Origin: Gloeomargarita sp. SKYB120
Lineage (GTDB): Bacteria; Cyanobacteriota; Cyanobacteriia; Gloeomargaritales; Gloeomargaritaceae
Assembly: GCA_025062155.1 (NCBI GenBank)
Contig: JANXAM010000012.1
Span: forward strand, 1 to 63,307
Length of the DNA stretch: 63,307 nucleotides
Reading direction: 5' to 3'
Part shown: positions 1 through 63,307 of the stretch, piece after piece
How the letters are laid out: each line of letters starts with the position of its first letter
How positions within the stretch are numbered: position 1 is the stretch's first letter
Position numbers and translations under genes: made by a program
The notes under the pieces: model-generated
What the model was told of the DNA's origin: nothing
What the model saw: only the letters and a program-made list of their open reading frames with translations
Databases searched by the model: none

Positions 1-670
1 TGTAAGGCTTAGACATGAAAAACCTCTATGAACTCATTAGCCCTATTCTATGCCAAGCTAAACGTTTTTAGCTATAACTTGCTGTCGAAGCGTGTTGTTG
101 AAGCACTCAATCAAGGACGTCCTACCACTCCCCTTGGCACTGGCTACGTGTTGAGAGTTCGGAATCACCTTCCGATAAACTGACCATGAATCAGTATAAA
201 ATTTTGCCTGTTTTCGTCAAATAATCGATACTCTCTCCCATAACTTTTTTGCCGTCTCTACGCTTCTATCCCCTACACAGGCCGCTACAATCATACGTGT
301 CTTTCTCCCTAGAACTAGCCAGAGCCATTGGAGATGCTTTTTCGAGCCGCAAAACGATCCTATCTCGTCGCACTCCAGCTCTATCTCTTCATCGTTGTCG
401 GGCTGAATATCCATCACTTCTGATGTATTTATACAGCCAAGATTGCGAAATTCCGGTCACCCGTGAGATGGCGGTAATTGAAAGTCGCTCTAACAAGTTG
501 CCTTTGGGCTTCAGAAATGTATTTTTTTCCTAGCTTCAGGCGTAAATTGCTGATGGCAGTCATAGCAGATATAACGCTGTTTTCCATTGTGGATACGACC
601 GTACTTTACAACGTTTTGAGGCTGGCAACGGGGGCAATTGTACCCATGGCTTCACCCAAATCTAACTACC
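1..670 (-). mobile_element. Decayed IS1-family transposase (partial, runs off left edge)
   Basis: Three minus-strand frames carry successive pieces of an IS1-type InsA/InsB transposase. About 640-530 encodes a zinc-finger piece reading NCPRCQPQNVVKYGRIHNGK, then QRYICYDCHQQ. About 530-400 encodes an InsA-like helix-turn-helix, ITAISRVTGISQSWLYKYI. 417-217 encodes the InsB catalytic start, with CDEIGSFCGSKK and QWLWLVLGRKT. Past its stop, about 215-60 still reads TDSWSVYRKVIPNSQH and SLIECFNNTLRQ. At least two frameshifts and several in-frame stops mean no working enzyme is made. No start codon remains before the zinc-finger part. Terminal inverted repeats could not be placed, and the element continues beyond base 1. 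Bases 670-777 hold nothing I can identify. Confidence 0.8.
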
Positions 671-777
671 CCCCTATTTTAACCATTACAAGAACAGGAC
701 TACCCGCACACGCCGGCGTAGCAGGAATTTTTCCCATTTCTACTGACTGGCAAATGCCTCAAAGAGTTGGTTGCCGC

Positions 778-2070
778 TCAAGTCGTCACCCGTCGGATGT
801 CCGCCCCAAGTGCCCGCAATTTTTCCTCCAACCGCTCGTAACCCCGGTCCAGATGATGCAACCCACTAATCACGGTCTCGCCTTGGGCTGCTAACCCAGC
901 CAACACCAACGCCGCCGAAGCCCGCAAGTCCGTTGCTGTTACCGGCGCTCCCGATAGAAATGGCACCCCTTGAATCAAAGCATGATTGCCCTTGACACGG
1001 ATATTGGCTCCCATGCGTTGCAGTTCTGCTACGTGCCGCAGCCGGTTCTCAAACACCGTTTCTGTGACCACGCTGGTGCCCTCGCTCAGGGTCAATAAGG
1101 CCATGAATTGCGCCTGCATATCGGTGGGAAAGCCTGGAAACGGCAGCGTTTCAATGTCCGTTCCCCGGTAGGGCCCCTGACCCGGTCGTACCCGTATCGC
1201 ATTGGGGGGTTCAAACGTCACCGAAAACCCAACTTCTGTTAACTTGGCGGTCACTGGCGTGAGATGCTCGGGAATGACCGGACTGATCCACAACTCAGAG
1301 CGAGTAATCGCCGCCGCCACCATAAACGTTCCGGCCTCAATCCGGTCCGGAATGATGGTGTACTCCGTGCTGTGCAATCGCGGCACGCCGACAACCGTGA
1401 TGGTTTTGGTCCCAGCACCCCGAATTTTAGCCCCCATGCTGCGACAGAAGTTGGCCAAATCCACCACTTCTGGTTCCTGCGCCGCATTTTCAATCACTGT
1501 TTCGCCTTCCGCCAGCGTCGCCGCCATCATCAGGGTTTCTGTGGCCCCCACGCTGGGGTAATCCAGGTAGATATGGGCACCTCGTAATTTGCGCGCGTAG
1601 GCCTGCACCATCCCATGTTCAATCTGGACTGTTGCACCTAGCGCCTGCAACCCCCGCACGTGCAATTCCACCGGTCGCGCCCCAATCGCACATCCCCCCG
1701 GCATGGGAACCCGCGCCACTCCCAACCGCGCTAGCAACGGCCCAATTACAAAAAAACTGGCCCGCAGTTGACTCACAATTTCGTAGGGGGCTAACGAACG
1801 GTGCAGGTGCCGTACGTCCAAATCTAAAACGCCGCGATGGTAATGAACTTTCACCCCCAGCGCCGTCAGGACTTGACCCATGCGATGCACATCCACTAAA
1901 TCTGGCACATTGCGAATCCGGCAATCCTGCGAACACAACAGCGCTCCCGCCATCAAGGCCAGTGCCGAATTTTTTGCCCCACTAATAGTTACTTCTCCCG
2001 CTAGCGGCAACCCCCCACGAATCCGCAAGACCGCATTCGCCGCCGTCGTCTCTTGCACTTGTAGATGCAT
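778..2070 (-). CDS. murA: UDP-N-acetylglucosamine 1-carboxyvinyltransferase
   Basis: This is the first committed enzyme of peptidoglycan synthesis. It transfers enolpyruvate from PEP to UDP-GlcNAc in the cytoplasm. The 430-residue protein has the family length, the early [12 protein letters not shown] segment that binds UDP-GlcNAc, and the catalytic cysteine in [13 protein letters not shown] (Cys127), which is the fosfomycin-sensitive form. The C-terminus has the usual [13 protein letters not shown] and [13 protein letters not shown] motifs. The ATG at 2070 sits downstream of ndhD on the same strand with a 56-bp gap, so it may be co-transcribed with ndhF-ndhD or have its own promoter. The gene is the last intact one before the IS1 remnant. 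Confidence 0.95.
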
Positions 2071-2111
2071 TTTTTCAACTCCTCACCACCGCACTAACCC
2101 CCATCTTACCC

Positions 2112-2137
2112 CAACCCCCAGACCGGTCAAGGGGTTG
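2112..2137 (-). terminator. Hairpin at the ndhD-murA junction (weak terminator or attenuator)
   Basis: CAACCCC at 2112-2118 pairs perfectly with GGGGTTG at 2131-2137 around a 12-nt loop that contains ACCGGT. The right arm lies in the last codons of ndhD. There is no T-run after it on the minus strand, so it would be a weak or Rho-assisted terminator, or an mRNA-stabilising 3' structure. Function is inferred only from position. Confidence 0.3.
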
Positions 2138-3692
2138 GTTGCCGCGCGGGTATGGTCAATATACCAACAGGTGCTTGCAGCTTAGGCATGGCTTGTCGCA
2201 CGAGCGCTGTCACCTGGGTGGTCGTCGCATCGTACATACTCGTGACCAAACGGGGGTATAGACCAATCCCAATCACCGGCACCAGGAGCGACGCAATAAT
2301 GAACACCTCGCGCGGTTCCGCATCTATAAGCTTTTCGTGAGATACCAGCTCCTCGTTCTCCGGCCCGTAGAAAATTTGTCGCAGCATTGAGAGCAGATAA
2401 ATCGGCGTCAAAATCACACCGACCGCCGCCAGCAGCAGCACCAGCACCTTGAACGGCACACTGTAGGCATCACTCGTCGCAAAACCGATAAATACCATCA
2501 ATTCCGCCACAAACCCGCTCATCCCTGGCAGGGCCAACGACGCTAGGGAACAGGCGGTAAACATGGCAAAAATTTTCGGCATCTTTTGTCCCACCCCGCC
2601 CATTTCCTCCAAGATCAGGGTGTGCGTGCGGTCGTAGGTGGCGCCTACCAGAAAGAACAAACTCGCCCCGATTAAGCCGTGGGAAATCATCTGCAACACC
2701 GCCCCGCTCAACCCCGTCGTCGTATAGGACGCAATCCCAATCAACACAAATCCCATGTGGGAAATCGAAGAATAAGCAATTTTGCGCTTCAAGTTACGCT
2801 GGGCAAAGGACGTCAACGCGGCATAGATGATATTCACCACGCCCAAAATCGCCAGGATGGGTGCAAACAGGGCATGGGCGTCCGGCAGCATCCCCATATT
2901 CATGCGGATCAGGGCATAGCCGCCCATCTTCAACAAAATCCCCGCCAGCAACATGTGTACCGGCGCCGTCGCTTCCCCATGGGCATCAGGCAACCAAGTG
3001 TGGAGCGGGAAAATGGGCAACTTCACCGCATAAGCAATCAAAAACGCCACGTAGCACCAAATCTGCAACGCCAGCGGGTAGGACTTCAGCGCCAACTCCC
3101 GCATGTCAAAGCTGATGGGATCGCCGTAAAAAGCCATCGCCAGGCCCGCCACCAAAATAAACAGCGACCCCCCCGCCGTGTACACGATAAATTTGTTAGC
3201 TGCGTACTGTCGCTTGTAGCCACCCCAGATTGCCAGCAGTAAATAAACGGGGATCAACTCCAACTCCCACACCAGGAAAAACAACAACATGTCCTGCACG
3301 GCGAACACCGCAATCTGTCCCCCGTACATCGCCAGCATCAGGAAGTAAAACAAGCGGGGTTTCAGGGTCACCGGCCAGGCCGCCAGGATGGCCAGCGTCG
3401 TGATAAAGCCAGTCAGCAGCACCAGCGGCATGGACAAACCATCCACCCCCACCGACCAATTCAGGCCAATCTGGGGCAACCAGGGATAGCGCTCCACCAG
3501 TTGCAAATCCGGCGAATTTAAGTCGTAGCCTTGCCAAAAGCTGTAGCTGATCAACGCAAAATCCACTAGCCCCACCACCAGGGCATACCAGCGTACCGTC
3601 CGGCCTTCTTTATCCGGCAGAAATGGAATCGCCAACGCCGCCACAATCGGCAGGAGAATAATGGTCGTCAACCAGGGAAAACTGCTCGTCAT
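2127..3692 (-). CDS. ndhD: NAD(P)H-quinone oxidoreductase subunit 4 (NdhD)
   Basis: This is a proton-pumping antiporter-like subunit of the thylakoid NDH-1 complex, used for respiration and cyclic electron flow from ferredoxin to plastoquinone. The 521-residue protein is hydrophobic throughout, with the Complex I ND4 pattern: a conserved Glu in [13 protein letters not shown], the [15 protein letters not shown] motif, and [14 protein letters not shown]. It lies 17 bp after ndhF on the same strand, the usual ndhF1-ndhD1 pairing of the respiratory NDH-1L complex. The pairing and absence of CO2-uptake partners (cupA, ndhF3) nearby favour the D1 type over D3/D4, but the subtype is an inference. 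Confidence 0.93.
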
Positions 3693-3709
3693 GACCCACC
3701 ACCCTCAAC

Positions 3710-5713
3710 CTAGGAAAACCAGCCCGACACCAGCACCAACCCCAGCACCGCCAGCAGGATCACCAGCGCATAGGTCTGTACCCGCCCATTGTTCACGTAC
3801 TTCAAGACTTCCCCCGTCACTAGCGTCACTAGCCCTGTCAAATTCACTAGGCCATCAATAATGCGATAGTCCGTCTCCAGGGCTTGGCGGGCCAACCGGC
3901 GCAAGGGCAGAGCAAAGTACTGCTCGTACAGGTCATCCCAGTACCATTTGTTCACCAAAAACTCGTACAACTTGGGCAATCGCTCCGCTAGGGGTTCCAC
4001 ACCCGTGTATTTCCCTCCGTAAACAACAAACGCCAGGGTGATGCCGATCAAACCCACACCCACCGACGACCCAGCCATGACCAAAAATTCACCCCAGTCA
4101 AAATGCGCCCAGTCTGCCCCAACAGTTAAAACTGACGCCGGTTCCTCGAGAAAATACTCAAAGTAGTTGGCAAATGGCAGTCCCACCCAACCCACCGCCA
4201 CCGACGGAATGGCGAGTAACACCAGGGGCAAGGTCATGGTCCAGGGTGATTCATGGGGTTCGGCGGCATGACCATGGGTTTCCATGTGGGCTAACTCCTC
4301 CACCTGCATGGCACCTGGCCCGAACGCTAACCCGCGAAATTCACCGCCAAACGTCAACAGGTAAATCCGAAACATGTAAAACGCGGTCATTCCTGCGGTC
4401 AGCCAACCCACCAACCACAGCCCAGGATTGGCCGCAAACACCACGTGTAGGATTTCATCCTTCGACCAGAAACCAGCAAACGGCGGAATGCCACAGATGG
4501 CCAGCGTCCCAATCAAAAACGTCGCAGCGGTAATGGGCATGTATTTCCGCAGACCCCCCATGTTGCGCATATCTTGTGCTTTGTCCGGGTCATGACCCAC
4601 CACCGCCTCCATCGCGTGGATCACCGACCCTGACCCCAAAAACAACATCGCCTTGAAATACGCATGGGTCATCAGGTGAAACATGCCCGCCGCCGGCGCT
4701 GCCACGCCCATCGCCATCACCATGTAGCCCAACTGGGAGATGGTGGAATAGGCCAATCCTTTTTTGATGTCGGTTTGCACCAGGGCAATCGTCGCTCCCA
4801 AAAACGCCGTAAACGCTCCTGTCCAGGCCACTACTTGTAACGTTCCTGGCAAGTGTTCGTACACCGGCATCATCCGCGCCAGTAAAAACACCCCCGCCGC
4901 CACCATCGTCGCCGCATGAATCAGGGCAGAAATCGGCGTGGGGCCTTCCATGGCATCTGGCAACCACACATGCAGCGGCGCTTGCGCCGATTTGGCCACT
5001 GGCCCTAAAAACACCAGAATCCCCAGTCCGGTCGCCGCCCACAACGGCAAGGCGCCTGTGGTCAACAAATCCCCAACCCGTTCCGCCAGCCGCTCAAACT
5101 CAATTTCCCCCGTGGTCCAGTAAAACCCCAGAATCCCCAGCAGCAGGCCAAAGTCCCCCACGCGGTTGACAATAAACGCTTTCTGGGCAGCTTCGCGGGC
5201 GGCAATCCGCTCATACCAGAACCCAATCAGCAGGTAGGAGCACATCCCCACCAGTTCCCAGAACACATAAATCTGCACCAGGTTCGGGCTGATCACCAAC
5301 CCCAGCATGGACGCGCCGAACAAACTCAGGTAGGCAAAAAAGCGCGAATACCCTTTGTCATGGGCCATGTAGCCGTCGCTGTAGAGCATCACCAGCAGGG
5401 CCACTGTAGTGACAATGACCAGCATCAGACTACTTAGCCGGTCAATCACCATGCCCATGTCCAGGTGAAACGGCCCCGCGACCGCCCAAGTGAAACTCCA
5501 GTAGTAGGGTGGGTGTCCTTGCGCTTGACTCCAGAGCAGCGCCAGGGAGTGGCCGAGCGCGATACCCATGAGTGTGAGCACCAACGCCGCATTCACCCGC
5601 TTGAGTCGGCTTGTCCACTCGCCAAAGGTAATCAATCCCGTTCCGACGACCGTCGCCCCTAGCAAAGGCAGCACCGGAATGAGCCAAGCGTACTGATAAA
5701 GCAACTCTTCCAT
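3710..5713 (-). CDS. ndhF: NAD(P)H-quinone oxidoreductase subunit 5 (NdhF)
   Basis: This is the large antiporter-like subunit at the distal end of the NDH-1 membrane arm. I chose the ATG at 5713, which gives MEELLYQYAWLIPVLPLLG and 667 residues. An upstream in-frame start at 5758 adds 15 residues without family support. Visible ND5 motifs are FWELVGMCSYLLIGFWY, KSAQAPLHVWLPDAMEGPTP and KGLAYSTISQLGYM. The C-terminal part has the long lateral-helix region of ND5 (KYTGVEPLAERLPKLYEF onward) followed by a last transmembrane helix. It is upstream of and probably co-transcribed with ndhD. Confidence 0.93.
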   Translation of the reverse strand: MEELLYQYAWLIPVLPLLGATVVGTGLITFGEWTSRLKRVNAALVLTLMGIALGHSLALLWSQAQGHPPYYWSFTWAVAGPFHLDMGMVIDRLSSLMLVIVTTVALLVMLYSDGYMAHDKGYSRFFAYLSLFGASMLGLVISPNLVQIYVFWELVGMCSYLLIGFWYERIAAREAAQKAFIVNRVGDFGLLLGILGFYWTTGEIEFERLAERVGDLLTTGALPLWAATGLGILVFLGPVAKSAQAPLHVWLPDAMEGPTPISALIHAATMVAAGVFLLARMMPVYEHLPGTLQVVAWTGAFTAFLGATIALVQTDIKKGLAYSTISQLGYMVMAMGVAAPAAGMFHLMTHAYFKAMLFLGSGSVIHAMEAVVGHDPDKAQDMRNMGGLRKYMPITAATFLIGTLAICGIPPFAGFWSKDEILHVVFAANPGLWLVGWLTAGMTAFYMFRIYLLTFGGEFRGLAFGPGAMQVEELAHMETHGHAAEPHESPWTMTLPLVLLAIPSVAVGWVGLPFANYFEYFLEEPASVLTVGADWAHFDWGEFLVMAGSSVGVGLIGITLAFVVYGGKYTGVEPLAERLPKLYEFLVNKWYWDDLYEQYFALPLRRLARQALETDYRIIDGLVNLTGLVTLVTGEVLKYVNNGRVQTYALVILLAVLGLVLVSGWFS

Positions 5714-5828
5714 AGACACCCTACACACGGGGAGAAAACCGCTAACATTTTGCCACAAGTGGATGGGTATGACGGTAGGAAAAAAACCATGACCAGCCCG
5801 GCGTTACCGCTTGTTCTCCGGCTTTAGC

Positions 5829-7292
5829 TCATCCAGAATCCTTTAACAATTGCGCCCAGGGAATGTACGCCGCCACGGTTTCGGTCAGGGTCTGCAGCAG
5901 ATGTTGGCGTTGTTGAGAAAAGTCAGGCACCTGCGTTGTTAACGGTGGCAATCCCTTCCGAGTACGGAGTTGGTTCAGCCAGGTACGCCGCCAGGCTCCA
6001 TTCTCAAAAATCCCATGCAGGTAAGTCCCCCACACCCGGCCTGTCGTATCCACATAACCGAGCGCTGGGTCGGTGAACAAGGGTTGGACGTGGCCGGCGA
6101 TGTGAGTGGAACCCTGGTGAATCTCGTAACCTTTGACGGTTAAACCTGGCACGGGGTACTGGGACAACACCTCCCGCTGGCGCGTGATTTTGTGGGGAGC
6201 GATCACAGTCGCAATCGGTAGGAGATTCAATCCCTCGGCCTGCACGTCTTTCCCCTCAAGTCCTAGGGGGTCTTGTACCGTTTTCCCCAGCATTTGCATC
6301 CCGCCGCAAACGCCCAGCATCCATCCCCCTTGCTGGTGATAGGCGATGAGCTTTTGCGCTAGGCCCGTTTGATGCAACCACTGTAAATCGGCAATCGTCG
6401 TTTTACTCCCCGGCAGGATAACTGCATCGGGATCACCGAAATCTTGTTCACTTTTGACGTACTTCACTTGCACCGTTGGCTCAAATAGGAGTGGGTCAAA
6501 GTCAGTAAAGTTACTAATTTTCGGAAGTTGAATCACAGCAATGGTTAGTTCGGAGCTGGTTTTACGGGGCGATAACAAACTCAAAGAGTCTTCCGCCGGT
6601 AAATGCGTTTCTAACCAAGGAATCACCCCCAGCACCGGAATTCCTGTTTTTTGCTCTAACCATGCCAGCCCTGGTTGCAATAGCGACAATTGCCCCCGGA
6701 ATTTATTAATCACCAACCCTTTGATCAACGCCCGTTCTTCTGGTTCCAGCAGCGCCAGGGTTCCTACGATGTGGGCAAATACGCCGCCGGGGTTAATATC
6801 GCCCACCAAAATGGTTTTGGCTTGCAGGTATTGGGCCACCCGCATATTGGTCAAATCACGATGCTTTAAGTTGATTTCCGCTGGCGACCCCGCCCCTTCG
6901 CACACGATGTAGTCATACTGGCTTTGCAATTCCGCCAGCGCTTCGGTAATTGCCCGCCATCCCCGCTCAAAATAATCGCGGTAATAATCTTGCGCTTGGG
7001 TTACCCCGGCCACCCGTCCTCGGATGATCACCTGGGATGTCCGGTCGCCCTGGGGCTTGAGCAGGATGGGGTTCATGGCGGTCGTGGGTTCGATGCCAGC
7101 AGCCCAGGCCTGTACTGCTTGGGCGTAGCCCATTTCGCCCCCGTCGGCTGTTACGTAGGCATTCAGCGCCATGTTTTGTCCTTTGAAGGGAGCCACCCGG
7201 TACCCCTGCTGCGCCAGCCACCCGCACAACGCTGTTACCAGCAACGACTTTCCGGCATTGGACGTGCAACCGACGACCATCAACGCGGGCAT
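5829..7292 (-). CDS. cobQ: Cobyric acid synthase (amidotransferase CobQ)
   Basis: CobQ amidates four side chains of adenosylcobyrinic acid a,c-diamide, using glutamine and ATP, in cobamide synthesis. The 487-residue protein begins with the ATP-binding segment VVGCTSNAGKS and the family signature FKGQNMALNAYVTADGGEMG. The C-terminal class I glutamine amidotransferase domain has its nucleophile Cys in MLGVCGGMQMLG and a conserved His in GTYLHGIFENG. The start codon at 7292 lies only 39 bp from the divergent DUF2779 gene, so both promoters must share a very short region. No cobalamin riboswitch fits there. Confidence 0.95.
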   Translation of the reverse strand: MPALMVVGCTSNAGKSLLVTALCGWLAQQGYRVAPFKGQNMALNAYVTADGGEMGYAQAVQAWAAGIEPTTAMNPILLKPQGDRTSQVIIRGRVAGVTQAQDYYRDYFERGWRAITEALAELQSQYDYIVCEGAGSPAEINLKHRDLTNMRVAQYLQAKTILVGDINPGGVFAHIVGTLALLEPEERALIKGLVINKFRGQLSLLQPGLAWLEQKTGIPVLGVIPWLETHLPAEDSLSLLSPRKTSSELTIAVIQLPKISNFTDFDPLLFEPTVQVKYVKSEQDFGDPDAVILPGSKTTIADLQWLHQTGLAQKLIAYHQQGGWMLGVCGGMQMLGKTVQDPLGLEGKDVQAEGLNLLPIATVIAPHKITRQREVLSQYPVPGLTVKGYEIHQGSTHIAGHVQPLFTDPALGYVDTTGRVWGTYLHGIFENGAWRRTWLNQLRTRKGLPPLTTQVPDFSQQRQHLLQTLTETVAAYIPWAQLLKDSG

Positions 7293-7331
7293 AATAAGGG
7301 AAAATCTGCTACCTACTCACTCCTAACCATC

Positions 7332-8789
7332 ATGCTGACCAAATCCCGCTATGTCAAAGGTTTGCAATGTCCCAAATGCCTGTGGTTGGATGCTCATGCG
7401 CCAGAAAAAGCCAGTGTTTCGGAAGCGCAAAAACTGCAATGGCAACAGGGGACAGATGTGGGAGTCTTGGCGCGGGATTACTTTCCTGGGGGCGTGCTGG
7501 TGACGGGATTTGGGAATCATCAATGCCAACAAAAAACGGCGCAATTGCTCGCCCAAGGAGCAACCTGTCTGTTTGAAGCCACATTCGCCTGGGAAGGGCT
7601 GGTGGTGAAATGCGATGTCCTGCGGCAAGTGGCGCCTGACGCCTGGGAAATGGTGGAAGTCAAATCCACTACCCGCGTCAAACCGGAGCACCTGGAAGAC
7701 CTGGCGATCCAGTGGTATGTCGTGGCGAAAAACGGCATCGCTCTACACAGAGCGGTGATGATGCACTTGAACCCCCATTGTTGTTATCCCGACCTGTCGA
7801 ATCTCTTTGCCCAAGTAGACGTCACTGCTGAGGTGCAAAAAATTGTCCAACAGATTCCCGAGCGTCTCGCCCAATTCAACGCGATTCTGAGTCAAACAGA
7901 CGAACCTGACCATCCCATTGGCGACCACTGCGACCAGCCCTATACCTGTACCTTCAAAGCCTACTGCTGGCGTGACGTTCCTGAAGTTTCTATCTTTCAA
8001 ATTGCTCGACTAGATAAGCAAAAGAAACTTGAATTAATTCGTCGCGGCATTTTCCACATTGAACACCTGCCACCCGAATTGATCCCGACGCTTTCGGAAC
8101 GACAACAAGCGTTTATCCGGCAATATCTCAGCGGCAAACCCTTGGTTGACTACGACGGTATTAAAGAATTGTTGAACCAGTTGCGTTATCCTCTGCATTT
8201 CTTTGATTTTGAAGCCACGAACCCGGCCATCCCCCGCTACCCTGGCACGCGTCCCTACCAGCGCGTTCCTTTTCAATTCAGCTGTCATGTTTTGACGGCA
8301 GACGGTACGTTAACTCATTACGACTATCTGCATACTGACCGCGATGACCCACGTCCTCCTTTGGTGCAGGCTCTCGTGCAAGCCATTGGTGAAGAAGGTT
8401 CCATCATTGTGTACAACCAGGGCTACGAAAAATCGGTGTTGCAGGAATTGGCAGCAATGATGCCGGAGTTTGCGCCCCAGTTAAACAGCATGGTGGACCG
8501 CCTGTGGGACCAAATGGTGATTTTTCGGGACCATTACCAGCACCCGGATTTTTTAGGTTCCACTTCTCTCAAAAAGGTGCTCCCTGTGCTGGTGCCGGAA
8601 TTGAGCTATCAGGAGCTTGCGATTCAACAGGGGGATATGGCTAAATTCCGTTGGGAAGCTGCCATTTTTAGTGATGACCTAGCCTTCCAAACCCAAACCT
8701 GGCAAGAGTTGCGGCAATACTGCCATCAAGACACGCTGGCCATGGTGGCGCTGCACCGGCATTTGGTGGGGCTGGTGGATTCTCAATAA
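7332..8789 (+). CDS. DUF2779-family nuclease-like protein
   Basis: The ATG at 7332 gives 485 residues beginning MLTKSRYVKGLQCPKCLWL. The open frame runs further upstream but only as antisense to cobQ. Two parts are visible. The N-terminal half resembles a RecB/Cas4-type nuclease: cysteines in the CPKCLWL segment, a core EVKSTTRVKPEHLED (E-x-K motif), and CDQPYTCTFKAYCW, which could hold an Fe-S cluster with the first cysteines. The C-terminal half begins FFDFEATNPAIPRYPG, has a later conserved YCHQDTLAMVALH, and looks like a DEDD-type 3'-5' exonuclease fold. The DNA substrate and pathway are unknown. It could act in repair or in defence. The domain calls are from motif recognition only. Confidence 0.75.
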   Translation: MLTKSRYVKGLQCPKCLWLDAHAPEKASVSEAQKLQWQQGTDVGVLARDYFPGGVLVTGFGNHQCQQKTAQLLAQGATCLFEATFAWEGLVVKCDVLRQVAPDAWEMVEVKSTTRVKPEHLEDLAIQWYVVAKNGIALHRAVMMHLNPHCCYPDLSNLFAQVDVTAEVQKIVQQIPERLAQFNAILSQTDEPDHPIGDHCDQPYTCTFKAYCWRDVPEVSIFQIARLDKQKKLELIRRGIFHIEHLPPELIPTLSERQQAFIRQYLSGKPLVDYDGIKELLNQLRYPLHFFDFEATNPAIPRYPGTRPYQRVPFQFSCHVLTADGTLTHYDYLHTDRDDPRPPLVQALVQAIGEEGSIIVYNQGYEKSVLQELAAMMPEFAPQLNSMVDRLWDQMVIFRDHYQHPDFLGSTSLKKVLPVLVPELSYQELAIQQGDMAKFRWEAAIFSDDLAFQTQTWQELRQYCHQDTLAMVALHRHLVGLVDSQ

Positions 8790-8816
8790 AAAACCCCTCT
8801 CCGCAGGGGAAAGGGG
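8788..8816 (-). terminator. Rho-independent terminator of fbaA
   Basis: Read on the minus strand, CCCCT at 8809-8805 pairs with AGGGG at 8798-8794, with an outer CCCC at 8816-8813 as an alternative arm, and is followed at once by six T residues (8793-8788). It sits 30 bp beyond the fbaA stop and just after the stop of the convergent DUF2779 gene. It is the only strong intrinsic terminator I found at a convergent junction in this window. Confidence 0.8.
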
Positions 8817-8842
8817 CTGTTTCAGCTAATCAGACTTAAGCC

Positions 8843-9922
8843 TTATACCGCCACCAGCTTGCGGGTTTGGGCTTTCAGTTCACCTTTGGCGTACTTGGCG
8901 GCGTACTCTTCGCAGGACATTTGCTTGATTTTGCTGGCGTTGCCCGCCGTCCAGAATTGCTGGTAGCGCTCAGCGCACACCTTCTTCATGTAGGCGATAG
9001 ACGGCTTCAGGAAGTGACGCGGGTCAAATTCCTTGGGCGCTTTCGCCAGGGCTTCCCGCACCGCCGCCGTGATCGCCAGGCGGTTGTCGGTGTCAATGTT
9101 CACTTTGCGCACCCCGTTTTTGATCCCCCGCTGGATTTCCTCCACCGGCACGCCGTAGGTCTCAGGAATCGCGCCACCGTAGGCATTGATCAGGTCAATC
9201 AAATCCTTGGGAACGGAGGAAGAGCCATGCATCACCAGGTGGGTGTTGGGCAAGCGCCGGTGCAATTCCTCAATCCGGTCCATGCGCAGGATTTCTCCTT
9301 CGGGTTTGCGGCTGAACTTGTAGGCCCCATGGCTGGTGCCAATCGCTACCGCCAGCGCATCCACATCGGTTTTTTCCACAAAGTCCACCGCCTGGTCTGG
9401 GTCGGTCAAGAGTTGGTCATGGGAGAGCACCCCTTCGGCGCCGTGACCGTCCTCCTTGTCGCCCATGCCCGTTTCCAGCGAGCCAAGGCAACCCAGTTCC
9501 CCTTCCACGCTGACGCCGACCGCATGGGCCACCTTGACCACTTCCGAGGTCACCGCCACGTTGTACTCATAGCTGGCTGGGGTTTTCGCGTCCTCGAGCA
9601 ACGACCCGTCCATCATCACGCTGGTAAAGCCCAACCGGATGGCCGAGTAGCAAGTGGCTGGGCTGTTGCCGTGGTCTTGGTGCATCGCCACCGGAATGTG
9701 GGGGTAGGTTTCCACCGCCGCCAGCACCAAGTGCCGCAGGAAGTTTTCACCGGCGTACTTGCGCGCCCCCCGCGATGCCTGCAAAATCACTGGACTGTCG
9801 GTTTCGTGGGCCGCCTGCATGATCGCCTGAATTTGCTCCATGTTGTTGACATTAAAAGCCGGAATTCCGTAGTCGTGCTCGGCGGCGTGGTCCAACAACA
9901 ACCGCATGGGAACCAGTGCCAT
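8843..9922 (-). CDS. fbaA: Class II fructose-bisphosphate aldolase
   Basis: A zinc-dependent aldolase that condenses dihydroxyacetone phosphate with glyceraldehyde 3-phosphate (and with erythrose 4-phosphate) in the Calvin cycle, and runs glycolysis in reverse. The 359-residue protein matches the Calvin-cycle subtype. Visible metal and substrate motifs are [34 protein letters not shown] and [10 protein letters not shown]. It starts with ATG at 9922 preceded by an AGGAGGAG ribosome binding site. It lies 74 bp downstream of bcp on the same strand and ends before a strong terminator. Confidence 0.95.
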
Positions 9923-9996
9923 AGTCTCCTCCTAAGCTTGCACGCCAAAAGTCTTCACATTATTTTTAACATCTTCCTGGGCCGCCTGGGAAATTT

Positions 9997-10476
9997 TTAG
10001 TTTTCACGCTGCAAACGGGTTAAGTCGGCTAAGACCTGCTGGGCGTGGGTTTCCGGCTTGACCTGGCGGTAGATTTGGGCGATTTGCCCCTGGGGATCAA
10101 TGAGAAACGTATGGCGAAAGACGCCCTCGAAGGTCTTGCCCATAAATTTTTTGGGGCCGTAGCTGCCGTAGGCGCGCGCTACCTGTCCATCGGGATCAGA
10201 AAGCAATAAAAACGGTAGGTTGTACTTACGGCTGAATTTGACATGACTCTCTGGCGGGTCGGTGCTGATGCCAATCACCACCGCCTGGGCCTGCTGCAAC
10301 GCCGGGTAGATATCCCGAAACCCGCAGGCTTCTTTGGTGCAGCCAGGCGTGTTGTCGCGGGGATAAAAATACAGCACCACCCATTGCCCTCGAAACTGGG
10401 CCAATGTCACGGTTTGACCGTCCCCGCTGACAAGGCTGAAAGGGGGTGCCGGCTGTCCCACCGTTAGTTCCCTCAT
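9997..10476 (-). CDS. bcp: Peroxiredoxin of the Bcp/PrxQ type
   Basis: A thiol peroxidase that reduces H2O2 and alkyl hydroperoxides with thioredoxin. From the ATG at 10476 the protein is 159 residues. The active-site segment PRDNTPGCTKEACGFRD contains the peroxidatic Cys46 and the nearby resolving Cys51, the two-Cys PrxQ arrangement, and RHTFLIDPQG follows later. A longer frame reaches 10800 but only as a shadow of the upstream gene. The ATG overlaps the TGA of the upstream GHL10 gene (ATGA), which implies translational coupling. Confidence 0.92.
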   Translation of the reverse strand: MRELTVGQPAPPFSLVSGDGQTVTLAQFRGQWVVLYFYPRDNTPGCTKEACGFRDIYPALQQAQAVVIGISTDPPESHVKFSRKYNLPFLLLSDPDGQVARAYGSYGPKKFMGKTFEGVFRHTFLIDPQGQIAQIYRQVKPETHAQQVLADLTRLQREN

Positions 10477-12311
10477 GGGCGTTCCCCCATCGCTAAAAAC
10501 AAGGCCGGTCGTCCGGGTAGAGGCTGGCTGAGGGCGGTCGCCGGTAGATGCAACTGCAACCGCGCCCCGTACAACAGCAGGTCGTCTATAGTTTTTAAGC
10601 GCGCTCGCCAAGTGTCTACCCGCCACGGGTGAGCCGGCCAATCGTCTAGATGGTGCGCCAACGTCTGGAGGGCGGCGCGTGCCGTTTGCCAATGGGTTTT
10701 GCTGGGGTGTTGCACCAACTGGGTCAGGGCGCTGTTGACCTGTTGGAATAGCCCTGGGTCGGGAACCGGCAACTGTCCCTGGCGCACCAGAAACAGCCAT
10801 TCCTGCTGCTGGGCTTGGTAACGTTGCAGCGCGCTTTGAAACGGTTGCCGGTGAGGCAAGGGCACGCTGGTCTGTTGCATCAAGGGTTCCAGCGCCCCGT
10901 TGAAGTGGGACATGGCAAACAGGGCGTAACCAGGCCCCAACCCACTGTGGCGCGCCGCCTGCACCTGATCCAGCACGGCGATGGGGGTTGTCCGCATCAG
11001 GGAAATCCCCGGCAAAAACAACACCGGCGCCCTCAGGAGCTGCGCAGGTTTGAGCAAATCTTGCAATCCCCTGGTATCTTCCGCGTAGGACATCAGCACT
11101 ATCATGTCCACCGCCCCCGTCATGGCCCAGGTCTCCCAGTCCTGTTGCAGGCGGTACAGCCGTGAGGGCCGGGAATAGGCAAACACTGCCGCTGAGAGCA
11201 GGAGTTCAGGGCGCTTCTGCTTCAGGCGCTGGCTGAGGGTCGTGACGAAATCCGTAACCTGCTGGCTGCGCCAGTGGGTCCAGTCCTGCCACTGCGGTTG
11301 GCCAGGGGTCAAAGTCAGCGGGTCGAGACCCGTGCGTTCCTGGTACACCCGCCGTGACGCCATCCCGTAGCCGTAATGCACCCCGCCGCTCTGGAACGGG
11401 TAACGGATATAGTCCAAGTGCAGGCCGTCCACGTCGTAGCGGGTGACGATTTCCTCAAACAAGCGGAACAGGTATTCCCGCGCCTGGGGATGGGCCGGGT
11501 CTAGAAAGGGTTTGTCCTGCTGGGGCGGGATTGGGTGACCACGGTTATCTAAATTGGCCCAGTCGGGATAAACGCTCAGCACTGGCCCCAGGTAATGCAG
11601 CGGTTGACCCACTAGGACGTTGTGGCGTTGATTCCCCACTGCAAACACCCATACCCAGGGGTGCAATTCCAGCTGCCGCTCTTTGGCCAGTTGCACCGCC
11701 GCCGCTAGGGGGTCCCACCCGCGCGTCAAAGGATTTTGCTGGGGCGCCACTCGGCTGGGATAGATGGGATAGCCCGCATTCACGGTCTCAAAAAACACCA
11801 GGTTCACCCCCGCCGCTTGCAGCCGGTCAAACAGTCGCGCCAGGCCCGCCTCAGAACCCGCCTGCACAATCGCTCCCCGGTCGAGCCACATGGCCCGTAT
11901 CTCGGGTTTTGCCGGAGCCGCCAGCGCCGGATAGGTTTGCCACAGGCGTTCCTGAGCCTGCAACCACTGCTGGCGAGCTAGTTCTGTTTGTCCTTGCGCG
12001 AGCCAGGTGTCCAATTGCCCCAGCACCGATTCAGCCAACTGCAACGCCTGCATTGCCTCAGCGACTTGGGTTTCCCGGTTTTGCATCTGGGCTGAGAGCA
12101 CAATCGCCCGTACCCGCTCCACCAGTCCACCCAGTTGCCGTTTCATCGTGCGCAGTTGAAATGGATTCAGAGTACGGGGCGCCGGTCGGGCTGGTAGAAC
12201 CCCGTTGCTGGGGTCGTAGGTGTCCAGGGGAATGCCCCCTTCCTGGGCGTTGACAGCGGGAACCGCACTGATGACCGCCGCCCAGGCGATGACGCTGAGG
12301 AGCCGTTTCAT
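10473..12311 (-). CDS. Secreted family-10-like glycosyl hydrolase (GHL10)
   Basis: The ATG at 12311 gives 612 residues with a clear signal peptide, MKRLLSVIAWAAVISAVPAV, and cleavage near VNAQ. The first 130 residues look helical. The GHL10 (DUF187) domain follows, beginning EIRAMWLDRGAI and containing VFFETVNAGYPIYPS, HPWVWVFAVGN, DGLHLDYIRYP and DMIVLMSYAED, the TIM-barrel pattern of this family. Members are thought to act on polysaccharide or peptidoglycan outside the cytoplasm, but substrates are rarely known. The coupling to bcp is unexpected for a secreted hydrolase. Confidence 0.8.
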   Translation of the reverse strand: MKRLLSVIAWAAVISAVPAVNAQEGGIPLDTYDPSNGVLPARPAPRTLNPFQLRTMKRQLGGLVERVRAIVLSAQMQNRETQVAEAMQALQLAESVLGQLDTWLAQGQTELARQQWLQAQERLWQTYPALAAPAKPEIRAMWLDRGAIVQAGSEAGLARLFDRLQAAGVNLVFFETVNAGYPIYPSRVAPQQNPLTRGWDPLAAAVQLAKERQLELHPWVWVFAVGNQRHNVLVGQPLHYLGPVLSVYPDWANLDNRGHPIPPQQDKPFLDPAHPQAREYLFRLFEEIVTRYDVDGLHLDYIRYPFQSGGVHYGYGMASRRVYQERTGLDPLTLTPGQPQWQDWTHWRSQQVTDFVTTLSQRLKQKRPELLLSAAVFAYSRPSRLYRLQQDWETWAMTGAVDMIVLMSYAEDTRGLQDLLKPAQLLRAPVLFLPGISLMRTTPIAVLDQVQAARHSGLGPGYALFAMSHFNGALEPLMQQTSVPLPHRQPFQSALQRYQAQQQEWLFLVRQGQLPVPDPGLFQQVNSALTQLVQHPSKTHWQTARAALQTLAHHLDDWPAHPWRVDTWRARLKTIDDLLLYGARLQLHLPATALSQPLPGRPALFLAMGERP

Positions 12312-12411
12312 AGCGACTTGCTGCGACAGGCCCCTCGAATTGTACGCGCAAATCCCACCCCTTGACATCCCTTGTTAGACTAAGGGGGAACGCGGGCAAT
12401 GGGGGCCATTC

Positions 12412-13653
12412 ATGGTGGACCATCTCTTTATCCTGGTTCTGAATGCGGGTTCCAGCAGCCAGAAAAGTTGTCTTTACCAATTGCCAACGACCGCATTACC
12501 GGACCATGCCGTTGCCCCCCGCTGGCAAGCCCATATTGACTGGACTCGAACACCTGGTCAGGCCGCCATCAAAATCAAGTCCAATAACCAAGTTCACACC
12601 CAGGAAATGCCCTTGGCGTCTCGGGCCGAGGTCATGCATAAAGTGCTGCATACCCTGGTGTCTGGACCCACGCAAGTTTTAGAAAGTTTTCAACAAGTGA
12701 CCCTGGCGGGGCACCGGATCGTGCATGGGGGGACGAAATACGCCGCGCCGACGCGGATCACGCCCACCGTCAAGCAGGACATTCAGGATTTGGTCCCGCT
12801 TGCGCCCAGTCACCATCCGGCTCATCTCGAAGGGATTGACGTGCTGGAACAGTTGTTACCCCAAGCCCCGCAGATTGCCGTGTTTGATACCGCGTTCCAT
12901 CAAACCTTGCCGCTGGCGGCCCAAGTCTATCCCATCCCCTATGCCTGGTACGAAAAAGGCATCCGTCGCTATGGGTTTCACGGGATTAATCATGAGTATT
13001 GCGCCCGTCGCGCCGCACAATTGCTGGGCCGACATCCAGCGGACTTACGCTTGATTTGTTGTCACTTGGGAAACGGCGCTTCGTTGTGTGCGATTGAAGG
13101 CGGCAAAAGTGTAGATACCACCATGGGGTTTACGCCTTTAGAGGGTTTAATGATGGGGACTCGTTCCGGCTCAATTGACCCGGGTATCATCCTGCACTGG
13201 TTACGTCATGAATCCCTCACGGGCGACCAGATTAGTCATTTACTCAATCAAGAATCGGGCCTAAAAGGGGTCTCCCAGCTTTCGGGCGACATGCGGCAGA
13301 TTCTCCAGGCGCGAGCGCAGGGCCATCCGGGCGCAACCCTGGCGTTTGAGGTTTACATCCACCGGTTAGCTCAGGCAGTGGCGGCTATGTGGGTGAGTTT
13401 GGGCGGCTGCGATGCCTTGATCTTCACCGGTGGCGTGGGGGAAAATGCCGCGCCGGTGCGGGCAGAGTTGTGCCAGCGCTTGACTGGCTGGGGTGTCTGC
13501 TGTGACCGGGAGAAGAATCAACAGTCCGGCGCCGACCGCGATATTGCCACCCCGGATTCCCCGGTGCGGGTGCTGGTGATTGCCGCCGAAGAGGACTGGG
13601 CGATTGCCCAAGCCTGCTGGCAATGGCACAAGCAGCAGGCCGGAAAGGATTAA
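12412..13653 (+). CDS. ackA: Acetate kinase
   Basis: Interconverts acetate plus ATP and acetyl phosphate plus ADP. The 413-residue protein has the ASKHA-fold motifs: phosphate loop ILVLNAGSSSQK, AGHRIVHGG, RRYGFHGINHEYCARRA, LICCHLGNGASLCAI, TRSGSIDPGI and the late GVGENAAPVRAEL. The start codon lies 100 bp from the divergent GHL10 gene. No phosphotransacetylase gene (pta) is adjacent. The 33-bp gap to trpG allows co-transcription, with no metabolic link evident. Confidence 0.95.
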   Translation: MVDHLFILVLNAGSSSQKSCLYQLPTTALPDHAVAPRWQAHIDWTRTPGQAAIKIKSNNQVHTQEMPLASRAEVMHKVLHTLVSGPTQVLESFQQVTLAGHRIVHGGTKYAAPTRITPTVKQDIQDLVPLAPSHHPAHLEGIDVLEQLLPQAPQIAVFDTAFHQTLPLAAQVYPIPYAWYEKGIRRYGFHGINHEYCARRAAQLLGRHPADLRLICCHLGNGASLCAIEGGKSVDTTMGFTPLEGLMMGTRSGSIDPGIILHWLRHESLTGDQISHLLNQESGLKGVSQLSGDMRQILQARAQGHPGATLAFEVYIHRLAQAVAAMWVSLGGCDALIFTGGVGENAAPVRAELCQRLTGWGVCCDREKNQQSGADRDIATPDSPVRVLVIAAEEDWAIAQACWQWHKQQAGKD

Positions 13654-13685
13654 AATAGGCCCCATAGAGGTTCAGCAGCAGCACC

Positions 13686-14276
13686 GTGTCAGGGCCGCAC
13701 ATTTTGGTCATTGACAATTACGACAGCTTTACCTACAACCTGGTGCAATACCTGGCGGAACTGGGAGCGGAGGTGCAGGTTTTTCGCAACGACCAGCTCA
13801 CCCTGGACCAGGTGCGGCAGCTTCAGCCCCAGGGGGTCGTGATTTCCCCCGGCCCCGGTCGCCCCGAAGATGCTGGCATTTCCATGGCGTTAATTCGGGA
13901 GTTGGGTGCCACCCTGCCGATTTTGGGGGTATGCCTGGGGCATCAGAGTATTGGGCAGGTCTTTGGCGGTCGGATTGTCGGGGCGCCCACCCTGATGCAC
14001 GGCAAAACCTCCGAGATTTACCACCGGGGCGTTGGCGTGTTCCAGGGATTGCCCCAGCCCTTTACCGCCACCCGCTACCACAGTTTGGTAATTGAACGGG
14101 AGTCCTGCCCTGAGGTGTTGGAAATCACCGCCTGGACCGACGATGGGACGATCATGGGCGTCCGACACAAGCAGTATCCCCACCTGCAGGGCGTCCAATT
14201 CCACCCGGAAAGCATCCTGACCACCGCCGGTCATGCGTTGCTGGCGAACTTTTTGCGACAGGTGGGGCGGGAGTAA
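13686..14276 (+). CDS. trpG: Anthranilate synthase component II / PabA glutamine amidotransferase
   Basis: The glutaminase subunit that feeds ammonia to anthranilate synthase (TrpE), and often to aminodeoxychorismate synthase (PabB), so it serves both tryptophan and folate. The 196-residue protein starts with GTG at 13686 and opens [18 protein letters not shown]. The class I triad is visible: nucleophile Cys83 in [12 protein letters not shown], and His and Glu in [19 protein letters not shown] is the oxyanion-hole loop. Neither trpE nor pabB is in the window, so the split between the two roles is unresolved. Confidence 0.92.
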
Positions 14277-14309
14277 AATGAAGCTAGAGCGAGCGGGAGA
14301 GCCGGTGTG

Positions 14310-14516
14310 ATGGTGATTTGGGTAAACGAACAGCTCGATCCGGGTGGTCTGGTTCACGCCTGCTTGGCCACTTGCGATGAGGAAATCGCCAAACAGTGCT
14401 ACGAAAATTTTCAGCGAAACTTAACCCCAGCGCAGCGGGCCAGCGGGTGGCAAGTGCGATTGCGGACGGTGCATGCCTGGGAAGACGTACCGGTGACAGC
14501 CCAGAAACTGTGCTGA
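14310..14516 (+). CDS. Small conserved hypothetical protein
   Basis: A 68-residue acidic-to-neutral protein from the ATG at 14310; a GTG one codon upstream is also possible. It contains VNEQLDPGGLVHACLATCDE and ends VTAQKLC, with four cysteines. It looks like a short protein found in cyanobacteria, but I know no function for it. It lies 33 bp after trpG and 7 bp before the zur-like gene, so it is probably in their transcript. Codon usage matches its neighbours and no frame on the other strand competes, which supports a real gene. Confidence 0.6.
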   Translation: MVIWVNEQLDPGGLVHACLATCDEEIAKQCYENFQRNLTPAQRASGWQVRLRTVHAWEDVPVTAQKLC

Positions 14517-14523
14517 ATCTCCC

Positions 14524-14919
14524 ATGACCACGGCGTCCCTGACCCCTAGCCAACAGCGCATCCTCGCTCTCTTGCAGGCCGAAGGACAGGCCTTGTCCGC
14601 CCAGGCCATTTATCTGCGGTTAAAACAGTTGCGCCAAGGGGTCGGGCTGGCAACAGTGTACCGGGCGTTGGAGGTATTGAAAAAAAACGGTGTGGTGCAA
14701 ATGCGGTTGCTCCCAAGCGGCGAGGCCGTCTATAGCGCCCGGCTCCACGACCGCCACCATCTCACTTGTTTGCGCTGTAATGCGTCCATCCCCCTGCGCG
14801 ATTGCCCTTTGGAAGACCTAGAGCAGTATTTACAAAATATGTACAACTTCAAGGTTTACTACCACACCCTGGAATTTTTTGGGGTTTGTCCTCAGTGTCA
14901 GGCGCAGTCGTTGGCCTAG
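14524..14919 (+). CDS. zur: Fur-family regulator, Zur (FurB) type
   Basis: A 131-residue metal-responsive repressor. The N-terminal winged helix spans about 1-80, with recognition region [14 protein letters not shown]. The C-terminal dimer domain has the metal site [11 protein letters not shown] and a CPQC pair near the end, forming the structural zinc site with CLRC. The tail [14 protein letters not shown] resembles cyanobacterial FurB/Zur rather than the iron Fur or PerR, though I judge this from memory of the family. A Zur-like operator stands before the cobW gene at 39.2 kb, which fits. Its TAG stop shares CTAG with the convergent chlB stop. Confidence 0.7.
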
Positions 14920-16442
14920 GCCCCTACTGCCTCTTTGGCTGCGTACAGCACTTCGACCGTGATGGTTGTAATTCCCTGTTCACGGGCAAATTTTTCCGTA
15001 TTGCGTTTGACTTTCCCCCGCACGAAACCTGGCACTTTTTGTAACTCTTTCTGGGCTGCTGCGGTCCAGGTCAAATCAGTCTCTGCTGACAGGGTTTTCG
15101 TAATCACCTCTTTGGTGTCGTGGCCGCCGAAAATTTCTAACAGGTGGTCTTCCATTCCCAACGTAAACGAGTGGTAGACCAAATCCGCAATTTGATTGGT
15201 GCCTTCATAACCCAAAAAGGGCCGGTATCCTAGGGGAAAGTTCTGGATATGCACCGGTGCGGAGATCACGCCGCAGGGAATGTTCAACCGTTTGCCGATG
15301 TGGCGTTCCATTTGGGTGCCGAAAATGGCCGCTGGTTCCACCTGGGCAATCGCATTGGCCACCTGGGTGTGGTCTTCAGTGATGAGTACATCATCACAGT
15401 AACCGGCCACCTGCTCCCGGAACCAATCGGCGTCATAGGTGCAATAGGTGCCCGCCCAAACCACATGAATTCCCATCTCTTGCGCGAGAATTCGGGTCAT
15501 GGCCGCTGCGTGGGTGTTATCCCCAAAAACCACCGCTTTTTTGCCGGTCAAATTCTGGCAATCAATGGAGCGGGAAAACCAGGCTGCCTGGGACTGAAAA
15601 CGGGTTTGTTCATCAATAAAGGCTTCGTAATCGGCGGGGTAACCCTGGGCATTGAGCACCTGTTGAATCTGGCGGATGCATTGGGCCGTCCCGAGGACCC
15701 CCATGGGCGTTGTGGTGACCATGGGTAGGCCGAATCGGTCTTGCAGGTACTGAGCTGCGCGTAAACCCACTTCCCGGTAGGGAACCAAGTTAAACCAGGC
15801 CTGGGGTAAGCGGGCAATATCACCCACGCTGGCCCCCAGTGGCAGAATCAAATTCACCTGAATCCCTAAATCCTGCATGAGTTTGGTGAGTTCCCGCCGG
15901 TCATGCTGGTGGTGAAACCCCAGCGTTGTCAAGCCCAGGATATTGACCGATGGATAGGGCGTTTTTTCGGTTTGTAATATCCCTTGTTTAGTCGCTTTTT
16001 CAATATAGAAACGCACGACTTGCGCCAGGGTTATATCAGCGGCTTGGAGTTCATTCACCCGGTAATGATTGACATCGGCCAACAACACATCGCAGCGGGT
16101 TTGTTCAGTCGCCCGTTCCACAAAATTCTGTAAATCTTCTTGCAAGATACTCGACGTGCAGGTGGGGGTCAGGATGATTAAATCGGGGTGGTCTTCGGTG
16201 TCTTTGCGGACGATATTGTCCACAACTTTTTCTTGGGACCCCTGGGCCAACACGTGGCGGTCCACAATGCTGGCAGTCACGGGGGTAAAATGCCGTTCTC
16301 GCTCCAACATAGAACGCATGACATTGAAGTAGTCATCCCCTAGGGGGGCGTGCATGATGGCGTGAACCCGCTGAAAGGAACTGGCAATCCGCAAGGTGCC
16401 GATATGGGCCGGCCCCGCATACATCCAATAGGCTAATTTCAT
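14916..16442 (-). CDS. chlB: Light-independent protochlorophyllide reductase subunit B
   Basis: ChlB pairs with ChlN as the catalytic NB-protein of the nitrogenase-like enzyme that reduces protochlorophyllide in the dark, with ChlL as electron donor. The ATG at 16442 gives 508 residues starting [20 protein letters not shown]; seven more in-frame residues upstream lack support. Visible motifs are [28 protein letters not shown] and [21 protein letters not shown], plus the C-terminal PCP-reductase domain (about 450-505, [20 protein letters not shown]). chlL and chlN are not in the window. It is convergent with zur, overlapping by 4 bp. Confidence 0.95.
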
Positions 16443-16580
16443 AGGACGTTTTCCCTGACACACCCAAATTTCAGCTTAGGCCCCTTGGAAAACCCGCTGA
16501 GATATCTGTCAGAAAACTTCAGTATTTTTAATGCTTCTCATGGTCAGGGATACATTTTGCAGCAAAATAGGTCCGCCATG

Positions 16581-17447
16581 CTAACGCAGTTGGAAGCGCA
16601 CGGCAACGTTCATCCCCTGGCGTCCTTGAGGACTGGCGGTAAATTGCCAGCGCCACACCGACTGGATCGCTACTTCGTCTAACTGGGGCGACCCACTGGA
16701 TTGACGCAGGCTCACCGCCGTTACCCGGCCATCGGGACCGACATCAATCGTCAAAGCCACGCGACCTTCAATCCCTTGCTGCCGTAGATGGGCTGGATAG
16801 GGCGGCTGGGGACAACGCAGACAGGTCACAGGCGCAACCGCAGGCCCAGTTTCACGGGGTTCTGAGGCGCCGGATTCCTTAAGAGCTGGGGGTGCCGGTG
16901 CCGCTGCCACCGTTGCCGGGGCTTCCGCCGTCGTTGTTCCTGAACCCGGGGCTGGCGCAGACCCACCTGCAGCAGGAACGGAACCATTGCCAACTAGCGC
17001 AGGACCTACGGCTTCTTGACCTTCCCCAGGCGCAGCTACTGCCGGGCGACGGGCGCGGGATGGTGTTGCAGGCGTAGGGTGCGGTTCCGAAACCGGTGGC
17101 GCAGCGGGAGGAGCAGAGAAGTTCTGCACCGGCGCTGTTGGGATGGGCTGGGGTTGGGAGCTGGTCACACGCACGCGAGGGGGGCCAGGGGTGGCCTGTA
17201 CGACTGGTTGTGGTGAAGGCCGGATGGCTGGTGTCATGGGTTGTCGAGCTACCGGCGGTGGCGGCGCAGGCTCCGGTTCTTCGATGATCAGTTGCACTGG
17301 GGCATAGGTTTCTTCAGTGGACTCACGCCACTGGTCCCACCAGCCCAGCGCCAAGGTCAGTACCAGCGCTGCGTGGGCTAGGACCGAGAGCAGCAACCAA
17401 GCCCCAAAATGGGATTCGGATGGCAATTCCTTAGTGCGAATCAACAT
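16581..17447 (-). CDS. tonB: TonB energy-transducing protein
   Basis: TonB spans the periplasm and passes the proton-motive-force signal of ExbB-ExbD to outer-membrane receptors. The 288-residue protein has one N-terminal membrane helix (about 18-38, LLLSVLAHAALVLTLALGWW), a Pro/Ala/Thr-rich spacer (about 50-205), and a C-terminal TonB domain from PPYPAHLRQQGIEGRVALTI through GSPQLDEVAIQSVWRWQF. CLRCPQPPYP just before the domain contains two cysteines that could form a disulfide. It is divergent from exbB-exbD across a short promoter region, and receptor and ABC genes follow. Confidence 0.85.
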   Translation of the reverse strand: MLIRTKELPSESHFGAWLLLSVLAHAALVLTLALGWWDQWRESTEETYAPVQLIIEEPEPAPPPPVARQPMTPAIRPSPQPVVQATPGPPRVRVTSSQPQPIPTAPVQNFSAPPAAPPVSEPHPTPATPSRARRPAVAAPGEGQEAVGPALVGNGSVPAAGGSAPAPGSGTTTAEAPATVAAAPAPPALKESGASEPRETGPAVAPVTCLRCPQPPYPAHLRQQGIEGRVALTIDVGPDGRVTAVSLRQSSGSPQLDEVAIQSVWRWQFTASPQGRQGMNVAVRFQLR

Positions 17448-17520
17448 CGTTATTCTCTACTCCACCATGCTCAAAATTGGCCAAGCGGCGTCAATCCTTT
17501 CCACCTTAGCCCTATTTTAA

Positions 17521-17552
17521 TTGACATTTACTTGCGATAACGGTATTCTATC
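17521..17552 (+). promoter_or_regulatory. exbB promoter with a Fur-box-like element
   Basis: TTGACA at 17521-17526, a 17-bp spacer and TATTCT at 17544-17549 make a near-consensus sigma-70 promoter upstream of the exbB ATG at 17575. Over the -10 lies GATAACGGTATTCTATC (17536-17552), whose outer arms GATA/TATC are inverted, like half a Fur box. The promoter also shows that the in-frame TTG at 17521 is a -35 element rather than a start codon. Fur control is inferred from the box shape and the iron-uptake setting. Confidence 0.5.
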
Positions 17553-17574
17553 TCCCAGTGGTGACGATGCCAAA

Positions 17575-18249
17575 ATGCAGCCGAGTCAGTTTTTAGCTGC
17601 TGGCGGGATAGTTGTTTATCCGTTGCTGGCGCTGTCGGTACTGGTGGTCGCTTGCGCGGGGGAGCGGTTCTGGTTTTGGTGGCGATTGCAACGGGCGCAG
17701 GGGCGAGCACTAGCGGAGTTATTGCCAGCTTACGAAAAAGGCCCCGATTGGATTCAGCAACAGGCCAGGCAGTTTGCCCAGGTGCCCTGGGTGCGAGTAT
17801 GGGAACGGGCGTTGACAGCAGCGGCGACGGACGGTAAGTTGCTTCCTCCTGAGCGGTTTCGGATTGCCCTGCTCAGTGCTGCCCAGCGAGAATTGCCCCG
17901 GTTGCGCCGGTTTCAAACGTTACTGGATACGACGGTGACGGTGGCGCCGTTGCTCGGGTTGTTAGGGACAGTCACGGGACTGATTCGGGCGTTTTCATCC
18001 CTGTCGCTGGGAAATATCGGGGGAACGCGGGCACTGGAGGTCACCGGTGGGGTGAGTGAAGCATTGATTTCGACGGTCATTGGCCTGGTAGTGGCGATTG
18101 TCACCCTGGTGCTGGCGAGTTTGTTTCGCAGTTTTTACCGGCGGCAATTGACGTTGTTGCAGGAGGTGATGGGACATCTGGAATTGATCTATGCCGAATG
18201 GTTTGAGGCGCATCAGTTGGAGGAATTGAGCCGTGTTTCCACTCGATGA
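17575..18249 (+). CDS. exbB: ExbB / MotA-TolQ-ExbB proton channel protein
   Basis: A proton channel subunit that energises TonB. From the ATG at 17575 the protein is 224 residues with three membrane helices: about 10-30 (GIVVYPLLALSVLVVACAG), about 120-145 (TTVTVAPLLGLLGTVTGLI) and about 165-190 (SEALISTVIGLVVAIVTLVL). The pattern APLLGLLGTVTGLIRAF and GVSEALISTVIGL is diagnostic for the family. It overlaps exbD by 17 bp, so the two are translationally linked. It is divergent from tonB. Confidence 0.88.
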   Translation: MQPSQFLAAGGIVVYPLLALSVLVVACAGERFWFWWRLQRAQGRALAELLPAYEKGPDWIQQQARQFAQVPWVRVWERALTAAATDGKLLPPERFRIALLSAAQRELPRLRRFQTLLDTTVTVAPLLGLLGTVTGLIRAFSSLSLGNIGGTRALEVTGGVSEALISTVIGLVVAIVTLVLASLFRSFYRRQLTLLQEVMGHLELIYAEWFEAHQLEELSRVSTR

Positions 18250-18655
18250 CGAAGGCGAGACGCCGCCAGAGGTCAACATCGTCCCGATGATTGATGTGGT
18301 GTTTTCGGTGCTGGCGTTTTTCATCATCGCGTCGGTGTTTTTGACCCGAGCCGAGGGCCTAGAGGTGCAATTACCCCAGGCGGCAACGACGCGGGTGCAA
18401 AAGACTCAGACCGTCACTCTGACGTTGACCCAAAACGGGACGCTGTTTTTGCAGGGGCAACGGCTGGCTGGCGAGGAATTGACGCCACGACTGCGGGCAT
18501 TGCAGGCCCAGGGTAACCGGCTGGTGGTGCTCTTACGGGCGGATGCGCGGGTGTCCCACGGGCAGGTGGTGGGGGTGTTGGACCAACTACGCCAGATTCC
18601 TGACCTGCAAGTGGCAATGGCAACCCGACCCCTAGAGGCTCGTCATTCGCGCTAG
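18233..18655 (+). CDS. exbD: ExbD / TolR biopolymer transport protein
   Basis: The partner of ExbB, with one membrane helix and a periplasmic domain. The 140-residue protein starts with GTG at 18233 inside the exbB end. It opens with PEVNIVPMIDVVFSVLAFF, which carries the essential membrane aspartate in IDVVF. The periplasmic part (about 40-135) has LTLTQNGTLFLQGQ and a VLLRADARVSHGQVV segment typical of ExbD. The very short N-terminus with DDEGE is normal for the family. Confidence 0.88.
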   Translation: MFPLDDEGETPPEVNIVPMIDVVFSVLAFFIIASVFLTRAEGLEVQLPQAATTRVQKTQTVTLTLTQNGTLFLQGQRLAGEELTPRLRALQAQGNRLVVLLRADARVSHGQVVGVLDQLRQIPDLQVAMATRPLEARHSR

Positions 18656-18724
18656 GGAGTTGGTAAGGTGAGCAGAGAGGAGAACGGTTGAGGGGTTAAC
18701 ACTCTATTTAGGAGGGCAAGTTCG

Positions 18725-19348
18725 ATGCAAACGATGGTGCCAGCGCAGGACTTTTTCCGGGCGGCCTATGAACACCGTTACACCTGGGGACCAGAGTTTC
18801 CCGGCTACCAAGCCCAGGTGCAATACCAGGGGAGCCTGGGTAGCGCAACGGGTGAAGTGACGGTGGATAAAAACCTGAAATATACGGTGACGGGGATTGC
18901 CGACGAGGCCATCCGCAAGTGGGTGGAGCAGCAGATGTGGGAAATCATTACGCACCTGGGACGGCGACCCTTTGAGAAAGAACATGACGGTCATGTGTTC
19001 CACTACGGCGCGGTGCAACCGGATGGCTCCCAAGAAGTGCTCGTGCAAGTGGGGGATGTGACAAACCGTTATCATCTCAAAGACAATCACATCACCATGG
19101 TCTATCGTCATCTAGGGCCGCACACGATTGAAATTCACGTGGAGGAGTTTCACGAAACCCCCGAAGGCTCCATGGCAAAGACCTACTGGGCTACGGTGCC
19201 AGGGATGCGCTTCCAGTTCTGGGATGAGCATGGTCAAGTGGGCGACTACTGGACAGTCACCCGGCGACGCTCGGTGCAAGAGCAAAACGGTACGCGGCAA
19301 GAGCACGAATTGACCTTCAACAACCTGGCATTGCTACAGGGGGTGTAA
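18725..19348 (+). CDS. DUF3386 family protein
   Basis: A 207-residue soluble protein of the DUF3386 family, which I associate with cyanobacteria and plants. The start at 18725 follows an AGGAGGGCA ribosome binding site. The middle reads FHYGAVQPDGSQEVLVQVGD and the end WTVTRRRSVQEQNGTRQ; the sequence suggests a beta-rich lipocalin-like fold, which is an inference. There is no signal peptide or membrane helix. Its function is unknown. It follows exbD by 69 bp and overlaps the convergent ABC ATPase by 15 bp, so a link to iron uptake is possible but only positional. Confidence 0.7.
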   Translation: MQTMVPAQDFFRAAYEHRYTWGPEFPGYQAQVQYQGSLGSATGEVTVDKNLKYTVTGIADEAIRKWVEQQMWEIITHLGRRPFEKEHDGHVFHYGAVQPDGSQEVLVQVGDVTNRYHLKDNHITMVYRHLGPHTIEIHVEEFHETPEGSMAKTYWATVPGMRFQFWDEHGQVGDYWTVTRRRSVQEQNGTRQEHELTFNNLALLQGV

Positions 19349-20122
19349 AGGCACAATCTGGGGACCTACAGGAGTATCCAACACGTGTGCAGCAATGCCG
19401 AAGACCTCTTGCAGGTGAGCTGGCTTGAGAACTTCCTGGGGGTCCCCCATCGCCCGCAATCGTCCCTGCTGCAGGAGTCCCACCCGGTCGCTGTAGCGCA
19501 ACGCCAGGTTCAAATCATGTAGCGCCACCACTAGGGTCAGCCCCCGTTCCTGCTGCAACCGGCGCAACTGCTGGAGCAGATAAAGCTGGTAGTGTAGGTC
19601 CAAAAAGGTGGTGGGTTCATCGAGCAGGAGAATTTCGGGGTCTTGGGCAAGGGCCAGGGCCAAAAACACCCGCTGGCGTTGGCCCCCCGATAGCTCGCTC
19701 ACGGGCCGGTCTTGCCAGGGCAACAGTTCCATTTGCGCCAGCGCCCGGTTCACCTGGGTTTGACTGGCGGCATCTAGGTCCCATTGCCACCACGGTTGAT
19801 AGGGATGGCGCCCCAGACTCACTGTCTCCCGCACGGTGAGACCCGCTGGCAGTAAAGGTGACTGCGGCAGTAGAGCCAGATGTCGAGCCAATTCCCGGGC
19901 ACTATAGTCCCCTAACCTGCGTCCATGCAGAAAAACTGCTCCCTGGCTGGGCACCAGCAAACGGCTGAGTAACCGCAGCAGGGTGGATTTGCCCGAGCCA
20001 TTTGGGCCTACTAGCGTCAGCCATTCTCCTGGGTAGATTTCCAAGTCAATCCCTTGGACCACGGGTTGCCTGGGCTGATAACCCCCTGAAACTCCCACTG
20101 CCGCCAAGATGGGTCCTGACAT
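19334..20122 (-). CDS. Iron-type ABC transporter ATP-binding protein (FecE/FhuC-like)
   Basis: The ATPase for uptake of an iron complex, heme or cobalamin. From the ATG at 20122 it has 262 residues. Walker A is VGPNGSGKST, the signature is ELSGGQRQRVFLALALAQ, and Walker B is EILLLDEPTTFLD; the D-loop and switch HDLNLALRYSD are present. The frame extends to 20386 only as a shadow of the permease gene. The start is 2 bp after the permease stop, so the two are co-translated. FecE, FhuC, BtuD and HmuV cannot be separated by motifs alone. Confidence 0.88.
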   Translation of the reverse strand: MSGPILAAVGVSGGYQPRQPVVQGIDLEIYPGEWLTLVGPNGSGKSTLLRLLSRLLVPSQGAVFLHGRRLGDYSARELARHLALLPQSPLLPAGLTVRETVSLGRHPYQPWWQWDLDAASQTQVNRALAQMELLPWQDRPVSELSGGQRQRVFLALALAQDPEILLLDEPTTFLDLHYQLYLLQQLRRLQQERGLTLVVALHDLNLALRYSDRVGLLQQGRLRAMGDPQEVLKPAHLQEVFGIAAHVLDTPVGPQIVPLHPL

Positions 20123-20124
20123 CG

Positions 20125-21102
20125 CTAGGCACCCCCTGACCGCCGGTACAGCAGAGTGATAAAAAATGGTGCTCCCATCAGGGCGGTCATCGCCCCCACC
20201 GGTAGTTCGATACGTCCCAAGCGGGCTAGCGTATCGGCGGTGGTTAGCACCAGGGCCCCCATCACTGCCGCCCAGGGAATCAACCAGCGATAGGTCTGCA
20301 CGCCCAACAGACGTACCAGATGCGGCACCATCAACCCCACAAACCCAATCAAGCCACTGACGCTTACTGCTGCTGCTGTGAGCCACGTCGCCGTGAGTCC
20401 AACTGCCAAGCGCACCTTAGTCAACGAAAGGCCCAAGCTCATGGCCCGTTCATCGCCCAATCCCAAGATGTCCAGCGTCCGTCCCCAGGGCCAGGCCGCC
20501 AGCAGTCCCATCACGATAGGTAAGGCAACCGCCTGCACTTCTTCCCAGCCCCGGGCGTTGAGACTCCCCACCAGCCAGTTCAGGGCAATTTGCACCCGGT
20601 CGTCGGCAAACAACAGTAGGATGGTGGTGACCGACCCTAGGAACGCGCTGACAGCAACCCCCGCCAAAATCAAGCGCGTCACTGACAACTGGCCCGGTTG
20701 CCAGGCCAAGGCGTACACCAGCAGCGCGGTTGCCACACTGCCGACCCACGCCACTAACGGCACCCAAGCCAAGGCCACGCCCTGCACGATGGGAATGACG
20801 GCTGCCAGTCCCGCGCCTGCCGCAATGCCCAGCAAATAGGGGTCTGCCAGGGGGTTGCGCAACATCCCTTGCATCAGTGCGCCAGCGGTTCCCAGAGCTG
20901 CCCCTACTGCCATCCCGAGCAGCACCCGCGGCAACCGCAGTTCCCAGAGAATGGTTTGGGGGAGTTCTTCGCCCTGTCGCAAAAGTGCCTGCACCACTTG
21001 GGACGTCGTCAACGGCACCGAACCGAGCCGGAGCGCCAGGAGACCGATGCCCCCCAGCAGCGCCGTCAATCCTAGCAATCCCGCTACTGGCCGTGCTTTC
21101 AT
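20125..21102 (-). CDS. FecCD-family ABC transporter permease
   Basis: A 325-residue inner-membrane permease with about nine to ten predicted helices. Diagnostic stretches are LRLPRVLLGMAVGAALGTAG, QGMLRNPLADPYLLGI and GLIGFVGLMVPHLVRLLG, which belong to the FecCD/BtuC family. Only one permease gene is present, so it must work as a homodimer. It lies 10 bp after the receptor gene and 2 bp before the ATPase gene. Confidence 0.9.
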   Translation of the reverse strand: MKARPVAGLLGLTALLGGIGLLALRLGSVPLTTSQVVQALLRQGEELPQTILWELRLPRVLLGMAVGAALGTAGALMQGMLRNPLADPYLLGIAAGAGLAAVIPIVQGVALAWVPLVAWVGSVATALLVYALAWQPGQLSVTRLILAGVAVSAFLGSVTTILLLFADDRVQIALNWLVGSLNARGWEEVQAVALPIVMGLLAAWPWGRTLDILGLGDERAMSLGLSLTKVRLAVGLTATWLTAAAVSVSGLIGFVGLMVPHLVRLLGVQTYRWLIPWAAVMGALVLTTADTLARLGRIELPVGAMTALMGAPFFITLLYRRSGGA

Positions 21103-21112
21103 TCCTATCTAT

Positions 21113-23398
21113 CTAGAACTGCCAGTTGATCCCCACCGAGATATTGGTTCCTGGCTGGGCCAGGCGGTCCACCCGAAACGCATCGGCGCGGGGGAAATTG
21201 CGCAAATCGGCGTACTCAAAGTATTTGGTGTTGGTGAGATTAAAAATCCCCAGATTCAATGACACCAGTGGCGTAATCCGTACGTAGCCCAACAAATCCA
21301 AACGGGTGTAGCCCCGAGGGACTAGAAAGACATCTGGATCAGGCACGCGCGGGCGACCCACAAAGGTCCCCACCAGTTCCACACCCCAGCGGTCCTCCTG
21401 GCCCCGGAACCGCAATCCCGCGACTGCTTTAAACGGGTCCACCGTGACGAGGGGCCGGTCGTTCGTCAAGTCGTCCCCCACCGCATAGCCCAGTGACCCA
21501 AACACACTCAGGCCAAAGGGGTTATCCAGAAACCGGTACTCGCCGCTGAATTCCACGCCATAGATGCGCGCCCGTGCCGCATTGCGCGATTGAAAACGCA
21601 ACACCGGACCACGAATCCCCGGTAAAGTCGTCGTCCCCACAAAGGCAAATTTCTCGATGAAATTGCGGTAGGAGTTGTAAAAGGCCGCCAAGGTAAACCG
21701 TCCCCGCTCCGAGCGCCCCCGAAACCCTAATTCAAAACCGTCACTGGTTTCTGCTTTCAGGTCGGGATTGGGTTCCACATAGTAGGCCGGAAACGTCACC
21801 GTGTTGGCAAAGCCGCTGTTGATTTCGTCGTAGGTTGGGGCGCGGAACCCACGGGCGTATTGGGCAAAAAGATTAAACCCCGGCGCAAACCGCCAGACCA
21901 ACCCCAAGCGCGGTGAAAAACTGGTGGCTTCAAAGTTGGACGTGCGAATCCCCGCCGGCAAGTTACGCAGGAAATCCCGGTCCGGATTAGCCGTCAACCG
22001 GTAAAAGTCAAAGCGCAGCCCTGGAATCAAACTCAGGCTCTCACCAATCTGAATCTCATCCTGCACAAAAATCCCCAACCGCAGGGTGTCCGAATCGGGA
22101 AAATCTTTGAGTGGGAAATTTTCGGGGATGCGCTCACGGGTCACCGCTCCCGTCACCCGGTCGATTTGAATCTTGTCGCGCGGGCGTTCGTTGCGCTGGA
22201 TAGAAAAATCTACCCCATAGGTCAACAAGTGTTCCGCTGCCCCCGTGCGAAACGGGCTGGAAAACTGCACACTGGCCCCGGCGATGCGCTCCAGGAAATT
22301 CCCCGTGGACTGGCGAATAAACCGCCCCCGGTCTTCAAACGTGTTTTCGGGCACTTCCGTATTTTGGTAGTACAGCAGCACCCTAGCCGACTGCAGCCAA
22401 CTGGTTTCGGGATTTTGGAAATCGTATTCCAGGCTCACCCGCTGGCGTTGAGTGCGCACCTGCGAGCGAAAGCGCTGGACAGCCCGCGCCCGAGTTTCTT
22501 CAAGGATGTTAGCCTGCGCGAACCGGGTGGTCAGTGGCCGGTCTAGGAAATCCCCTGTGAGTTTGAGCTTGCGGCCGTCCCCCACTTGGAACACTACCTT
22601 GCCAAAGAAGTTATTGCTCTCACCCGATTGCCGGTCATGGAAGCGGGAGTCCCCCAAGCGATTCGGCTCACGGAAATCTCGCCGGGTGTAGAGCGCCACC
22701 CCTGAGACCGGCCCACTGCGAAACGCCACAGCTCCCCGCTGGTTACTCGCGGAATTAGCGCTGGCGTAGTTGGGGAACACCTGAAAGTAGGTATCTCGTC
22801 CTGTAATCGCCAGCAAGTCCTCTGGGTCAATAGTGATGAACGACACCACACCCCCTAGCGCATCCGACCCGTACAGCGCTGACCCTGGCCCTTTGAGAAT
22901 TTCCACCTGCTTGAGCGTACTCAAATCCACAAAATCGCGCCCGATGCGAATCGGCCCCAGTTCAAACTCCCCTGGCAGGCGAATGCCATCGACTTGCAGC
23001 AGCACCCGGTTGCCTTCTAACCCCCGGATATTGAAGTTCAACGTGCCATAGCGGGATGAAAAGGGCGCCGACACATTCGGCTGGTAGCGCAACAAATCCT
23101 GCGGCGTTTGCACATTGTTTTGCTCGATTTCCTGGCGGTCAATCACCGTCACCGAACTGGGCGATTCCTGCACCTCCCGGGGCGTGCGCGTTCCCGTGAC
23201 GGTAATTTCGATGTCCTCCGCTTGCGCCGTGCGGCTGTCTCGCGCCGGTGGCGTTTCCGCTTGCGCCAGCAAACAATGGCGGGAAAACTCCGCCACTCCT
23301 TCTTCCCAGACTGGACAGGATTTTTGGGCCAATGCCGGGCTGAGCATCACGCCCCACAAGAGAAATGCACCCGTCCATCCATAACGTTTGATAGGCAT
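21113..23398 (-). CDS. TonB-dependent outer-membrane receptor
   Basis: A 761-residue receptor from the ATG at 23398, preceded by GGAGGAG; the upstream in-frame ATG is inside the ribosome binding site. A signal peptide (about 1-25, ending SPALAQ) is followed by the TonB box region DIEITVTGTRTPREV, the plug (about 70-180; PSSVTVIDRQEIEQ, GSALYGSDALGGVVSF) and a 22-strand barrel ending NISVGINWQF with the C-terminal Phe typical of barrel assembly. It most resembles the hemoglobin/transferrin/siderophore group. The ligand is not determined. It is followed by permease and ATPase genes. Confidence 0.9.
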   Translation of the reverse strand: MPIKRYGWTGAFLLWGVMLSPALAQKSCPVWEEGVAEFSRHCLLAQAETPPARDSRTAQAEDIEITVTGTRTPREVQESPSSVTVIDRQEIEQNNVQTPQDLLRYQPNVSAPFSSRYGTLNFNIRGLEGNRVLLQVDGIRLPGEFELGPIRIGRDFVDLSTLKQVEILKGPGSALYGSDALGGVVSFITIDPEDLLAITGRDTYFQVFPNYASANSASNQRGAVAFRSGPVSGVALYTRRDFREPNRLGDSRFHDRQSGESNNFFGKVVFQVGDGRKLKLTGDFLDRPLTTRFAQANILEETRARAVQRFRSQVRTQRQRVSLEYDFQNPETSWLQSARVLLYYQNTEVPENTFEDRGRFIRQSTGNFLERIAGASVQFSSPFRTGAAEHLLTYGVDFSIQRNERPRDKIQIDRVTGAVTRERIPENFPLKDFPDSDTLRLGIFVQDEIQIGESLSLIPGLRFDFYRLTANPDRDFLRNLPAGIRTSNFEATSFSPRLGLVWRFAPGFNLFAQYARGFRAPTYDEINSGFANTVTFPAYYVEPNPDLKAETSDGFELGFRGRSERGRFTLAAFYNSYRNFIEKFAFVGTTTLPGIRGPVLRFQSRNAARARIYGVEFSGEYRFLDNPFGLSVFGSLGYAVGDDLTNDRPLVTVDPFKAVAGLRFRGQEDRWGVELVGTFVGRPRVPDPDVFLVPRGYTRLDLLGYVRITPLVSLNLGIFNLTNTKYFEYADLRNFPRADAFRVDRLAQPGTNISVGINWQF

Positions 23399-23440
23399 TG
23401 CACACTCCTCCACCTGTTGAACGAATGGGAAAATGGAAAC

Positions 23441-24283
23441 TTAACGCCGTCCCTGGGCAATCGCCTGTAGGCGCAGCGCTGCTTGCCGAATAGCTTCGAC
23501 ACTTCCCGGATTCACCAGTCCGTAGTAATCCAAGGCATACACCTCCCCTTGTCGTACCGCCTTTAACCGCCGCCAAAACGACTGGGATTGCCAGCGGGGC
23601 AAGGGATTCTCACCGGGTCCCCCCACCACAATCAGCACCTCCGGGTCCAAGCGCAACACCTGCTCCGGCGACAGGGTGACATAACCTGCGATCGGGGAAC
23701 GTCCCTGTAAATCCGCCGCCAGGTTCCGCAGGTGAAACCGCTCCAGCATGGAACCCGCCCAGCTATCGCGATTTGGTGTCAAGATAGGACGTTCGCTGAC
23801 TAGAACCAACACCTCGCGCGCCCGCGCTGGTTTGGGGGCATTCAGGGAACGAAACAGCCGGAGCAAGGGGTCTGGGTTAGTTGCCGTCAACTGAGCCAAC
23901 TGGCGCGTCACCGCTTCCAGGTCTTCCCAGCGCCGCACATCCACTAAGTGCGTGGCAATGCCTAAAGATTGCAAGCGATTAGCCGTCGGTTCATGAAAAA
24001 GACTTGCACCAATGACCACATCGGGTTTCAGGGCTACAATCCGCTCTAAATTTGGCTGCACCCGTCCTTCACTCACCTTGGGTAAACGCGCCAATTCCGG
24101 CTGCTTTTCCAGCAGGGAACTTCCCGGCACCCCCACCAGCCGTTGCCCATCTAAGCGGTGCAAAATATCCGCCGTTAACGACGTCAGCGCCACTACCCGC
24201 CGATAGGGTTGCGCCCAAGCTACTGTCGCACTTGCCAACAGTATCCCCAGCGCCAGCGCCCTACGCCGCACCCAAAGCCGCAT
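23441..24283 (-). CDS. Periplasmic iron/heme/cobalamin-binding protein (FecB/BtuF-like)
   Basis: A 280-residue substrate-binding protein for the ABC transporter next door. The ATG at 24283 is preceded by AAGGAG; a GTG one codon upstream is possible. The signal sequence runs to about residue 24 (LASATVAWAQ). It then has YRRVVALTSLTADILHRL, IVALKPDVVIGASLF and SPEQVLRLDPEVLIVVGG, the two-lobed type III binding fold joined by a long helix. There is no lipobox cysteine, so it should be free in the periplasm. It heads the receptor-permease-ATPase run. Ligand specificity cannot be read. Confidence 0.85.
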   Translation of the reverse strand: MRLWVRRRALALGILLASATVAWAQPYRRVVALTSLTADILHRLDGQRLVGVPGSSLLEKQPELARLPKVSEGRVQPNLERIVALKPDVVIGASLFHEPTANRLQSLGIATHLVDVRRWEDLEAVTRQLAQLTATNPDPLLRLFRSLNAPKPARAREVLVLVSERPILTPNRDSWAGSMLERFHLRNLAADLQGRSPIAGYVTLSPEQVLRLDPEVLIVVGGPGENPLPRWQSQSFWRRLKAVRQGEVYALDYYGLVNPGSVEAIRQAALRLQAIAQGRR

Positions 24284-24462
24284 CACTATTGACTCCTTAT
24301 GTCGTAACCTAACCCCAGTTTATTGAAAATAAAATTCAAAAGCAATAAATGACAGCCAAGTTATCCACGCTTGTTGTCCAGCGGGTCGCAGGGCAAAGTC
24401 CCCCTGTTGAAGGTTACTTAGCTGTAGAGCAACTATCGTCAAACCCGCAGAAGCCTGGGAGA

Positions 24463-24876
24463 TTACGGTAAGCGAATGCCATCCATCAGCCGCAGTACGC
24501 GCCTGCCCTCGATACCCCGCACATTGATGTCCCATGAGTCGTAGAAAAATGACTGTCGCACCGACACCCCTGGCTCATAACGGAACACATCCCGGAGCGT
24601 TTGCGAATTGCTGCGTTCAATGCGCTTGCGGTCAATGACTGTCACCGATGCGGGCGAATCGTCCACTCGGCGCGGCGTGCGGGTGACCACTGTGGTGATA
24701 GAGTCTTCATCTACAGCAGGGGGACCGGCCAACTGTGCGAGGAGACAGGCGCGAGAGAATTCGGCGATACCTGCTTGCCACAGGGGATAGGGCGGTTGCG
24801 CCATTGCTGGGTTCAGCACAGCACTCCATCCCATCGCTGTTAGCAGAATTTGTAAGCAACCCCGTCGCAGAGTCAT
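24463..24876 (-). pseudogene. Truncated TonB-dependent receptor (signal peptide plus part of plug)
   Basis: An N-terminal receptor fragment of 137 residues from the ATG at 24876. It has its own signal peptide (ending NPAMAQ), then WQAGIAEFSRACLLAQLAG and the plug start PASVTVIDRKRIERS, and stops after MDGIRLP. The full receptor at 23398 has the same arrangement (GVAEFSRHCLLAQAE, VDGIRLPGEFE), so the pair are paralogues and similarity ends exactly at IRLP. No barrel can be made. Bases 24320-24462 hold no recognisable remainder. It is either a dead duplicate, or the short product is exported with no clear function. Confidence 0.75.
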
Positions 24877-24905
24877 GACGCAGTACTCGTTTTGTTTAGT
24901 TCCCA

Positions 24906-24920
24906 CAATTTAGCTAATTG
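24906..24920 (-). promoter_or_regulatory. Inverted repeat upstream of the truncated receptor gene
   Basis: CAATT at 24906-24910 and AATTG at 24916-24920 form an inverted repeat around TAGCT, about 30 bp before the receptor fragment ATG. The position suits an operator for the iron-uptake genes downstream, but it does not match the Fur consensus well. Confidence 0.25.
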
Positions 24921-24976
24921 CTCCCTGGTACTGCAGAGTCTGATGAGTTTACACAGGGTAGTTTCCCGTGAAACTC

Positions 24977-26836
24977 TTACAACCGATGCCCGCAGGCCGG
25001 ACAAAAGCGAAACTCACTTTGAATGGGGGCACTACAAGCGGGACATTCCGTGCGCTGGCGCGGGCGCTCCGGCAACCCAAACATCTGGTCATTACTATGC
25101 CCCGGCTTCACCATGGGGTAGCAATTCTCCGTGGGATTTACATGCACATCCATCAATACCGGCCCTGGATACACCAGCATTTCTTTGAGCGCTGATTCCA
25201 GCTCATCCCGCCGCCGCACCAGCATCCCCTTGACCCCATACGCTTCCGCCAGCTTCACAAAATCTGGCATGCCCGCTTCCATGGCCGAGTGGGCGTAGCG
25301 CTCCTGGTAAAACGCTTCCTGCCACTGGCGCACCATCCCCTGCCAGAAGTTGTTGATAATTACTGTCTTCACGGGCAATTGGTACTGCACTAGCGTCCCC
25401 AGCTCCTGGATGTTCATTTGCACACTGGCATCGCCGCTAACGCAAATGACTTGAGCATCCGGTAGGGCCACTTGGACGCCCATCGCCGCCGGCAGCCCAA
25501 ACCCCATCGTCCCCAAGCCGGAACTGGAAATCCACCGCCGGGGACCGCAGTTCAAAAACTGAGCCGCCCACATCTGATGCTGGCCCACATCCGTCGTGTA
25601 GTAGGCATCGGGCGCCAGTTGTCCCAACGTCACAATCACTTCCTGGGGCGAGAGCCATTCCCCTTCCCGGGGCACCACCAGTGGGTAATCCTGGCGCCAG
25701 GCGGCAATCTGGGCTAACCAGGGCTTCGTGCGCTCAGGATCAGGCTGCGGCCCAGTCTGCAAATACTGCAACCAATCCACCAGCACCTGCCGCACATCCC
25801 CCACAATCGGCACATCGGGCGGGCGATTCTTCCCGACTTCCGCCGGGTCAATGTCCACATGGATCACCTTGGCATGGGGCGCAAATTCCGCCAGTTTCCC
25901 TGTCACCCGGTCGTCGAATCGTGCCCCCAACGCAATCAACAAATCGCACTGGCTCACGGCAAAGTTAGCGTAGGCCGTCCCGTGCATCCCTAGCATTCCT
26001 ACCGACAACGGGTGCTGCTCGTCAAACGCGCCCTTACCCATCAAAGTCGTGGTCACGGGAATCTGGAACCACTCCGCCAATTGCTGAATTTCCCGGTGCG
26101 CGCCTGCCGCAATCGCCCCACCCCCCACGTACAGCAAGGGCCGTTTCGCTTCTAGCAATAGTCGGCTCGCCTGAGCAATCTGGCGCGGATTCCCTTTCAC
26201 CGTGGGCCGATACCCCGGCAACTTCACCTGCCCCGGCATGACCGGCACATAGTCAAACTGCTCTTCCCCCACATCCTTGGGAATGTCAATCAACACGGGT
26301 CCTGGGCGTCCCGTACTGGCAATGTAAAACGCTTCCGCCACAATCCGGGCCATATCGCGGGGGTCGCGCACCACATAGGAATGCTTAACAATCGGCAACG
26401 TAATTCCAAAAATGTCCGTCTCTTGGAACGCATCACTACCAATGGCCGACCGCCGCACCTGCCCGGTGATCACCACCATGGGGATGGAGTCCATGTGCGC
26501 CGTGGCAATTGCCGTTACCAGATTTGTCGCCCCCGGCCCCGACGTCCCAAAACAGACCCCCACCTTTCCCGTCGCCCGCGCATAGCCGTCTGCCCCGTGT
26601 CCCGCCGCTTGCTCGTGCCGCACCAGGATATGCTGCATCTTGCCTTCAGCTTCCCAGCGGTAGAGTTCGTCATAGACCGGTAAAATAGCGCCGCCAGGAT
26701 ACCCAAAAATATGCCGCACACCGTGCCGGTACAGGCTATCAATCAGAGCGTAAGCGCCTGTGCAACGGCGGGGAGTCGTTTCAGCACTAGCCGGCGCAGT
26801 CGTCGCAGCCGCGGAGGTCGTCGTACTGGTCAACAA
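24977..26836 (-). CDS. ilvB: Acetolactate synthase large subunit with C-terminal zinc ribbon
   Basis: The thiamine-diphosphate enzyme that joins two pyruvates (or pyruvate and 2-oxobutyrate) in branched-chain amino acid synthesis. The 619-residue protein has the ThDP glutamate region [36 protein letters not shown], and the cofactor motif [18 protein letters not shown]. After the normal end ([12 protein letters not shown]) come CPAC and CPACGHRL separated by 12 residues, a predicted zinc ribbon. The start is uncertain: the frame has only TTG at 26836 and no ATG upstream, and the first 22 residues are Ser/Thr/Ala-rich. The regulatory subunit ilvN is not adjacent. Confidence 0.92.
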
Positions 26837-27015
26837 GGCAATAACAGTTGCAAAAATTACAAAACGGTTGTGTTTCCTTAGTGTAACGACCGATTTTACC
26901 GTTGTCCAGGGTACAAAACGGCCAAACTGGTCGAAAAAATTTAAGAATTTTTAAGCGTTGACCGGCCACGGCTTATCTATGCTGAAAGGGGGAAGGGGAG
27001 ATGGGTTGAGGGCCA

Positions 27016-27922
27016 ATGACAACCGCGTTGCCTGTGGTGAGCCTGGTCGATTGGACGCAGGGGACGCCCGCCCAACGTCATGAATTTGTCTGGCAAGTGG
27101 GTCAAGCGCTGGAGAAGGTGGGCTTTTTCGTTCTAGTTGACCATGGTCTGACGCCCGACCTACTGGCGGCTGCCTATGAACAGGTCGTTGCCTTGTTTGC
27201 GTTGCCCCTGGCCCAAAAACAGCGCTACGCCAAGCCCGAATGGCACGGGCAACGGGGGTATGTGTCGTTAGGGCAAGAACACGCCCAAGGCCATCCCCTG
27301 CCCGACTGGAAAGAGTTTTGGCACATTGGGCGCACCAACAATCTCTGGCCCCAGGAATTGCCGGATGTGGCACCCATCCTGACCCGCCTGTATGCCGCTT
27401 TAGTTACTCCAGGCGATTTCCCTGTATCTCGACCAGCTGCTGGACTTTTTACCCAACCTGGTGCGGGGCGGCGACACCTTGTTGCGCTTGGCGCATTACC
27501 CACCCCTACCGGCGGGATTACCCCCTGGCATCCTGCGAGCAGCGCCCCACACGGACATTAACCTGATCACCCTCCTGTGCGGCGCGACCAGTGAGGGACT
27601 CGAACTCCAGCAGCGGGATGGTACTTGGTGGCCAGTGCCCGTGCTGCCAGAAGCGCTGGTGGTGGATAGCGGCGACATGTTGCAGTGGTTGACCAATGGA
27701 CTCCTGCGCAGCACGACCCATCGCGTGATGAATCCCACCGGTCAGAATGTCTCGCGCTACTCGTTGCCGTTTTTCGTCCATCCCCGGCCCGAGGTGGAGT
27801 TGACGCCATTGCCGGCCTGTGTCGCCCGCACGGGTGGGGATGCTCGTTTTGGTCGCATCACGGCTGGGGAGTATTTGCACCAGCGCCTGCAGGAAATTGG
27901 CGTCGCTGCGCCAGCCACGTGA
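27016..27922 (+). pseudogene. 2OG-Fe(II) oxygenase, frameshifted
   Basis: An isopenicillin-N-synthase-type dioxygenase split by one frameshift. Frame one (27016-27561) carries the N-terminal DIOX domain, with QALEKVGFFVLVDHGL and GYVSLGQEHAQG, and stays sensible to about LTRLYAAL (27402). The C-terminal catalytic part is in the +1 frame from about 27404 (LLQAISLYLDQLLDFL) to 27922. It keeps iron ligands His and Asp of APHTDINLIT, the distal His of STTHRVMNP, and the 2OG-binding Arg and Ser of NVSRYSLPFF. The total is near 302 codons, shorter than the usual 330-350, so a small out-of-frame deletion is likely. Substrate unknown. Confidence 0.8.
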
Positions 27923-27956
27923 AATAATAGACCCTGAAGACGTTGCCACCGCACCT

Positions 27957-28913
27957 ATGATTACGGTTGAGCATCTGACCAAGCGCTACGGCTCGACGCT
28001 AGCGGTTGATGACCTGAATTTCACTGTGGAAAAGGGGGAGATTTTGGGATTTCTGGGGCCGAATGGGGCGGGAAAAACCACCACCATGCGGATGCTCACC
28101 GGCTACATGCCCCCGAGCAGCGGTACGGCGAAAATTGCCGGTTACGACGTGTTGGACGATTCGCTAGAGGTGCGGCGGCGGATTGGTTACTTGCCAGAAA
28201 CACCCCCCCTGTACCGGGAAATGACGGTGGAGGGATTTTTGCACTTTGTGGCTCGTATCAAAGGGGTCAGCGCCGGCGACCGGGCCAAGCGGGTGGACTG
28301 GGCTATCCAGCGCTGCGGATTAACCGAACGGCGACACCAGTTGATCCGCAAGCTATCGAAGGGGTTTCGGCAACGGGTTGGCATCGCGCAGGCGATTGTC
28401 CATGACCCGCCTGTGATCATCCTGGACGAGCCAACGGTGGGACTTGACCCCAAACAAATTATTGAGGTGCGGCATTTGATCAAAAGCCTGGCGGGCGACC
28501 ATACGATTATTCTGTCAACCCACATCCTGCCAGAAGTCAGCATGACCTGCGACCGGGTGGTGATCATCCACAAGGGGCGAGTGGTGGCGACCGATACCAT
28601 TGACCAACTAGTGAACCGTTCGGATAGCCGCACCCAATATGAGTTAAAGGTGGCAGGAGATGTCCAACCGCTACTGACGGCGCTGTCCCAGTGGACGGGG
28701 GTCAAGGGCGTGCAAACCCAAAGCCAGGGCGATAGCCATGTGGTGACGGTCAGCACCGAAGGCAACACCGATATTGGGCCGGAGTTAACCGCGCTGGTGG
28801 TGCAATCGGGGTTGCGACTCTACGAAATGAACCGGCGGCGGGCCACCTTGGAGGACGTGTTTTTGCAACTGACAACGGTTGAAGAAACGGGAGATGCAGA
28901 CACGGATGAATAG
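27957..28913 (+). CDS. ABC transporter ATP-binding protein (GldA-like)
   Basis: The ATPase of an ABC-2 type exporter. From the ATG at 27957 it has 318 residues. Walker A is LGPNGAGKTTTMRML; the signature is the divergent KLSKGFRQRVGIAQAI seen in many ABC-2 ATPases; Walker B is VIILDEPTVGLDP, followed by STHILPEVSMTCDRV. A C-terminal extension (about 220-318) is typical of GldA/NatA-like proteins. It is followed by a permease and a GldG-type protein, the same order as the gliding-motility auxiliary genes. An upstream extension to 27819 is a shadow of the oxygenase gene. Confidence 0.85.
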   Translation: MITVEHLTKRYGSTLAVDDLNFTVEKGEILGFLGPNGAGKTTTMRMLTGYMPPSSGTAKIAGYDVLDDSLEVRRRIGYLPETPPLYREMTVEGFLHFVARIKGVSAGDRAKRVDWAIQRCGLTERRHQLIRKLSKGFRQRVGIAQAIVHDPPVIILDEPTVGLDPKQIIEVRHLIKSLAGDHTIILSTHILPEVSMTCDRVVIIHKGRVVATDTIDQLVNRSDSRTQYELKVAGDVQPLLTALSQWTGVKGVQTQSQGDSHVVTVSTEGNTDIGPELTALVVQSGLRLYEMNRRRATLEDVFLQLTTVEETGDADTDE

Positions 28914-28957
28914 GAAATTCCCTGACCTGTGGTAGGATAGACGCCGGAGTTGCGGGG

Positions 28958-29764
28958 ATGAACGTGCGCACGATTTGGGCCAATTTCGTCGCGATTTACC
29001 GCAAGGAATTACAGGGGTATTTTGCTACGTCCCTGAACTACGTCATTGCCGGGGTGTACTGGTTTGTCGCCGGGGTGTTTTATATCATCTTGTTCAATGC
29101 CGTGCAGGCCAATGTCGCCGCTCAGGATTTGCAAGGTCAAGCGGGATTGGGTGCGCCGCCGGTGGATGTCCCAGCCGTGATCCTGGAGAATTATCTGGGA
29201 GTGTTGGGGTCGCTATCGCTGTTTGTCTTGCCCCTGCTTTCTATGAATTTATTTGCCCAGGAACGCCAGCAGGGAACGTTGGAATTGTTGGCCACATCCC
29301 CCATTACTACCACTATGGTGGCGATTGGCAAACTGGCGGGGGTTTTGACGTTTTTTATTACATTGCTGCTGCCCATTGTGTTCTATGAAAGTTTGACGTT
29401 ACTCCAGTCGGAACCGCCCTTTTCTTTTGGGTTGATTCTGTTAGGGCATGGGGCGCTGGTGCTACTGGCGGCGGCGATTTTGTCCTTGGGGTTGTTTATT
29501 TCCGCCACCACCGAGAGCACGCTATTGGCAGCAGTGGGTACGTTTGGGTTGATTCTGTTGCTGTGGATTTTGCAAGCGATTGCCGACCGCACGGGGGGTT
29601 GGTTAGCCAACATCTTGCGCCACTTTTCCCTGTTGCAAAACTACACCAGCTTGATCCAGGGGTCGGTCAGCAGCACCAGCATCGTCGTGTTTTTGAGTTA
29701 CGTGGTGCTGGGGTTGTTTTTGACGGTGCAGTGGGTGGATGGCTTGCGGTTCCAGAGGGCGTAG
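28958..29764 (+). CDS. ABC-2 permease (GldF-like)
   Basis: A 268-residue inner-membrane protein, start ATG at 28958. It has about six helices, including YVIAGVYWFVAGVFYIILF, GSLSLFVLPLLSMNLF and IVVFLSYVVLGLFLTVQWVDG. The motif AQERQQGTLELLATSPI after the second helix is typical of ABC-2 permeases. It is in the same transcript as the preceding ATPase (44-bp gap) and ends 3 bp before the GldG-like gene. Exported substrate unknown. Confidence 0.85.
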   Translation: MNVRTIWANFVAIYRKELQGYFATSLNYVIAGVYWFVAGVFYIILFNAVQANVAAQDLQGQAGLGAPPVDVPAVILENYLGVLGSLSLFVLPLLSMNLFAQERQQGTLELLATSPITTTMVAIGKLAGVLTFFITLLLPIVFYESLTLLQSEPPFSFGLILLGHGALVLLAAAILSLGLFISATTESTLLAAVGTFGLILLLWILQAIADRTGGWLANILRHFSLLQNYTSLIQGSVSSTSIVVFLSYVVLGLFLTVQWVDGLRFQRA

Positions 29765-29767
29765 GCG

Positions 29768-31276
29768 ATGCAGGGCGTGACCAAGTTTGTCCGTAACTAT
29801 TGGCCGACGTGGTTGGGCGTGGCCCTGGTGACAGCGGGCGTGGTGCTAGTCGTCGTGGGGCCGAAAAATCCCCCCTGGGGCGGCCTGGTGCTGGGAGCGG
29901 GGATTGCGCTGCTAGGCTATGCCCTGTTCCGGTTGCCCCTGTGGGACCGGCGGGCATTGGAGGTGGGGGGCAATGTCCTGTTGCGTACCCTGGCGGTGCT
30001 GGTGATTTTGGGGCTGGTGAATTTCTTGGCTGCTCAGTACCCCGCCAAGGTGGATGTGAGTGCGAACCAGCGGTTTACGTTGGCCCCGGAATCAGAACGC
30101 CTGATGCAAAACCTGAAAGCGCCGGTGCGGGTGATTATTTTTGACCAGCAGATTAACCAAGCGGCGCGCCAGTTGTTGGAGAACTACCGGCGGGCATCCC
30201 AGGGCCAGTTGACCTATGAAGTGATTGACCCCCGCCGCAATCCGGTGCTAGCCCAGCAGTTTGGGGTGCAGGGGTTTGGCGAGGTGTACCTAGAGAGCGG
30301 GCAACGCCGCGAGCGCCTGCGAGAGCAACTGAACGAGTCGAACTTGAGCAATGCCATCTTCCGGTTGACCCAACCCAACCAGGGCAAGGTGGTGTTTATC
30401 CAGGGGCATGGGGAACGGTCGCTGGAGCCAGCGCAGCCAGGGCAACGGGCAGGTTTTTCCCAGGCAAAACAAGTCTTGCAGGCGCGCAATTTTGAGGTGC
30501 AGCCGCTGAACCTGACGGAAACGCCGCAAATTCCCCAAGGCACCAAGGTGGTCGTTGTCGCCGGGCCGCAGCAGCCGTTTTTGGGGCCAGAAGTCAAGGC
30601 TTTGCAAACCTTCGTGCAGCAAGGGGGTGGTTTATTGCTCCTGCTGGACCCCCTAGAGCCGGAACGCAATGACCGGGGCCTGGGACCGTTGTTGCAACAG
30701 GCGGGGGTGAAATTAGACGGGCGGATCATTGTCTCCCAAACCGAAATCATCCAGGGGGCCGGACGCGGTGTGGCGGTGACCACCCGTTACGCGGACCATC
30801 CGATTACCCGAGATTTCGGCCAGAGTTTGGCGCTGTTTCCCATTGCCCAGCCGGTGGATTTGGTGGGGGAAGGGGAGAAAAACGGTGTGCCCTTGTTCTT
30901 GACGGGTCGGGGCATTTGGGCTGAACGCAACACCCGAGAAGAACCCTTTTTTGACCCGCAGCAGGACCGGGAAGGGCCGTTGCCGGTCGGGGTGGCGGTG
31001 ACCAAGGGCAAGGGACGACTCGTCGTGATTGGCGACTCGGACTTTGCGGGTGATGGGTTGTTCAACCTGCAACGCAATGGGGATATTTTTCTCAACAGCG
31101 TCAGTTGGCTGGCCGGTCAAGACAATCAACCCCTGTCCATTCGTCCCAAGGACCCGACCAACCGCCGGTTGAACATTTCGAGGCCACTGGCGACATCGGT
31201 GAGTTTGCTGGCGCTGGTGGGGTTGCCTGGAGGCGCGCTGGTGACGGCTGCGGTGGTGTGGTGGCGACGGCGGTAA
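29768..31276 (+). CDS. GldG-family ABC transporter auxiliary protein
   Basis: A 502-residue protein with membrane helices near the N-terminus (about 14-30, 36-56 and 70-92), a large extracytoplasmic domain, and one C-terminal helix ending VVWWRRR. The central domain reads NQRFTLAPESERLMQNLKAP, DPRRNPVLAQQFGVQG, GKVVFIQGHGERSL and VVIGDSDFAGDGLFNL, matching the GldG (ABC_transp_aux) pattern. In gliding bacteria the GldAFG transporter is needed for movement. In cyanobacteria the role is not settled. Confidence 0.85.
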   Translation: MQGVTKFVRNYWPTWLGVALVTAGVVLVVVGPKNPPWGGLVLGAGIALLGYALFRLPLWDRRALEVGGNVLLRTLAVLVILGLVNFLAAQYPAKVDVSANQRFTLAPESERLMQNLKAPVRVIIFDQQINQAARQLLENYRRASQGQLTYEVIDPRRNPVLAQQFGVQGFGEVYLESGQRRERLREQLNESNLSNAIFRLTQPNQGKVVFIQGHGERSLEPAQPGQRAGFSQAKQVLQARNFEVQPLNLTETPQIPQGTKVVVVAGPQQPFLGPEVKALQTFVQQGGGLLLLLDPLEPERNDRGLGPLLQQAGVKLDGRIIVSQTEIIQGAGRGVAVTTRYADHPITRDFGQSLALFPIAQPVDLVGEGEKNGVPLFLTGRGIWAERNTREEPFFDPQQDREGPLPVGVAVTKGKGRLVVIGDSDFAGDGLFNLQRNGDIFLNSVSWLAGQDNQPLSIRPKDPTNRRLNISRPLATSVSLLALVGLPGGALVTAAVVWWRRR

Positions 31277-31375
31277 AGAGTGCTTATCCCTGCCTACACC
31301 AAATGCCCATCGTGATGGGGGGGACGGTTGATTGGCTTTACCGCTAGAGTAGGATTAGCACCCTTACCCCTGCCT

Positions 31376-32128
31376 ATGACGGTTACCCCAGCCACGACCA
31401 CGACGACCCAACTCCATCTGGCGACGCCCGCCCCGTCCCATCCTTACGAGGGGATGGCTTTGGGGTTGGTTTCGGCCCAGAGTTTTCCGGCGGTGGTGGG
31501 GATTGCCGACATGATGCTCAAATCCGCCGGTGTGCATCTGGTGGGCTATGAAAAAACAGGGAGTGGTTATTGCACAGCAGTGGTGCGGGGGGACATTGCG
31601 TCGGTGCGCTTGGCCGTGCAAGCGGGGATAGAAGCCGCGGAAACCTTTGGTCAGCACGTTTCCAGTTTGGTTTTGCCCCGCCCGTCTGCCGACTTGGAAC
31701 GGGTCTTGCCCATCAGTCCCACCATGGCGGTGCTGGCGCGGTTGGGTACCCCCGATCCCGAAAACGGCCAAGCCGTGGGATTACTGGAAACACGGGGCTT
31801 TCCGGCGCTGGTAGGGGCCGCCGATGCTATGCTCAAGGCCGCCGATGTGCATCTGGTGGGTTATGACCAAACGGGTGGGGGATTGTGTACGGTCATCATC
31901 CGGGGCCCGGTTGCCGATGTCACGATCGCCATTGATGCCGGCATGGAAGCCGCCAATCGCATCGGCGAATTGCACGCGATTATGGTCATTCCCCGCCCGC
32001 TGGAGGATTTGGTGCATACGCTTCCCCAAAAAGCTGACGTTTTGCAGGAATCGCCGCCGCTGCGCTTGCCCTTGGTGATGCCCCAACGGCAGGCCGCTTG
32101 GGTGGATGTGATCGCCCAAGAGGGTTGA
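31376..32128 (+). CDS. ccmO: Carboxysome shell protein with two BMC domains (CcmO)
   Basis: A structural shell protein of the beta-carboxysome. From the ATG at 31376 it has 250 residues with tandem BMC domains at about 27-108 and 127-208. Each begins in the same way (ALGLVSAQSFPAVVGIADMM and AVGLLETRGFPALVGAADAM) and has the paired GYEKTGSGYCTAVVRG and GYDQTGGGLCTVIIRG strands. It is not next to ccmK, ccmL, ccmM or ccmN, and sits alone between an ABC exporter and the taxis operon. Confidence 0.9.
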   Translation: MTVTPATTTTTQLHLATPAPSHPYEGMALGLVSAQSFPAVVGIADMMLKSAGVHLVGYEKTGSGYCTAVVRGDIASVRLAVQAGIEAAETFGQHVSSLVLPRPSADLERVLPISPTMAVLARLGTPDPENGQAVGLLETRGFPALVGAADAMLKAADVHLVGYDQTGGGLCTVIIRGPVADVTIAIDAGMEAANRIGELHAIMVIPRPLEDLVHTLPQKADVLQESPPLRLPLVMPQRQAAWVDVIAQEG

Positions 32129-32183
32129 GAAAACCGTTAAACCGTGTAGAATGAGGGCATGCAACTGGGGCCAGGAAAAGGCA

Positions 32184-32573
32184 ATGGCAACCGTGATGGT
32201 TGTTGAGGATCAAAAGACCCAGCGCGAGATGATTGCAGCCTTGCTCCGGCGCGAGGGTCTGCAGGTGATTGAAGCCGCCGATGGCTATGAGGCCTTTGAG
32301 ATGGTCAAAGGGGGTCAGATTCCCGACCTGGTGGTGATGGATGTGGTCATGCCCCGCATGAACGGCTATCAACTGGTGCGACAACTGCGCAGCTATCCCC
32401 AGACCAGCAAAATCCCGGTGTTGATGTGTTCATCTAAAGGGGAGACCTTTGACAAGCACTGGGGCCTCAAGCAGGGAGCCGATGCCTATATCGTTAAACC
32501 TTTTGAACCCGAGGACTTGATTGGGACGGTGCGGCATTTGTTGCGAACGGCGCGGGAGTCGACCTATGGTTGA
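32184..32573 (+). CDS. pilH: CheY-like response regulator (PilH type)
   Basis: A stand-alone receiver of 129 residues from the ATG at 32184. The acidic pocket is VVEDQ, the phosphoacceptor Asp is in VVMDVVMPRMNG, and the conserved Lys is in AYIVKPFEPEDL. It lies upstream of cheW-, MCP- and cheA-type genes in the order of the cyanobacterial pil/pix taxis clusters, and overlaps the cheW gene by 8 bp. The absence of any GAF photoreceptor in the adjacent MCP suits the Pil (Tax3) set rather than the Pix set. A PilG regulator is not present upstream. Confidence 0.82.
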   Translation: MATVMVVEDQKTQREMIAALLRREGLQVIEAADGYEAFEMVKGGQIPDLVVMDVVMPRMNGYQLVRQLRSYPQTSKIPVLMCSSKGETFDKHWGLKQGADAYIVKPFEPEDLIGTVRHLLRTARESTYG

Positions 32574-33081
32574 GACGGTTGGTGGGTTGGGGGAGACTGA
32601 AAGAGGCAGTCCGGTAACGGGTGTCCAGGGTGAACTGTACTTGCGGTTTGTGTTGACCTCAGGGGAGGAATTTGCCCTACCGGCGATGAGTGTCGAGGAG
32701 GTGGCGGGGATTAGTCCTGACCGGATTAGCCCTGTCCCGAATGTGCTGCCGGTGGTTCTTGGGGTGTACAACTGGCGAGGACAGGTGATCTGGGTGGGCG
32801 ACTTAAGCCAATTTGTGGGATTGCCGCCTTTGAATCCCAATCGCCCTGAATTGTCGGTGATTGTGGTGGCCAATGGCGGCGTGACCTGTGGCTTGGCGGT
32901 GGAGCGGGTCATTGGCGCAGAGTTTTTAGATGTCCAACAACTGCGACCGCCGCTGAGTTCGGAGGGACCTCTGAAAACGCTGGTGCAGGGCGAATGGTCC
33001 TTGAACCAGGGGACATCGGTCTTGCGTTTACTCAAACCCCAGGCCCTGGTGGAGGCTCGGCTCTGGCAAGGGGTGGAGTAA
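32566..33081 (+). CDS. pilI: CheW-like coupling protein (PilI type)
   Basis: A 171-residue adaptor that joins receptor and CheA-type kinase. The ATG at 32566 overlaps the stop of pilH. The CheW domain spans about 25-160: LYLRFVLTSGEEFALPAMSV, PVVLGVYNWRGQVIWVGDLS, and TCGLAVERVIGAEFLD. A 20-residue acidic N-terminal tail precedes it. It lies 107 bp before the MCP gene. Confidence 0.82.
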   Translation: MVETVGGLGETERGSPVTGVQGELYLRFVLTSGEEFALPAMSVEEVAGISPDRISPVPNVLPVVLGVYNWRGQVIWVGDLSQFVGLPPLNPNRPELSVIVVANGGVTCGLAVERVIGAEFLDVQQLRPPLSSEGPLKTLVQGEWSLNQGTSVLRLLKPQALVEARLWQGVE

Positions 33082-33188
33082 TCTACACGATTGAATAAAA
33101 CGGCGAGAGGGGGTTATAAATAAAATGAGCAACAGTTGTAGATTCTTGCCGCTTCAACCCAGCAACAGGTTGTCCCCCAGGAGGAGCC

Positions 33189-35417
33189 ATGGCCACAAGT
33201 AATTACTTGAGTGACTATGAGCGGGCCACTGGTGCGTATATCAGTGGTAATTATGCGGAAGCGGCCAGTATCACCGATGCTCTGCTACGCGAGTACGACC
33301 ATGTGCCAAATCTCCACCTGTTGCGGGGGCATATTTACCTGTGTACCCAAAACTACGCCCAAGCGCGGGCGCATTACCAGCGGGTATTGGCCTTGACCGA
33401 TGACCCAGAGTTGGTTGAGTACGCCCGCAACGGCATTAACGACGCTGACCACTATTTGAGCCAGCAGGGGTCTTTTGCTCCTGACCTGGTGGAGGAGGCG
33501 ACCCAGCCGTTGAACGGAGAAGGGCTGGCCAATCCGTTTGTCGTCAGCGACCTGGACACTGAGACGCCCACACCGGAAACCTGGGCGTCGGAGGAACCAG
33601 CGGCGGAAAACCCCTTTGCCGGTGTGGAGACGCAAACGGAGGAGAATCCCTTTGCTGCGGTGGAGGAGGAGACAACGGACAACCTTGGGGGAGACCGCAC
33701 GTTGATTTTTTCCCGGCCTACCCCTGCTTCGCCAGCGACTACACCGGTGCCCCCTGAGCCTTTCCCCGACACCGAACCCGAGGGACACACGGAGCAGGAG
33801 CCTGCTGACGCGGCGGCGGATACCCTCCTGATGGACCTAGACCAGCGGTCTCAGCGGGAAACGACCGATGAACCGGGGTTGTTCAGCTTTCAGGAGATGG
33901 CGGCGCCAACTCCAGCGGATAACACCGATGCGCTCTTGCTGCAGGCGGACTCAGCGGTGACCCGCCCTGGTCTCAAGCAGCAGCCAGCTGCCTCCGCATC
34001 TTCGGTGGGTCCGGCGCCTTTAGCGGTCAGTCCCCCTCGGCAACCGGCACGACGGATTTCTCAGTCCCTGGTGACCGGTGCGGTGGTGGCGGTGTTGGCG
34101 GGCGTTCCAGCGCTGGGGGTGCCCAACAAACCCCTGGGAGCGGTGCTGGCGGCGGTGCTGGGGGGCGGTGCAGCAGTGGTACTCGGTGGGAGCAGCGGCA
34201 GCGTCAAGACCCAGCGGGTGCGCCAGTTTTGTGAGGAATTGCGCTTGAGTTGTGAAGCTTTGGGGCGCGGGGAATTTCAGTCGGCTTTGAGCGTAGTGGG
34301 CCAAGATGAATTTGCTGAGGCGGCGGTGGCCTTTAACCAGATGCTGGCCCAGATTCAGGAGCGGTTCAAGCAACTGCAAGAGACGGCAGAGGAGGTCGAG
34401 CGTTCGCGGGAGGACCTGCAGCGCCAGGTCATTCGCTTGCTGGATGACGTGGAAGGGGCTGCGCGCGGGGACTTGACGGTGCAGGCTGAGGTCTCGGCGG
34501 ACATCTTGGGGGCGGTGGCGGACTCGTTCAACTTGATTATTCAGAACATTCGCCAGATTGTGCAGCAGGTAAAGACCTCAGCCCTGCAGGTGGGGCGGAG
34601 TGCCATGGACAGCGAGTACTTTGCCCGCGAATTGTCCTCTAACGCGCTGCGGCAGGCCCAGGAGCTTGCCAGCACCCTGAACTCGGTCCAAATGATGACC
34701 GACTCGATCCAGCGGGTGGCTGAGAGCGCGCGTGAGGCGGCGGAAGTAGCCCGCAAGGCATCGGAAACAGCCCTACGGGGTGGAGAAGCGGTGGACCAGA
34801 CGGTGGCTGGGATTCAGAGCATTCGTGAATCGGTGGCAGAAACTACCCGCAAGGTCAAGCGGTTGGCTGAGTCGTCTCAAGAGATCAACAAGATCGTCAA
34901 CTCGATTGGTCAGATTGCCCAGCGCACCAACCTGCTGGCGCTGAACGCTAGTATCGAGGCGGCCAAGGCGGGGGAAGCGGGCCGGGGGTTTGCAATCGTG
35001 GCGGATGAGGTGCGGCAGTTGGCGGACCGAACCAGCCGCGCGTCCAAGGAAATTGAGCAGATTGTCTTGCAGATCCAGAGTGAAACCGGCTTGGTGATGA
35101 CCGCTATGGAGGAGGGGACACAGGCGGTGATCCGAGGGACGCGGGTGGCGGAGCAGGCCAAGCGGGCGCTGGAGGAAATCATCCAGGTGTCGAAGCAGAT
35201 TGACGACCTGGTGCAATCCATTACCGCTGACACGGTGCGGCAGACGGAGGTATCTCGGAACGTCACTCAGGTAATGCAGTCGGTGGAATTGACCGCTCAG
35301 GAGACATCCCAGGAGGCCCAGCGCGTGTCGGTGGCGCTGCAGAATCTGGTGGAAGTGTCCCGAGGCCTGCAAGCTTCGGTGGAACGGTTCCGCTTAGGCA
35401 CGACCGAACCCCTCTAG
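33189..35417 (+). CDS. pilJ: Methyl-accepting chemotaxis protein (PilJ type)
   Basis: A 742-residue taxis receptor; the ATG at 33189 follows AGGAGG. The N-terminal TPR-like region (about 5-95) is cytoplasmic by sequence, then comes a long Pro/Thr/Glu-rich linker with three NPF motifs (about 115, 141, 153). Two short membrane segments lie at about 293-311 and 317-335, with only a few residues between. HAMP (about 340-440) and the MCP signalling helix bundle follow; the tip [20 protein letters not shown] is near residue 576. There is no external ligand domain, so signals probably enter through the TPR region or by partner proteins. Confidence 0.85.
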
Positions 35418-35434
35418 CACACAGGAGTTGAGCC

Positions 35435-38400
35435 ATGGACGCCGAACAGCACAAGCGGATTCTCGGCTACTTTCTCCAGGAGACGCGTGAGCATCTAGCG
35501 CTGTTGCAGCAGGCGGTCACGGTTTTGGAGCAACAGCGTCCGTTTCAGGCGTGGGCGCAGGTGCCGGATTGGTTCCGCGCTGCTCATTCCGTTAAGGGTG
35601 GAGCGGCCATGCTCGACCTGGAAGGGGTGCAACAGGTGGCCCTGCGGCTGGAGAACTGTTTGAAGATTTTGCGGGACTGCCCCCACCAACGGCCCGTGGC
35701 CTTGAGTCCTGAAGTGGTGGATTTGTTCCGGCAAGGGCTAGGGGCGCTGGAAACCCTGGTTCACCACGTCGAGCAGACTGGTGAGTTGCCCTTTGAAGTA
35801 GGGCAGTCGGTAGTATTGGCCCACGAGCCAGCCTTCATCCAACTGGAGGCCCTGTTGCAGATTGCGGTGCAGGGCGAAGGCCTGCCAATGACTTGGGAAA
35901 CACCAGTGACAACGGCGGCAGAAGAACTGGATTTCGATGCCCTGTTTGCCGAGCTTGACCAGCCCACCAGCACGGCAGCGGTGACTCCCGAGGCTCCGGC
36001 CAACACGCCTGAAGATTTGGCGACGCTGGCAGAGCTGTTCGCCCTGGAGTCGGAAACCACATCCCCAGCCGACGCGCCCAGCGATGAAGAGTTGGGAGCT
36101 TTGGCGGAATTGTTTACCCTGGGCGAGGACCAACCGGCTCAAGCTAGCGACCGGGATGACGCGGCGGCGGACTTGCCAGCACCTGAGGTTCCGGCTGAAT
36201 CAGCGCTTGACTGGGGTGATGCCAGCGCCGCGTCGGATAGAGACCAGACTGAACCTTCGACCGGGGAAATACCGGCGGAGACAGGGGATTTGAATGTGGA
36301 CGCTGCGCCGACTCTGGAGGACCTGGAGGCGTTGGCTCTCGAAGAGACACCGACCCAAGAAGCTGTGGATTGGGTGACGGAAACTGAAGCTGAGCTGGCG
36401 GATTTGGACGAATCCAGCGCGACTTTGGGTGAGCTGAACCTGGAAATGGCCGAAGCACCGGCCCTGGAGAACCTAGATTTTGGGGCGACGTCAACCGAGG
36501 GCGCCCTGGATTGGCCTGCAGAACCGGGTGAAGTACCGGAGTGGTTGGACTGGGCGGAAACCGAAGCTGCTTTTGGGGAATTGAACCTAGAAGTGGACAC
36601 AGGGCAGACTGTGGATGACCTGGAGACGTTGGCCCTTGACGAGGCGCTGACGCAAGCGGAGACCGAAACGCCAGAGTTGCCTGATTTGGCGGGCTTTGAG
36701 GAGGCGGAAACTGAACTCACCGGGGAGGAAGAGAGCCAGGCGCTTGACAGCGAGATGACGCTCCCAGCAGAACTGGCAACGGATGCGTCGGGGTTGCTGG
36801 GGAATACGGCGGCAGAGCTAGAAGCAGCCCTGGCGAGTTTTGCCCAGCCGGAAACCGAAACAACGACCCCTGAACCGCCGCCCGAAGGTCCTATCGCCGA
36901 TTTTGACCTGGAGCAGGAATTGGCCAACTTGGACGACCTAGCGGCAACCACGGCGCCTGACTTGGCCGAGGACCTGGATTTTGACCTGTCGGAAACGGGC
37001 GAATTGACCTCGGAGGATGACCTTGGGTTGCCAGAAGTTGACGACTTGGAAGCCGTTTTGGCCCAGGACCTGGCGGCGGCGTCAGACGACGTGGGCGAAC
37101 TCGAGCAATGGCTCAGCGACGTGGAGATGCCGGCGGATTTGCCCGACATTGATGCCATTGCCCAAGAGCTGAGCGTGTCTACCCCGTCAACGGCGGCGAC
37201 TCCGCCGGAACCCGTGCCGACGGCTGCTGAGGAGCCGGCGACCCCGAGTAGCTCTCTCTTGGAGCAGACCATGCGGGTGCCGGTGCGCCAGTTGGACAAC
37301 CTGAGCAATTTGATCGGGGAGTTGGTGGTGTCCCGCAACACGCTCAGTGAAGACCAGAACCGGTTGCGGCAGTTTTTGGAAAATCTGTTGCACCAGGCGC
37401 ACCAGTTGAACGACCTGAGCCAGCGGATGCAGGACCTGTACGAGCGGTCGCTGCTGGAGGGGGCATTAAGTGCCGGTCGCAGCGGTGGTTCCCGCTTGGT
37501 TGAGGCGGGCGGGAGTACCCAGCACAGCACCGGAGCCGAGTTTGACGCCCTGGAGATGGACCGGTTTACCGGCTTTCACGTCCTGTCCCAGGAGATTGCC
37601 GAACGGGTCTTGCGGGTGCGGGAGGCGGCGGCAGACATCGAGTTTATGGTGGAAGCGATAGAAGAGGTAGTGCGCAGCTTCCAGCGGATTACAACAGGTC
37701 TGCAGGAAGGAATCAACAGCGCCCGGATGGAGCCGTTTTCGCGGGTGACAGACCGGTTGCCACGGGCGGTGCGGAACGTGGCCCTCAAGTGTGGAAAGCA
37801 GGTGCAGTTGGAAATCGAGGGCCGGGAGACGCTGATTGACAAGATGATTTTGGAAAAGTTGATGGACCCGATGACCCACCTGGTGAACAACGCCATCGTG
37901 CATGGGATCGGGACGCCTGCGCAACGAACCGCCGCCGGGCAATCGCCGACGGGACGGATTGTGATCCGGGCGGGGCATCAGGGCAACCAGACGGTGATCA
38001 CGGTCAGCGACGACGGGGTGGGGATCAATCCCGACCGGGTAAAGGCCAAGGCGATTGAGCGGGGGTTAATCACCCCCGAGCAGGCCCAGTCCATGAGCAA
38101 GCAGGAAGTTTATCAGTTGCTGTTCATGCCGGGCTTTAGCACCAAGGACCAGGCGGACGAGTTTGCCGGTCGGGGCGTGGGCTTGGATGTGGTGCGCAAG
38201 AACCTGGCGGAAATCCGCGGGACGGTGGTGGTGGATTCGGAAGTGGGCAAGGGAACGACGTTCACGATTCGTCTGCCCTTGACCCTGAGCATTTCCAAGT
38301 CGTTGCCTTGCCTAGTGAGCCATGCGCGGGTGGCCTTCCCAATGGACGGCGTGGCGGACGTGCCGGTCGAGGTGACGCCGCAGATGATCACGACGGGACC

Positions 38401-39184
38401 GGACGGCAAGCCCTTGCTGGAGTGGGCGGGCCAGCGGATTCCCCTACGGCGCTTGAGCGAGTTGTTGCACTTTGGGCGCCTGCTGGGACGAGGGAATATC
38501 TACGGCACTAGCACCCAGGAGGGCATGGCCATCGTGGTGGTCCACAGCTTGGGACGCTACGTGGCCTTCCAGGTGGATCAGGTGCTGAGCGAGCAGGAGG
38601 TGGTCATCAAGCAACTGGGCGGGCCGGTGAAAAAACCCCTGGGGATTGCCGGCGCGACGATCCTGGGGGATGGCCGGATTATGATGATTGCCGACGTGCT
38701 GGAGCTGGTGGATTTGGCGCTGGGGCAGATGCCGCCGCCGAGTTTGCCGCTGTGGCAAGCGCCGACCATCATCGAGCCGGAGACCACCGACGAACCCACG
38801 GTGCTGATCGTGGACGATTCGATTACGGTGCGGGAGATGCTGTCCATGACCTTCAGCAACAAGGGGTATCGCGTCGAGCAGGCGCGGGACGGGCTGGAGG
38901 CCTGGGAAAAACTGCAGGATGGGTTGCCCTGCGACTTGATGTTCTGCGACATTGAAATGCCGCGGATGGACGGGCTGGAGTTGCTCTCGAAGGTGCGCCG
39001 CGACCCCAAACTCAAGGACTTGCCGATTGCCATGCTCACATCGCGGGGGGCGGAACGGCACCGGCAAATGGCGATCCAACTGGGGGCCAACGCCTACTTT
39101 ACCAAGCCCTACCTAGAGGAAACGCTGCTGGAGGCGGCACGGCGGCTGTTGCAGGGGGAAAGCCTGGTCAAACCCGCCAACTAA
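35435..39184 (+). CDS. pilL: Hybrid CheA-type histidine kinase (PilL type)
   Basis: A 1249-residue kinase of the taxis operon, 17 bp after pilJ. Hpt domain (about 1-125) has the phosphorylated His51 in RAAHSVKGGAAMLDL. A strongly acidic repeat linker (about 155-600) is followed by the dimer/P3 region (about 610-740), the ATPase (about 770-930; LVNNAIVHGIGTP, SDDGVGINPDRVKAKA, FAGRGVGLDVVRKNL), a CheW-like domain (about 940-1080), and a C-terminal receiver (about 1122-1240; phosphoacceptor Asp in MFCDIEMPRMDG). This is the layout of cyanobacterial PilL. The linker varies freely between strains and is of unknown use. Confidence 0.87.
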   Translation: MDAEQHKRILGYFLQETREHLALLQQAVTVLEQQRPFQAWAQVPDWFRAAHSVKGGAAMLDLEGVQQVALRLENCLKILRDCPHQRPVALSPEVVDLFRQGLGALETLVHHVEQTGELPFEVGQSVVLAHEPAFIQLEALLQIAVQGEGLPMTWETPVTTAAEELDFDALFAELDQPTSTAAVTPEAPANTPEDLATLAELFALESETTSPADAPSDEELGALAELFTLGEDQPAQASDRDDAAADLPAPEVPAESALDWGDASAASDRDQTEPSTGEIPAETGDLNVDAAPTLEDLEALALEETPTQEAVDWVTETEAELADLDESSATLGELNLEMAEAPALENLDFGATSTEGALDWPAEPGEVPEWLDWAETEAAFGELNLEVDTGQTVDDLETLALDEALTQAETETPELPDLAGFEEAETELTGEEESQALDSEMTLPAELATDASGLLGNTAAELEAALASFAQPETETTTPEPPPEGPIADFDLEQELANLDDLAATTAPDLAEDLDFDLSETGELTSEDDLGLPEVDDLEAVLAQDLAAASDDVGELEQWLSDVEMPADLPDIDAIAQELSVSTPSTAATPPEPVPTAAEEPATPSSSLLEQTMRVPVRQLDNLSNLIGELVVSRNTLSEDQNRLRQFLENLLHQAHQLNDLSQRMQDLYERSLLEGALSAGRSGGSRLVEAGGSTQHSTGAEFDALEMDRFTGFHVLSQEIAERVLRVREAAADIEFMVEAIEEVVRSFQRITTGLQEGINSARMEPFSRVTDRLPRAVRNVALKCGKQVQLEIEGRETLIDKMILEKLMDPMTHLVNNAIVHGIGTPAQRTAAGQSPTGRIVIRAGHQGNQTVITVSDDGVGINPDRVKAKAIERGLITPEQAQSMSKQEVYQLLFMPGFSTKDQADEFAGRGVGLDVVRKNLAEIRGTVVVDSEVGKGTTFTIRLPLTLSISKSLPCLVSHARVAFPMDGVADVPVEVTPQMITTGPDGKPLLEWAGQRIPLRRLSELLHFGRLLGRGNIYGTSTQEGMAIVVVHSLGRYVAFQVDQVLSEQEVVIKQLGGPVKKPLGIAGATILGDGRIMMIADVLELVDLALGQMPPPSLPLWQAPTIIEPETTDEPTVLIVDDSITVREMLSMTFSNKGYRVEQARDGLEAWEKLQDGLPCDLMFCDIEMPRMDGLELLSKVRRDPKLKDLPIAMLTSRGAERHRQMAIQLGANAYFTKPYLEETLLEAARRLLQGESLVKPAN

Positions 39185-39202
39185 CCGCTGCCAGACCTAC
39201 AC

Positions 39203-39222
39203 TACAATGAGAATCATTATTA
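39203..39222 (+). promoter_or_regulatory. Zur-box-like operator over a -10 element, upstream of cobW
   Basis: TGAGAATCATTATTA at 39208-39222 matches the shape of the palindromic TGATAATNATTATCA of Zur/Fur boxes, with arms TGAGAAT and ATTATTA around one central base. It overlaps a -10-like TACAAT at 39203-39208 and lies 14 bp before the cobW ATG, so repressor binding should block transcription. The cobW context (zinc-type GTPase with a His-rich loop) and the zur-like gene at 14.5 kb favour zinc control over iron. Confidence 0.65.
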
Positions 39223-39235
39223 CAGGTAGGGGGCC

Positions 39236-40216
39236 ATGACCGCAGGAATGGATGTGACCTTGCCCAAACGGGGGTTACCGGTTACCATCATCACGGGATT
39301 TTTGGGCAGTGGCAAAACGACGTTGCTCAACCACATCCTGCAAAACCGGCAGGATTTACGGGTGGCGGTGCTGGTGAATGAGTTCGGCGACATCAACATT
39401 GACAGCCAGTTGCTGGTGGCAGTAGAGGAGGGAATGATTGAGCTGAGCAATGGCTGCATCTGCTGCACCATCAACGACAGCCTGGTGGAGGCGGTATATA
39501 ACGTCCTGGAGCGGCGGGAACGGGTTGATTACCTGGTGGTGGAAACGACAGGGGTGGCCGACCCCTTGCCGATTGCCTTGACGTTTTTGGGGACAGAACT
39601 GCGGGATTTGACCCGGCTGGACTCGATCTTGACCGTGGTGGATGCGTCGGCTTTTGCCCCCGACCTTTTCCACAGCGAGGCGGCCCTGAGTCAACTGACC
39701 TATGGGGATATCATTTTGCTCAACAAAATTGACCTGGTGACCCCCGAGCGGGTGCAGGAGTTATCGCAGCGCATCGGCGAGATGAAGGCGGGGGCGCGGA
39801 TTCTCCCTGTGACCTACGGCAAGGTGCCGTTGCCCTTGATCCTGGGGGTGGAATCGCCCCATGACCAACTTCAGACGTCGTCAGGGCCGCATCACCATGA
39901 CCATGCGCACCACCACCATTCCCATCACTTGGAAAACGACGGGTTTGTGGCGGTGTCTTTTACCAGCGACCGGCCCTTCAATTTGGAAAAGTTTCAGTTT
40001 TTCCTGACGGACCAATTGCCGACGACGGTGTTTCGGGCCAAGGGGATTTTGTGGTTCGACCGGAGTACCTTGCGCTATATCTTTCAACTGAGCGGCAAGC
40101 GCTACAGCTTAGACGTGGACGACCGGCCCATTCCCCCGCAGAATCAACTGGTGTTTATCGGGCGGGACCTGGACCGGGAAGCGCTGCTGCGGGATGTGAC
40201 CGCCTGTTTGGTCTAG
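39236..40216 (+). CDS. CobW/COG0523-family GTPase, probable zinc metallochaperone
   Basis: A 326-residue G3E GTPase. Motifs: Walker A ITGFLGSGKTTLLNHIL, metal-binding CxCC in SNGCICCTINDSLVEA, Walker B ETTGVADPLPI and NKID. A His-rich loop (about 219-238; HHHDHAHHHHSHH) lies between the GTPase and the C-terminal CobW domain (from about 242). Such loops occur in zinc-linked members; cobalamin-type CobW proteins often have them too, so the assignment rests on the Zur-like box. The TAG stop shares CTAG with the convergent rbgA. Confidence 0.85.
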   Translation: MTAGMDVTLPKRGLPVTIITGFLGSGKTTLLNHILQNRQDLRVAVLVNEFGDINIDSQLLVAVEEGMIELSNGCICCTINDSLVEAVYNVLERRERVDYLVVETTGVADPLPIALTFLGTELRDLTRLDSILTVVDASAFAPDLFHSEAALSQLTYGDIILLNKIDLVTPERVQELSQRIGEMKAGARILPVTYGKVPLPLILGVESPHDQLQTSSGPHHHDHAHHHHSHHLENDGFVAVSFTSDRPFNLEKFQFFLTDQLPTTVFRAKGILWFDRSTLRYIFQLSGKRYSLDVDDRPIPPQNQLVFIGRDLDREALLRDVTACLV

Positions 40217-41061
40217 GGGGGCAGCTCTAGGGCAATTTGGCCAAGAAACCCTTGGCGGAAGTCCTGCAGGAGTTTTTGGGCACAACGGTGCAGGTCGCCT
40301 CGGAAGTCCCGCTCGGCTAGGGCGGCTAGGAAACTTTCCGGCGTATGGGCCTGTGGATCCAACCGGTAGCGTCGCTGTAAACCGTCAGGGGGCTGGCGCG
40401 CCTGGGATGGCAATTCCCACAGCCGCACTAACAGCGCGCACGCGACCAGGGCGTGGTCGTAGACGGCTTCACTGATGTCGTCGCAGATTGCCAGGTGCAC
40501 GGCGGCCTGCTGGTCGTCCAGGCGGGGGGGTAACAGACCTGGCGTGTCCAAGAGTTCCAAATCGCCGCCCAGGCGCACCCACTGGCATTGCCGCGTGACT
40601 CCTGCCTTAGCGGCACTGGCGGTCACCCGTCGGCCCAGCAGGCGATTGATGAGGGCAGATTTGCCTACGTTGGGACAGCCCACGACTGCGACCCGCACGG
40701 CACGCGGGAGCATTCCCCGACGTTGCCGACGGCTGTTCACGCGCTCACCCACCTGCGCTAGGGCGCGCCGGAGTTGCTCTAGTCCCTGTCCCTGGCGAGC
40801 TTCCGTGAGCAGGACGGGCCGCTCCGGGGTTTGGAGCGCTGCTAACCACTGTTGACCGACCGCTGGGGGAATCTGGTCCCGCCGGTTCAACACTACCAGA
40901 CCGCTGGCGGCCACCTGCTGCAACAGGGGGTGGGTGCTACTCGCCGGAATCCGGGCATCCCGTACCTCCACCACCACGTCCACCCGCTGCAGGTGTTCCC
41001 GAAGCGCCTGAACCGCCCGCGCCATGTGACCGGGGTACCACTGCACAGGGGACAACGGCAT
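40213..41061 (-). CDS. rbgA: Ribosome biogenesis GTPase RbgA/YlqF
   Basis: A 282-residue circularly permuted GTPase that helps late maturation of the 50S ribosomal subunit. The order of motifs is permuted: LVVLNRRDQIP (G4) comes first, then VGCPNVGKSALINRLLG (G1) and LLDTPGLLPPRL (G3). The N-terminus QWYPGHMARAVQALREHL is diagnostic. It diverges from infB, so two translation genes share one upstream region. Confidence 0.9.
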   Translation of the reverse strand: MPLSPVQWYPGHMARAVQALREHLQRVDVVVEVRDARIPASSTHPLLQQVAASGLVVLNRRDQIPPAVGQQWLAALQTPERPVLLTEARQGQGLEQLRRALAQVGERVNSRRQRRGMLPRAVRVAVVGCPNVGKSALINRLLGRRVTASAAKAGVTRQCQWVRLGGDLELLDTPGLLPPRLDDQQAAVHLAICDDISEAVYDHALVACALLVRLWELPSQARQPPDGLQRRYRLDPQAHTPESFLAALAERDFRGDLHRCAQKLLQDFRQGFLGQIALELPP

Positions 41062-41137
41062 AGAACGGCCAGGATTTACAATAGACAGAGACTCAAGCTG
41101 GTGACTTTCCTATTATCGCGAATCAGGGCGGCTGGGC

Positions 41138-43780
41138 ATGAGCAACGACCGTATCCGCATCTACGACCTCTCCCGCGAACTGAACTTGGACAACAAGTCG
41201 GTACTGGAGCTGTGCGACCGACTGCAGGTCCCCTACAAGACCTGTAGCAGCACAATCAGCGAGCAGGATGCGGACCGGATTCGCCGCGCAGCCCAGCAGA
41301 GCCGTCTCAGTTCAGCGCGTCCCGCTTCTCGCCAAGCAGCCCCCAAGCCCGCCGAACCGACGCCACCCAAAAGCAAAGAACTGCAAATTCGCAGCTACAG
41401 TTACCGACAAAAGCCGGAAGCGCCGGCGGCGCCAACGTCGGCACCTAGTAAACCTGAAAAGCCCGAGGCACCGCTGCGCCGAGAAACGCCCCGACCCACG
41501 CCACCTCAACCACGGCCCCAGCGACCGATTTTGAAAAGCCCGGAAGCGCCGAGTAAACCAGTGGCTCCCGTGCGGCGGGAAACGCCCCCGCCGGTCCGTC
41601 CTGAACCAGAACCCAGCACGGTGGAGGTGGTGTTGTTTCCGCCTAAGGTCAAAACCGACAGCAAAGCGCCGGCCAAGCGCAAGGACCGGGAAGTGGAATT
41701 GGCCGATGAAGAACGGGAAAAAGCCAAGCTCAGCGCCGCCTTCAAGAGCAAACGCCGCCAGCGGAGCCGCGACTTTGACGATGACGAGGACTTGGACCTA
41801 TTGGAACTGGAGACCACCAGCAGTAGCAGCCCAGACCCAGCCCACAGCACCGCCAGCATTTACCTGATGCGGCCGCCCAAACCTAAACCCACCAGTCCAG
41901 TGACGGTGAAACCCCAACCCCGACCGTCCAAACCGCACCGTCCTGAACCGTTGCCGGCCCGAGTCACGGCGCCACCACCGCCAGAACCTACAAAGCCCGA
42001 GTTCATCGAGGTGACCGGTAGCCTGACCGTACAGCAGTTAGCGGAACAACTGGTGGTGCCAGCTACTGAGATCATCAAAACCCTGTTTCTCAAGGGCAAG
42101 ATGGTCACTGTCACCCAAACCCTCGACCTGCCCACCATCGAACTGGTTTGCCGAGAGCTAGGGGTCGAAGTTATTACGGCGGAGACCGACACCAGCACCG
42201 CCGCCCGCAAGGAAACGGAGATGCTGGAGGCCGCCGACTTAGAGAACCTGCAACGGCGCCCACCGGTGGTGACCGTCATGGGGCACGTGGACCACGGCAA
42301 AACCACCCTGCTGGATGCAATTCGCAAAACGCGAGTGGCGGCGGGCGAAGCGGGGGGCATTACCCAGCGCATTGGCGCTTACCACGTGGATGTCCCCCAC
42401 GAAGGCACGACCAAGCGCATCGTCTTTCTGGACACGCCGGGCCACGAAGCGTTTACGGCCATGCGGGCGCGGGGTGCCAAGGTGACCGATATTGCCATCC
42501 TGGTGGTGGCGGCGGACGATGGGGTGCGGCCCCAAACCATTGAGGCCATTCGCCACGCCCAAGCGGCTAAAGTGCCCATCATTGTGGCCATCAACAAGAT
42601 TGACAAGGAAGGTGCCCAGCCGGAGCGCGTCAAGAATGAGCTAATGCAGTACGGTTTGGTGCCGGAGGAGTACGGCGGCGACACCATCATGGTGCCGGTA
42701 AGTGCCCTGAAGGGTCAAAACCTGGACACCCTATTGGAAATGGTGTTGCTGGTGGCGGAGGTGTCCGACCTGTACGCCAACCCCGACCGTCCGGCCAAAG
42801 GCACGGTGATTGAGGCGCATCTCGACCGTACGCGGGGGCCAGTGGCGACCCTACTGGTGCAAAACGGGACCTTGCGAGTGGGGGATGTCCTGGTGGCCGG
42901 AGCGGTTTTTGGGAAAGTGCGGGCGATGGTGGACGACCGTGGTCAACGGTTAGAAGCGGCGCCCCCCTCGTCGGCAGTGGAGGTCTCTGGTTTGACGGAG
43001 GTGCCCATCGCTGGGGACGAGTTTGAGGTCTACAGCGATGAGAAACAGGCGCGGGCGGTGGCGGAGGAACGGGCGCAGCAGGAACGCAATCGGCAACTGG
43101 CCCAGCGGCAGATTACCCTGGGGACACTGTCGCAGCAGGCCCACGAAGGCCAGCTCAAGGAACTGAATTTGATTCTCAAGGCGGACGTGCAGGGGTCTGT
43201 TGAGGCCATTGTCAATGCCCTGAAGCAACTGCCCCAGCAGGAGGTGCAACTGGGGATTCTGCTGGCGGCGCCGGGAGAAATCACTGAAACGGACGTAGAC
43301 CTGGCGGCGGCTAGCAAGGCGGTGATTGTGGGCTTTAACACCACCCTGGCCCCTGGGGCGCGCAAAGCGGCAGACGCTGCAGGAGTGGACATCCGCGAGT
43401 ACACCATCATCTACAACCTGCTGGAGGATATCCAGGCGGCGATGGAGGGGCTGCTGGAGCCAGAACTGGTGGAAGAGTCCTTAGGTCAAGCGGAAGTGCG
43501 GGCGGTGTTCCGTCTCGCCAAGGGGGTGGTTGCCGGATGCTACGTGCAATCTGGCAAGCTCCAGCGCAACTGTTTGATGCGGGTGCGGCGCAACGGCCAG
43601 GTGGTCTGGCAAGGCACGCTAGATTCCCTGCGCCGGCACAAGGACGACGTGCGGGAAGTGGCCGCCGGGTTTGAGTGCGGGGTGGGCTGTCAGGATTTCC
43701 AGGACTGGCAGGAAGGGGACGTGATCGAGGCCTATACGCGGGTGACCCAGCGGCGCAAGCTCACCGGTACAACCGCCTAG
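41138..43780 (+). CDS. infB: Translation initiation factor IF-2
   Basis: The GTPase that brings initiator tRNA to the ribosome; 880 residues. The first 60 residues form the IF2-N helical domain ([19 protein letters not shown]). About 60-280 is a Pro/Lys/Arg-rich linker that varies between species. A second conserved domain (about 289-350) precedes the G domain from about 378 with [34 protein letters not shown] and [11 protein letters not shown]. Domains II-IV follow to the end. Start ATG at 41138. Its stop overlaps the convergent mfd stop by 4 bp. Confidence 0.95.
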
Positions 43781-46700
43781 GCCTGCATCTGCTGGAACCA
43801 CTGGTGCAGTTGGGCCAACTGTTGTCCTGGTGGCAAGGTTGCCAGGCCCCGCACCGTAATTTTGCCAGGGCGATAGACGAAGCGGGAATGCAACTGGGGA
43901 GACAGCCGCCGTAACAGCTCCTGCCAGGCCGGCTCCGCCATGCCAGTTTCCAAAATCACGTGGGGCGCCTCGGGACGGATGCGCCGGATGCCCATTTGTC
44001 GGGCCAACAATTTCACCCGCATCACCAGCACCAACTGCTCGACCGGCGGGGGAAGTTCACCGTACAGACGGCACCAGGCGCTAGTGATCTGGTCAATGTC
44101 GGCCTGGGTTGTGGCAGCGGCCAGGTCGCGGTAGGCTTGCAATTTCAACTCCACGTTGGGCATGTAGCTGGCCGGGATAAAGGCGGTCACGTTCAAATCA
44201 ATTTGGGTGTCATCCACTGTGGGAATCTGGCGGCCCCGCAGTTCTTCGAGGGCCTCCTGCAACATCTCCAAGTACAGGTCAAATCCAACAGCGGCAATAT
44301 GTCCCGATTGCTCTGGCCCTAGCAGGTCGCCCGCTCCCCGAATGTCCAGGTCCCGCAGCGCTAGTTGGTAGCCAGAACCCAGATGGGTAAATTCTTGGAT
44401 GGCCTGCAAGCGGGCCTTGGCTTCATCGGTGAGCTGTTCATTTCCTGGAAACGTCAACCAGGCATAGGCTTGCACTCCCGTGCGTCCCACCCGACCGCGC
44501 AGTTGGTAGAGTTGGGCCAACCCAAACCGGTGCGCGTCCTCCACAATGATGGTGTTGACGCGGGGAATGTCCAGCCCCGATTCCACGATGGTGGTGCAGA
44601 CCAGGATGTCCGCCTCGCCGTTGCTAAACGCCAGCATGGTTACCTCCAATTCCTCTGGGGGTAACTGCCCATGCGCGACCAGGATTCTCGCGGTCGGGAA
44701 CATCTGGCGAAGCTGGGCGACGGTGGTTTCCATGCCCTCGATGCGCGGCACCACGTAAAACACCTGTCCGCCCCGGTCGAGTTCCTGGGCAACGGCGGCG
44801 CGAATCGTCTCTGGCTGGTAGGGCACCAGACGGGTTTTGATCGGGCGGCGGGAAGGCGGGGGCGTGTTGATTAAACTCATGTCCCGCAACCCCGAAAGCG
44901 CCATGGACAAGGTGCGGGGAATCGGTGTGGCGGTTAGAGTCAGCACGTCCACCGACGTCTTCATCGCCTTGATTTTTTCCTTGTGGTTGACCCCAAAGCG
45001 CTGCTCCTCGTCCACCACCAGCAGTCCCAAATCCCGAAATTGAACTTCAGGGCTCAGCACCTGGTGCGTTCCCACCACGCAGTCAATTTCACCGGTTTTG
45101 AGCTTGGCGATGATTTGCTTGCGCTCCTGAGGACTGCGGAACCGGTTCAGCAGAGCAACGTGAATGGGGTAGGGGGCAAAGCGCTCCTTGAGGGTGTGGT
45201 AATGCTGCTGGGCCAAGACCGTCGTGGGGGCTAAAAACGCCACCTGTTTGCCCGCCATCAGCACTTTGAAGGCCGCCCGGATTGCCACCTCCGTCTTGCC
45301 AAACCCCACGTCGCCGCAAATCAAACGGTCCATGGGCCGGGGCGATTCAAGGTCCGCTTTGACGGCTTGAATGGCCTTGGCCTGGTCGGGGGTCAAGGGG
45401 TAGGGGAACGAGTCTTCCAACTCCTGTTGCCAGGGCGTATCAGGGGGATAGGGCGGGCGGGTTTGCGCGGCGCGTTTGGCGTAGAGTTCTAGCAAATTGA
45501 CCGCCAGTTTTTTCAAACTCTTGCGGACTTTCTCGCGGGTTTTTTCCCAAGCTTTGCTGGCCAAGCGGTGTAATTCCGGTTTGGCACCCCCGGCGCCGCG
45601 ATAGGGCGACAGCACCCCCACCTGGTCCACCGCCACGCGCAATTGGCCATCGGCATATTGCAACACCAGGTACTCCCGCGTTTGGTCCCCCACCTGCAAG
45701 CGTTCGAGACCCAGAAATTGCCCACAGCCGTGATGCCGATGAATCACATAATCGCCCGGTTGCAGCCGGTTGGGGTCGAGCGTCAGGGAGCGGGTCGAGC
45801 GGCGACGGGGCTGCAATGTCGGTGAGCCGAGCCGGTGTTGCCCAAACAATTCCCGGTCCGTGACCACCAACAGCCCCAATCGGGGGAGCCACAGGCCCTG
45901 CAGTTCTGCCAGACCGCTGTATTTCAAAACCACTGGCATCCGCTCTCGCCCTAAACGTTCAATCGCCGCTAAGTCCTGGGCATTGGGCACCACCTGCACC
46001 GGACAATCGTGCTCCTGGAGCACGGCGGCGCAACGCGCGGGCTGGGCTGACAAAATCCACGTGCGACAGTGTTCCCGCTGTTGCCGGATGAATTGCGCCA
46101 AAGGAGCAAATTGATGCGGGTGCCGGGGAATCGGGCGAGTTTCTAGGTTGATGCCAGCGCCGGTACTCCATTCGTAGCAGTGGATTTGTCGGTAGGACGC
46201 GAGTCGGGTTTGGAGCGTCTCCCAATCCCAGTGCTGGAGCGGTGTGTCGGGTTGCCATTGCTCTTGGGCATGTTCCCACCAGCGCTGGTGGTGCTGCTGA
46301 CACTGGAGCGGTTCATCCAGCACCACCAGCACCTGCGCCGGGAGATAGGCCAGCAGGGAATCCATCTGGGGAAACGCCTGTCCCAAAAACCGTCGGTAAC
46401 CCGTCAAATCGGGCACCAGGTCTGGCAGTTGCCAGCGCACCAACGCGCGATAGTCCACCGGTGCGACCCACACCTGGTCAAGGGGCGTCAAGGGGCGTTG
46501 GGTTTGGGGGTCAAACGCCTGCAGCGTTTCCAGCGCATCGCCCCACCACTCCAAGCGAATAGGCCACTCCTGGGTCACTGGATAGACATCCACAATGTCT
46601 CCCCGCCGGCTCCACTGGCCTTCGGTTTCAACCTGGTCCACCCGTTCATAGCCCAGCGCCGTGAGTTTTTGACTCAGGTCCTCGAGGGAGGGGCAACTAG

Positions 46701-47136
46701 CTTTGGTCAGGGTAAGGCCGATGGAGTCGAAGATGGATGCCGGAGGGAGATGGGGTTGCAGCGCCCGGTCAGTGGTGACCAAGACGGCAGGGGGCTGGCC
46801 TGTTTGGAGTTCCCGGAGCACTTGCCATTGTGCCCATAGCACCTCCGGTTCAGGGTCAAAGGGTTCGTAGGGCGAGGCTTCCGTCGTGGGATAACTGCCC
46901 ACTCGCAACTCCCCCATCTGTTCTGCCAAGGCCGTCCACTGGGCTGCTTCCTCTAAATTGGCTGTGATGACCAGTAACGGTTGACAGACAAGGCGGGCCA
47001 GAGCGCTGACCAACAACACCTTTCCCAAGCGGGGTAAACCGGCCAGCACCAGGGGCTGTTCAGAAGACAGGGACTGCGCCCACGTTTGCACCAGGGGGAG
47101 TTGCGCTAGGTATTGACACAGAGAAGCACAGGTCAT
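43777..47136 (-). CDS. mfd: Transcription-repair coupling factor
   Basis: A DNA translocase that removes RNA polymerase stalled at lesions and recruits UvrA. The 1119-residue protein has the N-terminal UvrB-like region (about 1-340), the RNA-polymerase-interacting domain (about 460-525; [20 protein letters not shown]), the RecG-like motor (about 580-920; Walker [16 protein letters not shown], box [20 protein letters not shown] and [18 protein letters not shown]) and the C-terminal TRCF domain (from about 970). It is shorter at the N-terminus than enterobacterial Mfd by little. ATG at 47136 is the first in frame. Confidence 0.95.
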
Positions 47137-47137
47137 C

Positions 47138-47578
47138 CTAGAGCCAACCGACCAACATCAACGCTAGACCGCGCGAATGATCAATAGAATCATGCCCACA
47201 ATCAAAGCCACCGTACCACCCGTGATGATGGACTAGCCGGTCATTGGCCTTTTGATAGGTTTCCATGCGGTCATTGAACTTCGTCACTTCCACCCGCAGT
47301 TCGGATAGGTCTCGGGCGATGGTTTCTACCCGTTGGTTGGTCTGTTCTACTTGCTGGGCAAGTGACTCCACCCGCTGATTGGTCTGCTCCAGTTGGTGAG
47401 CGAGTGATTCCACCCGTTGGTTGGTCTGTTCTACCTGCTGGGCAAGTGACTCTACCCGCTGGTTGGTCTGTTCCAACTGATGGACTAACGTTCCCACCTG
47501 TTGGGCTAGGATTTCAATTTGCCGCGTGTTTTGAGCAACGTTTTCAGCAATGGTTTCCAGCGTAATCGGACTGCTCAT
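47138..47578 (-). CDS. Repeat coiled-coil protein with a disrupted C-terminal membrane helix
   Basis: 146 residues as read. Residues 34-89 are four 14-residue units alternating QLEQTNQRVESLAQ and QVEQTNQRVESLAH, two heptads each, so a rigid coiled coil. After YQKANDRLV the frame gives HHHGWYGGFDCGH and ends LMLVGWL. In the next frame the same bases read IITGGTVALIVGMILLIIRAV and then stop at 47164, a clean membrane helix. Removing one base of the GG at 47230-47231 joins it to the coil. The intact protein would therefore be a coiled coil with a C-terminal membrane anchor. It starts 2 bp upstream of mfd in the same direction. Function unknown. Confidence 0.7.
   Translation of the reverse strand: MSSPITLETIAENVAQNTRQIEILAQQVGTLVHQLEQTNQRVESLAQQVEQTNQRVESLAHQLEQTNQRVESLAQQVEQTNQRVETIARDLSELRVEVTKFNDRMETYQKANDRLVHHHGWYGGFDCGHDSIDHSRGLALMLVGWL
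47312..47479 (-). repeat. Tandem 42-bp coding repeats
   Basis: Four near-identical 42-bp units inside the coiled-coil gene encode the 14-residue unit above. Copies 1 and 3 resemble each other, as do copies 2 and 4, suggesting duplication of an 84-bp pair. Copy number is likely to vary between strains. Confidence 0.85.
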
Positions 47579-47610
47579 GGGGCTAGCCTCTGTACCACTC
47601 CCATCTTAAA

Positions 47611-48780
47611 TCACCGCATCAAACCCACCAGATGCAACGGTCCCCATCCCGTAATCCACTCGACCAGCAAAGCTAAAAAACCGAGCATCGCCAAGCGCCC
47701 ATTCCAGACCTCCGCCGTCGGCGTCAGGCCCCATTCCCAGCGCTCCTGGGGGTAAATCTTCACCGGTTTTTGGACGTTAATGACCTGGTTGAGCAACACC
47801 GGTGGCGCTGCAACGGCTTCTATCACTGCCTCGGCCAAATCCTGAATAAACCGGGGATGGGTATTGAGCGCGGGCACCCGGTGGAAGTTGATAATCCCGC
47901 TGTGGTGAGCCAACTCCCGGTATTCCTGGTCAATTTCCTGCAACGTTTCAATGTGCTCCGACACAAAACTGATGGGAATCACCAGCAAATCCCGCACCCC
48001 TTGAGCCGCCAACGCTGGAATCACATCCTCTGTGTAAGGTTTGAGCCATTCTACGGGTCCCACACGACTTTGGTAAGCCAGCGTGTAGTCATTGGGACGG
48101 TCAAGCGCTCGCACGATGAGTTCCACCGATTTTTCAATCTGCGTTTGGTAGGGGTCGCCCTCCTGGTCCACATAACTGCGGGGGACGCCGTGGGCGCTAA
48201 ACAACAAATGGACGTGCTCAGGCGCCGGCAAGGCGTCAAGCGTTTGACGAATCAAATCAACCATCGCTTCAATGTAACCCCGGCGCTGGTACCAGTAGGG
48301 AATCACCGTGTGTTCAACCTGAGATAAATAAGTACCTGCCTGGCGCAGCCGTTCCAACAACCGCAGGCTCGACCCGCTAGTGCTGATGGAGTAGTGGGGA
48401 TACAGGGGTAAAATCACCAGTTTTTTAATCCCATCCCGTTCCATGGCCGCCAACGCCTCTTCCGTAAACGGGTGCCAGTAACGCATCCCCACATAGACGC
48501 GCGCCGGGCAACCCATCTGGTGTAATTGCTGCTCTAGAGCCTGGGCCTGCTGTTCGGTAATCCGGCGCAGGGGCGACCCGCCACCAATCCGGCGATAGTT
48601 TTCACAAGAGCGCCGGTGACGCATCGCAGCAATCAACCAGGCCAGCGGCTTTTGCAACCAGGGAAACGGCAACCGGATGATTTCCGGGTCCGCAAACAGG
48701 TTGTAAAGAAACGGCCGTACATCCTCTAATTTTTCCGGCCCCCCTAAATTCAGCAATAGAACACCCAACTGCTGGCCCAC
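47611..48780 (-). CDS. hemH: Ferrochelatase with C-terminal chlorophyll-binding helix
   Basis: Inserts Fe2+ into protoporphyrin IX to make heme. The 389-residue protein starts with GTG at 48780. The catalytic His is in [15 protein letters not shown] and the acidic pair in [13 protein letters not shown]. The C-terminal extension (about 345-389) has [20 protein letters not shown], a Lhc/CAB-type chlorophyll-binding helix with the Glx/Asn-x-Arg motif, found in cyanobacterial and plastid type II ferrochelatases. The extension probably couples heme to chlorophyll supply in the thylakoid. Confidence 0.94.
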
Positions 48781-48856
48781 GACCCCTGCCCCAGTCCTGC
48801 GATTTTTTACATTTATTTAAGTTTAGCCTAATTTTTTTCACCTGCCAGCCGCAGCT

Positions 48857-50074
48857 TTACCAGCGCAGCAGGGCCGCCATCCCGCCCATCTCTTTGAGTA
48901 AGCGCTCCTCCGCTGCGCCCCGCACAAATTCCAGTTCGGTCCCGTAGCTCGCTGCCAGCGCTAGGACGTGCTCCCGCAGAGCGACTGCTTCCGGCTGTGC
49001 ACACACCACCTGGGCAATCTCCGGCGTTGCCGCCACAAACCCGTCTTCGGGACAGCGCCAGACCGTAATATCCAACGACCAGGGCAAAATCCAGCGCCGT
49101 ACCCGTCCCAGTTGGAGCGCATCCAACACCGGGTCAATGCCCCACAAACCGGGCTGTTCCTGCACTTGGTTCAACAGCGCCAGTTCCTGTTGCCGCTCCA
49201 CCTCGCAGAGCACCGGTTCCACCCGCCGCCAGATTTGGTCAATCGCTTCCTGATGCGCTTCTGGCCACAGGGGCAACCGGCTTACCACCCGTTGCTGCAA
49301 CCGCCGGCTTAGGTAACTTTCGAAATGTCCTGTTTGCCAGTGCTCACCGATCAACACCAACCGCCCAATCCGTAACCGTTCGACGGTTTGTTCCAGCAGA
49401 TGCGCCAGCCGGTGATAAAACGCATGCAACCAAGCATCTACCCGCGCCGCCGTGCGTTCCTGGAGCGAAAGTTTATCGCAGCGCCCGCCCGGGGTAGCCG
49501 AACGCGCCCGCCAGGTTGCCGCAATTCGCTCACTCAAGGTCTGGAGTTGTTGCCACTCGTCTTGGCTGATACCTGTCAATAACTCGTCTTCTTCCCGAAT
49601 TTCATCCAAAAAAACTTCAAAAAATCGCCAGCGCGCTCCTTCGAGCAGCAAAATTCCCGTGCGTTCGTACTCATCCACCGCCAGCCACAAGGGGGTGAAA
49701 TAGGGCGCACCGTAACGTGCTTCCACCCGTCCCTGGCGCAAATCTACCACCGGCAACTCCACCTGCAAATCTAACCGTTCCGTATGGAGATGGCCATGCC
49801 CATCCCGATAGGCAAAAAGGGCAAGGGTACGAGCGTGGGGCCATTCAGCCTCCAACAGGGCATACACCTGGTCGTACAATGGCTGGTCCCGTTTCCCGTG
49901 ACGGTCCCGAATCTCCGGCAGATGCTTCAAGGTTTGGTCAATGCGTTTGAACCAGGCGCCATTGGCGTTTTCCGGTTTGGCAGGGTTGACATCAGCATAC
50001 AGGGATAAGACGCCTTCTTCAGCACTCGCCGCCCACTGCCGTAACCGCTCCAACTGGCTTTCAATCGTCAACAT
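48857..50074 (-). CDS. Bacterial archaeo-eukaryotic-type release factor homologue (baeRF/VLRF1-like)
   Basis: A 405-residue soluble protein with the baeRF signature at the start: LSLYADVNPAKPENANGAWF and the RIDQTLKHLPE segment. The middle contains LLEGARWRFFEVFLDEIREED and RLVLIGEHWQTGHFESYL, the beta-strand plus helix pattern of eRF1 middle domains. There is no GGQ tripeptide that I can see, so peptidyl-tRNA hydrolysis of the classic kind is doubtful. Proteins of this type are linked to ribosome rescue or stress. It is followed downstream by hemH on the same strand with 76 bp between. Confidence 0.6.
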   Translation of the reverse strand: MLTIESQLERLRQWAASAEEGVLSLYADVNPAKPENANGAWFKRIDQTLKHLPEIRDRHGKRDQPLYDQVYALLEAEWPHARTLALFAYRDGHGHLHTERLDLQVELPVVDLRQGRVEARYGAPYFTPLWLAVDEYERTGILLLEGARWRFFEVFLDEIREEDELLTGISQDEWQQLQTLSERIAATWRARSATPGGRCDKLSLQERTAARVDAWLHAFYHRLAHLLEQTVERLRIGRLVLIGEHWQTGHFESYLSRRLQQRVVSRLPLWPEAHQEAIDQIWRRVEPVLCEVERQQELALLNQVQEQPGLWGIDPVLDALQLGRVRRWILPWSLDITVWRCPEDGFVAATPEIAQVVCAQPEAVALREHVLALAASYGTELEFVRGAAEERLLKEMGGMAALLRW

Positions 50075-50120
50075 CTCTCCCTAACCCACCCACTGACGAT
50101 AACCGCAACCGAACTAGCTT

Positions 50121-50942
50121 TTACTCCGCCTCATGACCAGCCGCCAGCAATTGCCGGTATTCGGGACTTTGGCTCCAGCGGTCAATCTCTTGGGCGCGCA
50201 ACACCGGCACGGGATGGGTCAAGGGCAACGACCGGGTGAGCTTCAGCCAATTCCACCCCTGCTGGTCATAGGCCCGCGCCTGCGCCAAGAATGCTTCACC
50301 GTTCAATTGCCCGGCCAGACTCGGCGAACCACCGGCCAGCTTCATCAACACATTCACCACTACCTGTACATCCTGAGCCACCAGCAACGCCGCCCGGTCA
50401 CAACTCAACTCCGCACAGCGCAGCCACTGCAACAATGACGCCTGCAACCCCTGGGCCAACCACAATCCCCAGTTGGGAATCTGTCCCGCCGCCAGCACCA
50501 GCAAATTTGCCAGCGTCAAGTACACCCCATGCTCACACTTCAAATGTCCCAGTTCATGGGCCATCACCGCCTGAATCTCCGCCGGCGTCAACAGCTCCAC
50601 TAGACTCGTATGCAGCACAATAAACGGTTTGTGGCCCTTGACTGCTAGGGTATAGGCATTGGGTTGGGGGTGCTGGCGTACATACAACTGCGGTACATCA
50701 ATGTCTAAAATACGACAGGCTTCCTGCAGCAATTCATACAGCCAGGGCAATTGACGAACCCCCACCTGCACAGCGCTGGCCATGTTTTCCAGATAGAACC
50801 ATTCTTGAGCCGCCGTCCCCAGGGTCAATCGCATTAGCATGTCCAGGCCGGGAATTCGCTGCAACGCCTGAGTGGCTTCCCGGTCGAGCGGGTGACGAAA
50901 CTGCTCTGCCCGTAGCCCCAGCAACCGCCGCTTTTGGCCCAT
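50121..50942 (-). CDS. M48-family membrane-associated metallopeptidase
   Basis: From the ATG at 50942, 273 residues. The zinc site HELGH is in IQAVMAHELGHLKCEHG, followed by the downstream Glu region LRCAELSCDRAALLVAQD. A weak hydrophobic stretch follows the zinc site (VYLTLANLLVLAAG). HtpX-type proteases act in membrane-protein quality control; the N-terminus here lacks the two membrane helices of HtpX, so it belongs to the broader YcaL/M48 group. An ATG 24 bp upstream (50966) gives eight more residues. It precedes the baeRF gene on the same strand. Confidence 0.85.
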   Translation of the reverse strand: MGQKRRLLGLRAEQFRHPLDREATQALQRIPGLDMLMRLTLGTAAQEWFYLENMASAVQVGVRQLPWLYELLQEACRILDIDVPQLYVRQHPQPNAYTLAVKGHKPFIVLHTSLVELLTPAEIQAVMAHELGHLKCEHGVYLTLANLLVLAAGQIPNWGLWLAQGLQASLLQWLRCAELSCDRAALLVAQDVQVVVNVLMKLAGGSPSLAGQLNGEAFLAQARAYDQQGWNWLKLTRSLPLTHPVPVLRAQEIDRWSQSPEYRQLLAAGHEAE

Positions 50943-51043
50943 GGCTCTTGTGTTTGACAAAGACATCACGTCCAGTCTAGCACAGGCGAAAAACCGGCTT
51001 TTTGGCTCTATACTGGCAGGAAAGCCACCGGGAGCGCCCGACC

Positions 51044-51618
51044 ATGCGATGGCCAGTTTTAACCGTGCTAGCGAGCTTGACCCTGCCAATGAGCTGGTAC
51101 CCTTCCAGTTGCGGCCCATAGGCATAGAACGGGCAGTCCGTCGGCAAAATCAAACCCCCTTTGTGCCCTTGGCGATGCCGGTGAAGTTGAACTTGGTCAG
51201 GGAGTTGCTCAAGCCCAAGGTTCCCCCACAAACCCTGCAAAGCCTGGATTTGAGTTCGCCGATTAGTTTAACGGTTGCCAATTCCGTCATTCCCGACAAG
51301 GCTTTTCTCGGTTTTTTTCTACCTGAATACGTCGCTCCCTATAAAAACAGCGCCACCCTTGCCGGCAACGCCGCTCAGCTCCAAGTCTTTTTGAATGCCC
51401 TGTCGCCGGGATGGTATGTCTTTGATTTCTACATTGACACTTACCAAGAAATGAACCTGAAATTTATCAAGTTTGCAGCCGATGGGGATGCGCAAGAGCG
51501 ACTGGTTAAACCAGGCAAAGGTCAGCACCAACTTTTTGTAAGTCAAGTCACCAAACCCGGTTGGTATGTATTTCAGTTGTCCCAGGATATAAGGAGTATG
51601 GAATTTTTATCGGGTTGA
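51044..51618 (+). CDS. Unknown protein, possibly exported, with a possible frameshift near the start
   Basis: The main frame (from ATG 51049 to 51618) encodes an unknown 189-residue protein: FVPLAMPVKLNLVREL, PDKAFLGFFLPEYVAPYKN, GWYVFDFYIDTYQEMNLKF and PGWYVFQLSQDI. A second ATG at 51044, with GGAG 10 bp upstream, opens another frame with MRWPVLTVLASLTLPMSWY, a good signal peptide that hits a stop at about 51121. The real protein may be the signal peptide joined to the main frame by a one-base change. If not, the product is cytoplasmic. TATACT at about 51010 is a likely -10. No family recognised. Confidence 0.5.
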
Positions 51619-51633
51619 TATGTCGCAGGTGAA

Positions 51634-52446
51634 ATGAACACTCCCTGGGTCGGTTCAGCTCAACTAGCTCCATCCCGACTGCTTTTGTGGCTCAGCACGC
51701 TGGTGTTGGGACTAGGGGCAATCGTGGTGCTCTGGCCGGGATGGGTGGTGGTGCAAACGTCATTGCGTCCTGGATGGCACTGGCAAAATTACGTCTCTGC
51801 CTGGCAACAAGCCCAGCTTTTACCGGCTTTTATCGTTTCAGCGGTTGTAGCGGTCGGCGTGGTCATCACTCAAGGCTTGACTTCAGTGCTGGCCGGGTAT
51901 GCGCTGGCTCGCTACCAGTTCACCGGGAAAAACCTGGTTTTGGCGTTGGTAATTGCCAGTATTGTAGTGCCGTTGCCGGTGCTGGTGATCCCGGTTTTTC
52001 TCATCCTGAAAACGGCGGGGTTACTCAACACGATATGGGCCTTAATTCTACCCAGTAGCGCCAGTGGATTTAGTATTTTTTTACTGCGCCAATACTTTCT
52101 CACGATTCCGGTGGAACTCGAAGCCCAGGCAATGATTGATGGGGCCAAACCCTGGCAAATTTTATGGGAAATTATCTTGCCCTTGTCGCGCCCAGCCCTG
52201 GTCACGGTGGGATTGCTGGCCTTTATCGGGGAATGGAATGACTTATTCAAACCGCTGGTGTTTACCACTCGTCCCGAACTGCGCACGGTGCAGTTGGCGT
52301 TGGCCGGTTTGCAGGAGCAATTCACCAGCGACTGGGCAGTTTTGATGGCGGCTATTGTTCTGGCGACGCTCCCGATTGTCGTGCTCTTTTTGTGGGGGCA
52401 ACGGGCGCTGCTACAGGGGATCGCCACTGCTGGTCTCAAGGGCTAG
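51634..52446 (+). CDS. Carbohydrate ABC transporter permease (MalG type)
   Basis: A 270-residue inner-membrane permease with about six helices. The first is LLLWLSTLVLGLGAIVVLWP. The EAA loop reads EAQAMIDGAKPWQILWEIILP, the contact point for the ATPase. AFIGEWNDLFKPLVFTT is typical of the MalG family. No partner permease (MalF type), binding protein or ATPase is in the window, so the system is incomplete here. It follows the unknown gene by 15 bp. Confidence 0.85.
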   Translation: MNTPWVGSAQLAPSRLLLWLSTLVLGLGAIVVLWPGWVVVQTSLRPGWHWQNYVSAWQQAQLLPAFIVSAVVAVGVVITQGLTSVLAGYALARYQFTGKNLVLALVIASIVVPLPVLVIPVFLILKTAGLLNTIWALILPSSASGFSIFLLRQYFLTIPVELEAQAMIDGAKPWQILWEIILPLSRPALVTVGLLAFIGEWNDLFKPLVFTTRPELRTVQLALAGLQEQFTSDWAVLMAAIVLATLPIVVLFLWGQRALLQGIATAGLKG

Positions 52447-52499
52447 CGGAGTTAACAAGGTTACAGCAGGCCGGGGGCATAGGGTGTCATAATAAAAGG

Positions 52500-52982
52500 A
52501 TGGTTTATCCCCCATGGGCCGAAGTCATGGTTTACCGCAGCTGGTTATTGACGTGGTTATTGGGGATACAACACCGGCTAGGCCAAGGCTGGCATCAACT
52601 CTGGCAGTGGTTGCGCTGGTTGTGGTTTCGACCGCCGGCGCCACCGGCGCTAGCCACCAGTACCCTGACCACTGCATCGCCACCCAAACCCTCCTGGCGG
52701 CAATGGCTACAAAAACTCTGGCAAAAACTCCGGCGTTTTCCCTTGCTGGGCGCTGCTCCGAAACCGGAATCTTTGCCTGGTGCGACGCCCGCCCGACCCT
52801 TACCCATCATTGCCCCCTCACCTGTCTTGCCTGAACCCACCCTGGAAGTTCCCTCCGTCGTGGAAAGTTACGAACCCCACTGGCTCGAGCAACTGCTGCG
52901 CTGGTTGGATGAAACACTGTATTTCTGGGAGTGCAAGCTGCGGGACTTCTGGCATTGGCTGCGGGGATTTCTCTTTGGTTAG
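52500..52982 (+). CDS. Tryptophan-rich conserved hypothetical protein
   Basis: 160 residues (start ATG 52500; ATG 52527 is a fair alternative, and CATAAT at about 52488 may be its -10). Sixteen tryptophans, about 10 percent, fall in two clusters: residues 6-42 (WLLTWLLGI, GWHQLWQWLRWLWF) and 128-153 (WLEQLLRWLDETLYFWECK). A Pro/Ala/Ser-rich middle joins them. Each cluster would form an amphipathic helix lying at or in a membrane. No family recognised. It converges with rseP, overlapping by 4 bp (TTAG). Confidence 0.6.
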   Translation: MVYPPWAEVMVYRSWLLTWLLGIQHRLGQGWHQLWQWLRWLWFRPPAPPALATSTLTTASPPKPSWRQWLQKLWQKLRRFPLLGAAPKPESLPGATPARPLPIIAPSPVLPEPTLEVPSVVESYEPHWLEQLLRWLDETLYFWECKLRDFWHWLRGFLFG

Positions 52983-54055
52983 GAGCCGACTAGGCGCACC
53001 GTATCGCGGATGATCAGAAAAACGCCCAACCCCAGCAGGAGTAGCAGCCCTGTTTGCACAACGCTTTCCTGCAGCTTGGGAGGCAAGGGACGACCGCGCA
53101 GGGCTTCAATTCCCAGTAGAAGTAATTGACCCCCATCCAACGCTGGCAAGGGCAAGATGTTGATGACCGCCAGATTGATACTAATCAATGCGGAAAACTG
53201 CAGTAGGTTCTCCCAGCCTGATTGCGCCAACCCCGCTCCCATGGCCACAATGGCCACGGGTCCGGCAACCTGGTCGGCGGTTTGTTGGAAATGCTGCAGT
53301 AGTTCCCAATAGCCGCGCAACGTACTGCTTAGCAATCGGTAAAACTCCTGCGCTCCCAACCCAATGCCGTCCCACAGATGGCGCGCATGGCGTATCTGTA
53401 CCTGAACATTTTCTTGCAACTGCACACCAATCCGGCCACGACCGCTGGGCGCCAATTCGGGAACCACCGTCACCGTCAAGCGAGTTTCCTGGCGCTGAAG
53501 CTCCAGCCGAACGGGTTGATTAGGACGGGATTGAATCGTCTGCACCACGTGGTCCACAGCGGCTTTGCCGGTTGGGAGAGGGGTTCCGTCCACCGCCACG
53601 ATGACATCGCCCGCTTTCAAGCCGGCGCGTTGGGCGACCGGACTCATTTCCACCGCAATCTGGGGCACCCGCACGCCCGGTTGATAGACCAGTTGGGGTA
53701 GGCCAGCGGTCAGCACCTGGGTCGTCAAGATAACGTAGGCGAACACCAGATTGGCCAGGACACCAGCGCTCATCACCCAGGCGCGGTCCTGAATCGGGCG
53801 GTTGCGCAACAGGTTGGGGTCCTGACTAGAGATCGGACTATTGGGGTCGTCATCGGGAAATCCCACGTATCCCCCTAGGGGAATTGCCCGCACTGCGTAT
53901 TGCACCTCCTTGCCCTGGTAGGACCACAGGGCCGGGCCAAACCCTAGGGAAAACTGGCTCACCCGTATCCCCAGGAGCCGCGCTACTAGGAAATGCCCCA
54001 GCTCATGCACCAGAACCAGCAGGGCTAAAACCCCAATCGCCGCCACAACAGACAT
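52979..54055 (-). CDS. rseP: Site-2 protease RseP (M50 metallopeptidase)
   Basis: An intramembrane zinc protease that cleaves membrane anchors such as anti-sigma factors. The 358-residue protein has zinc motif HELGH at 17-21 within LLVLVHELGHFLVARLLG, a PDZ domain (about 125-215; SPVAQRAGLKAGDVIVAVDG), and the second metal site in INILPLPALDGGQLLLLGIE. Four membrane helices are visible. It is divergent from petB. Confidence 0.92.
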   Translation of the reverse strand: MSVVAAIGVLALLVLVHELGHFLVARLLGIRVSQFSLGFGPALWSYQGKEVQYAVRAIPLGGYVGFPDDDPNSPISSQDPNLLRNRPIQDRAWVMSAGVLANLVFAYVILTTQVLTAGLPQLVYQPGVRVPQIAVEMSPVAQRAGLKAGDVIVAVDGTPLPTGKAAVDHVVQTIQSRPNQPVRLELQRQETRLTVTVVPELAPSGRGRIGVQLQENVQVQIRHARHLWDGIGLGAQEFYRLLSSTLRGYWELLQHFQQTADQVAGPVAIVAMGAGLAQSGWENLLQFSALISINLAVINILPLPALDGGQLLLLGIEALRGRPLPPKLQESVVQTGLLLLLGLGVFLIIRDTVRLVGS

Positions 54056-54173
54056 GCAATCCGCGCCCCCAATGTCCTATCCGACCTATCTTAACCCAGT
54101 TTCGCCCGGGATGGGGTTGGATACCAGACGCCAGGGATTTGCGGTACATTAAAGGATGTAAACAAACGGGGTA

Positions 54174-54207
54174 TTGACCCGCACCCACTGTTTGAGATAC
54201 TGCACTT
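54174..54207 (+). promoter_or_regulatory. Candidate petB promoter
   Basis: TTGACC at 54174-54179, a 16-bp spacer and GATACT at 54196-54201 stand just before the petB ATG at 54208. Transcription from it would begin at or next to the start codon and give a leaderless message; a promoter further upstream is equally possible. There is no other strong candidate in the 150-bp gap from rseP. Confidence 0.3.
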
Positions 54208-54876
54208 ATGTTTACCAAACAAGTAACCGACTCTCCGTTGTTCAAGTGGTTCGACGAACGCTTGGACTTGACGGCGATTTCTGACGATGTTGCCAGCAAG
54301 TATGTACCCCCCCATGTCAATATCTTTTACTGCTTGGGTGGCATTACATTGACTTGCTTTTTAATCCAGTTCGCCACGGGGTTCGCCATGACCTTTTACT
54401 ACCGGCCCACGGTGGCGGAGGCGTTTAACTCAGTGGCCTATATCATGACCGAGGTGAATTTCGGCTGGTTGATCCGCTCGATTCACCGCTGGTCGGCCAG
54501 CATGATGGTGCTGATGATGATCCTGCACGTATTTCGCGTGTACCTGACCGGCGGCTTCAAAAAACCCCGGGAGTTGACCTGGGTTACGGGCGTGGTGCTG
54601 GCGGTGCTGACTGTGTCGTTTGGGGTCACCGGCTACTCCCTGCCCTGGGACCAGGTGGGCTACTGGGCGGCCAAGATTGTGACGGGTGTGCCGGAGGCGA
54701 TTCCGGTGGTCGGTCCGATGCTGGTGGAGCTGCTGCGCGGGGGCGTGGCGGTGGGCCAGGGAACCTTGACCCGCTTCTACAGCGCCCACACCTTTGTCCT
54801 GCCCTGGTTGACGGTGGTGTTCATGCTGATGCACTTTTTAATGATTCGCAAACAGGGCATTTCTGGCCCCCTATAA
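54208..54876 (+). CDS. petB: Cytochrome b6
   Basis: The quinol-binding heme subunit of cytochrome b6f in the thylakoid membrane; 222 residues and full length. It begins [20 protein letters not shown], and has [20 protein letters not shown] with the covalent-heme Cys, the heme-ligand His residues in [20 protein letters not shown] and [18 protein letters not shown], and [15 protein letters not shown] at the Qo site. It is followed by petD with a 43-bp gap. Confidence 0.97.
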
Positions 54877-54919
54877 GCTGACGCTGTGTTAGGCTAATCC
54901 CATCTGCAAGGAGAGTCCT

Positions 54920-55402
54920 ATGTCCAATATCAAAAAACCGGATTTATCCGACCCCAAACTGCGCATGAAACTGGCCAAGGGTCTGGGTCATAGTTCCTAC
55001 GGGGAACCGGCCTGGCCGAACGACTTGCTGTACATCTTCCCCATCGTGATCATGGGGACGTTTGCCTGCATTGTCGGCTTGGCGGTGCTCGACCCCAGCA
55101 TGATCGGTGAGCCGGGTGACCCCTTTGCCACACCCTTGGAAATCCTGCCGGAGTGGTATTTCTATCCCACGTTCCAGTTGCTGCGCATCCTGCCCAACAA
55201 GCTGCTAGGGGTGCTGGCGATGGCGTCGGTGCCGGTGGGTCTGGCGCTGGTGCCCTTTATCGAGAACGTCAACAAGTTCCAAAACCCCTTCCGGCGACCG
55301 CTGGCGACCACGGTGTTTTTGGTGGGGACGCTGGTGACGATTTGGCTGGGGATTGGGGCGACGTTGCCCTTGGATAAGGCCCTGACATTGGGCTTGTTCT
55401 AG
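54920..55402 (+). CDS. petD: Cytochrome b6f subunit IV
   Basis: The 160-residue partner of cytochrome b6, full length, with three membrane helices. It opens [20 protein letters not shown] and holds the Qo motif [20 protein letters not shown] (the PEWY signature). An AAGGAGAG ribosome binding site precedes ATG 54920. In one transcript with petB and probably with the small genes after it. Confidence 0.97.
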
Positions 55403-55413
55403 GTCTGACGGGA

Positions 55414-55459
55414 ATACCGTGGCGGTGGGGAGTTGGGCGGCTTCTCACAGCTACGGTAT
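55414..55459 (+). other. Inverted repeat between petD and petN
   Basis: ATACCGT at 55414-55420 and ACGGTAT at 55453-55459 form a perfect 7-bp inverted repeat with a 32-bp loop. No T-run follows at once (only a short TTTT), so it is a weak terminator at best; it may instead mark an mRNA processing or stability element between petBD and petN. Confidence 0.25.
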
Positions 55460-55501
55460 GCCTTTTGGTAAACTGGGTGACAATCGAGTGGGGCAAACGC
55501 G

Positions 55502-55591
55502 ATGGATATCATCTCTCTGGCTTGGGTGGCCTTGATGGTAAGTTTTACGTTTTCGATTGCCCTGGTGGTCTGGGGGCGCAACGGGTTCTAG
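55502..55591 (+). CDS. petN: Cytochrome b6f subunit PetN (29 residues)
   Basis: A one-helix subunit needed for stability of cytochrome b6f, missed by length-based gene calling. The frame from ATG 55502 is [20 protein letters not shown] followed by LVVWGRNGF and TAG, which keeps the hallmark MDI start and VVWGRNGF end of PetN. It lies 99 bp after petD and 3 bp before the TPR gene, so three b6f genes are adjacent here. Confidence 0.9.
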
Positions 55592-55594
55592 GGT

Positions 55595-56053
55595 ATGACC
55601 GACGCCTACCGGCAGGGCCTGCGGGCGATGGAAGCAGGGCGCTATCGGGAAGCGGTAACGGCGCTGAAATCGGCTTTAGAGGCGCAGCCCCATGACCCGC
55701 AGATTAAACTTTGGCTGGCGATGGCCTACGAAGCGCTGCAGGAGTGGGGGCTGGCAAGGGACCTGTGCCGGGAGTTGACCACCCACCCAGACCCGAAAGT
55801 CCGTCAGCAAAGCCAGCAAGTGCTCTACATCCTGGAGGCGCCCCGATTGCGCCGGCGGTCAGAATGGGTGAATCGAATTCCCTTGCTAACCGAGGAAGCA
55901 GCGGTCCCCTGGCGGGTGGGGATACCGAAAAAAGTGAAACCACCAGAGGAAGACCTGCCGCCGCCCCGTTCCGTGGCCCAGAGCAATGGCTTTGTTCCCC
56001 TGGCGTTAGGCGCCCTGCTTATCCTGCTGGTATGGTGGGGCTGGGTCGGGTAA
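55595..56053 (+). CDS. TPR protein with C-terminal membrane anchor
   Basis: 152 residues. TPR-like helices span about 1-75 (YRQGLRAMEAGRYREAVTAL; DPQIKLWLAMAYEALQEWG). A Pro-rich linker follows (about 105-130) and a C-terminal helix, GFVPLALGALLILLVWWGWVG, ends the protein, so it is tail-anchored with the TPR in the cytoplasm. It sits between petN and cobI with almost no gaps. It may serve assembly of b6f or heme handling, an inference from position only. Confidence 0.7.
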   Translation: MTDAYRQGLRAMEAGRYREAVTALKSALEAQPHDPQIKLWLAMAYEALQEWGLARDLCRELTTHPDPKVRQQSQQVLYILEAPRLRRRSEWVNRIPLLTEEAAVPWRVGIPKKVKPPEEDLPPPRSVAQSNGFVPLALGALLILLVWWGWVG

Positions 56054-56752
56054 ATGCCAGGAACGCTCTACGGGGTCGGCTGCGGCCCCGGCGACCCTGA
56101 GCAAATAACCATCCAAGCCTGGAAACTCCTGCAGCAAGTGCCGGTGGTTGCGGTGCCCCAGGGGTCGAAACCAGACCTGGGTATCGCAGCCCAGATCGTT
56201 CAACCCTGGTTGCCCGCCAGCACTCAGCTTCTCCCACTGGAATTGGCCTTTAGCAGCGACCCGGCCTTGACAGAGGCCCGCTGGCGCCAAGCCATTGCCC
56301 AGCTTTTGGTTCCCCTGCAACAGGGCCTGGACGTGGCCTTTGTCTGCGAGGGGGATAGCACGTTCTACAGCACTTTTGGGATGCTGACCCGTTACTTGCC
56401 GCCGGACATTCCCCGGCGTTGGATTCCAGGGGTATGTTCTCCTTGTGCGGCGGCGGCAGCGCTAGGGATGCCGTTGGTACAACAGCAGGAACGGTTGCTG
56501 GTGGTGCCGGCTCTGTATCACCTGGAGCAGTTGGCAGACGCCTGCGCCAGCGCCGAAGTGGTGGTCCTGTTGAAAATGGCCCGTTATTACCGGGACATCT
56601 GGCGGTGGTTGCAGACCCAGGATTTGTTGACCCGCAGCTATGTAGTGGAGTGGGTGGGCTGGCCCCACCAAAAAATCTACAGCGATCTACGGGCTTACCC
56701 CGACTTGGACCTATCCTATTTCTCGCTGATGGTCATTCGGTCGTCAGGCTGA
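56054..56752 (+). CDS. cobI: Precorrin-2 C20-methyltransferase
   Basis: Transfers a methyl group from S-adenosylmethionine to C20 of precorrin-2 (or cobalt-factor II) in corrin ring synthesis; 232 residues. The tetrapyrrole methylase motifs are GTLYGVGCGPGDPEQITIQA at the start and FVCEGDSTFYSTFGM. Start ATG 56054 directly abuts the TPR stop. It overlaps the convergent iscA-like gene by 20 bp. The anaerobic homologue cbiL differs little; the split is not made here. Confidence 0.9.
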   Translation: MPGTLYGVGCGPGDPEQITIQAWKLLQQVPVVAVPQGSKPDLGIAAQIVQPWLPASTQLLPLELAFSSDPALTEARWRQAIAQLLVPLQQGLDVAFVCEGDSTFYSTFGMLTRYLPPDIPRRWIPGVCSPCAAAAALGMPLVQQQERLLVVPALYHLEQLADACASAEVVVLLKMARYYRDIWRWLQTQDLLTRSYVVEWVGWPHQKIYSDLRAYPDLDLSYFSLMVIRSSG

Positions 56753-57083
56753 AGGAGTGGCCGCAACTGCAGGTGCGCCGGGCCTGGGGATTCTGGAAGC
56801 GAAAACTGCCCCCCACCAAGTCCTCCGTGTAGTCCAGCGTGAGACCCGCCAGCAGGGGTTGGTGTTCCCGCCGCATCACTACCTGCATCCCAGCCATTTC
56901 AGCAACGAGGTCGGTGTCCAGGAGTGCTTGGTCCAGGGGTTCCAGAGCCAAATGGTAGGCATAACCGGCACAACCGCCAGGAACCACCGCCAGCCGCAGG
57001 CGAGTTGCCACTTGACCCGTCCGGCGTTGCCACTGCTGAAGCGCTCCAAGGGCCGCTGGAGTAAGACGCATGTTGATTGTCAT
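56733..57083 (-). CDS. Iron-sulfur cluster assembly protein of the IscA/SufA family
   Basis: A-type carrier of 116 residues. The three cysteines are in VPGGCAGYAYHLAL and the CSCGHSF tail, matching C-x(n)-C-x-C. The start could be ATG 57083 or, four residues on, ATG 57071 (MRLTPAALGAL); the second resembles the usual start. It is 3 bp after the TldE/PmbA gene in the same direction. Confidence 0.88.
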   Translation of the reverse strand: MTINMRLTPAALGALQQWQRRTGQVATRLRLAVVPGGCAGYAYHLALEPLDQALLDTDLVAEMAGMQVVMRREHQPLLAGLTLDYTEDLVGGSFRFQNPQARRTCSCGHSFSLTTE

Positions 57084-57086
57084 TGG

Positions 57087-58388
57087 TCAAGAAGCGCTGG
57101 TAATCGTGACCCGTTGGACCACCAGGGGCGGGCTGAAGGTGTCGTCCTGCCACGCTGCGGCTGCACCCACCACCATGTCCGCCTGCAAAATATCGTACAC
57201 ATTGCCGGCGATCATCGTGTCTTTCACGCGGCCTTGCACCACCCCACCCTCCACCCAGTAGCCTAGGTCCACATTCACGGAAAAATCCCCGGAAATGTCG
57301 GCGCCGCCCCCTAACACCTGGTCCACCAGCAGGCCCTTGTCCAGTTGTTGCAGCAGCTCCTGGTCCGTCAGCGTCCCCGGCTGCACCCACCAGTTCACCA
57401 GCATTGGAAAGGGCGCGCGGGTCAACCCTGGTCGAAAGCCGTTGCCAGTGCTGGTTTCCCCCCATTGACTGGCTGTGTACTGGTCGGTGTAAAAGCGGGT
57501 GAGTACACCCTGCTCAATCAAAGTCAGCGGTTGGGTCAACACGCCCTCATCGTCAAAGGGACAACCGTGCAGGGAAAGATGGGGGTCCTGCCGGCAGGTG
57601 AGACAGGGATGGACGACAAGCTGACCCCGTTTATCGGCCCAGGGAGAGGCCCCCTCCAGGACCTGTCGGCCATTGAGCGCTGCCTGCACCGGTTCCCAAA
57701 GCAAATCGGCGGCCTTGGGCGTCAACAGCACAGGCCATTGTCCTGAAAGTCCCTGCACATTCTGGCGCGCCCAAGTCAATGACTGGCACAGCCGGTCCAC
57801 CAGGGGTTGGGGGTCGCTCAAGGTCGCCAGGCGCAGGTGCTCCCCAACGGCCAAAAAATCGTCGCCGCGCACCCATTCGCAGGCCATGCCCACCTCCAGG
57901 GCACCGGCACGGTAGCTGTAATCCAGCCCCTCCGAGTTCACCAAACGGGTAAACGACTGCTGCCAGCTCAACCCACCGCTGCAGAGCACTTCAGGAAACG
58001 CCTGGCGGACACCAGCGATCACCGCCTCGCCCCAGGGAATCAAGTCGTGGGGGTCAGGCGCCGGGGGCTGGTCTTGAAACTGCTGCACGCCGCCAGCGAC
58101 TAAACGCGGTGGTTCGGGGGGGTGTAGAGCGGCCACCGCCAGCGCCTTTTCCACCAGCCAGTCGGGAGACACCGGTCCAGCAGCCACCGCTACACCGGGG
58201 CATCCGTCGCGCCACAGCCATAACGCCACCGTTTGGGATTCGCTGCGCTCTAGGGATTTCAGCCGGTTGGCCTCAAACTGCACCGGTTGGCTCTGGTGGT
58301 GCTCCAGGTGAATCTGCACCGCCGCCGCACCGGCTCGTTTGGCTCGCTCCAGAAGGGCACTTATCCAACTATCAGTGGCAAGGTCCAT
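57087..58388 (-). CDS. TldE/PmbA-family metalloprotease-like protein
   Basis: 433 residues from the ATG at 58388; the frame extends upstream to a TTG. Typical TldE motifs: the N-terminal FEANRLKSLERSESQTVALW, SFTRLVNSEGLDYSY, and GVLTRFYTDQYTASQWGETS with STGNGFRP. TldE is the catalytically silent partner in the TldD/TldE heterodimer (in E. coli it serves microcin maturation and CcdA turnover). The HExxxH site belongs to TldD and is not visible here, which fits TldE. tldD is not adjacent. Downstream is the iscA-like gene. Confidence 0.85.
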   Translation of the reverse strand: MDLATDSWISALLERAKRAGAAAVQIHLEHHQSQPVQFEANRLKSLERSESQTVALWLWRDGCPGVAVAAGPVSPDWLVEKALAVAALHPPEPPRLVAGGVQQFQDQPPAPDPHDLIPWGEAVIAGVRQAFPEVLCSGGLSWQQSFTRLVNSEGLDYSYRAGALEVGMACEWVRGDDFLAVGEHLRLATLSDPQPLVDRLCQSLTWARQNVQGLSGQWPVLLTPKAADLLWEPVQAALNGRQVLEGASPWADKRGQLVVHPCLTCRQDPHLSLHGCPFDDEGVLTQPLTLIEQGVLTRFYTDQYTASQWGETSTGNGFRPGLTRAPFPMLVNWWVQPGTLTDQELLQQLDKGLLVDQVLGGGADISGDFSVNVDLGYWVEGGVVQGRVKDTMIAGNVYDILQADMVVGAAAAWQDDTFSPPLVVQRVTITSAS

Positions 58389-58472
58389 GCCTAGCCCAAG
58401 CAAGTCGGTTAGAATGCTGTAGAAAGGAAGTAACCTGCGTCGTGGCCTGGACCATTTGGGAGTACATTTTGC

Positions 58473-58859
58473 ATGCCGAAGAAGCCGCTTTCACTTGACC
58501 AACTGGGGATTCAGGAAGGAGACCCGGTCTGGTTCCGCAACGAAAAGGGGGCTAAGTTCATTTTCACAGTGAAATCCCTTTACATCAAGTCCAACGGGCA
58601 ACCCATGGCCACCTTGGCCTGCCGCAAAGCCTGGGGAGATGAACAGTACGCCTTGCCGGCCCTGTTGTTTGAAAAGGTGCCCCAGGAGGTGCTGGACAAA
58701 ATTGCCCAGGCGCGGGAGGCCCGCAAAGCCGCCGAAGCGCAGCAGGCCCAGCGACCGGAACGCCAACGACCTCGGTTTGAACGTCCCAGTCGCCCGCCCT
58801 CGGAAACGGACAGAGAACGACCACCTCGCCCGCGCAAATTCAACTTTGACCGGCGTTAG
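58473..58859 (+). CDS. Conserved basic hypothetical protein
   Basis: 128 residues. The first 75 form a compact domain (DQLGIQEGDPVWFRNEKG; KFIFTVKSLYIKSNGQPMAT; GDEQYALPALLFEKVPQEV), then comes a charged Arg/Pro/Glu tail ending RKFNFDRR. The tail looks disordered and could bind RNA or DNA. I recall proteins like this in cyanobacteria but no function. It overlaps the convergent kinase gene by 20 bp. Confidence 0.6.
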   Translation: MPKKPLSLDQLGIQEGDPVWFRNEKGAKFIFTVKSLYIKSNGQPMATLACRKAWGDEQYALPALLFEKVPQEVLDKIAQAREARKAAEAQQAQRPERQRPRFERPSRPPSETDRERPPRPRKFNFDRR

Positions 58860-59931
58860 GCAGCCAGATTTCCAGGCGCGTCCCTGGAGGGCTCAGCAGC
58901 ACGACCCGCCCGCCCATCTGAGTCACCAGCTCCTTGACCACCGCCAATCCCAGGCCATCGCCAGGCGTAGTGCCGGCCGTTTGTTTCCCCCGGTAGTGCC
59001 GTTCAAAGACCCGCTCCTGTTCTTCGGGGGGAATGCCGGGGCCGTCGTCCGCAACCCAGACCACCACTTGGTCACCGACGGCTTGCGCCCCCACCTCGAC
59101 CCGCCCTCCCGCCGGGGTGTATTTTAGGCTGTTATCCAGCAGGTTACTCACGACTTCCCGCAGGGCTTGGGCATCAGCGCGAACGGTTAAATCGGCGGGG
59201 ACAGGCAGCGCCTCCAGGGTCAACCCCCGTTCCTGGGCTGCACAGGCCGCTGCGGTGAGTAACGGGTTGAGAACGGATGCGACGGCGACAGGTGCCAGGG
59301 ACAACGCTGGCAACAAAAGCGGCGGTGACTGACCGGGTAATAGCGGTGGCGACGCGGTGGGTTCCAAACGCAACAGCAGTTCCTCGATCCGTTCCGTCTG
59401 GGCCAGTATCCCCGTCACCACTTCCTGGTCCTTGGGGTTTGTCAACCGCCGGCGCAACAACTTGGCAAAGGTCTTGAGGGCGCTCAAGGGGCTGCGCAAC
59501 TGGTGCAAAACGGTCGCTAGCAGCTCTTGGGTTTGGGCCTGCCCTTGGACTAGGGCTTGACTGCGCTGGTGCCACTGTTGCCGTTGTTGTTCGAGGCTCC
59601 AGGCTAAAGCCAGCGCTTGGGCTGCCCGCTGTAGGTGTTCCTGTTCCCAAGGACGCCAACTGATGCCAGGGCGCAACAACACCAGCAAGCCCAGAAGCAT
59701 TTCCCCCTGGAGCAGCGGCAAAACTAGTTGTTCCGGTCGGTCAACGGCGGAATAGGGGCTATCGGGCAAGGCGGTCTGGGTCTGGGGGTAGGTAGCCACG
59801 GGCTTGAAGGACCACTCGTCGCCTGTCTGTCGCACATAGACCGTGCAGCGGGCCAACTGAAATAACTGTCCTAGTAGCTCCAACTGCGCTTGACACAGGG
59901 TGACGAATTCGGGACTGATGTCTGGCGTCAT
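58840..59931 (-). CDS. Sensor histidine kinase, Hik2/CSK-like
   Basis: 363 residues: an N-terminal GAF-like domain (about 1-125; TLCQAQLELLGQLF contains a cysteine), then the HisKA box with ATVLHQLRSPLSALKTFAKL at about 142-165, and the ATPase with SNLLDNSLKYTPAGG, DDGPGIPPEEQERVFERHYR and DGLGLAVVKELVTQMGG. The HQLRxPLxALxTFxKLL box resembles Hik2, the cyanobacterial relative of chloroplast sensor kinase, which senses plastoquinone redox state. No response regulator is adjacent. It is divergent from hflX with 57 bp between starts. Confidence 0.68.
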   Translation of the reverse strand: MTPDISPEFVTLCQAQLELLGQLFQLARCTVYVRQTGDEWSFKPVATYPQTQTALPDSPYSAVDRPEQLVLPLLQGEMLLGLLVLLRPGISWRPWEQEHLQRAAQALALAWSLEQQRQQWHQRSQALVQGQAQTQELLATVLHQLRSPLSALKTFAKLLRRRLTNPKDQEVVTGILAQTERIEELLLRLEPTASPPLLPGQSPPLLLPALSLAPVAVASVLNPLLTAAACAAQERGLTLEALPVPADLTVRADAQALREVVSNLLDNSLKYTPAGGRVEVGAQAVGDQVVVWVADDGPGIPPEEQERVFERHYRGKQTAGTTPGDGLGLAVVKELVTQMGGRVVLLSPPGTRLEIWLPNAGQS

Positions 59932-59988
59932 GGCGCGCCGCGCTTGCTGTCGTCATTGGGATTGACTATATTTAACTTTAAATCCCCT

Positions 59989-61605
59989 ATGGTGTCATTG
60001 CCGTTGGCAGGAGCGCGTCTTTACGGAGACCTTCGCGGCTTAAAACCAACTCAGCTTCGTCAGTTGCAACGCTTGTATCGGGTGCGCCTGCCGCAGGATG
60101 TTTTGATTACGCCAGAATGTGCCCAACGCCTGTGGCAAGTGACCACGCTGGTGGAAGCACCGGTGTGCGTCTATGTCAACCGGCGGGGGCAGGTCTTGCG
60201 GGTAGCGGTCGGGACACCAGAGAGCACGCGCGTGCCGTTGTACGAACTCCCGCGCTACGGGGCCGGCCGGTTGTCGGGGTGGCGCTGTTTGAGTACCCGT
60301 TTGTCGCCGGAGGCGCCGAGCACAGCGGACTTGACCACCCTGATGGAACAGCGGTGGGACGCCCTGGTATCTCTGTACGACCGTTCAGCTTATTGGGCCT
60401 ATCCGGGACCTACGACGTGGGTCTTGACCGGGCCGCTGGCGGTCACCACCCTAGCGCAGGAGAACTGGTTGGCCCAATTGCAGGAGACGGAACAGGCGCG
60501 GCAGGCGGAAGCCCAACCAGCGGCAGAAACTAACGACCGGCGGGTGATTCTCGTGGGGGTGCGACCGGTGGGAATGACCCATGCGGCGTTTCAAGCGGGT
60601 TTACAGGAAATGCAGCGTCTCATCACCAGCGCCGGAGCGACGGTAGCGGCAACTGTTCTCCAGGGACGCCCGGAACTGGGGGCTGGGAAAATTCAAGAAG
60701 TCCGGCGGGTCGGGCGGTTGCAGGGGGTCAACGTCGTGGTGTTCAACGGGGATTTGTCGCCAGCGCAGGTGCGCAACCTGGAGCGCGAGTTGGAAATGCG
60801 GGTGGTGGACCGCACCGAGTTAATCTTGGACATTTTTGCCCAGCGAGCCCGTTCCCAGGCGGGGAAATTGCAGGTGGAATTGGCCCAGTTGCAGTACCGG
60901 CTCACGCGGTTGACTGGCCAGGGGCAAGCGCTTTCCCGTCTAGGCGGTGGCATCGGCACCCGTGGGCCTGGGGAAACCCGCTTGGAGACCGAGCGGCGCA
61001 CCATTCAACGCCGGATTGCCTACCTAAAAAAACAGGTGGAACAGTTGCGGCAACACCGGGAGCGACTCCGGCAGCAGCGGTTGCGGCGGCAGGTCCCAAC
61101 CGTGGCGCTCGTGGGTTACACCAACGCCGGCAAATCCACACTTTTTAATGCCCTGACCCGTGCCGACGTCTATGCCTCGGATCAGTTATTTGCCACGTTG
61201 GACCCTACCAGTCGCCGGCTAGTGTTGGCCGACCATCCCCAACCTCTGGTTCTGACCGACACGGTGGGTTTTATCGAAAACTTGCCCCCGACCCTTTGGG
61301 ATGCCTTCCAGGCGACGCTAGAGGAATTGACGGAGGCGGATTTGCTGTTGCACGTGGTGGATTTGTCCCATCCCAACTGGCAAGCGCAAATTGCCACTGT
61401 GGAAGCCTGCTTAGCGCGGATGTCCCCGGTACCGGCGCCTGCTTGGATTGTGTTTAACAAGATTGACCAGGTGGACAGCGACACGCTCCAGCGCGCCCAT
61501 CAATCCTATCCCCATGCGCTTTACGTTGCTGCGCGGGAACGCATCGGCTTAGAGACCCTGCGGCGGGCTTTACGAGGGTGGCTGCAGCGGGCTCTGGCCA
61601 GCTAA
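59989..61605 (+). CDS. hflX: GTPase HflX
   Basis: 538 residues from the ATG at 59989; 33 more in-frame residues upstream would overlap the kinase start region and look unlike protein. HflX splits 70S ribosomes after stress. The G domain has VGYTNAGKSTLFNALTRADV, LTDTVGFIENLPPTLWDAF and FNKIDQVD. The HflX-specific N-terminal domain has GAGKIQEVRRVGR and GGGIGTRGPGETRLETER. A divergent N-terminal stretch of about 180 residues precedes the family core, as in other cyanobacteria. Confidence 0.92.
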   Translation: MVSLPLAGARLYGDLRGLKPTQLRQLQRLYRVRLPQDVLITPECAQRLWQVTTLVEAPVCVYVNRRGQVLRVAVGTPESTRVPLYELPRYGAGRLSGWRCLSTRLSPEAPSTADLTTLMEQRWDALVSLYDRSAYWAYPGPTTWVLTGPLAVTTLAQENWLAQLQETEQARQAEAQPAAETNDRRVILVGVRPVGMTHAAFQAGLQEMQRLITSAGATVAATVLQGRPELGAGKIQEVRRVGRLQGVNVVVFNGDLSPAQVRNLERELEMRVVDRTELILDIFAQRARSQAGKLQVELAQLQYRLTRLTGQGQALSRLGGGIGTRGPGETRLETERRTIQRRIAYLKKQVEQLRQHRERLRQQRLRRQVPTVALVGYTNAGKSTLFNALTRADVYASDQLFATLDPTSRRLVLADHPQPLVLTDTVGFIENLPPTLWDAFQATLEELTEADLLLHVVDLSHPNWQAQIATVEACLARMSPVPAPAWIVFNKIDQVDSDTLQRAHQSYPHALYVAARERIGLETLRRALRGWLQRALAS

Positions 61606-61614
61606 GGTAGGACT

Positions 61615-62199
61615 ATGAGCGATTTCCCCATGCATAATCCGTCAACCGCATCGCCCCAGACTTGGCAAATTTCGGCCTTGGTGCGTTACTCCCTGTACGG
61701 CCTGTACTGGACCTTGTTAACGCCCTTGCCGTTTCTCGCCCAGTTGCAGGGACTACCGCTGGTAGCTTGGGGGCTAGGAGTGGGGTTGATTGCTGGATTT
61801 GTTGGGATACACGGCCTGTTGAGCCAGCAGGTACAGGCAGACCACCAGGGATTGCGCATAACTTATCCCGCCTGGGTGCCGAGTTGGTTGGCGTCGGGCT
61901 GGCGGGTGAATTGGACAGACATCCAACGCCTTCACACCCGACCGACGGGACAGGGAGGACGGGTGCATTACCTGGTGACCCACAGCGGTCAAGCCTACCT
62001 GATCCCCATGCGGGTTGCTGGTTTTGGGCGCCTGCTCGACACCATTAGCCGCCACACAGGCTTGCCCACCGCTGACATCAAACCTCTTGCTCAGCCCTGG
62101 ATGTATGCTGCCCTTGGACTGTGCGTGTTGATCCTGTTGCCCTTGGATGCTTGGCTGATTCTCCAGGTGTTTTCAGCCCCATCGGGTTTTGTAAACTGA
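61615..62199 (+). CDS. Conserved membrane protein with a PH-like soluble part
   Basis: 194 residues. Two membrane helices near the start (YSLYGLYWTLLTPLPFL, LPLVAWGLGVGLIAGFVGIH), a soluble segment (about 80-160; LASGWRVNWTDIQRLHTRPT), then a third helix, MYAALGLCVLILLPLDAWLI. The soluble part resembles a bacterial PH-like fold between membrane helices. Function unknown. It follows hflX by 9 bp. Confidence 0.65.
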   Translation: MSDFPMHNPSTASPQTWQISALVRYSLYGLYWTLLTPLPFLAQLQGLPLVAWGLGVGLIAGFVGIHGLLSQQVQADHQGLRITYPAWVPSWLASGWRVNWTDIQRLHTRPTGQGGRVHYLVTHSGQAYLIPMRVAGFGRLLDTISRHTGLPTADIKPLAQPWMYAALGLCVLILLPLDAWLILQVFSAPSGFVN

Positions 62200-62206
62200 A
62201 GATCAG

Positions 62207-62279
62207 GCCGTAGTAGCTCAGGGGATAGAGCAACCGCCTTCTAAGCGGTCTGTCCCTGGTTCAAATCCAGGCTACGGCG
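62207..62279 (+). tRNA. tRNA-Arg (anticodon TCT)
   Basis: A 73-nt cloverleaf. Acceptor GCCGTAG pairs with CTACGGC, discriminator G. D-arm TAGCTCAGGGGATAGAGCA. Anticodon stem ACCGC/GCGGT encloses loop CTTCTAA with anticodon TCT, for AGA and AGG codons. T-arm CCTGGTTCAAATCCAGG. CCA is not encoded. It lies 250 bp from the tnpB stop. Confidence 0.95.
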
Positions 62280-62473
62280 TGGGGTAAAACTAGCTTCCTG
62301 ACGGGGTTTTCTAACTGTCCTTTCCACTTGGTTACAACTAGCCAAATTTAGTGGAAAGTGACGGTGAGAGGTAGTGCTATGTAGACTAAGCCGTTTAAGA
62401 TTGTCATATAATGAACGTGTTGTTATGGAGTGAGAGAATGCCTAAACCATACTATAGCTGAGCTGCTTTAGTT

Positions 62474-62489
62474 TGTCATAGAGATGACA
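62474..62489. repeat. Perfect hairpin downstream of tnpB
   Basis: TGTCAT (62474-62479) and ATGACA (62484-62489) form a 6-bp stem with a 4-nt loop, 42 bp beyond the tnpB stop. IS200/IS605 elements have subterminal hairpins recognised by TnpA, and the tnpB 3' region also encodes the guide RNA, so this is a candidate for the right-end hairpin. The element boundary was not located. The rest of the 250-bp gap (62280-62530) shows no gene; TGATCA occurs twice at 62529-62543. Confidence 0.35.
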
Positions 62490-62530
62490 GGAAAACCAGA
62501 GACGGGGCCACACCGCTTCCAAACCGCTGA

Positions 62531-63307
62531 TCATCGCTGATCAACGCTGGAACTTGCACTCAGTGCAAGCCTGTTGGACTTATCCAGTGATGGCTCACCA
62601 GTGCCAACTTCCTGCTTCATCGCACACATGGCTCGTAGACCGCCATCAGACGTTCCGCCGCCAGAGGTGGCTCCACAGGCAGCCACGGCTGGACTCTCCG
62701 CGGTTGAGTAGTAGTGGTTCCGCAGGTTGATGGCCGCGTTCAGATCACATCTGAACCCGCAGTGGGGACAAACGAACAACTCACTACTACCCAATTTCGT
62801 GTGGACGTGGCCACACCTGGAGCACAACTTGCTCGATGGAAACCAGCGGTCGGCAACGACCAGTTGGCTCCCGTAGAGCCGGCACTTGTACTCCAGCTGC
62901 CGCTTGATTTCATACAGACCAAGGTCTGAGATGGTACGCGCCAGATACCGGTTCCGCAACATTCCCTGCACGTTCAGGTCTTCCACAACAACCGTCTCGT
63001 GGTTCTTGGCAACGGCCGTCGTTAGCTTGTGGATGGCATCCGAACACAGACAGGAGATGCGGTAGTGTAGCTTTGCTACCCGGAGTCGAGCCTTTTCACG
63101 ATTTTTACCCCCTTTAACACGCCTGCTAAGCCTTCTTTGCCACAAGCGGAGCCTTCTCAAGGACCGCTCAAGCGCCCTGGGACTCTCAAAGACTTCACCA
63201 CTCGAAAGCACCGCGAGCTTCCGACTCCCCAGGTCAACCCCGACAACGTCTATTTTCTTCGGCGTGGGCTGCGGTTCAAGCTCGTAGTGGAACGACACAA
63301 ACCACCG
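62531..63307 (-). CDS. tnpB: IS200/IS605-family TnpB nuclease (partial, runs off right edge)
   Basis: The C-terminal 258 codons of an RNA-guided nuclease of the TnpB type, open to the window edge, with WFVSFHYELE first. RuvC catalytic residues are visible: Asp in VVGVDLGSRKLAVL, Glu in VVVEDLNVQGM and Asp in CDLNAAINLRN. The zinc ribbon CSRCGHVHTKLGSS and CPHCGFRC lies before the last one. A 50-residue Gly/Ser-rich tail ends the protein. TnpB cuts DNA guided by an RNA made from the element's right end. No TnpA is in view; it may lie beyond base 63307. Confidence 0.9.
   Translation of the reverse strand, partial: RWFVSFHYELEPQPTPKKIDVVGVDLGSRKLAVLSSGEVFESPRALERSLRRLRLWQRRLSRRVKGGKNREKARLRVAKLHYRISCLCSDAIHKLTTAVAKNHETVVVEDLNVQGMLRNRYLARTISDLGLYEIKRQLEYKCRLYGSQLVVADRWFPSSKLCSRCGHVHTKLGSSELFVCPHCGFRCDLNAAINLRNHYYSTAESPAVAACGATSGGGTSDGGLRAMCAMKQEVGTGEPSLDKSNRLALSASSSVDQR

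What the first reader, a model, noticed from the sequence alone, without database searches (positions are those of the whole stretch)
62390..63307. TnpB locus next to tRNA-Arg with an unassigned guide RNA
TnpB keeps all three RuvC acidic residues and its zinc ribbon, so it is probably active. The 250 bp after it hold a perfect hairpin and short TGATCA repeats but no gene; the right end and the guide sequence after it were not placed. It is 250 bp from a tRNA, so its target site could be native chromosomal sequence.
Basis: partly seen in the sequence, partly recalled or inferred. Interest (0 to 1): 0.5.

Follow-up and report, generated by a model that had tools for sequence, protein, structure and literature searches.

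The report
TnpB element inserted inside a mini-transposon
Next to a transfer-RNA gene lies a probably decaying copy of a common RNA-guided DNA cutter (TnpB) whose right end and guide could be placed: the guide is not native chromosome but a piece of a small mobile repeat that this genome carries in dozens of diverged copies.

Summary
The TnpB locus is real; its right end, left end, guide and adjacent motif could be placed. The tnpB frame (minus strand) stops at 62531 and runs off the contig at 63307. Copies on C8 and C36 share its 3' part up to 62513, so the right end is ...GGAAGCGG and the guide is minus-strand 62512-62493, TGTGGCCCCGTCTCTGGTTT. That is the left half of a ~104 bp MITE beside an IS630-like remnant. 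Contig C38 ends with tnpB codons 1-55, the left end and the MITE's right half: the element split one MITE at a GG. The empty site reads CAGGG+guide; at C8 the motif is GAGGG. This is IS607-type end chemistry. The 3' part of tnpB plus right end looks like a conserved guide-RNA scaffold. Of 38 distinct MITE sites examined, 20 keep the motif, each with at least 4 guide mismatches. Ordinary system, neat insertion history.

The parts
62207..62279 (+). tRNA-Arg (anticodon TCT), neighbour, not the target
   Evidence: ARAGORN; Rfam tRNA 67.7 bits; same tRNA in the genus relative G006, where similarity stops at window 62360, before the mobile DNA
62386..62451 (+). left end and first codons (ATGCCTAAACCATAC) of an IS630-like transposase gene, interrupted by the MITE
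   Evidence: 13 other copies shown, 77-88% identical over this stretch, 10 of 13 running on into the same coding-like sequence; the name IS630 is recalled from the N-terminal motif, no family search was made
62453..62514 (+). left part of a ~104 bp MITE (TATAGCTGAGC...); the last two bases CC (GG on minus) are the inferred exchange dinucleotide
   Evidence: 62450-62511 is 90% identical to positions 3-64 of the intact copy at C24; positions 67-109 are at C38:19256-19298, 98%
62493..62512 (-). predicted 20-nt guide TGTGGCCCCGTCTCTGGTTT
   Evidence: first 20 bases beyond the shared right end; one exact place in own genome, this one
62513..62700 (-). right end / guide-RNA scaffold, overlapping the 3' part of tnpB; ends ...GGAAGCGG at 62513; 5' extent of the RNA is inferred
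62531..63307 (-). tnpB, 258 codons (C8 codon 145 onward), open at the contig end
62744..62746 (-). RuvC-III Asp codon; 4 residues after the last zinc-ribbon Cys instead of 6
   Evidence: compare L131 CGFRCDRDLNA with window CGFRCDLNA
62528..62543 (-). TGATCA-GCGA-TGATCA hairpin across the tnpB stop, within the scaffold

Best explanation
A TnpA-less, IS607-type TnpB element of about 1.3 kb that inserted at a GG inside a MITE. It encodes TnpB and, from the 3' part of the gene plus the right end, a guide RNA whose guide is the MITE sequence flanking the insertion. In its working state the complex would recognise CAGGG followed by TGTGGCCCCGTCTCTGGTTT, that is, the same MITE without the element, cut it, and so favour repair from a copy that still has the element (retention; inferred from published TnpB models). 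This copy is probably decaying: a two-residue shortening before the RuvC-III Asp, and no IS607 or IS200 transposase found in the genome. Shown by sequence: both ends, the two MITE halves, guide, adjacent motif, conservation of the scaffold. Inferred: the join of C12 and C38, transcription, cleavage, retention, loss of activity.
For: Right end: window, C8 and C36 match up to 62513 and not beyond. Left end and split MITE: C38 ends in tnpB codons 1-55 (221 of 228 bases as in C8) next to the MITE's right half. Of the tnpB pieces listed for this genome, only the C12 and C38 contig ends are unpaired (one search counts a fourth match that it does not list, probably the C36 remnant, which matches residues 353-407). 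Motif: CAGGG here, GAGGG at C8. In 7 of 9 copy pairs of other genomes a left boundary could be read: 12 loci, GG at the junction in 12 and GGG in 10 (not L066, L142); two pairs gave none. Ren 2024 reports TAM GAGGG in 4 of 22 strains, the 2023 NAR paper GGG for ISXfa1, the 2018 eLife paper (G)GG as IS607 target (passages). Family: IS607_TnpB is the best-scoring NCBIfam model though under its cut-off (C8 271.8 of 350; window 221.2), guided_TnpB is over its cut-off; 15 of the 30 plasmid rows shown carry an IS607 annotation. Scaffold: of 27 loci aligned by eye, 26 end in CGG and 1 in TGG; a CCTG:CAGG helix pairs in 56 of 60 cells over 12 distinct motif pairs. Decay.
Against: No transcript evidence. 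Codons 56-144 are not assembled, and the C12-C38 join is inferred, not read across; gene order in relative G006 did not confirm it. The letters D, E, D are present, so the shortened spacing may be tolerated; no structure was predicted. Between window and C8 the middle of the gene shows protein-level constraint (pN 0.19, pS 0.80), so the proteins were long functional. TnpA could lie in the missing part of the genome or have acted from elsewhere. Four of 26 loci scanned lack the TGAAGCAGGAA scaffold motif within one mismatch (L124, L132, L134, L138). The folding surplus of the scaffold is modest (z -2.4 and -2.0); RNAalifold gave no consensus on 24 right ends; the helix was chosen after looking, and its shuffle mean is already 52.7 of 60.
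Confidence: 0.77

Rival explanations
1. Fully active RNA-guided nuclease that keeps the element in place; the RuvC-III shortening is harmless.
For: D, E, D letters kept; open frame; pN/pS about 0.24 in the middle of the gene against C8, and the last 33 bases of the right end identical to C8.
Against: Spacing 4 occurs once among 45 matched strings, 41 having 6 and 2 having 7; the other exception is C8 with 10; no IS607 or Y1 TnpA found.
Confidence: 0.2
2. A RAGATH-18-type IS607 TnpB with a stand-alone RNA as in Ren 2024.
For: Sub-threshold RAGATH-18 match at 62609-62679 minus, 24.1 bits (cut-off 44.9), E 0.083 in 1208 bases; GAGGG motif shared.
Against: No RAGATH-18 match in C8, C36 or 7 loci of relatives up to E 10 (more sequence and so tighter filters), nor in the whole genome at E <= 0.001 (whose 14 controls did not ring either); the scaffold overlaps the gene, which Ren 2024 says theirs does not (passage).
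Confidence: 0.04
3. The apparent insertion into a MITE is an assembly chimera at the contig end.
For: The contig ends inside the element; other contigs also end near these repeats, e.g. C30, C14, C28, C53; gene order did not confirm the join.
Against: The MITE boundary lies 795 bases inside the contig; both contig ends carry bases that differ from C8 (7 of 228; 4 of the first 120); the two MITE pieces cover 3-64 and 67-109 of one query.
Confidence: 0.04

Closest known systems
IS607-family TnpB elements, ISXfa1 (2023 NAR paper PMC10711439; passages seen)
   Same: TnpB of the same family by best profile and by named relatives; GG at both ends; GGG-type adjacent motif; guide RNA read from the right end, guide after the GG
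   Different: no tnpA in the element or found in the genome; RuvC-III spacing altered; guide taken from a MITE
ISFba1-type IS607 TnpB with RAGATH-18 RNA (Ren 2024, PMC11061315; abstract, outline and passages seen)
   Same: GAGGG motif, reported there for 4 of 22 strains
   Different: RAGATH-18 not supported here; scaffold overlaps the gene
Cyanobacterial pro-Fanzor TnpBs (PMC10711439; passages seen)
   Same: IS607-type; probably the same host group (inferred)
   Different: DLG instead of DPG at RuvC-I, and no Glu six residues before the zinc finger
Solved TnpBs: AI-designed nuclease 9yyg (E 4.9e-50), 8iaz (1.2e-38), TnpB 8bf8 and 8h1j (1.2e-36), for the C8 protein
   Same: homologous over residues ~86-371
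   Different: that 8bf8 and 8h1j are the IS200/IS605 protein of ISDra2, with other ends and motif, is recalled

Membership tests
TnpB (RNA-guided nuclease family) | OrfB_IS605 and TNB domains, guided_TnpB over curated cut-off | tested here: met
   (guided_TnpB 202.5 bits for the window, 253.6 for C8, cut-off 100)
TnpB (RNA-guided nuclease family) | RuvC D-E-D and zinc ribbon in normal register | tested here: inconclusive
   letters present; spacing to the third Asp 4 instead of 6-7
TnpB (RNA-guided nuclease family) | guide RNA made and used for cutting | not testable with these tools
   no expression or assay data
IS607 family element | GG exchange dinucleotide at both ends and in the target | tested here: met
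   in C24, the intact MITE compared, the same place reads CAGGA, in C29 CAGGG
IS607 family element | serine-recombinase TnpA | tested here: not met
   no PF00239 in own genome at E <= 0.001, controls ring in 10 of 14; hence 'IS607-type TnpB-only element', not an autonomous IS607
IS607 family element | NCBIfam IS607_TnpB over cut-off | tested here: not met
   best-scoring model, 271.8 (C8) and 221.2 (window fragment) bits, cut-off 350
IS200/IS605 element | Y1 TnpA | tested here: not met
   no PF01797 in own genome, controls ring in 5 of 14
RAGATH-18 TnpB | RAGATH-18 RNA over gathering score | tested here: not met
   24.1 bits against 44.9
pro-Fanzor | DPG at RuvC-I and Glu six residues before the zinc finger | tested here: not met
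   window has GVDLG and W at that place, with the Glu in VVVEDL upstream; definitions

The most novel reading that the evidence does not exclude
A TnpB whose guide comes from a multicopy MITE meets many motif-bearing near-targets in its own genome; either MITE divergence is what lets such an insertion persist, or the RuvC-III shortening was kept because it stops self-cutting, leaving an RNA-guided binder of MITE copies.
Probability: 0.06. Interest if true: 0.6.

Novelty: new member of a known kind. Interest (0 to 1): 0.28.

Why it matters
It gives a natural reading of both ends, the motif and the guide of a TnpB element from sequence alone, and a natural case where the guide belongs to a repeat family, which makes the question 'how do TnpB elements survive inside repeats' testable. 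On whether such a case is in print: searches for TnpB with 'miniature inverted-repeat' and 'guide' (5 papers), TnpB with MITE and 'guide RNA' (2 papers) and at least 5 of 6 terms on solo, repetitive or self-targeting guides (25 papers, 12 listed) showed none by title or start of abstract; I opened none of these, and the library lacks most subscription papers.

Tried and rejected
RAGATH-18 as the scaffold: one sub-threshold match, not repeated in the copies or relatives. A left end at C36: none in the loci held, so I call it a right-end remnant. Gene order as a test of the C12-C38 join: the stretch after the tRNA in G006 had only one 35-base match on C38, so it neither confirms nor refutes. The one genome-contig scan gave two distant loci of a gut MAG, 43 and 45% identical. 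The first zinc-ribbon regex was wrong and matched 0 of 67 loci; in the corrected run 12 loci still gave no match. One spacing of 7 (L125) may be a regex artefact of CCPCC.

The right-end suffixes were set by eye, so '26 of 27' is partly circular. Left out of it: L124, L132, L134, L138 (no motif), L146 (same end as L125), and L069 and L072-L076 (cut, broken or not taken up). Boundaries independent of the motif come from sets of copies: window/C8/C36, L067/L125/L146, L127/L129, L066/L068/L077, L070/L071, L133/L135.

Full report
What is there. On the minus strand a TnpB frame of 258 codons stops at 62531 and runs off the contig at 63307; the window is contig C12, 63307 bases long, of a 91-contig, 2.48 Mb, 96.44% complete genome. 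It matches OrfB_IS605 and the TNB zinc-ribbon domain. PF01385 finds two TnpBs in the genome, this one and a 408-residue copy on C8; a right-end remnant lies on C36. The host is probably a cyanobacterium: the five best plasmid rows for the C8 protein are from Microcystis, Nostoc, Stanieria and Gloeothece (that these are cyanobacteria is recalled). The genome itself is unnamed.

Right end and guide. Window, C8 and C36 agree through ...TTTGGAAG(C/T)GG and part after it, at window 62513. In other genomes sets of copies part at the same kind of place...GGAGCGG in L067, L125 and L146...GAACGG in L127 and L129...GACGG in L066, L068 and L077. Over 27 loci the end is CGG in 26 and TGG in 1 (C36), with single-copy ends picked by eye. 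The guide is therefore minus-strand 62512-62493, TGTGGCCCCGTCTCTGGTTT.

What the guide is. The flank is made of two repeats. Window 62386-62451 is the left end and first codons of an IS630-like gene (name recalled, not searched), and 62453-62512 the left half of a MITE with TATAGC...GCTATA ends. With the intact C24 copy as query, 43 matches were found in the genome, 40 of 86 candidates having been scored, so this is a lower bound. Among them C12:62450-62511 covers query 3-64 and C38:19256-19298 covers 67-109: two parts of one MITE.

The other side. Contig C38 ends at 19523 with tnpB codons 1-55, preceded by a left end which, with the motif's AGGG, is 98% identical over 64 bases to that of C8, and by the MITE's right half. 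Codons 56-144 fall in the gap. On the minus strand the left flank reads ...AGAGTCGCAGGG and the right flank TGTGGCCCCGTC..., which in intact MITEs are adjacent up to point differences (C24: CAGGA CGTAGCCCCGTC; C29: CAGGG CGTAGCCCCATC). So the element entered at a GG and its adjacent motif is CAGGG. At C8 it is GAGGG, and the C8 guide CGCCGATGGCAAGCGTCCCA starts five bases before the likely ATG of a gene that looks like a DNA glycosylase (not searched). In other genomes 7 of 9 compared copy pairs gave a left boundary: 12 loci, GG in all 12, GGG in 10.

Scaffold RNA. Between window and C8 the last 61 codons, overlapping the right end, have pS 0.16 and pN 0.12, while the 159 codons before have pS 0.80 and pN 0.19: expected if DNA or RNA rather than protein is kept there, or if this part recombined. 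In L070 and L071 GCCTGTGG lies beyond the tnpB stop, and in L071 GAAGCAGGAA too. Of 26 loci scanned, 22 have TGAAGCAGGAA within one mismatch and 4 do not. A CCTG:CAGG helix pairs in 56 of 60 cells over 12 distinct motif pairs, with CGTG:CACG and CTTG:CAAG among them; shuffles average 52.7 and 29 of 5000 reach 56 (related sequences, helix chosen after looking). Window and C8 scaffolds fold with z -2.4 and -2.0.

Targets. The 20-base guide has one exact place in the genome, its own, and two with 3 mismatches, one preceded by CAGGA, one by GGGGA. The guides of C36 and C8 have 0 and 2 further places within 3 mismatches, so at that distance the MITE guide is no richer in targets than an ordinary one. 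At looser distance it differs: of 38 distinct MITE site sequences in the stretches held (identical ones collapsed), 20 carry CAGGG, with 4 to 10 mismatches; the closest site of all, 3 mismatches, has CAGGA. Ren 2024 reports loss or strong impairment by single mismatches in positions 1-13 for ISFba1 in human cells (passage), so self-cutting is not expected.

Activity. D, E and D are present but CGFRC-DLNA is two residues short. Of 46 rows one is the no-match class (12 loci); of the other 45 strings 41 have spacing 6, two 7, the window 4 and C8 10. No PF00239 and no PF01797 protein was found in the genome. I read both copies as stranded and decaying; this is inference.

Mosaic. The first 38 codons of the fragment are nearly identical to C8 (pS 0.04), the next 159 nearly saturated (pS 0.80): the two copies exchanged or share their 5' parts.

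The tRNA. In relative G006 the same tRNA-Arg neighbourhood is 80% identical up to window 62360, about 25 bases before the IS630-like remnant; further on G006 has its own MITE-like stretch in the other orientation, 77% over 43 bases. So the spacer after this tRNA holds mobile repeats in both, but the TnpB element entered the MITE, not native sequence.

Verdict. A new, probably decaying member of a known kind; the repeat-derived guide is its one uncommon feature.

Noticed in passing
own genome, e.g. C24:16279-16395, C29:467-557, C34:22515-22607: A ~104 bp MITE family with IS630-like ends, 43 matches as a lower bound; several contigs begin or end near copies.
   Followed up: partly
C8:27034-28359 (L009 1535-2860): Second TnpB copy, its right end five bases before the likely start codon of a DNA-glycosylase-like gene, with RuvC-III spacing 10 instead of 6.
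   Followed up: partly
C36:19799-19990 (L010): Right end without an intact tnpB and with no left end found, 84% identical to the window; its guide AAAACGATTGGACTCCTGGC has no other place in the genome within 3 mismatches.
   Followed up: partly
   Followed up: no
window 62534-63307 against C8: Sharp mosaic: near-identical 5' part, nearly saturated middle, conserved right end.
   Followed up: partly
L080 (G006), after the tRNA-Arg: A MITE-like stretch in the opposite orientation in the same spacer, 77% over 43 bases.
   Followed up: no
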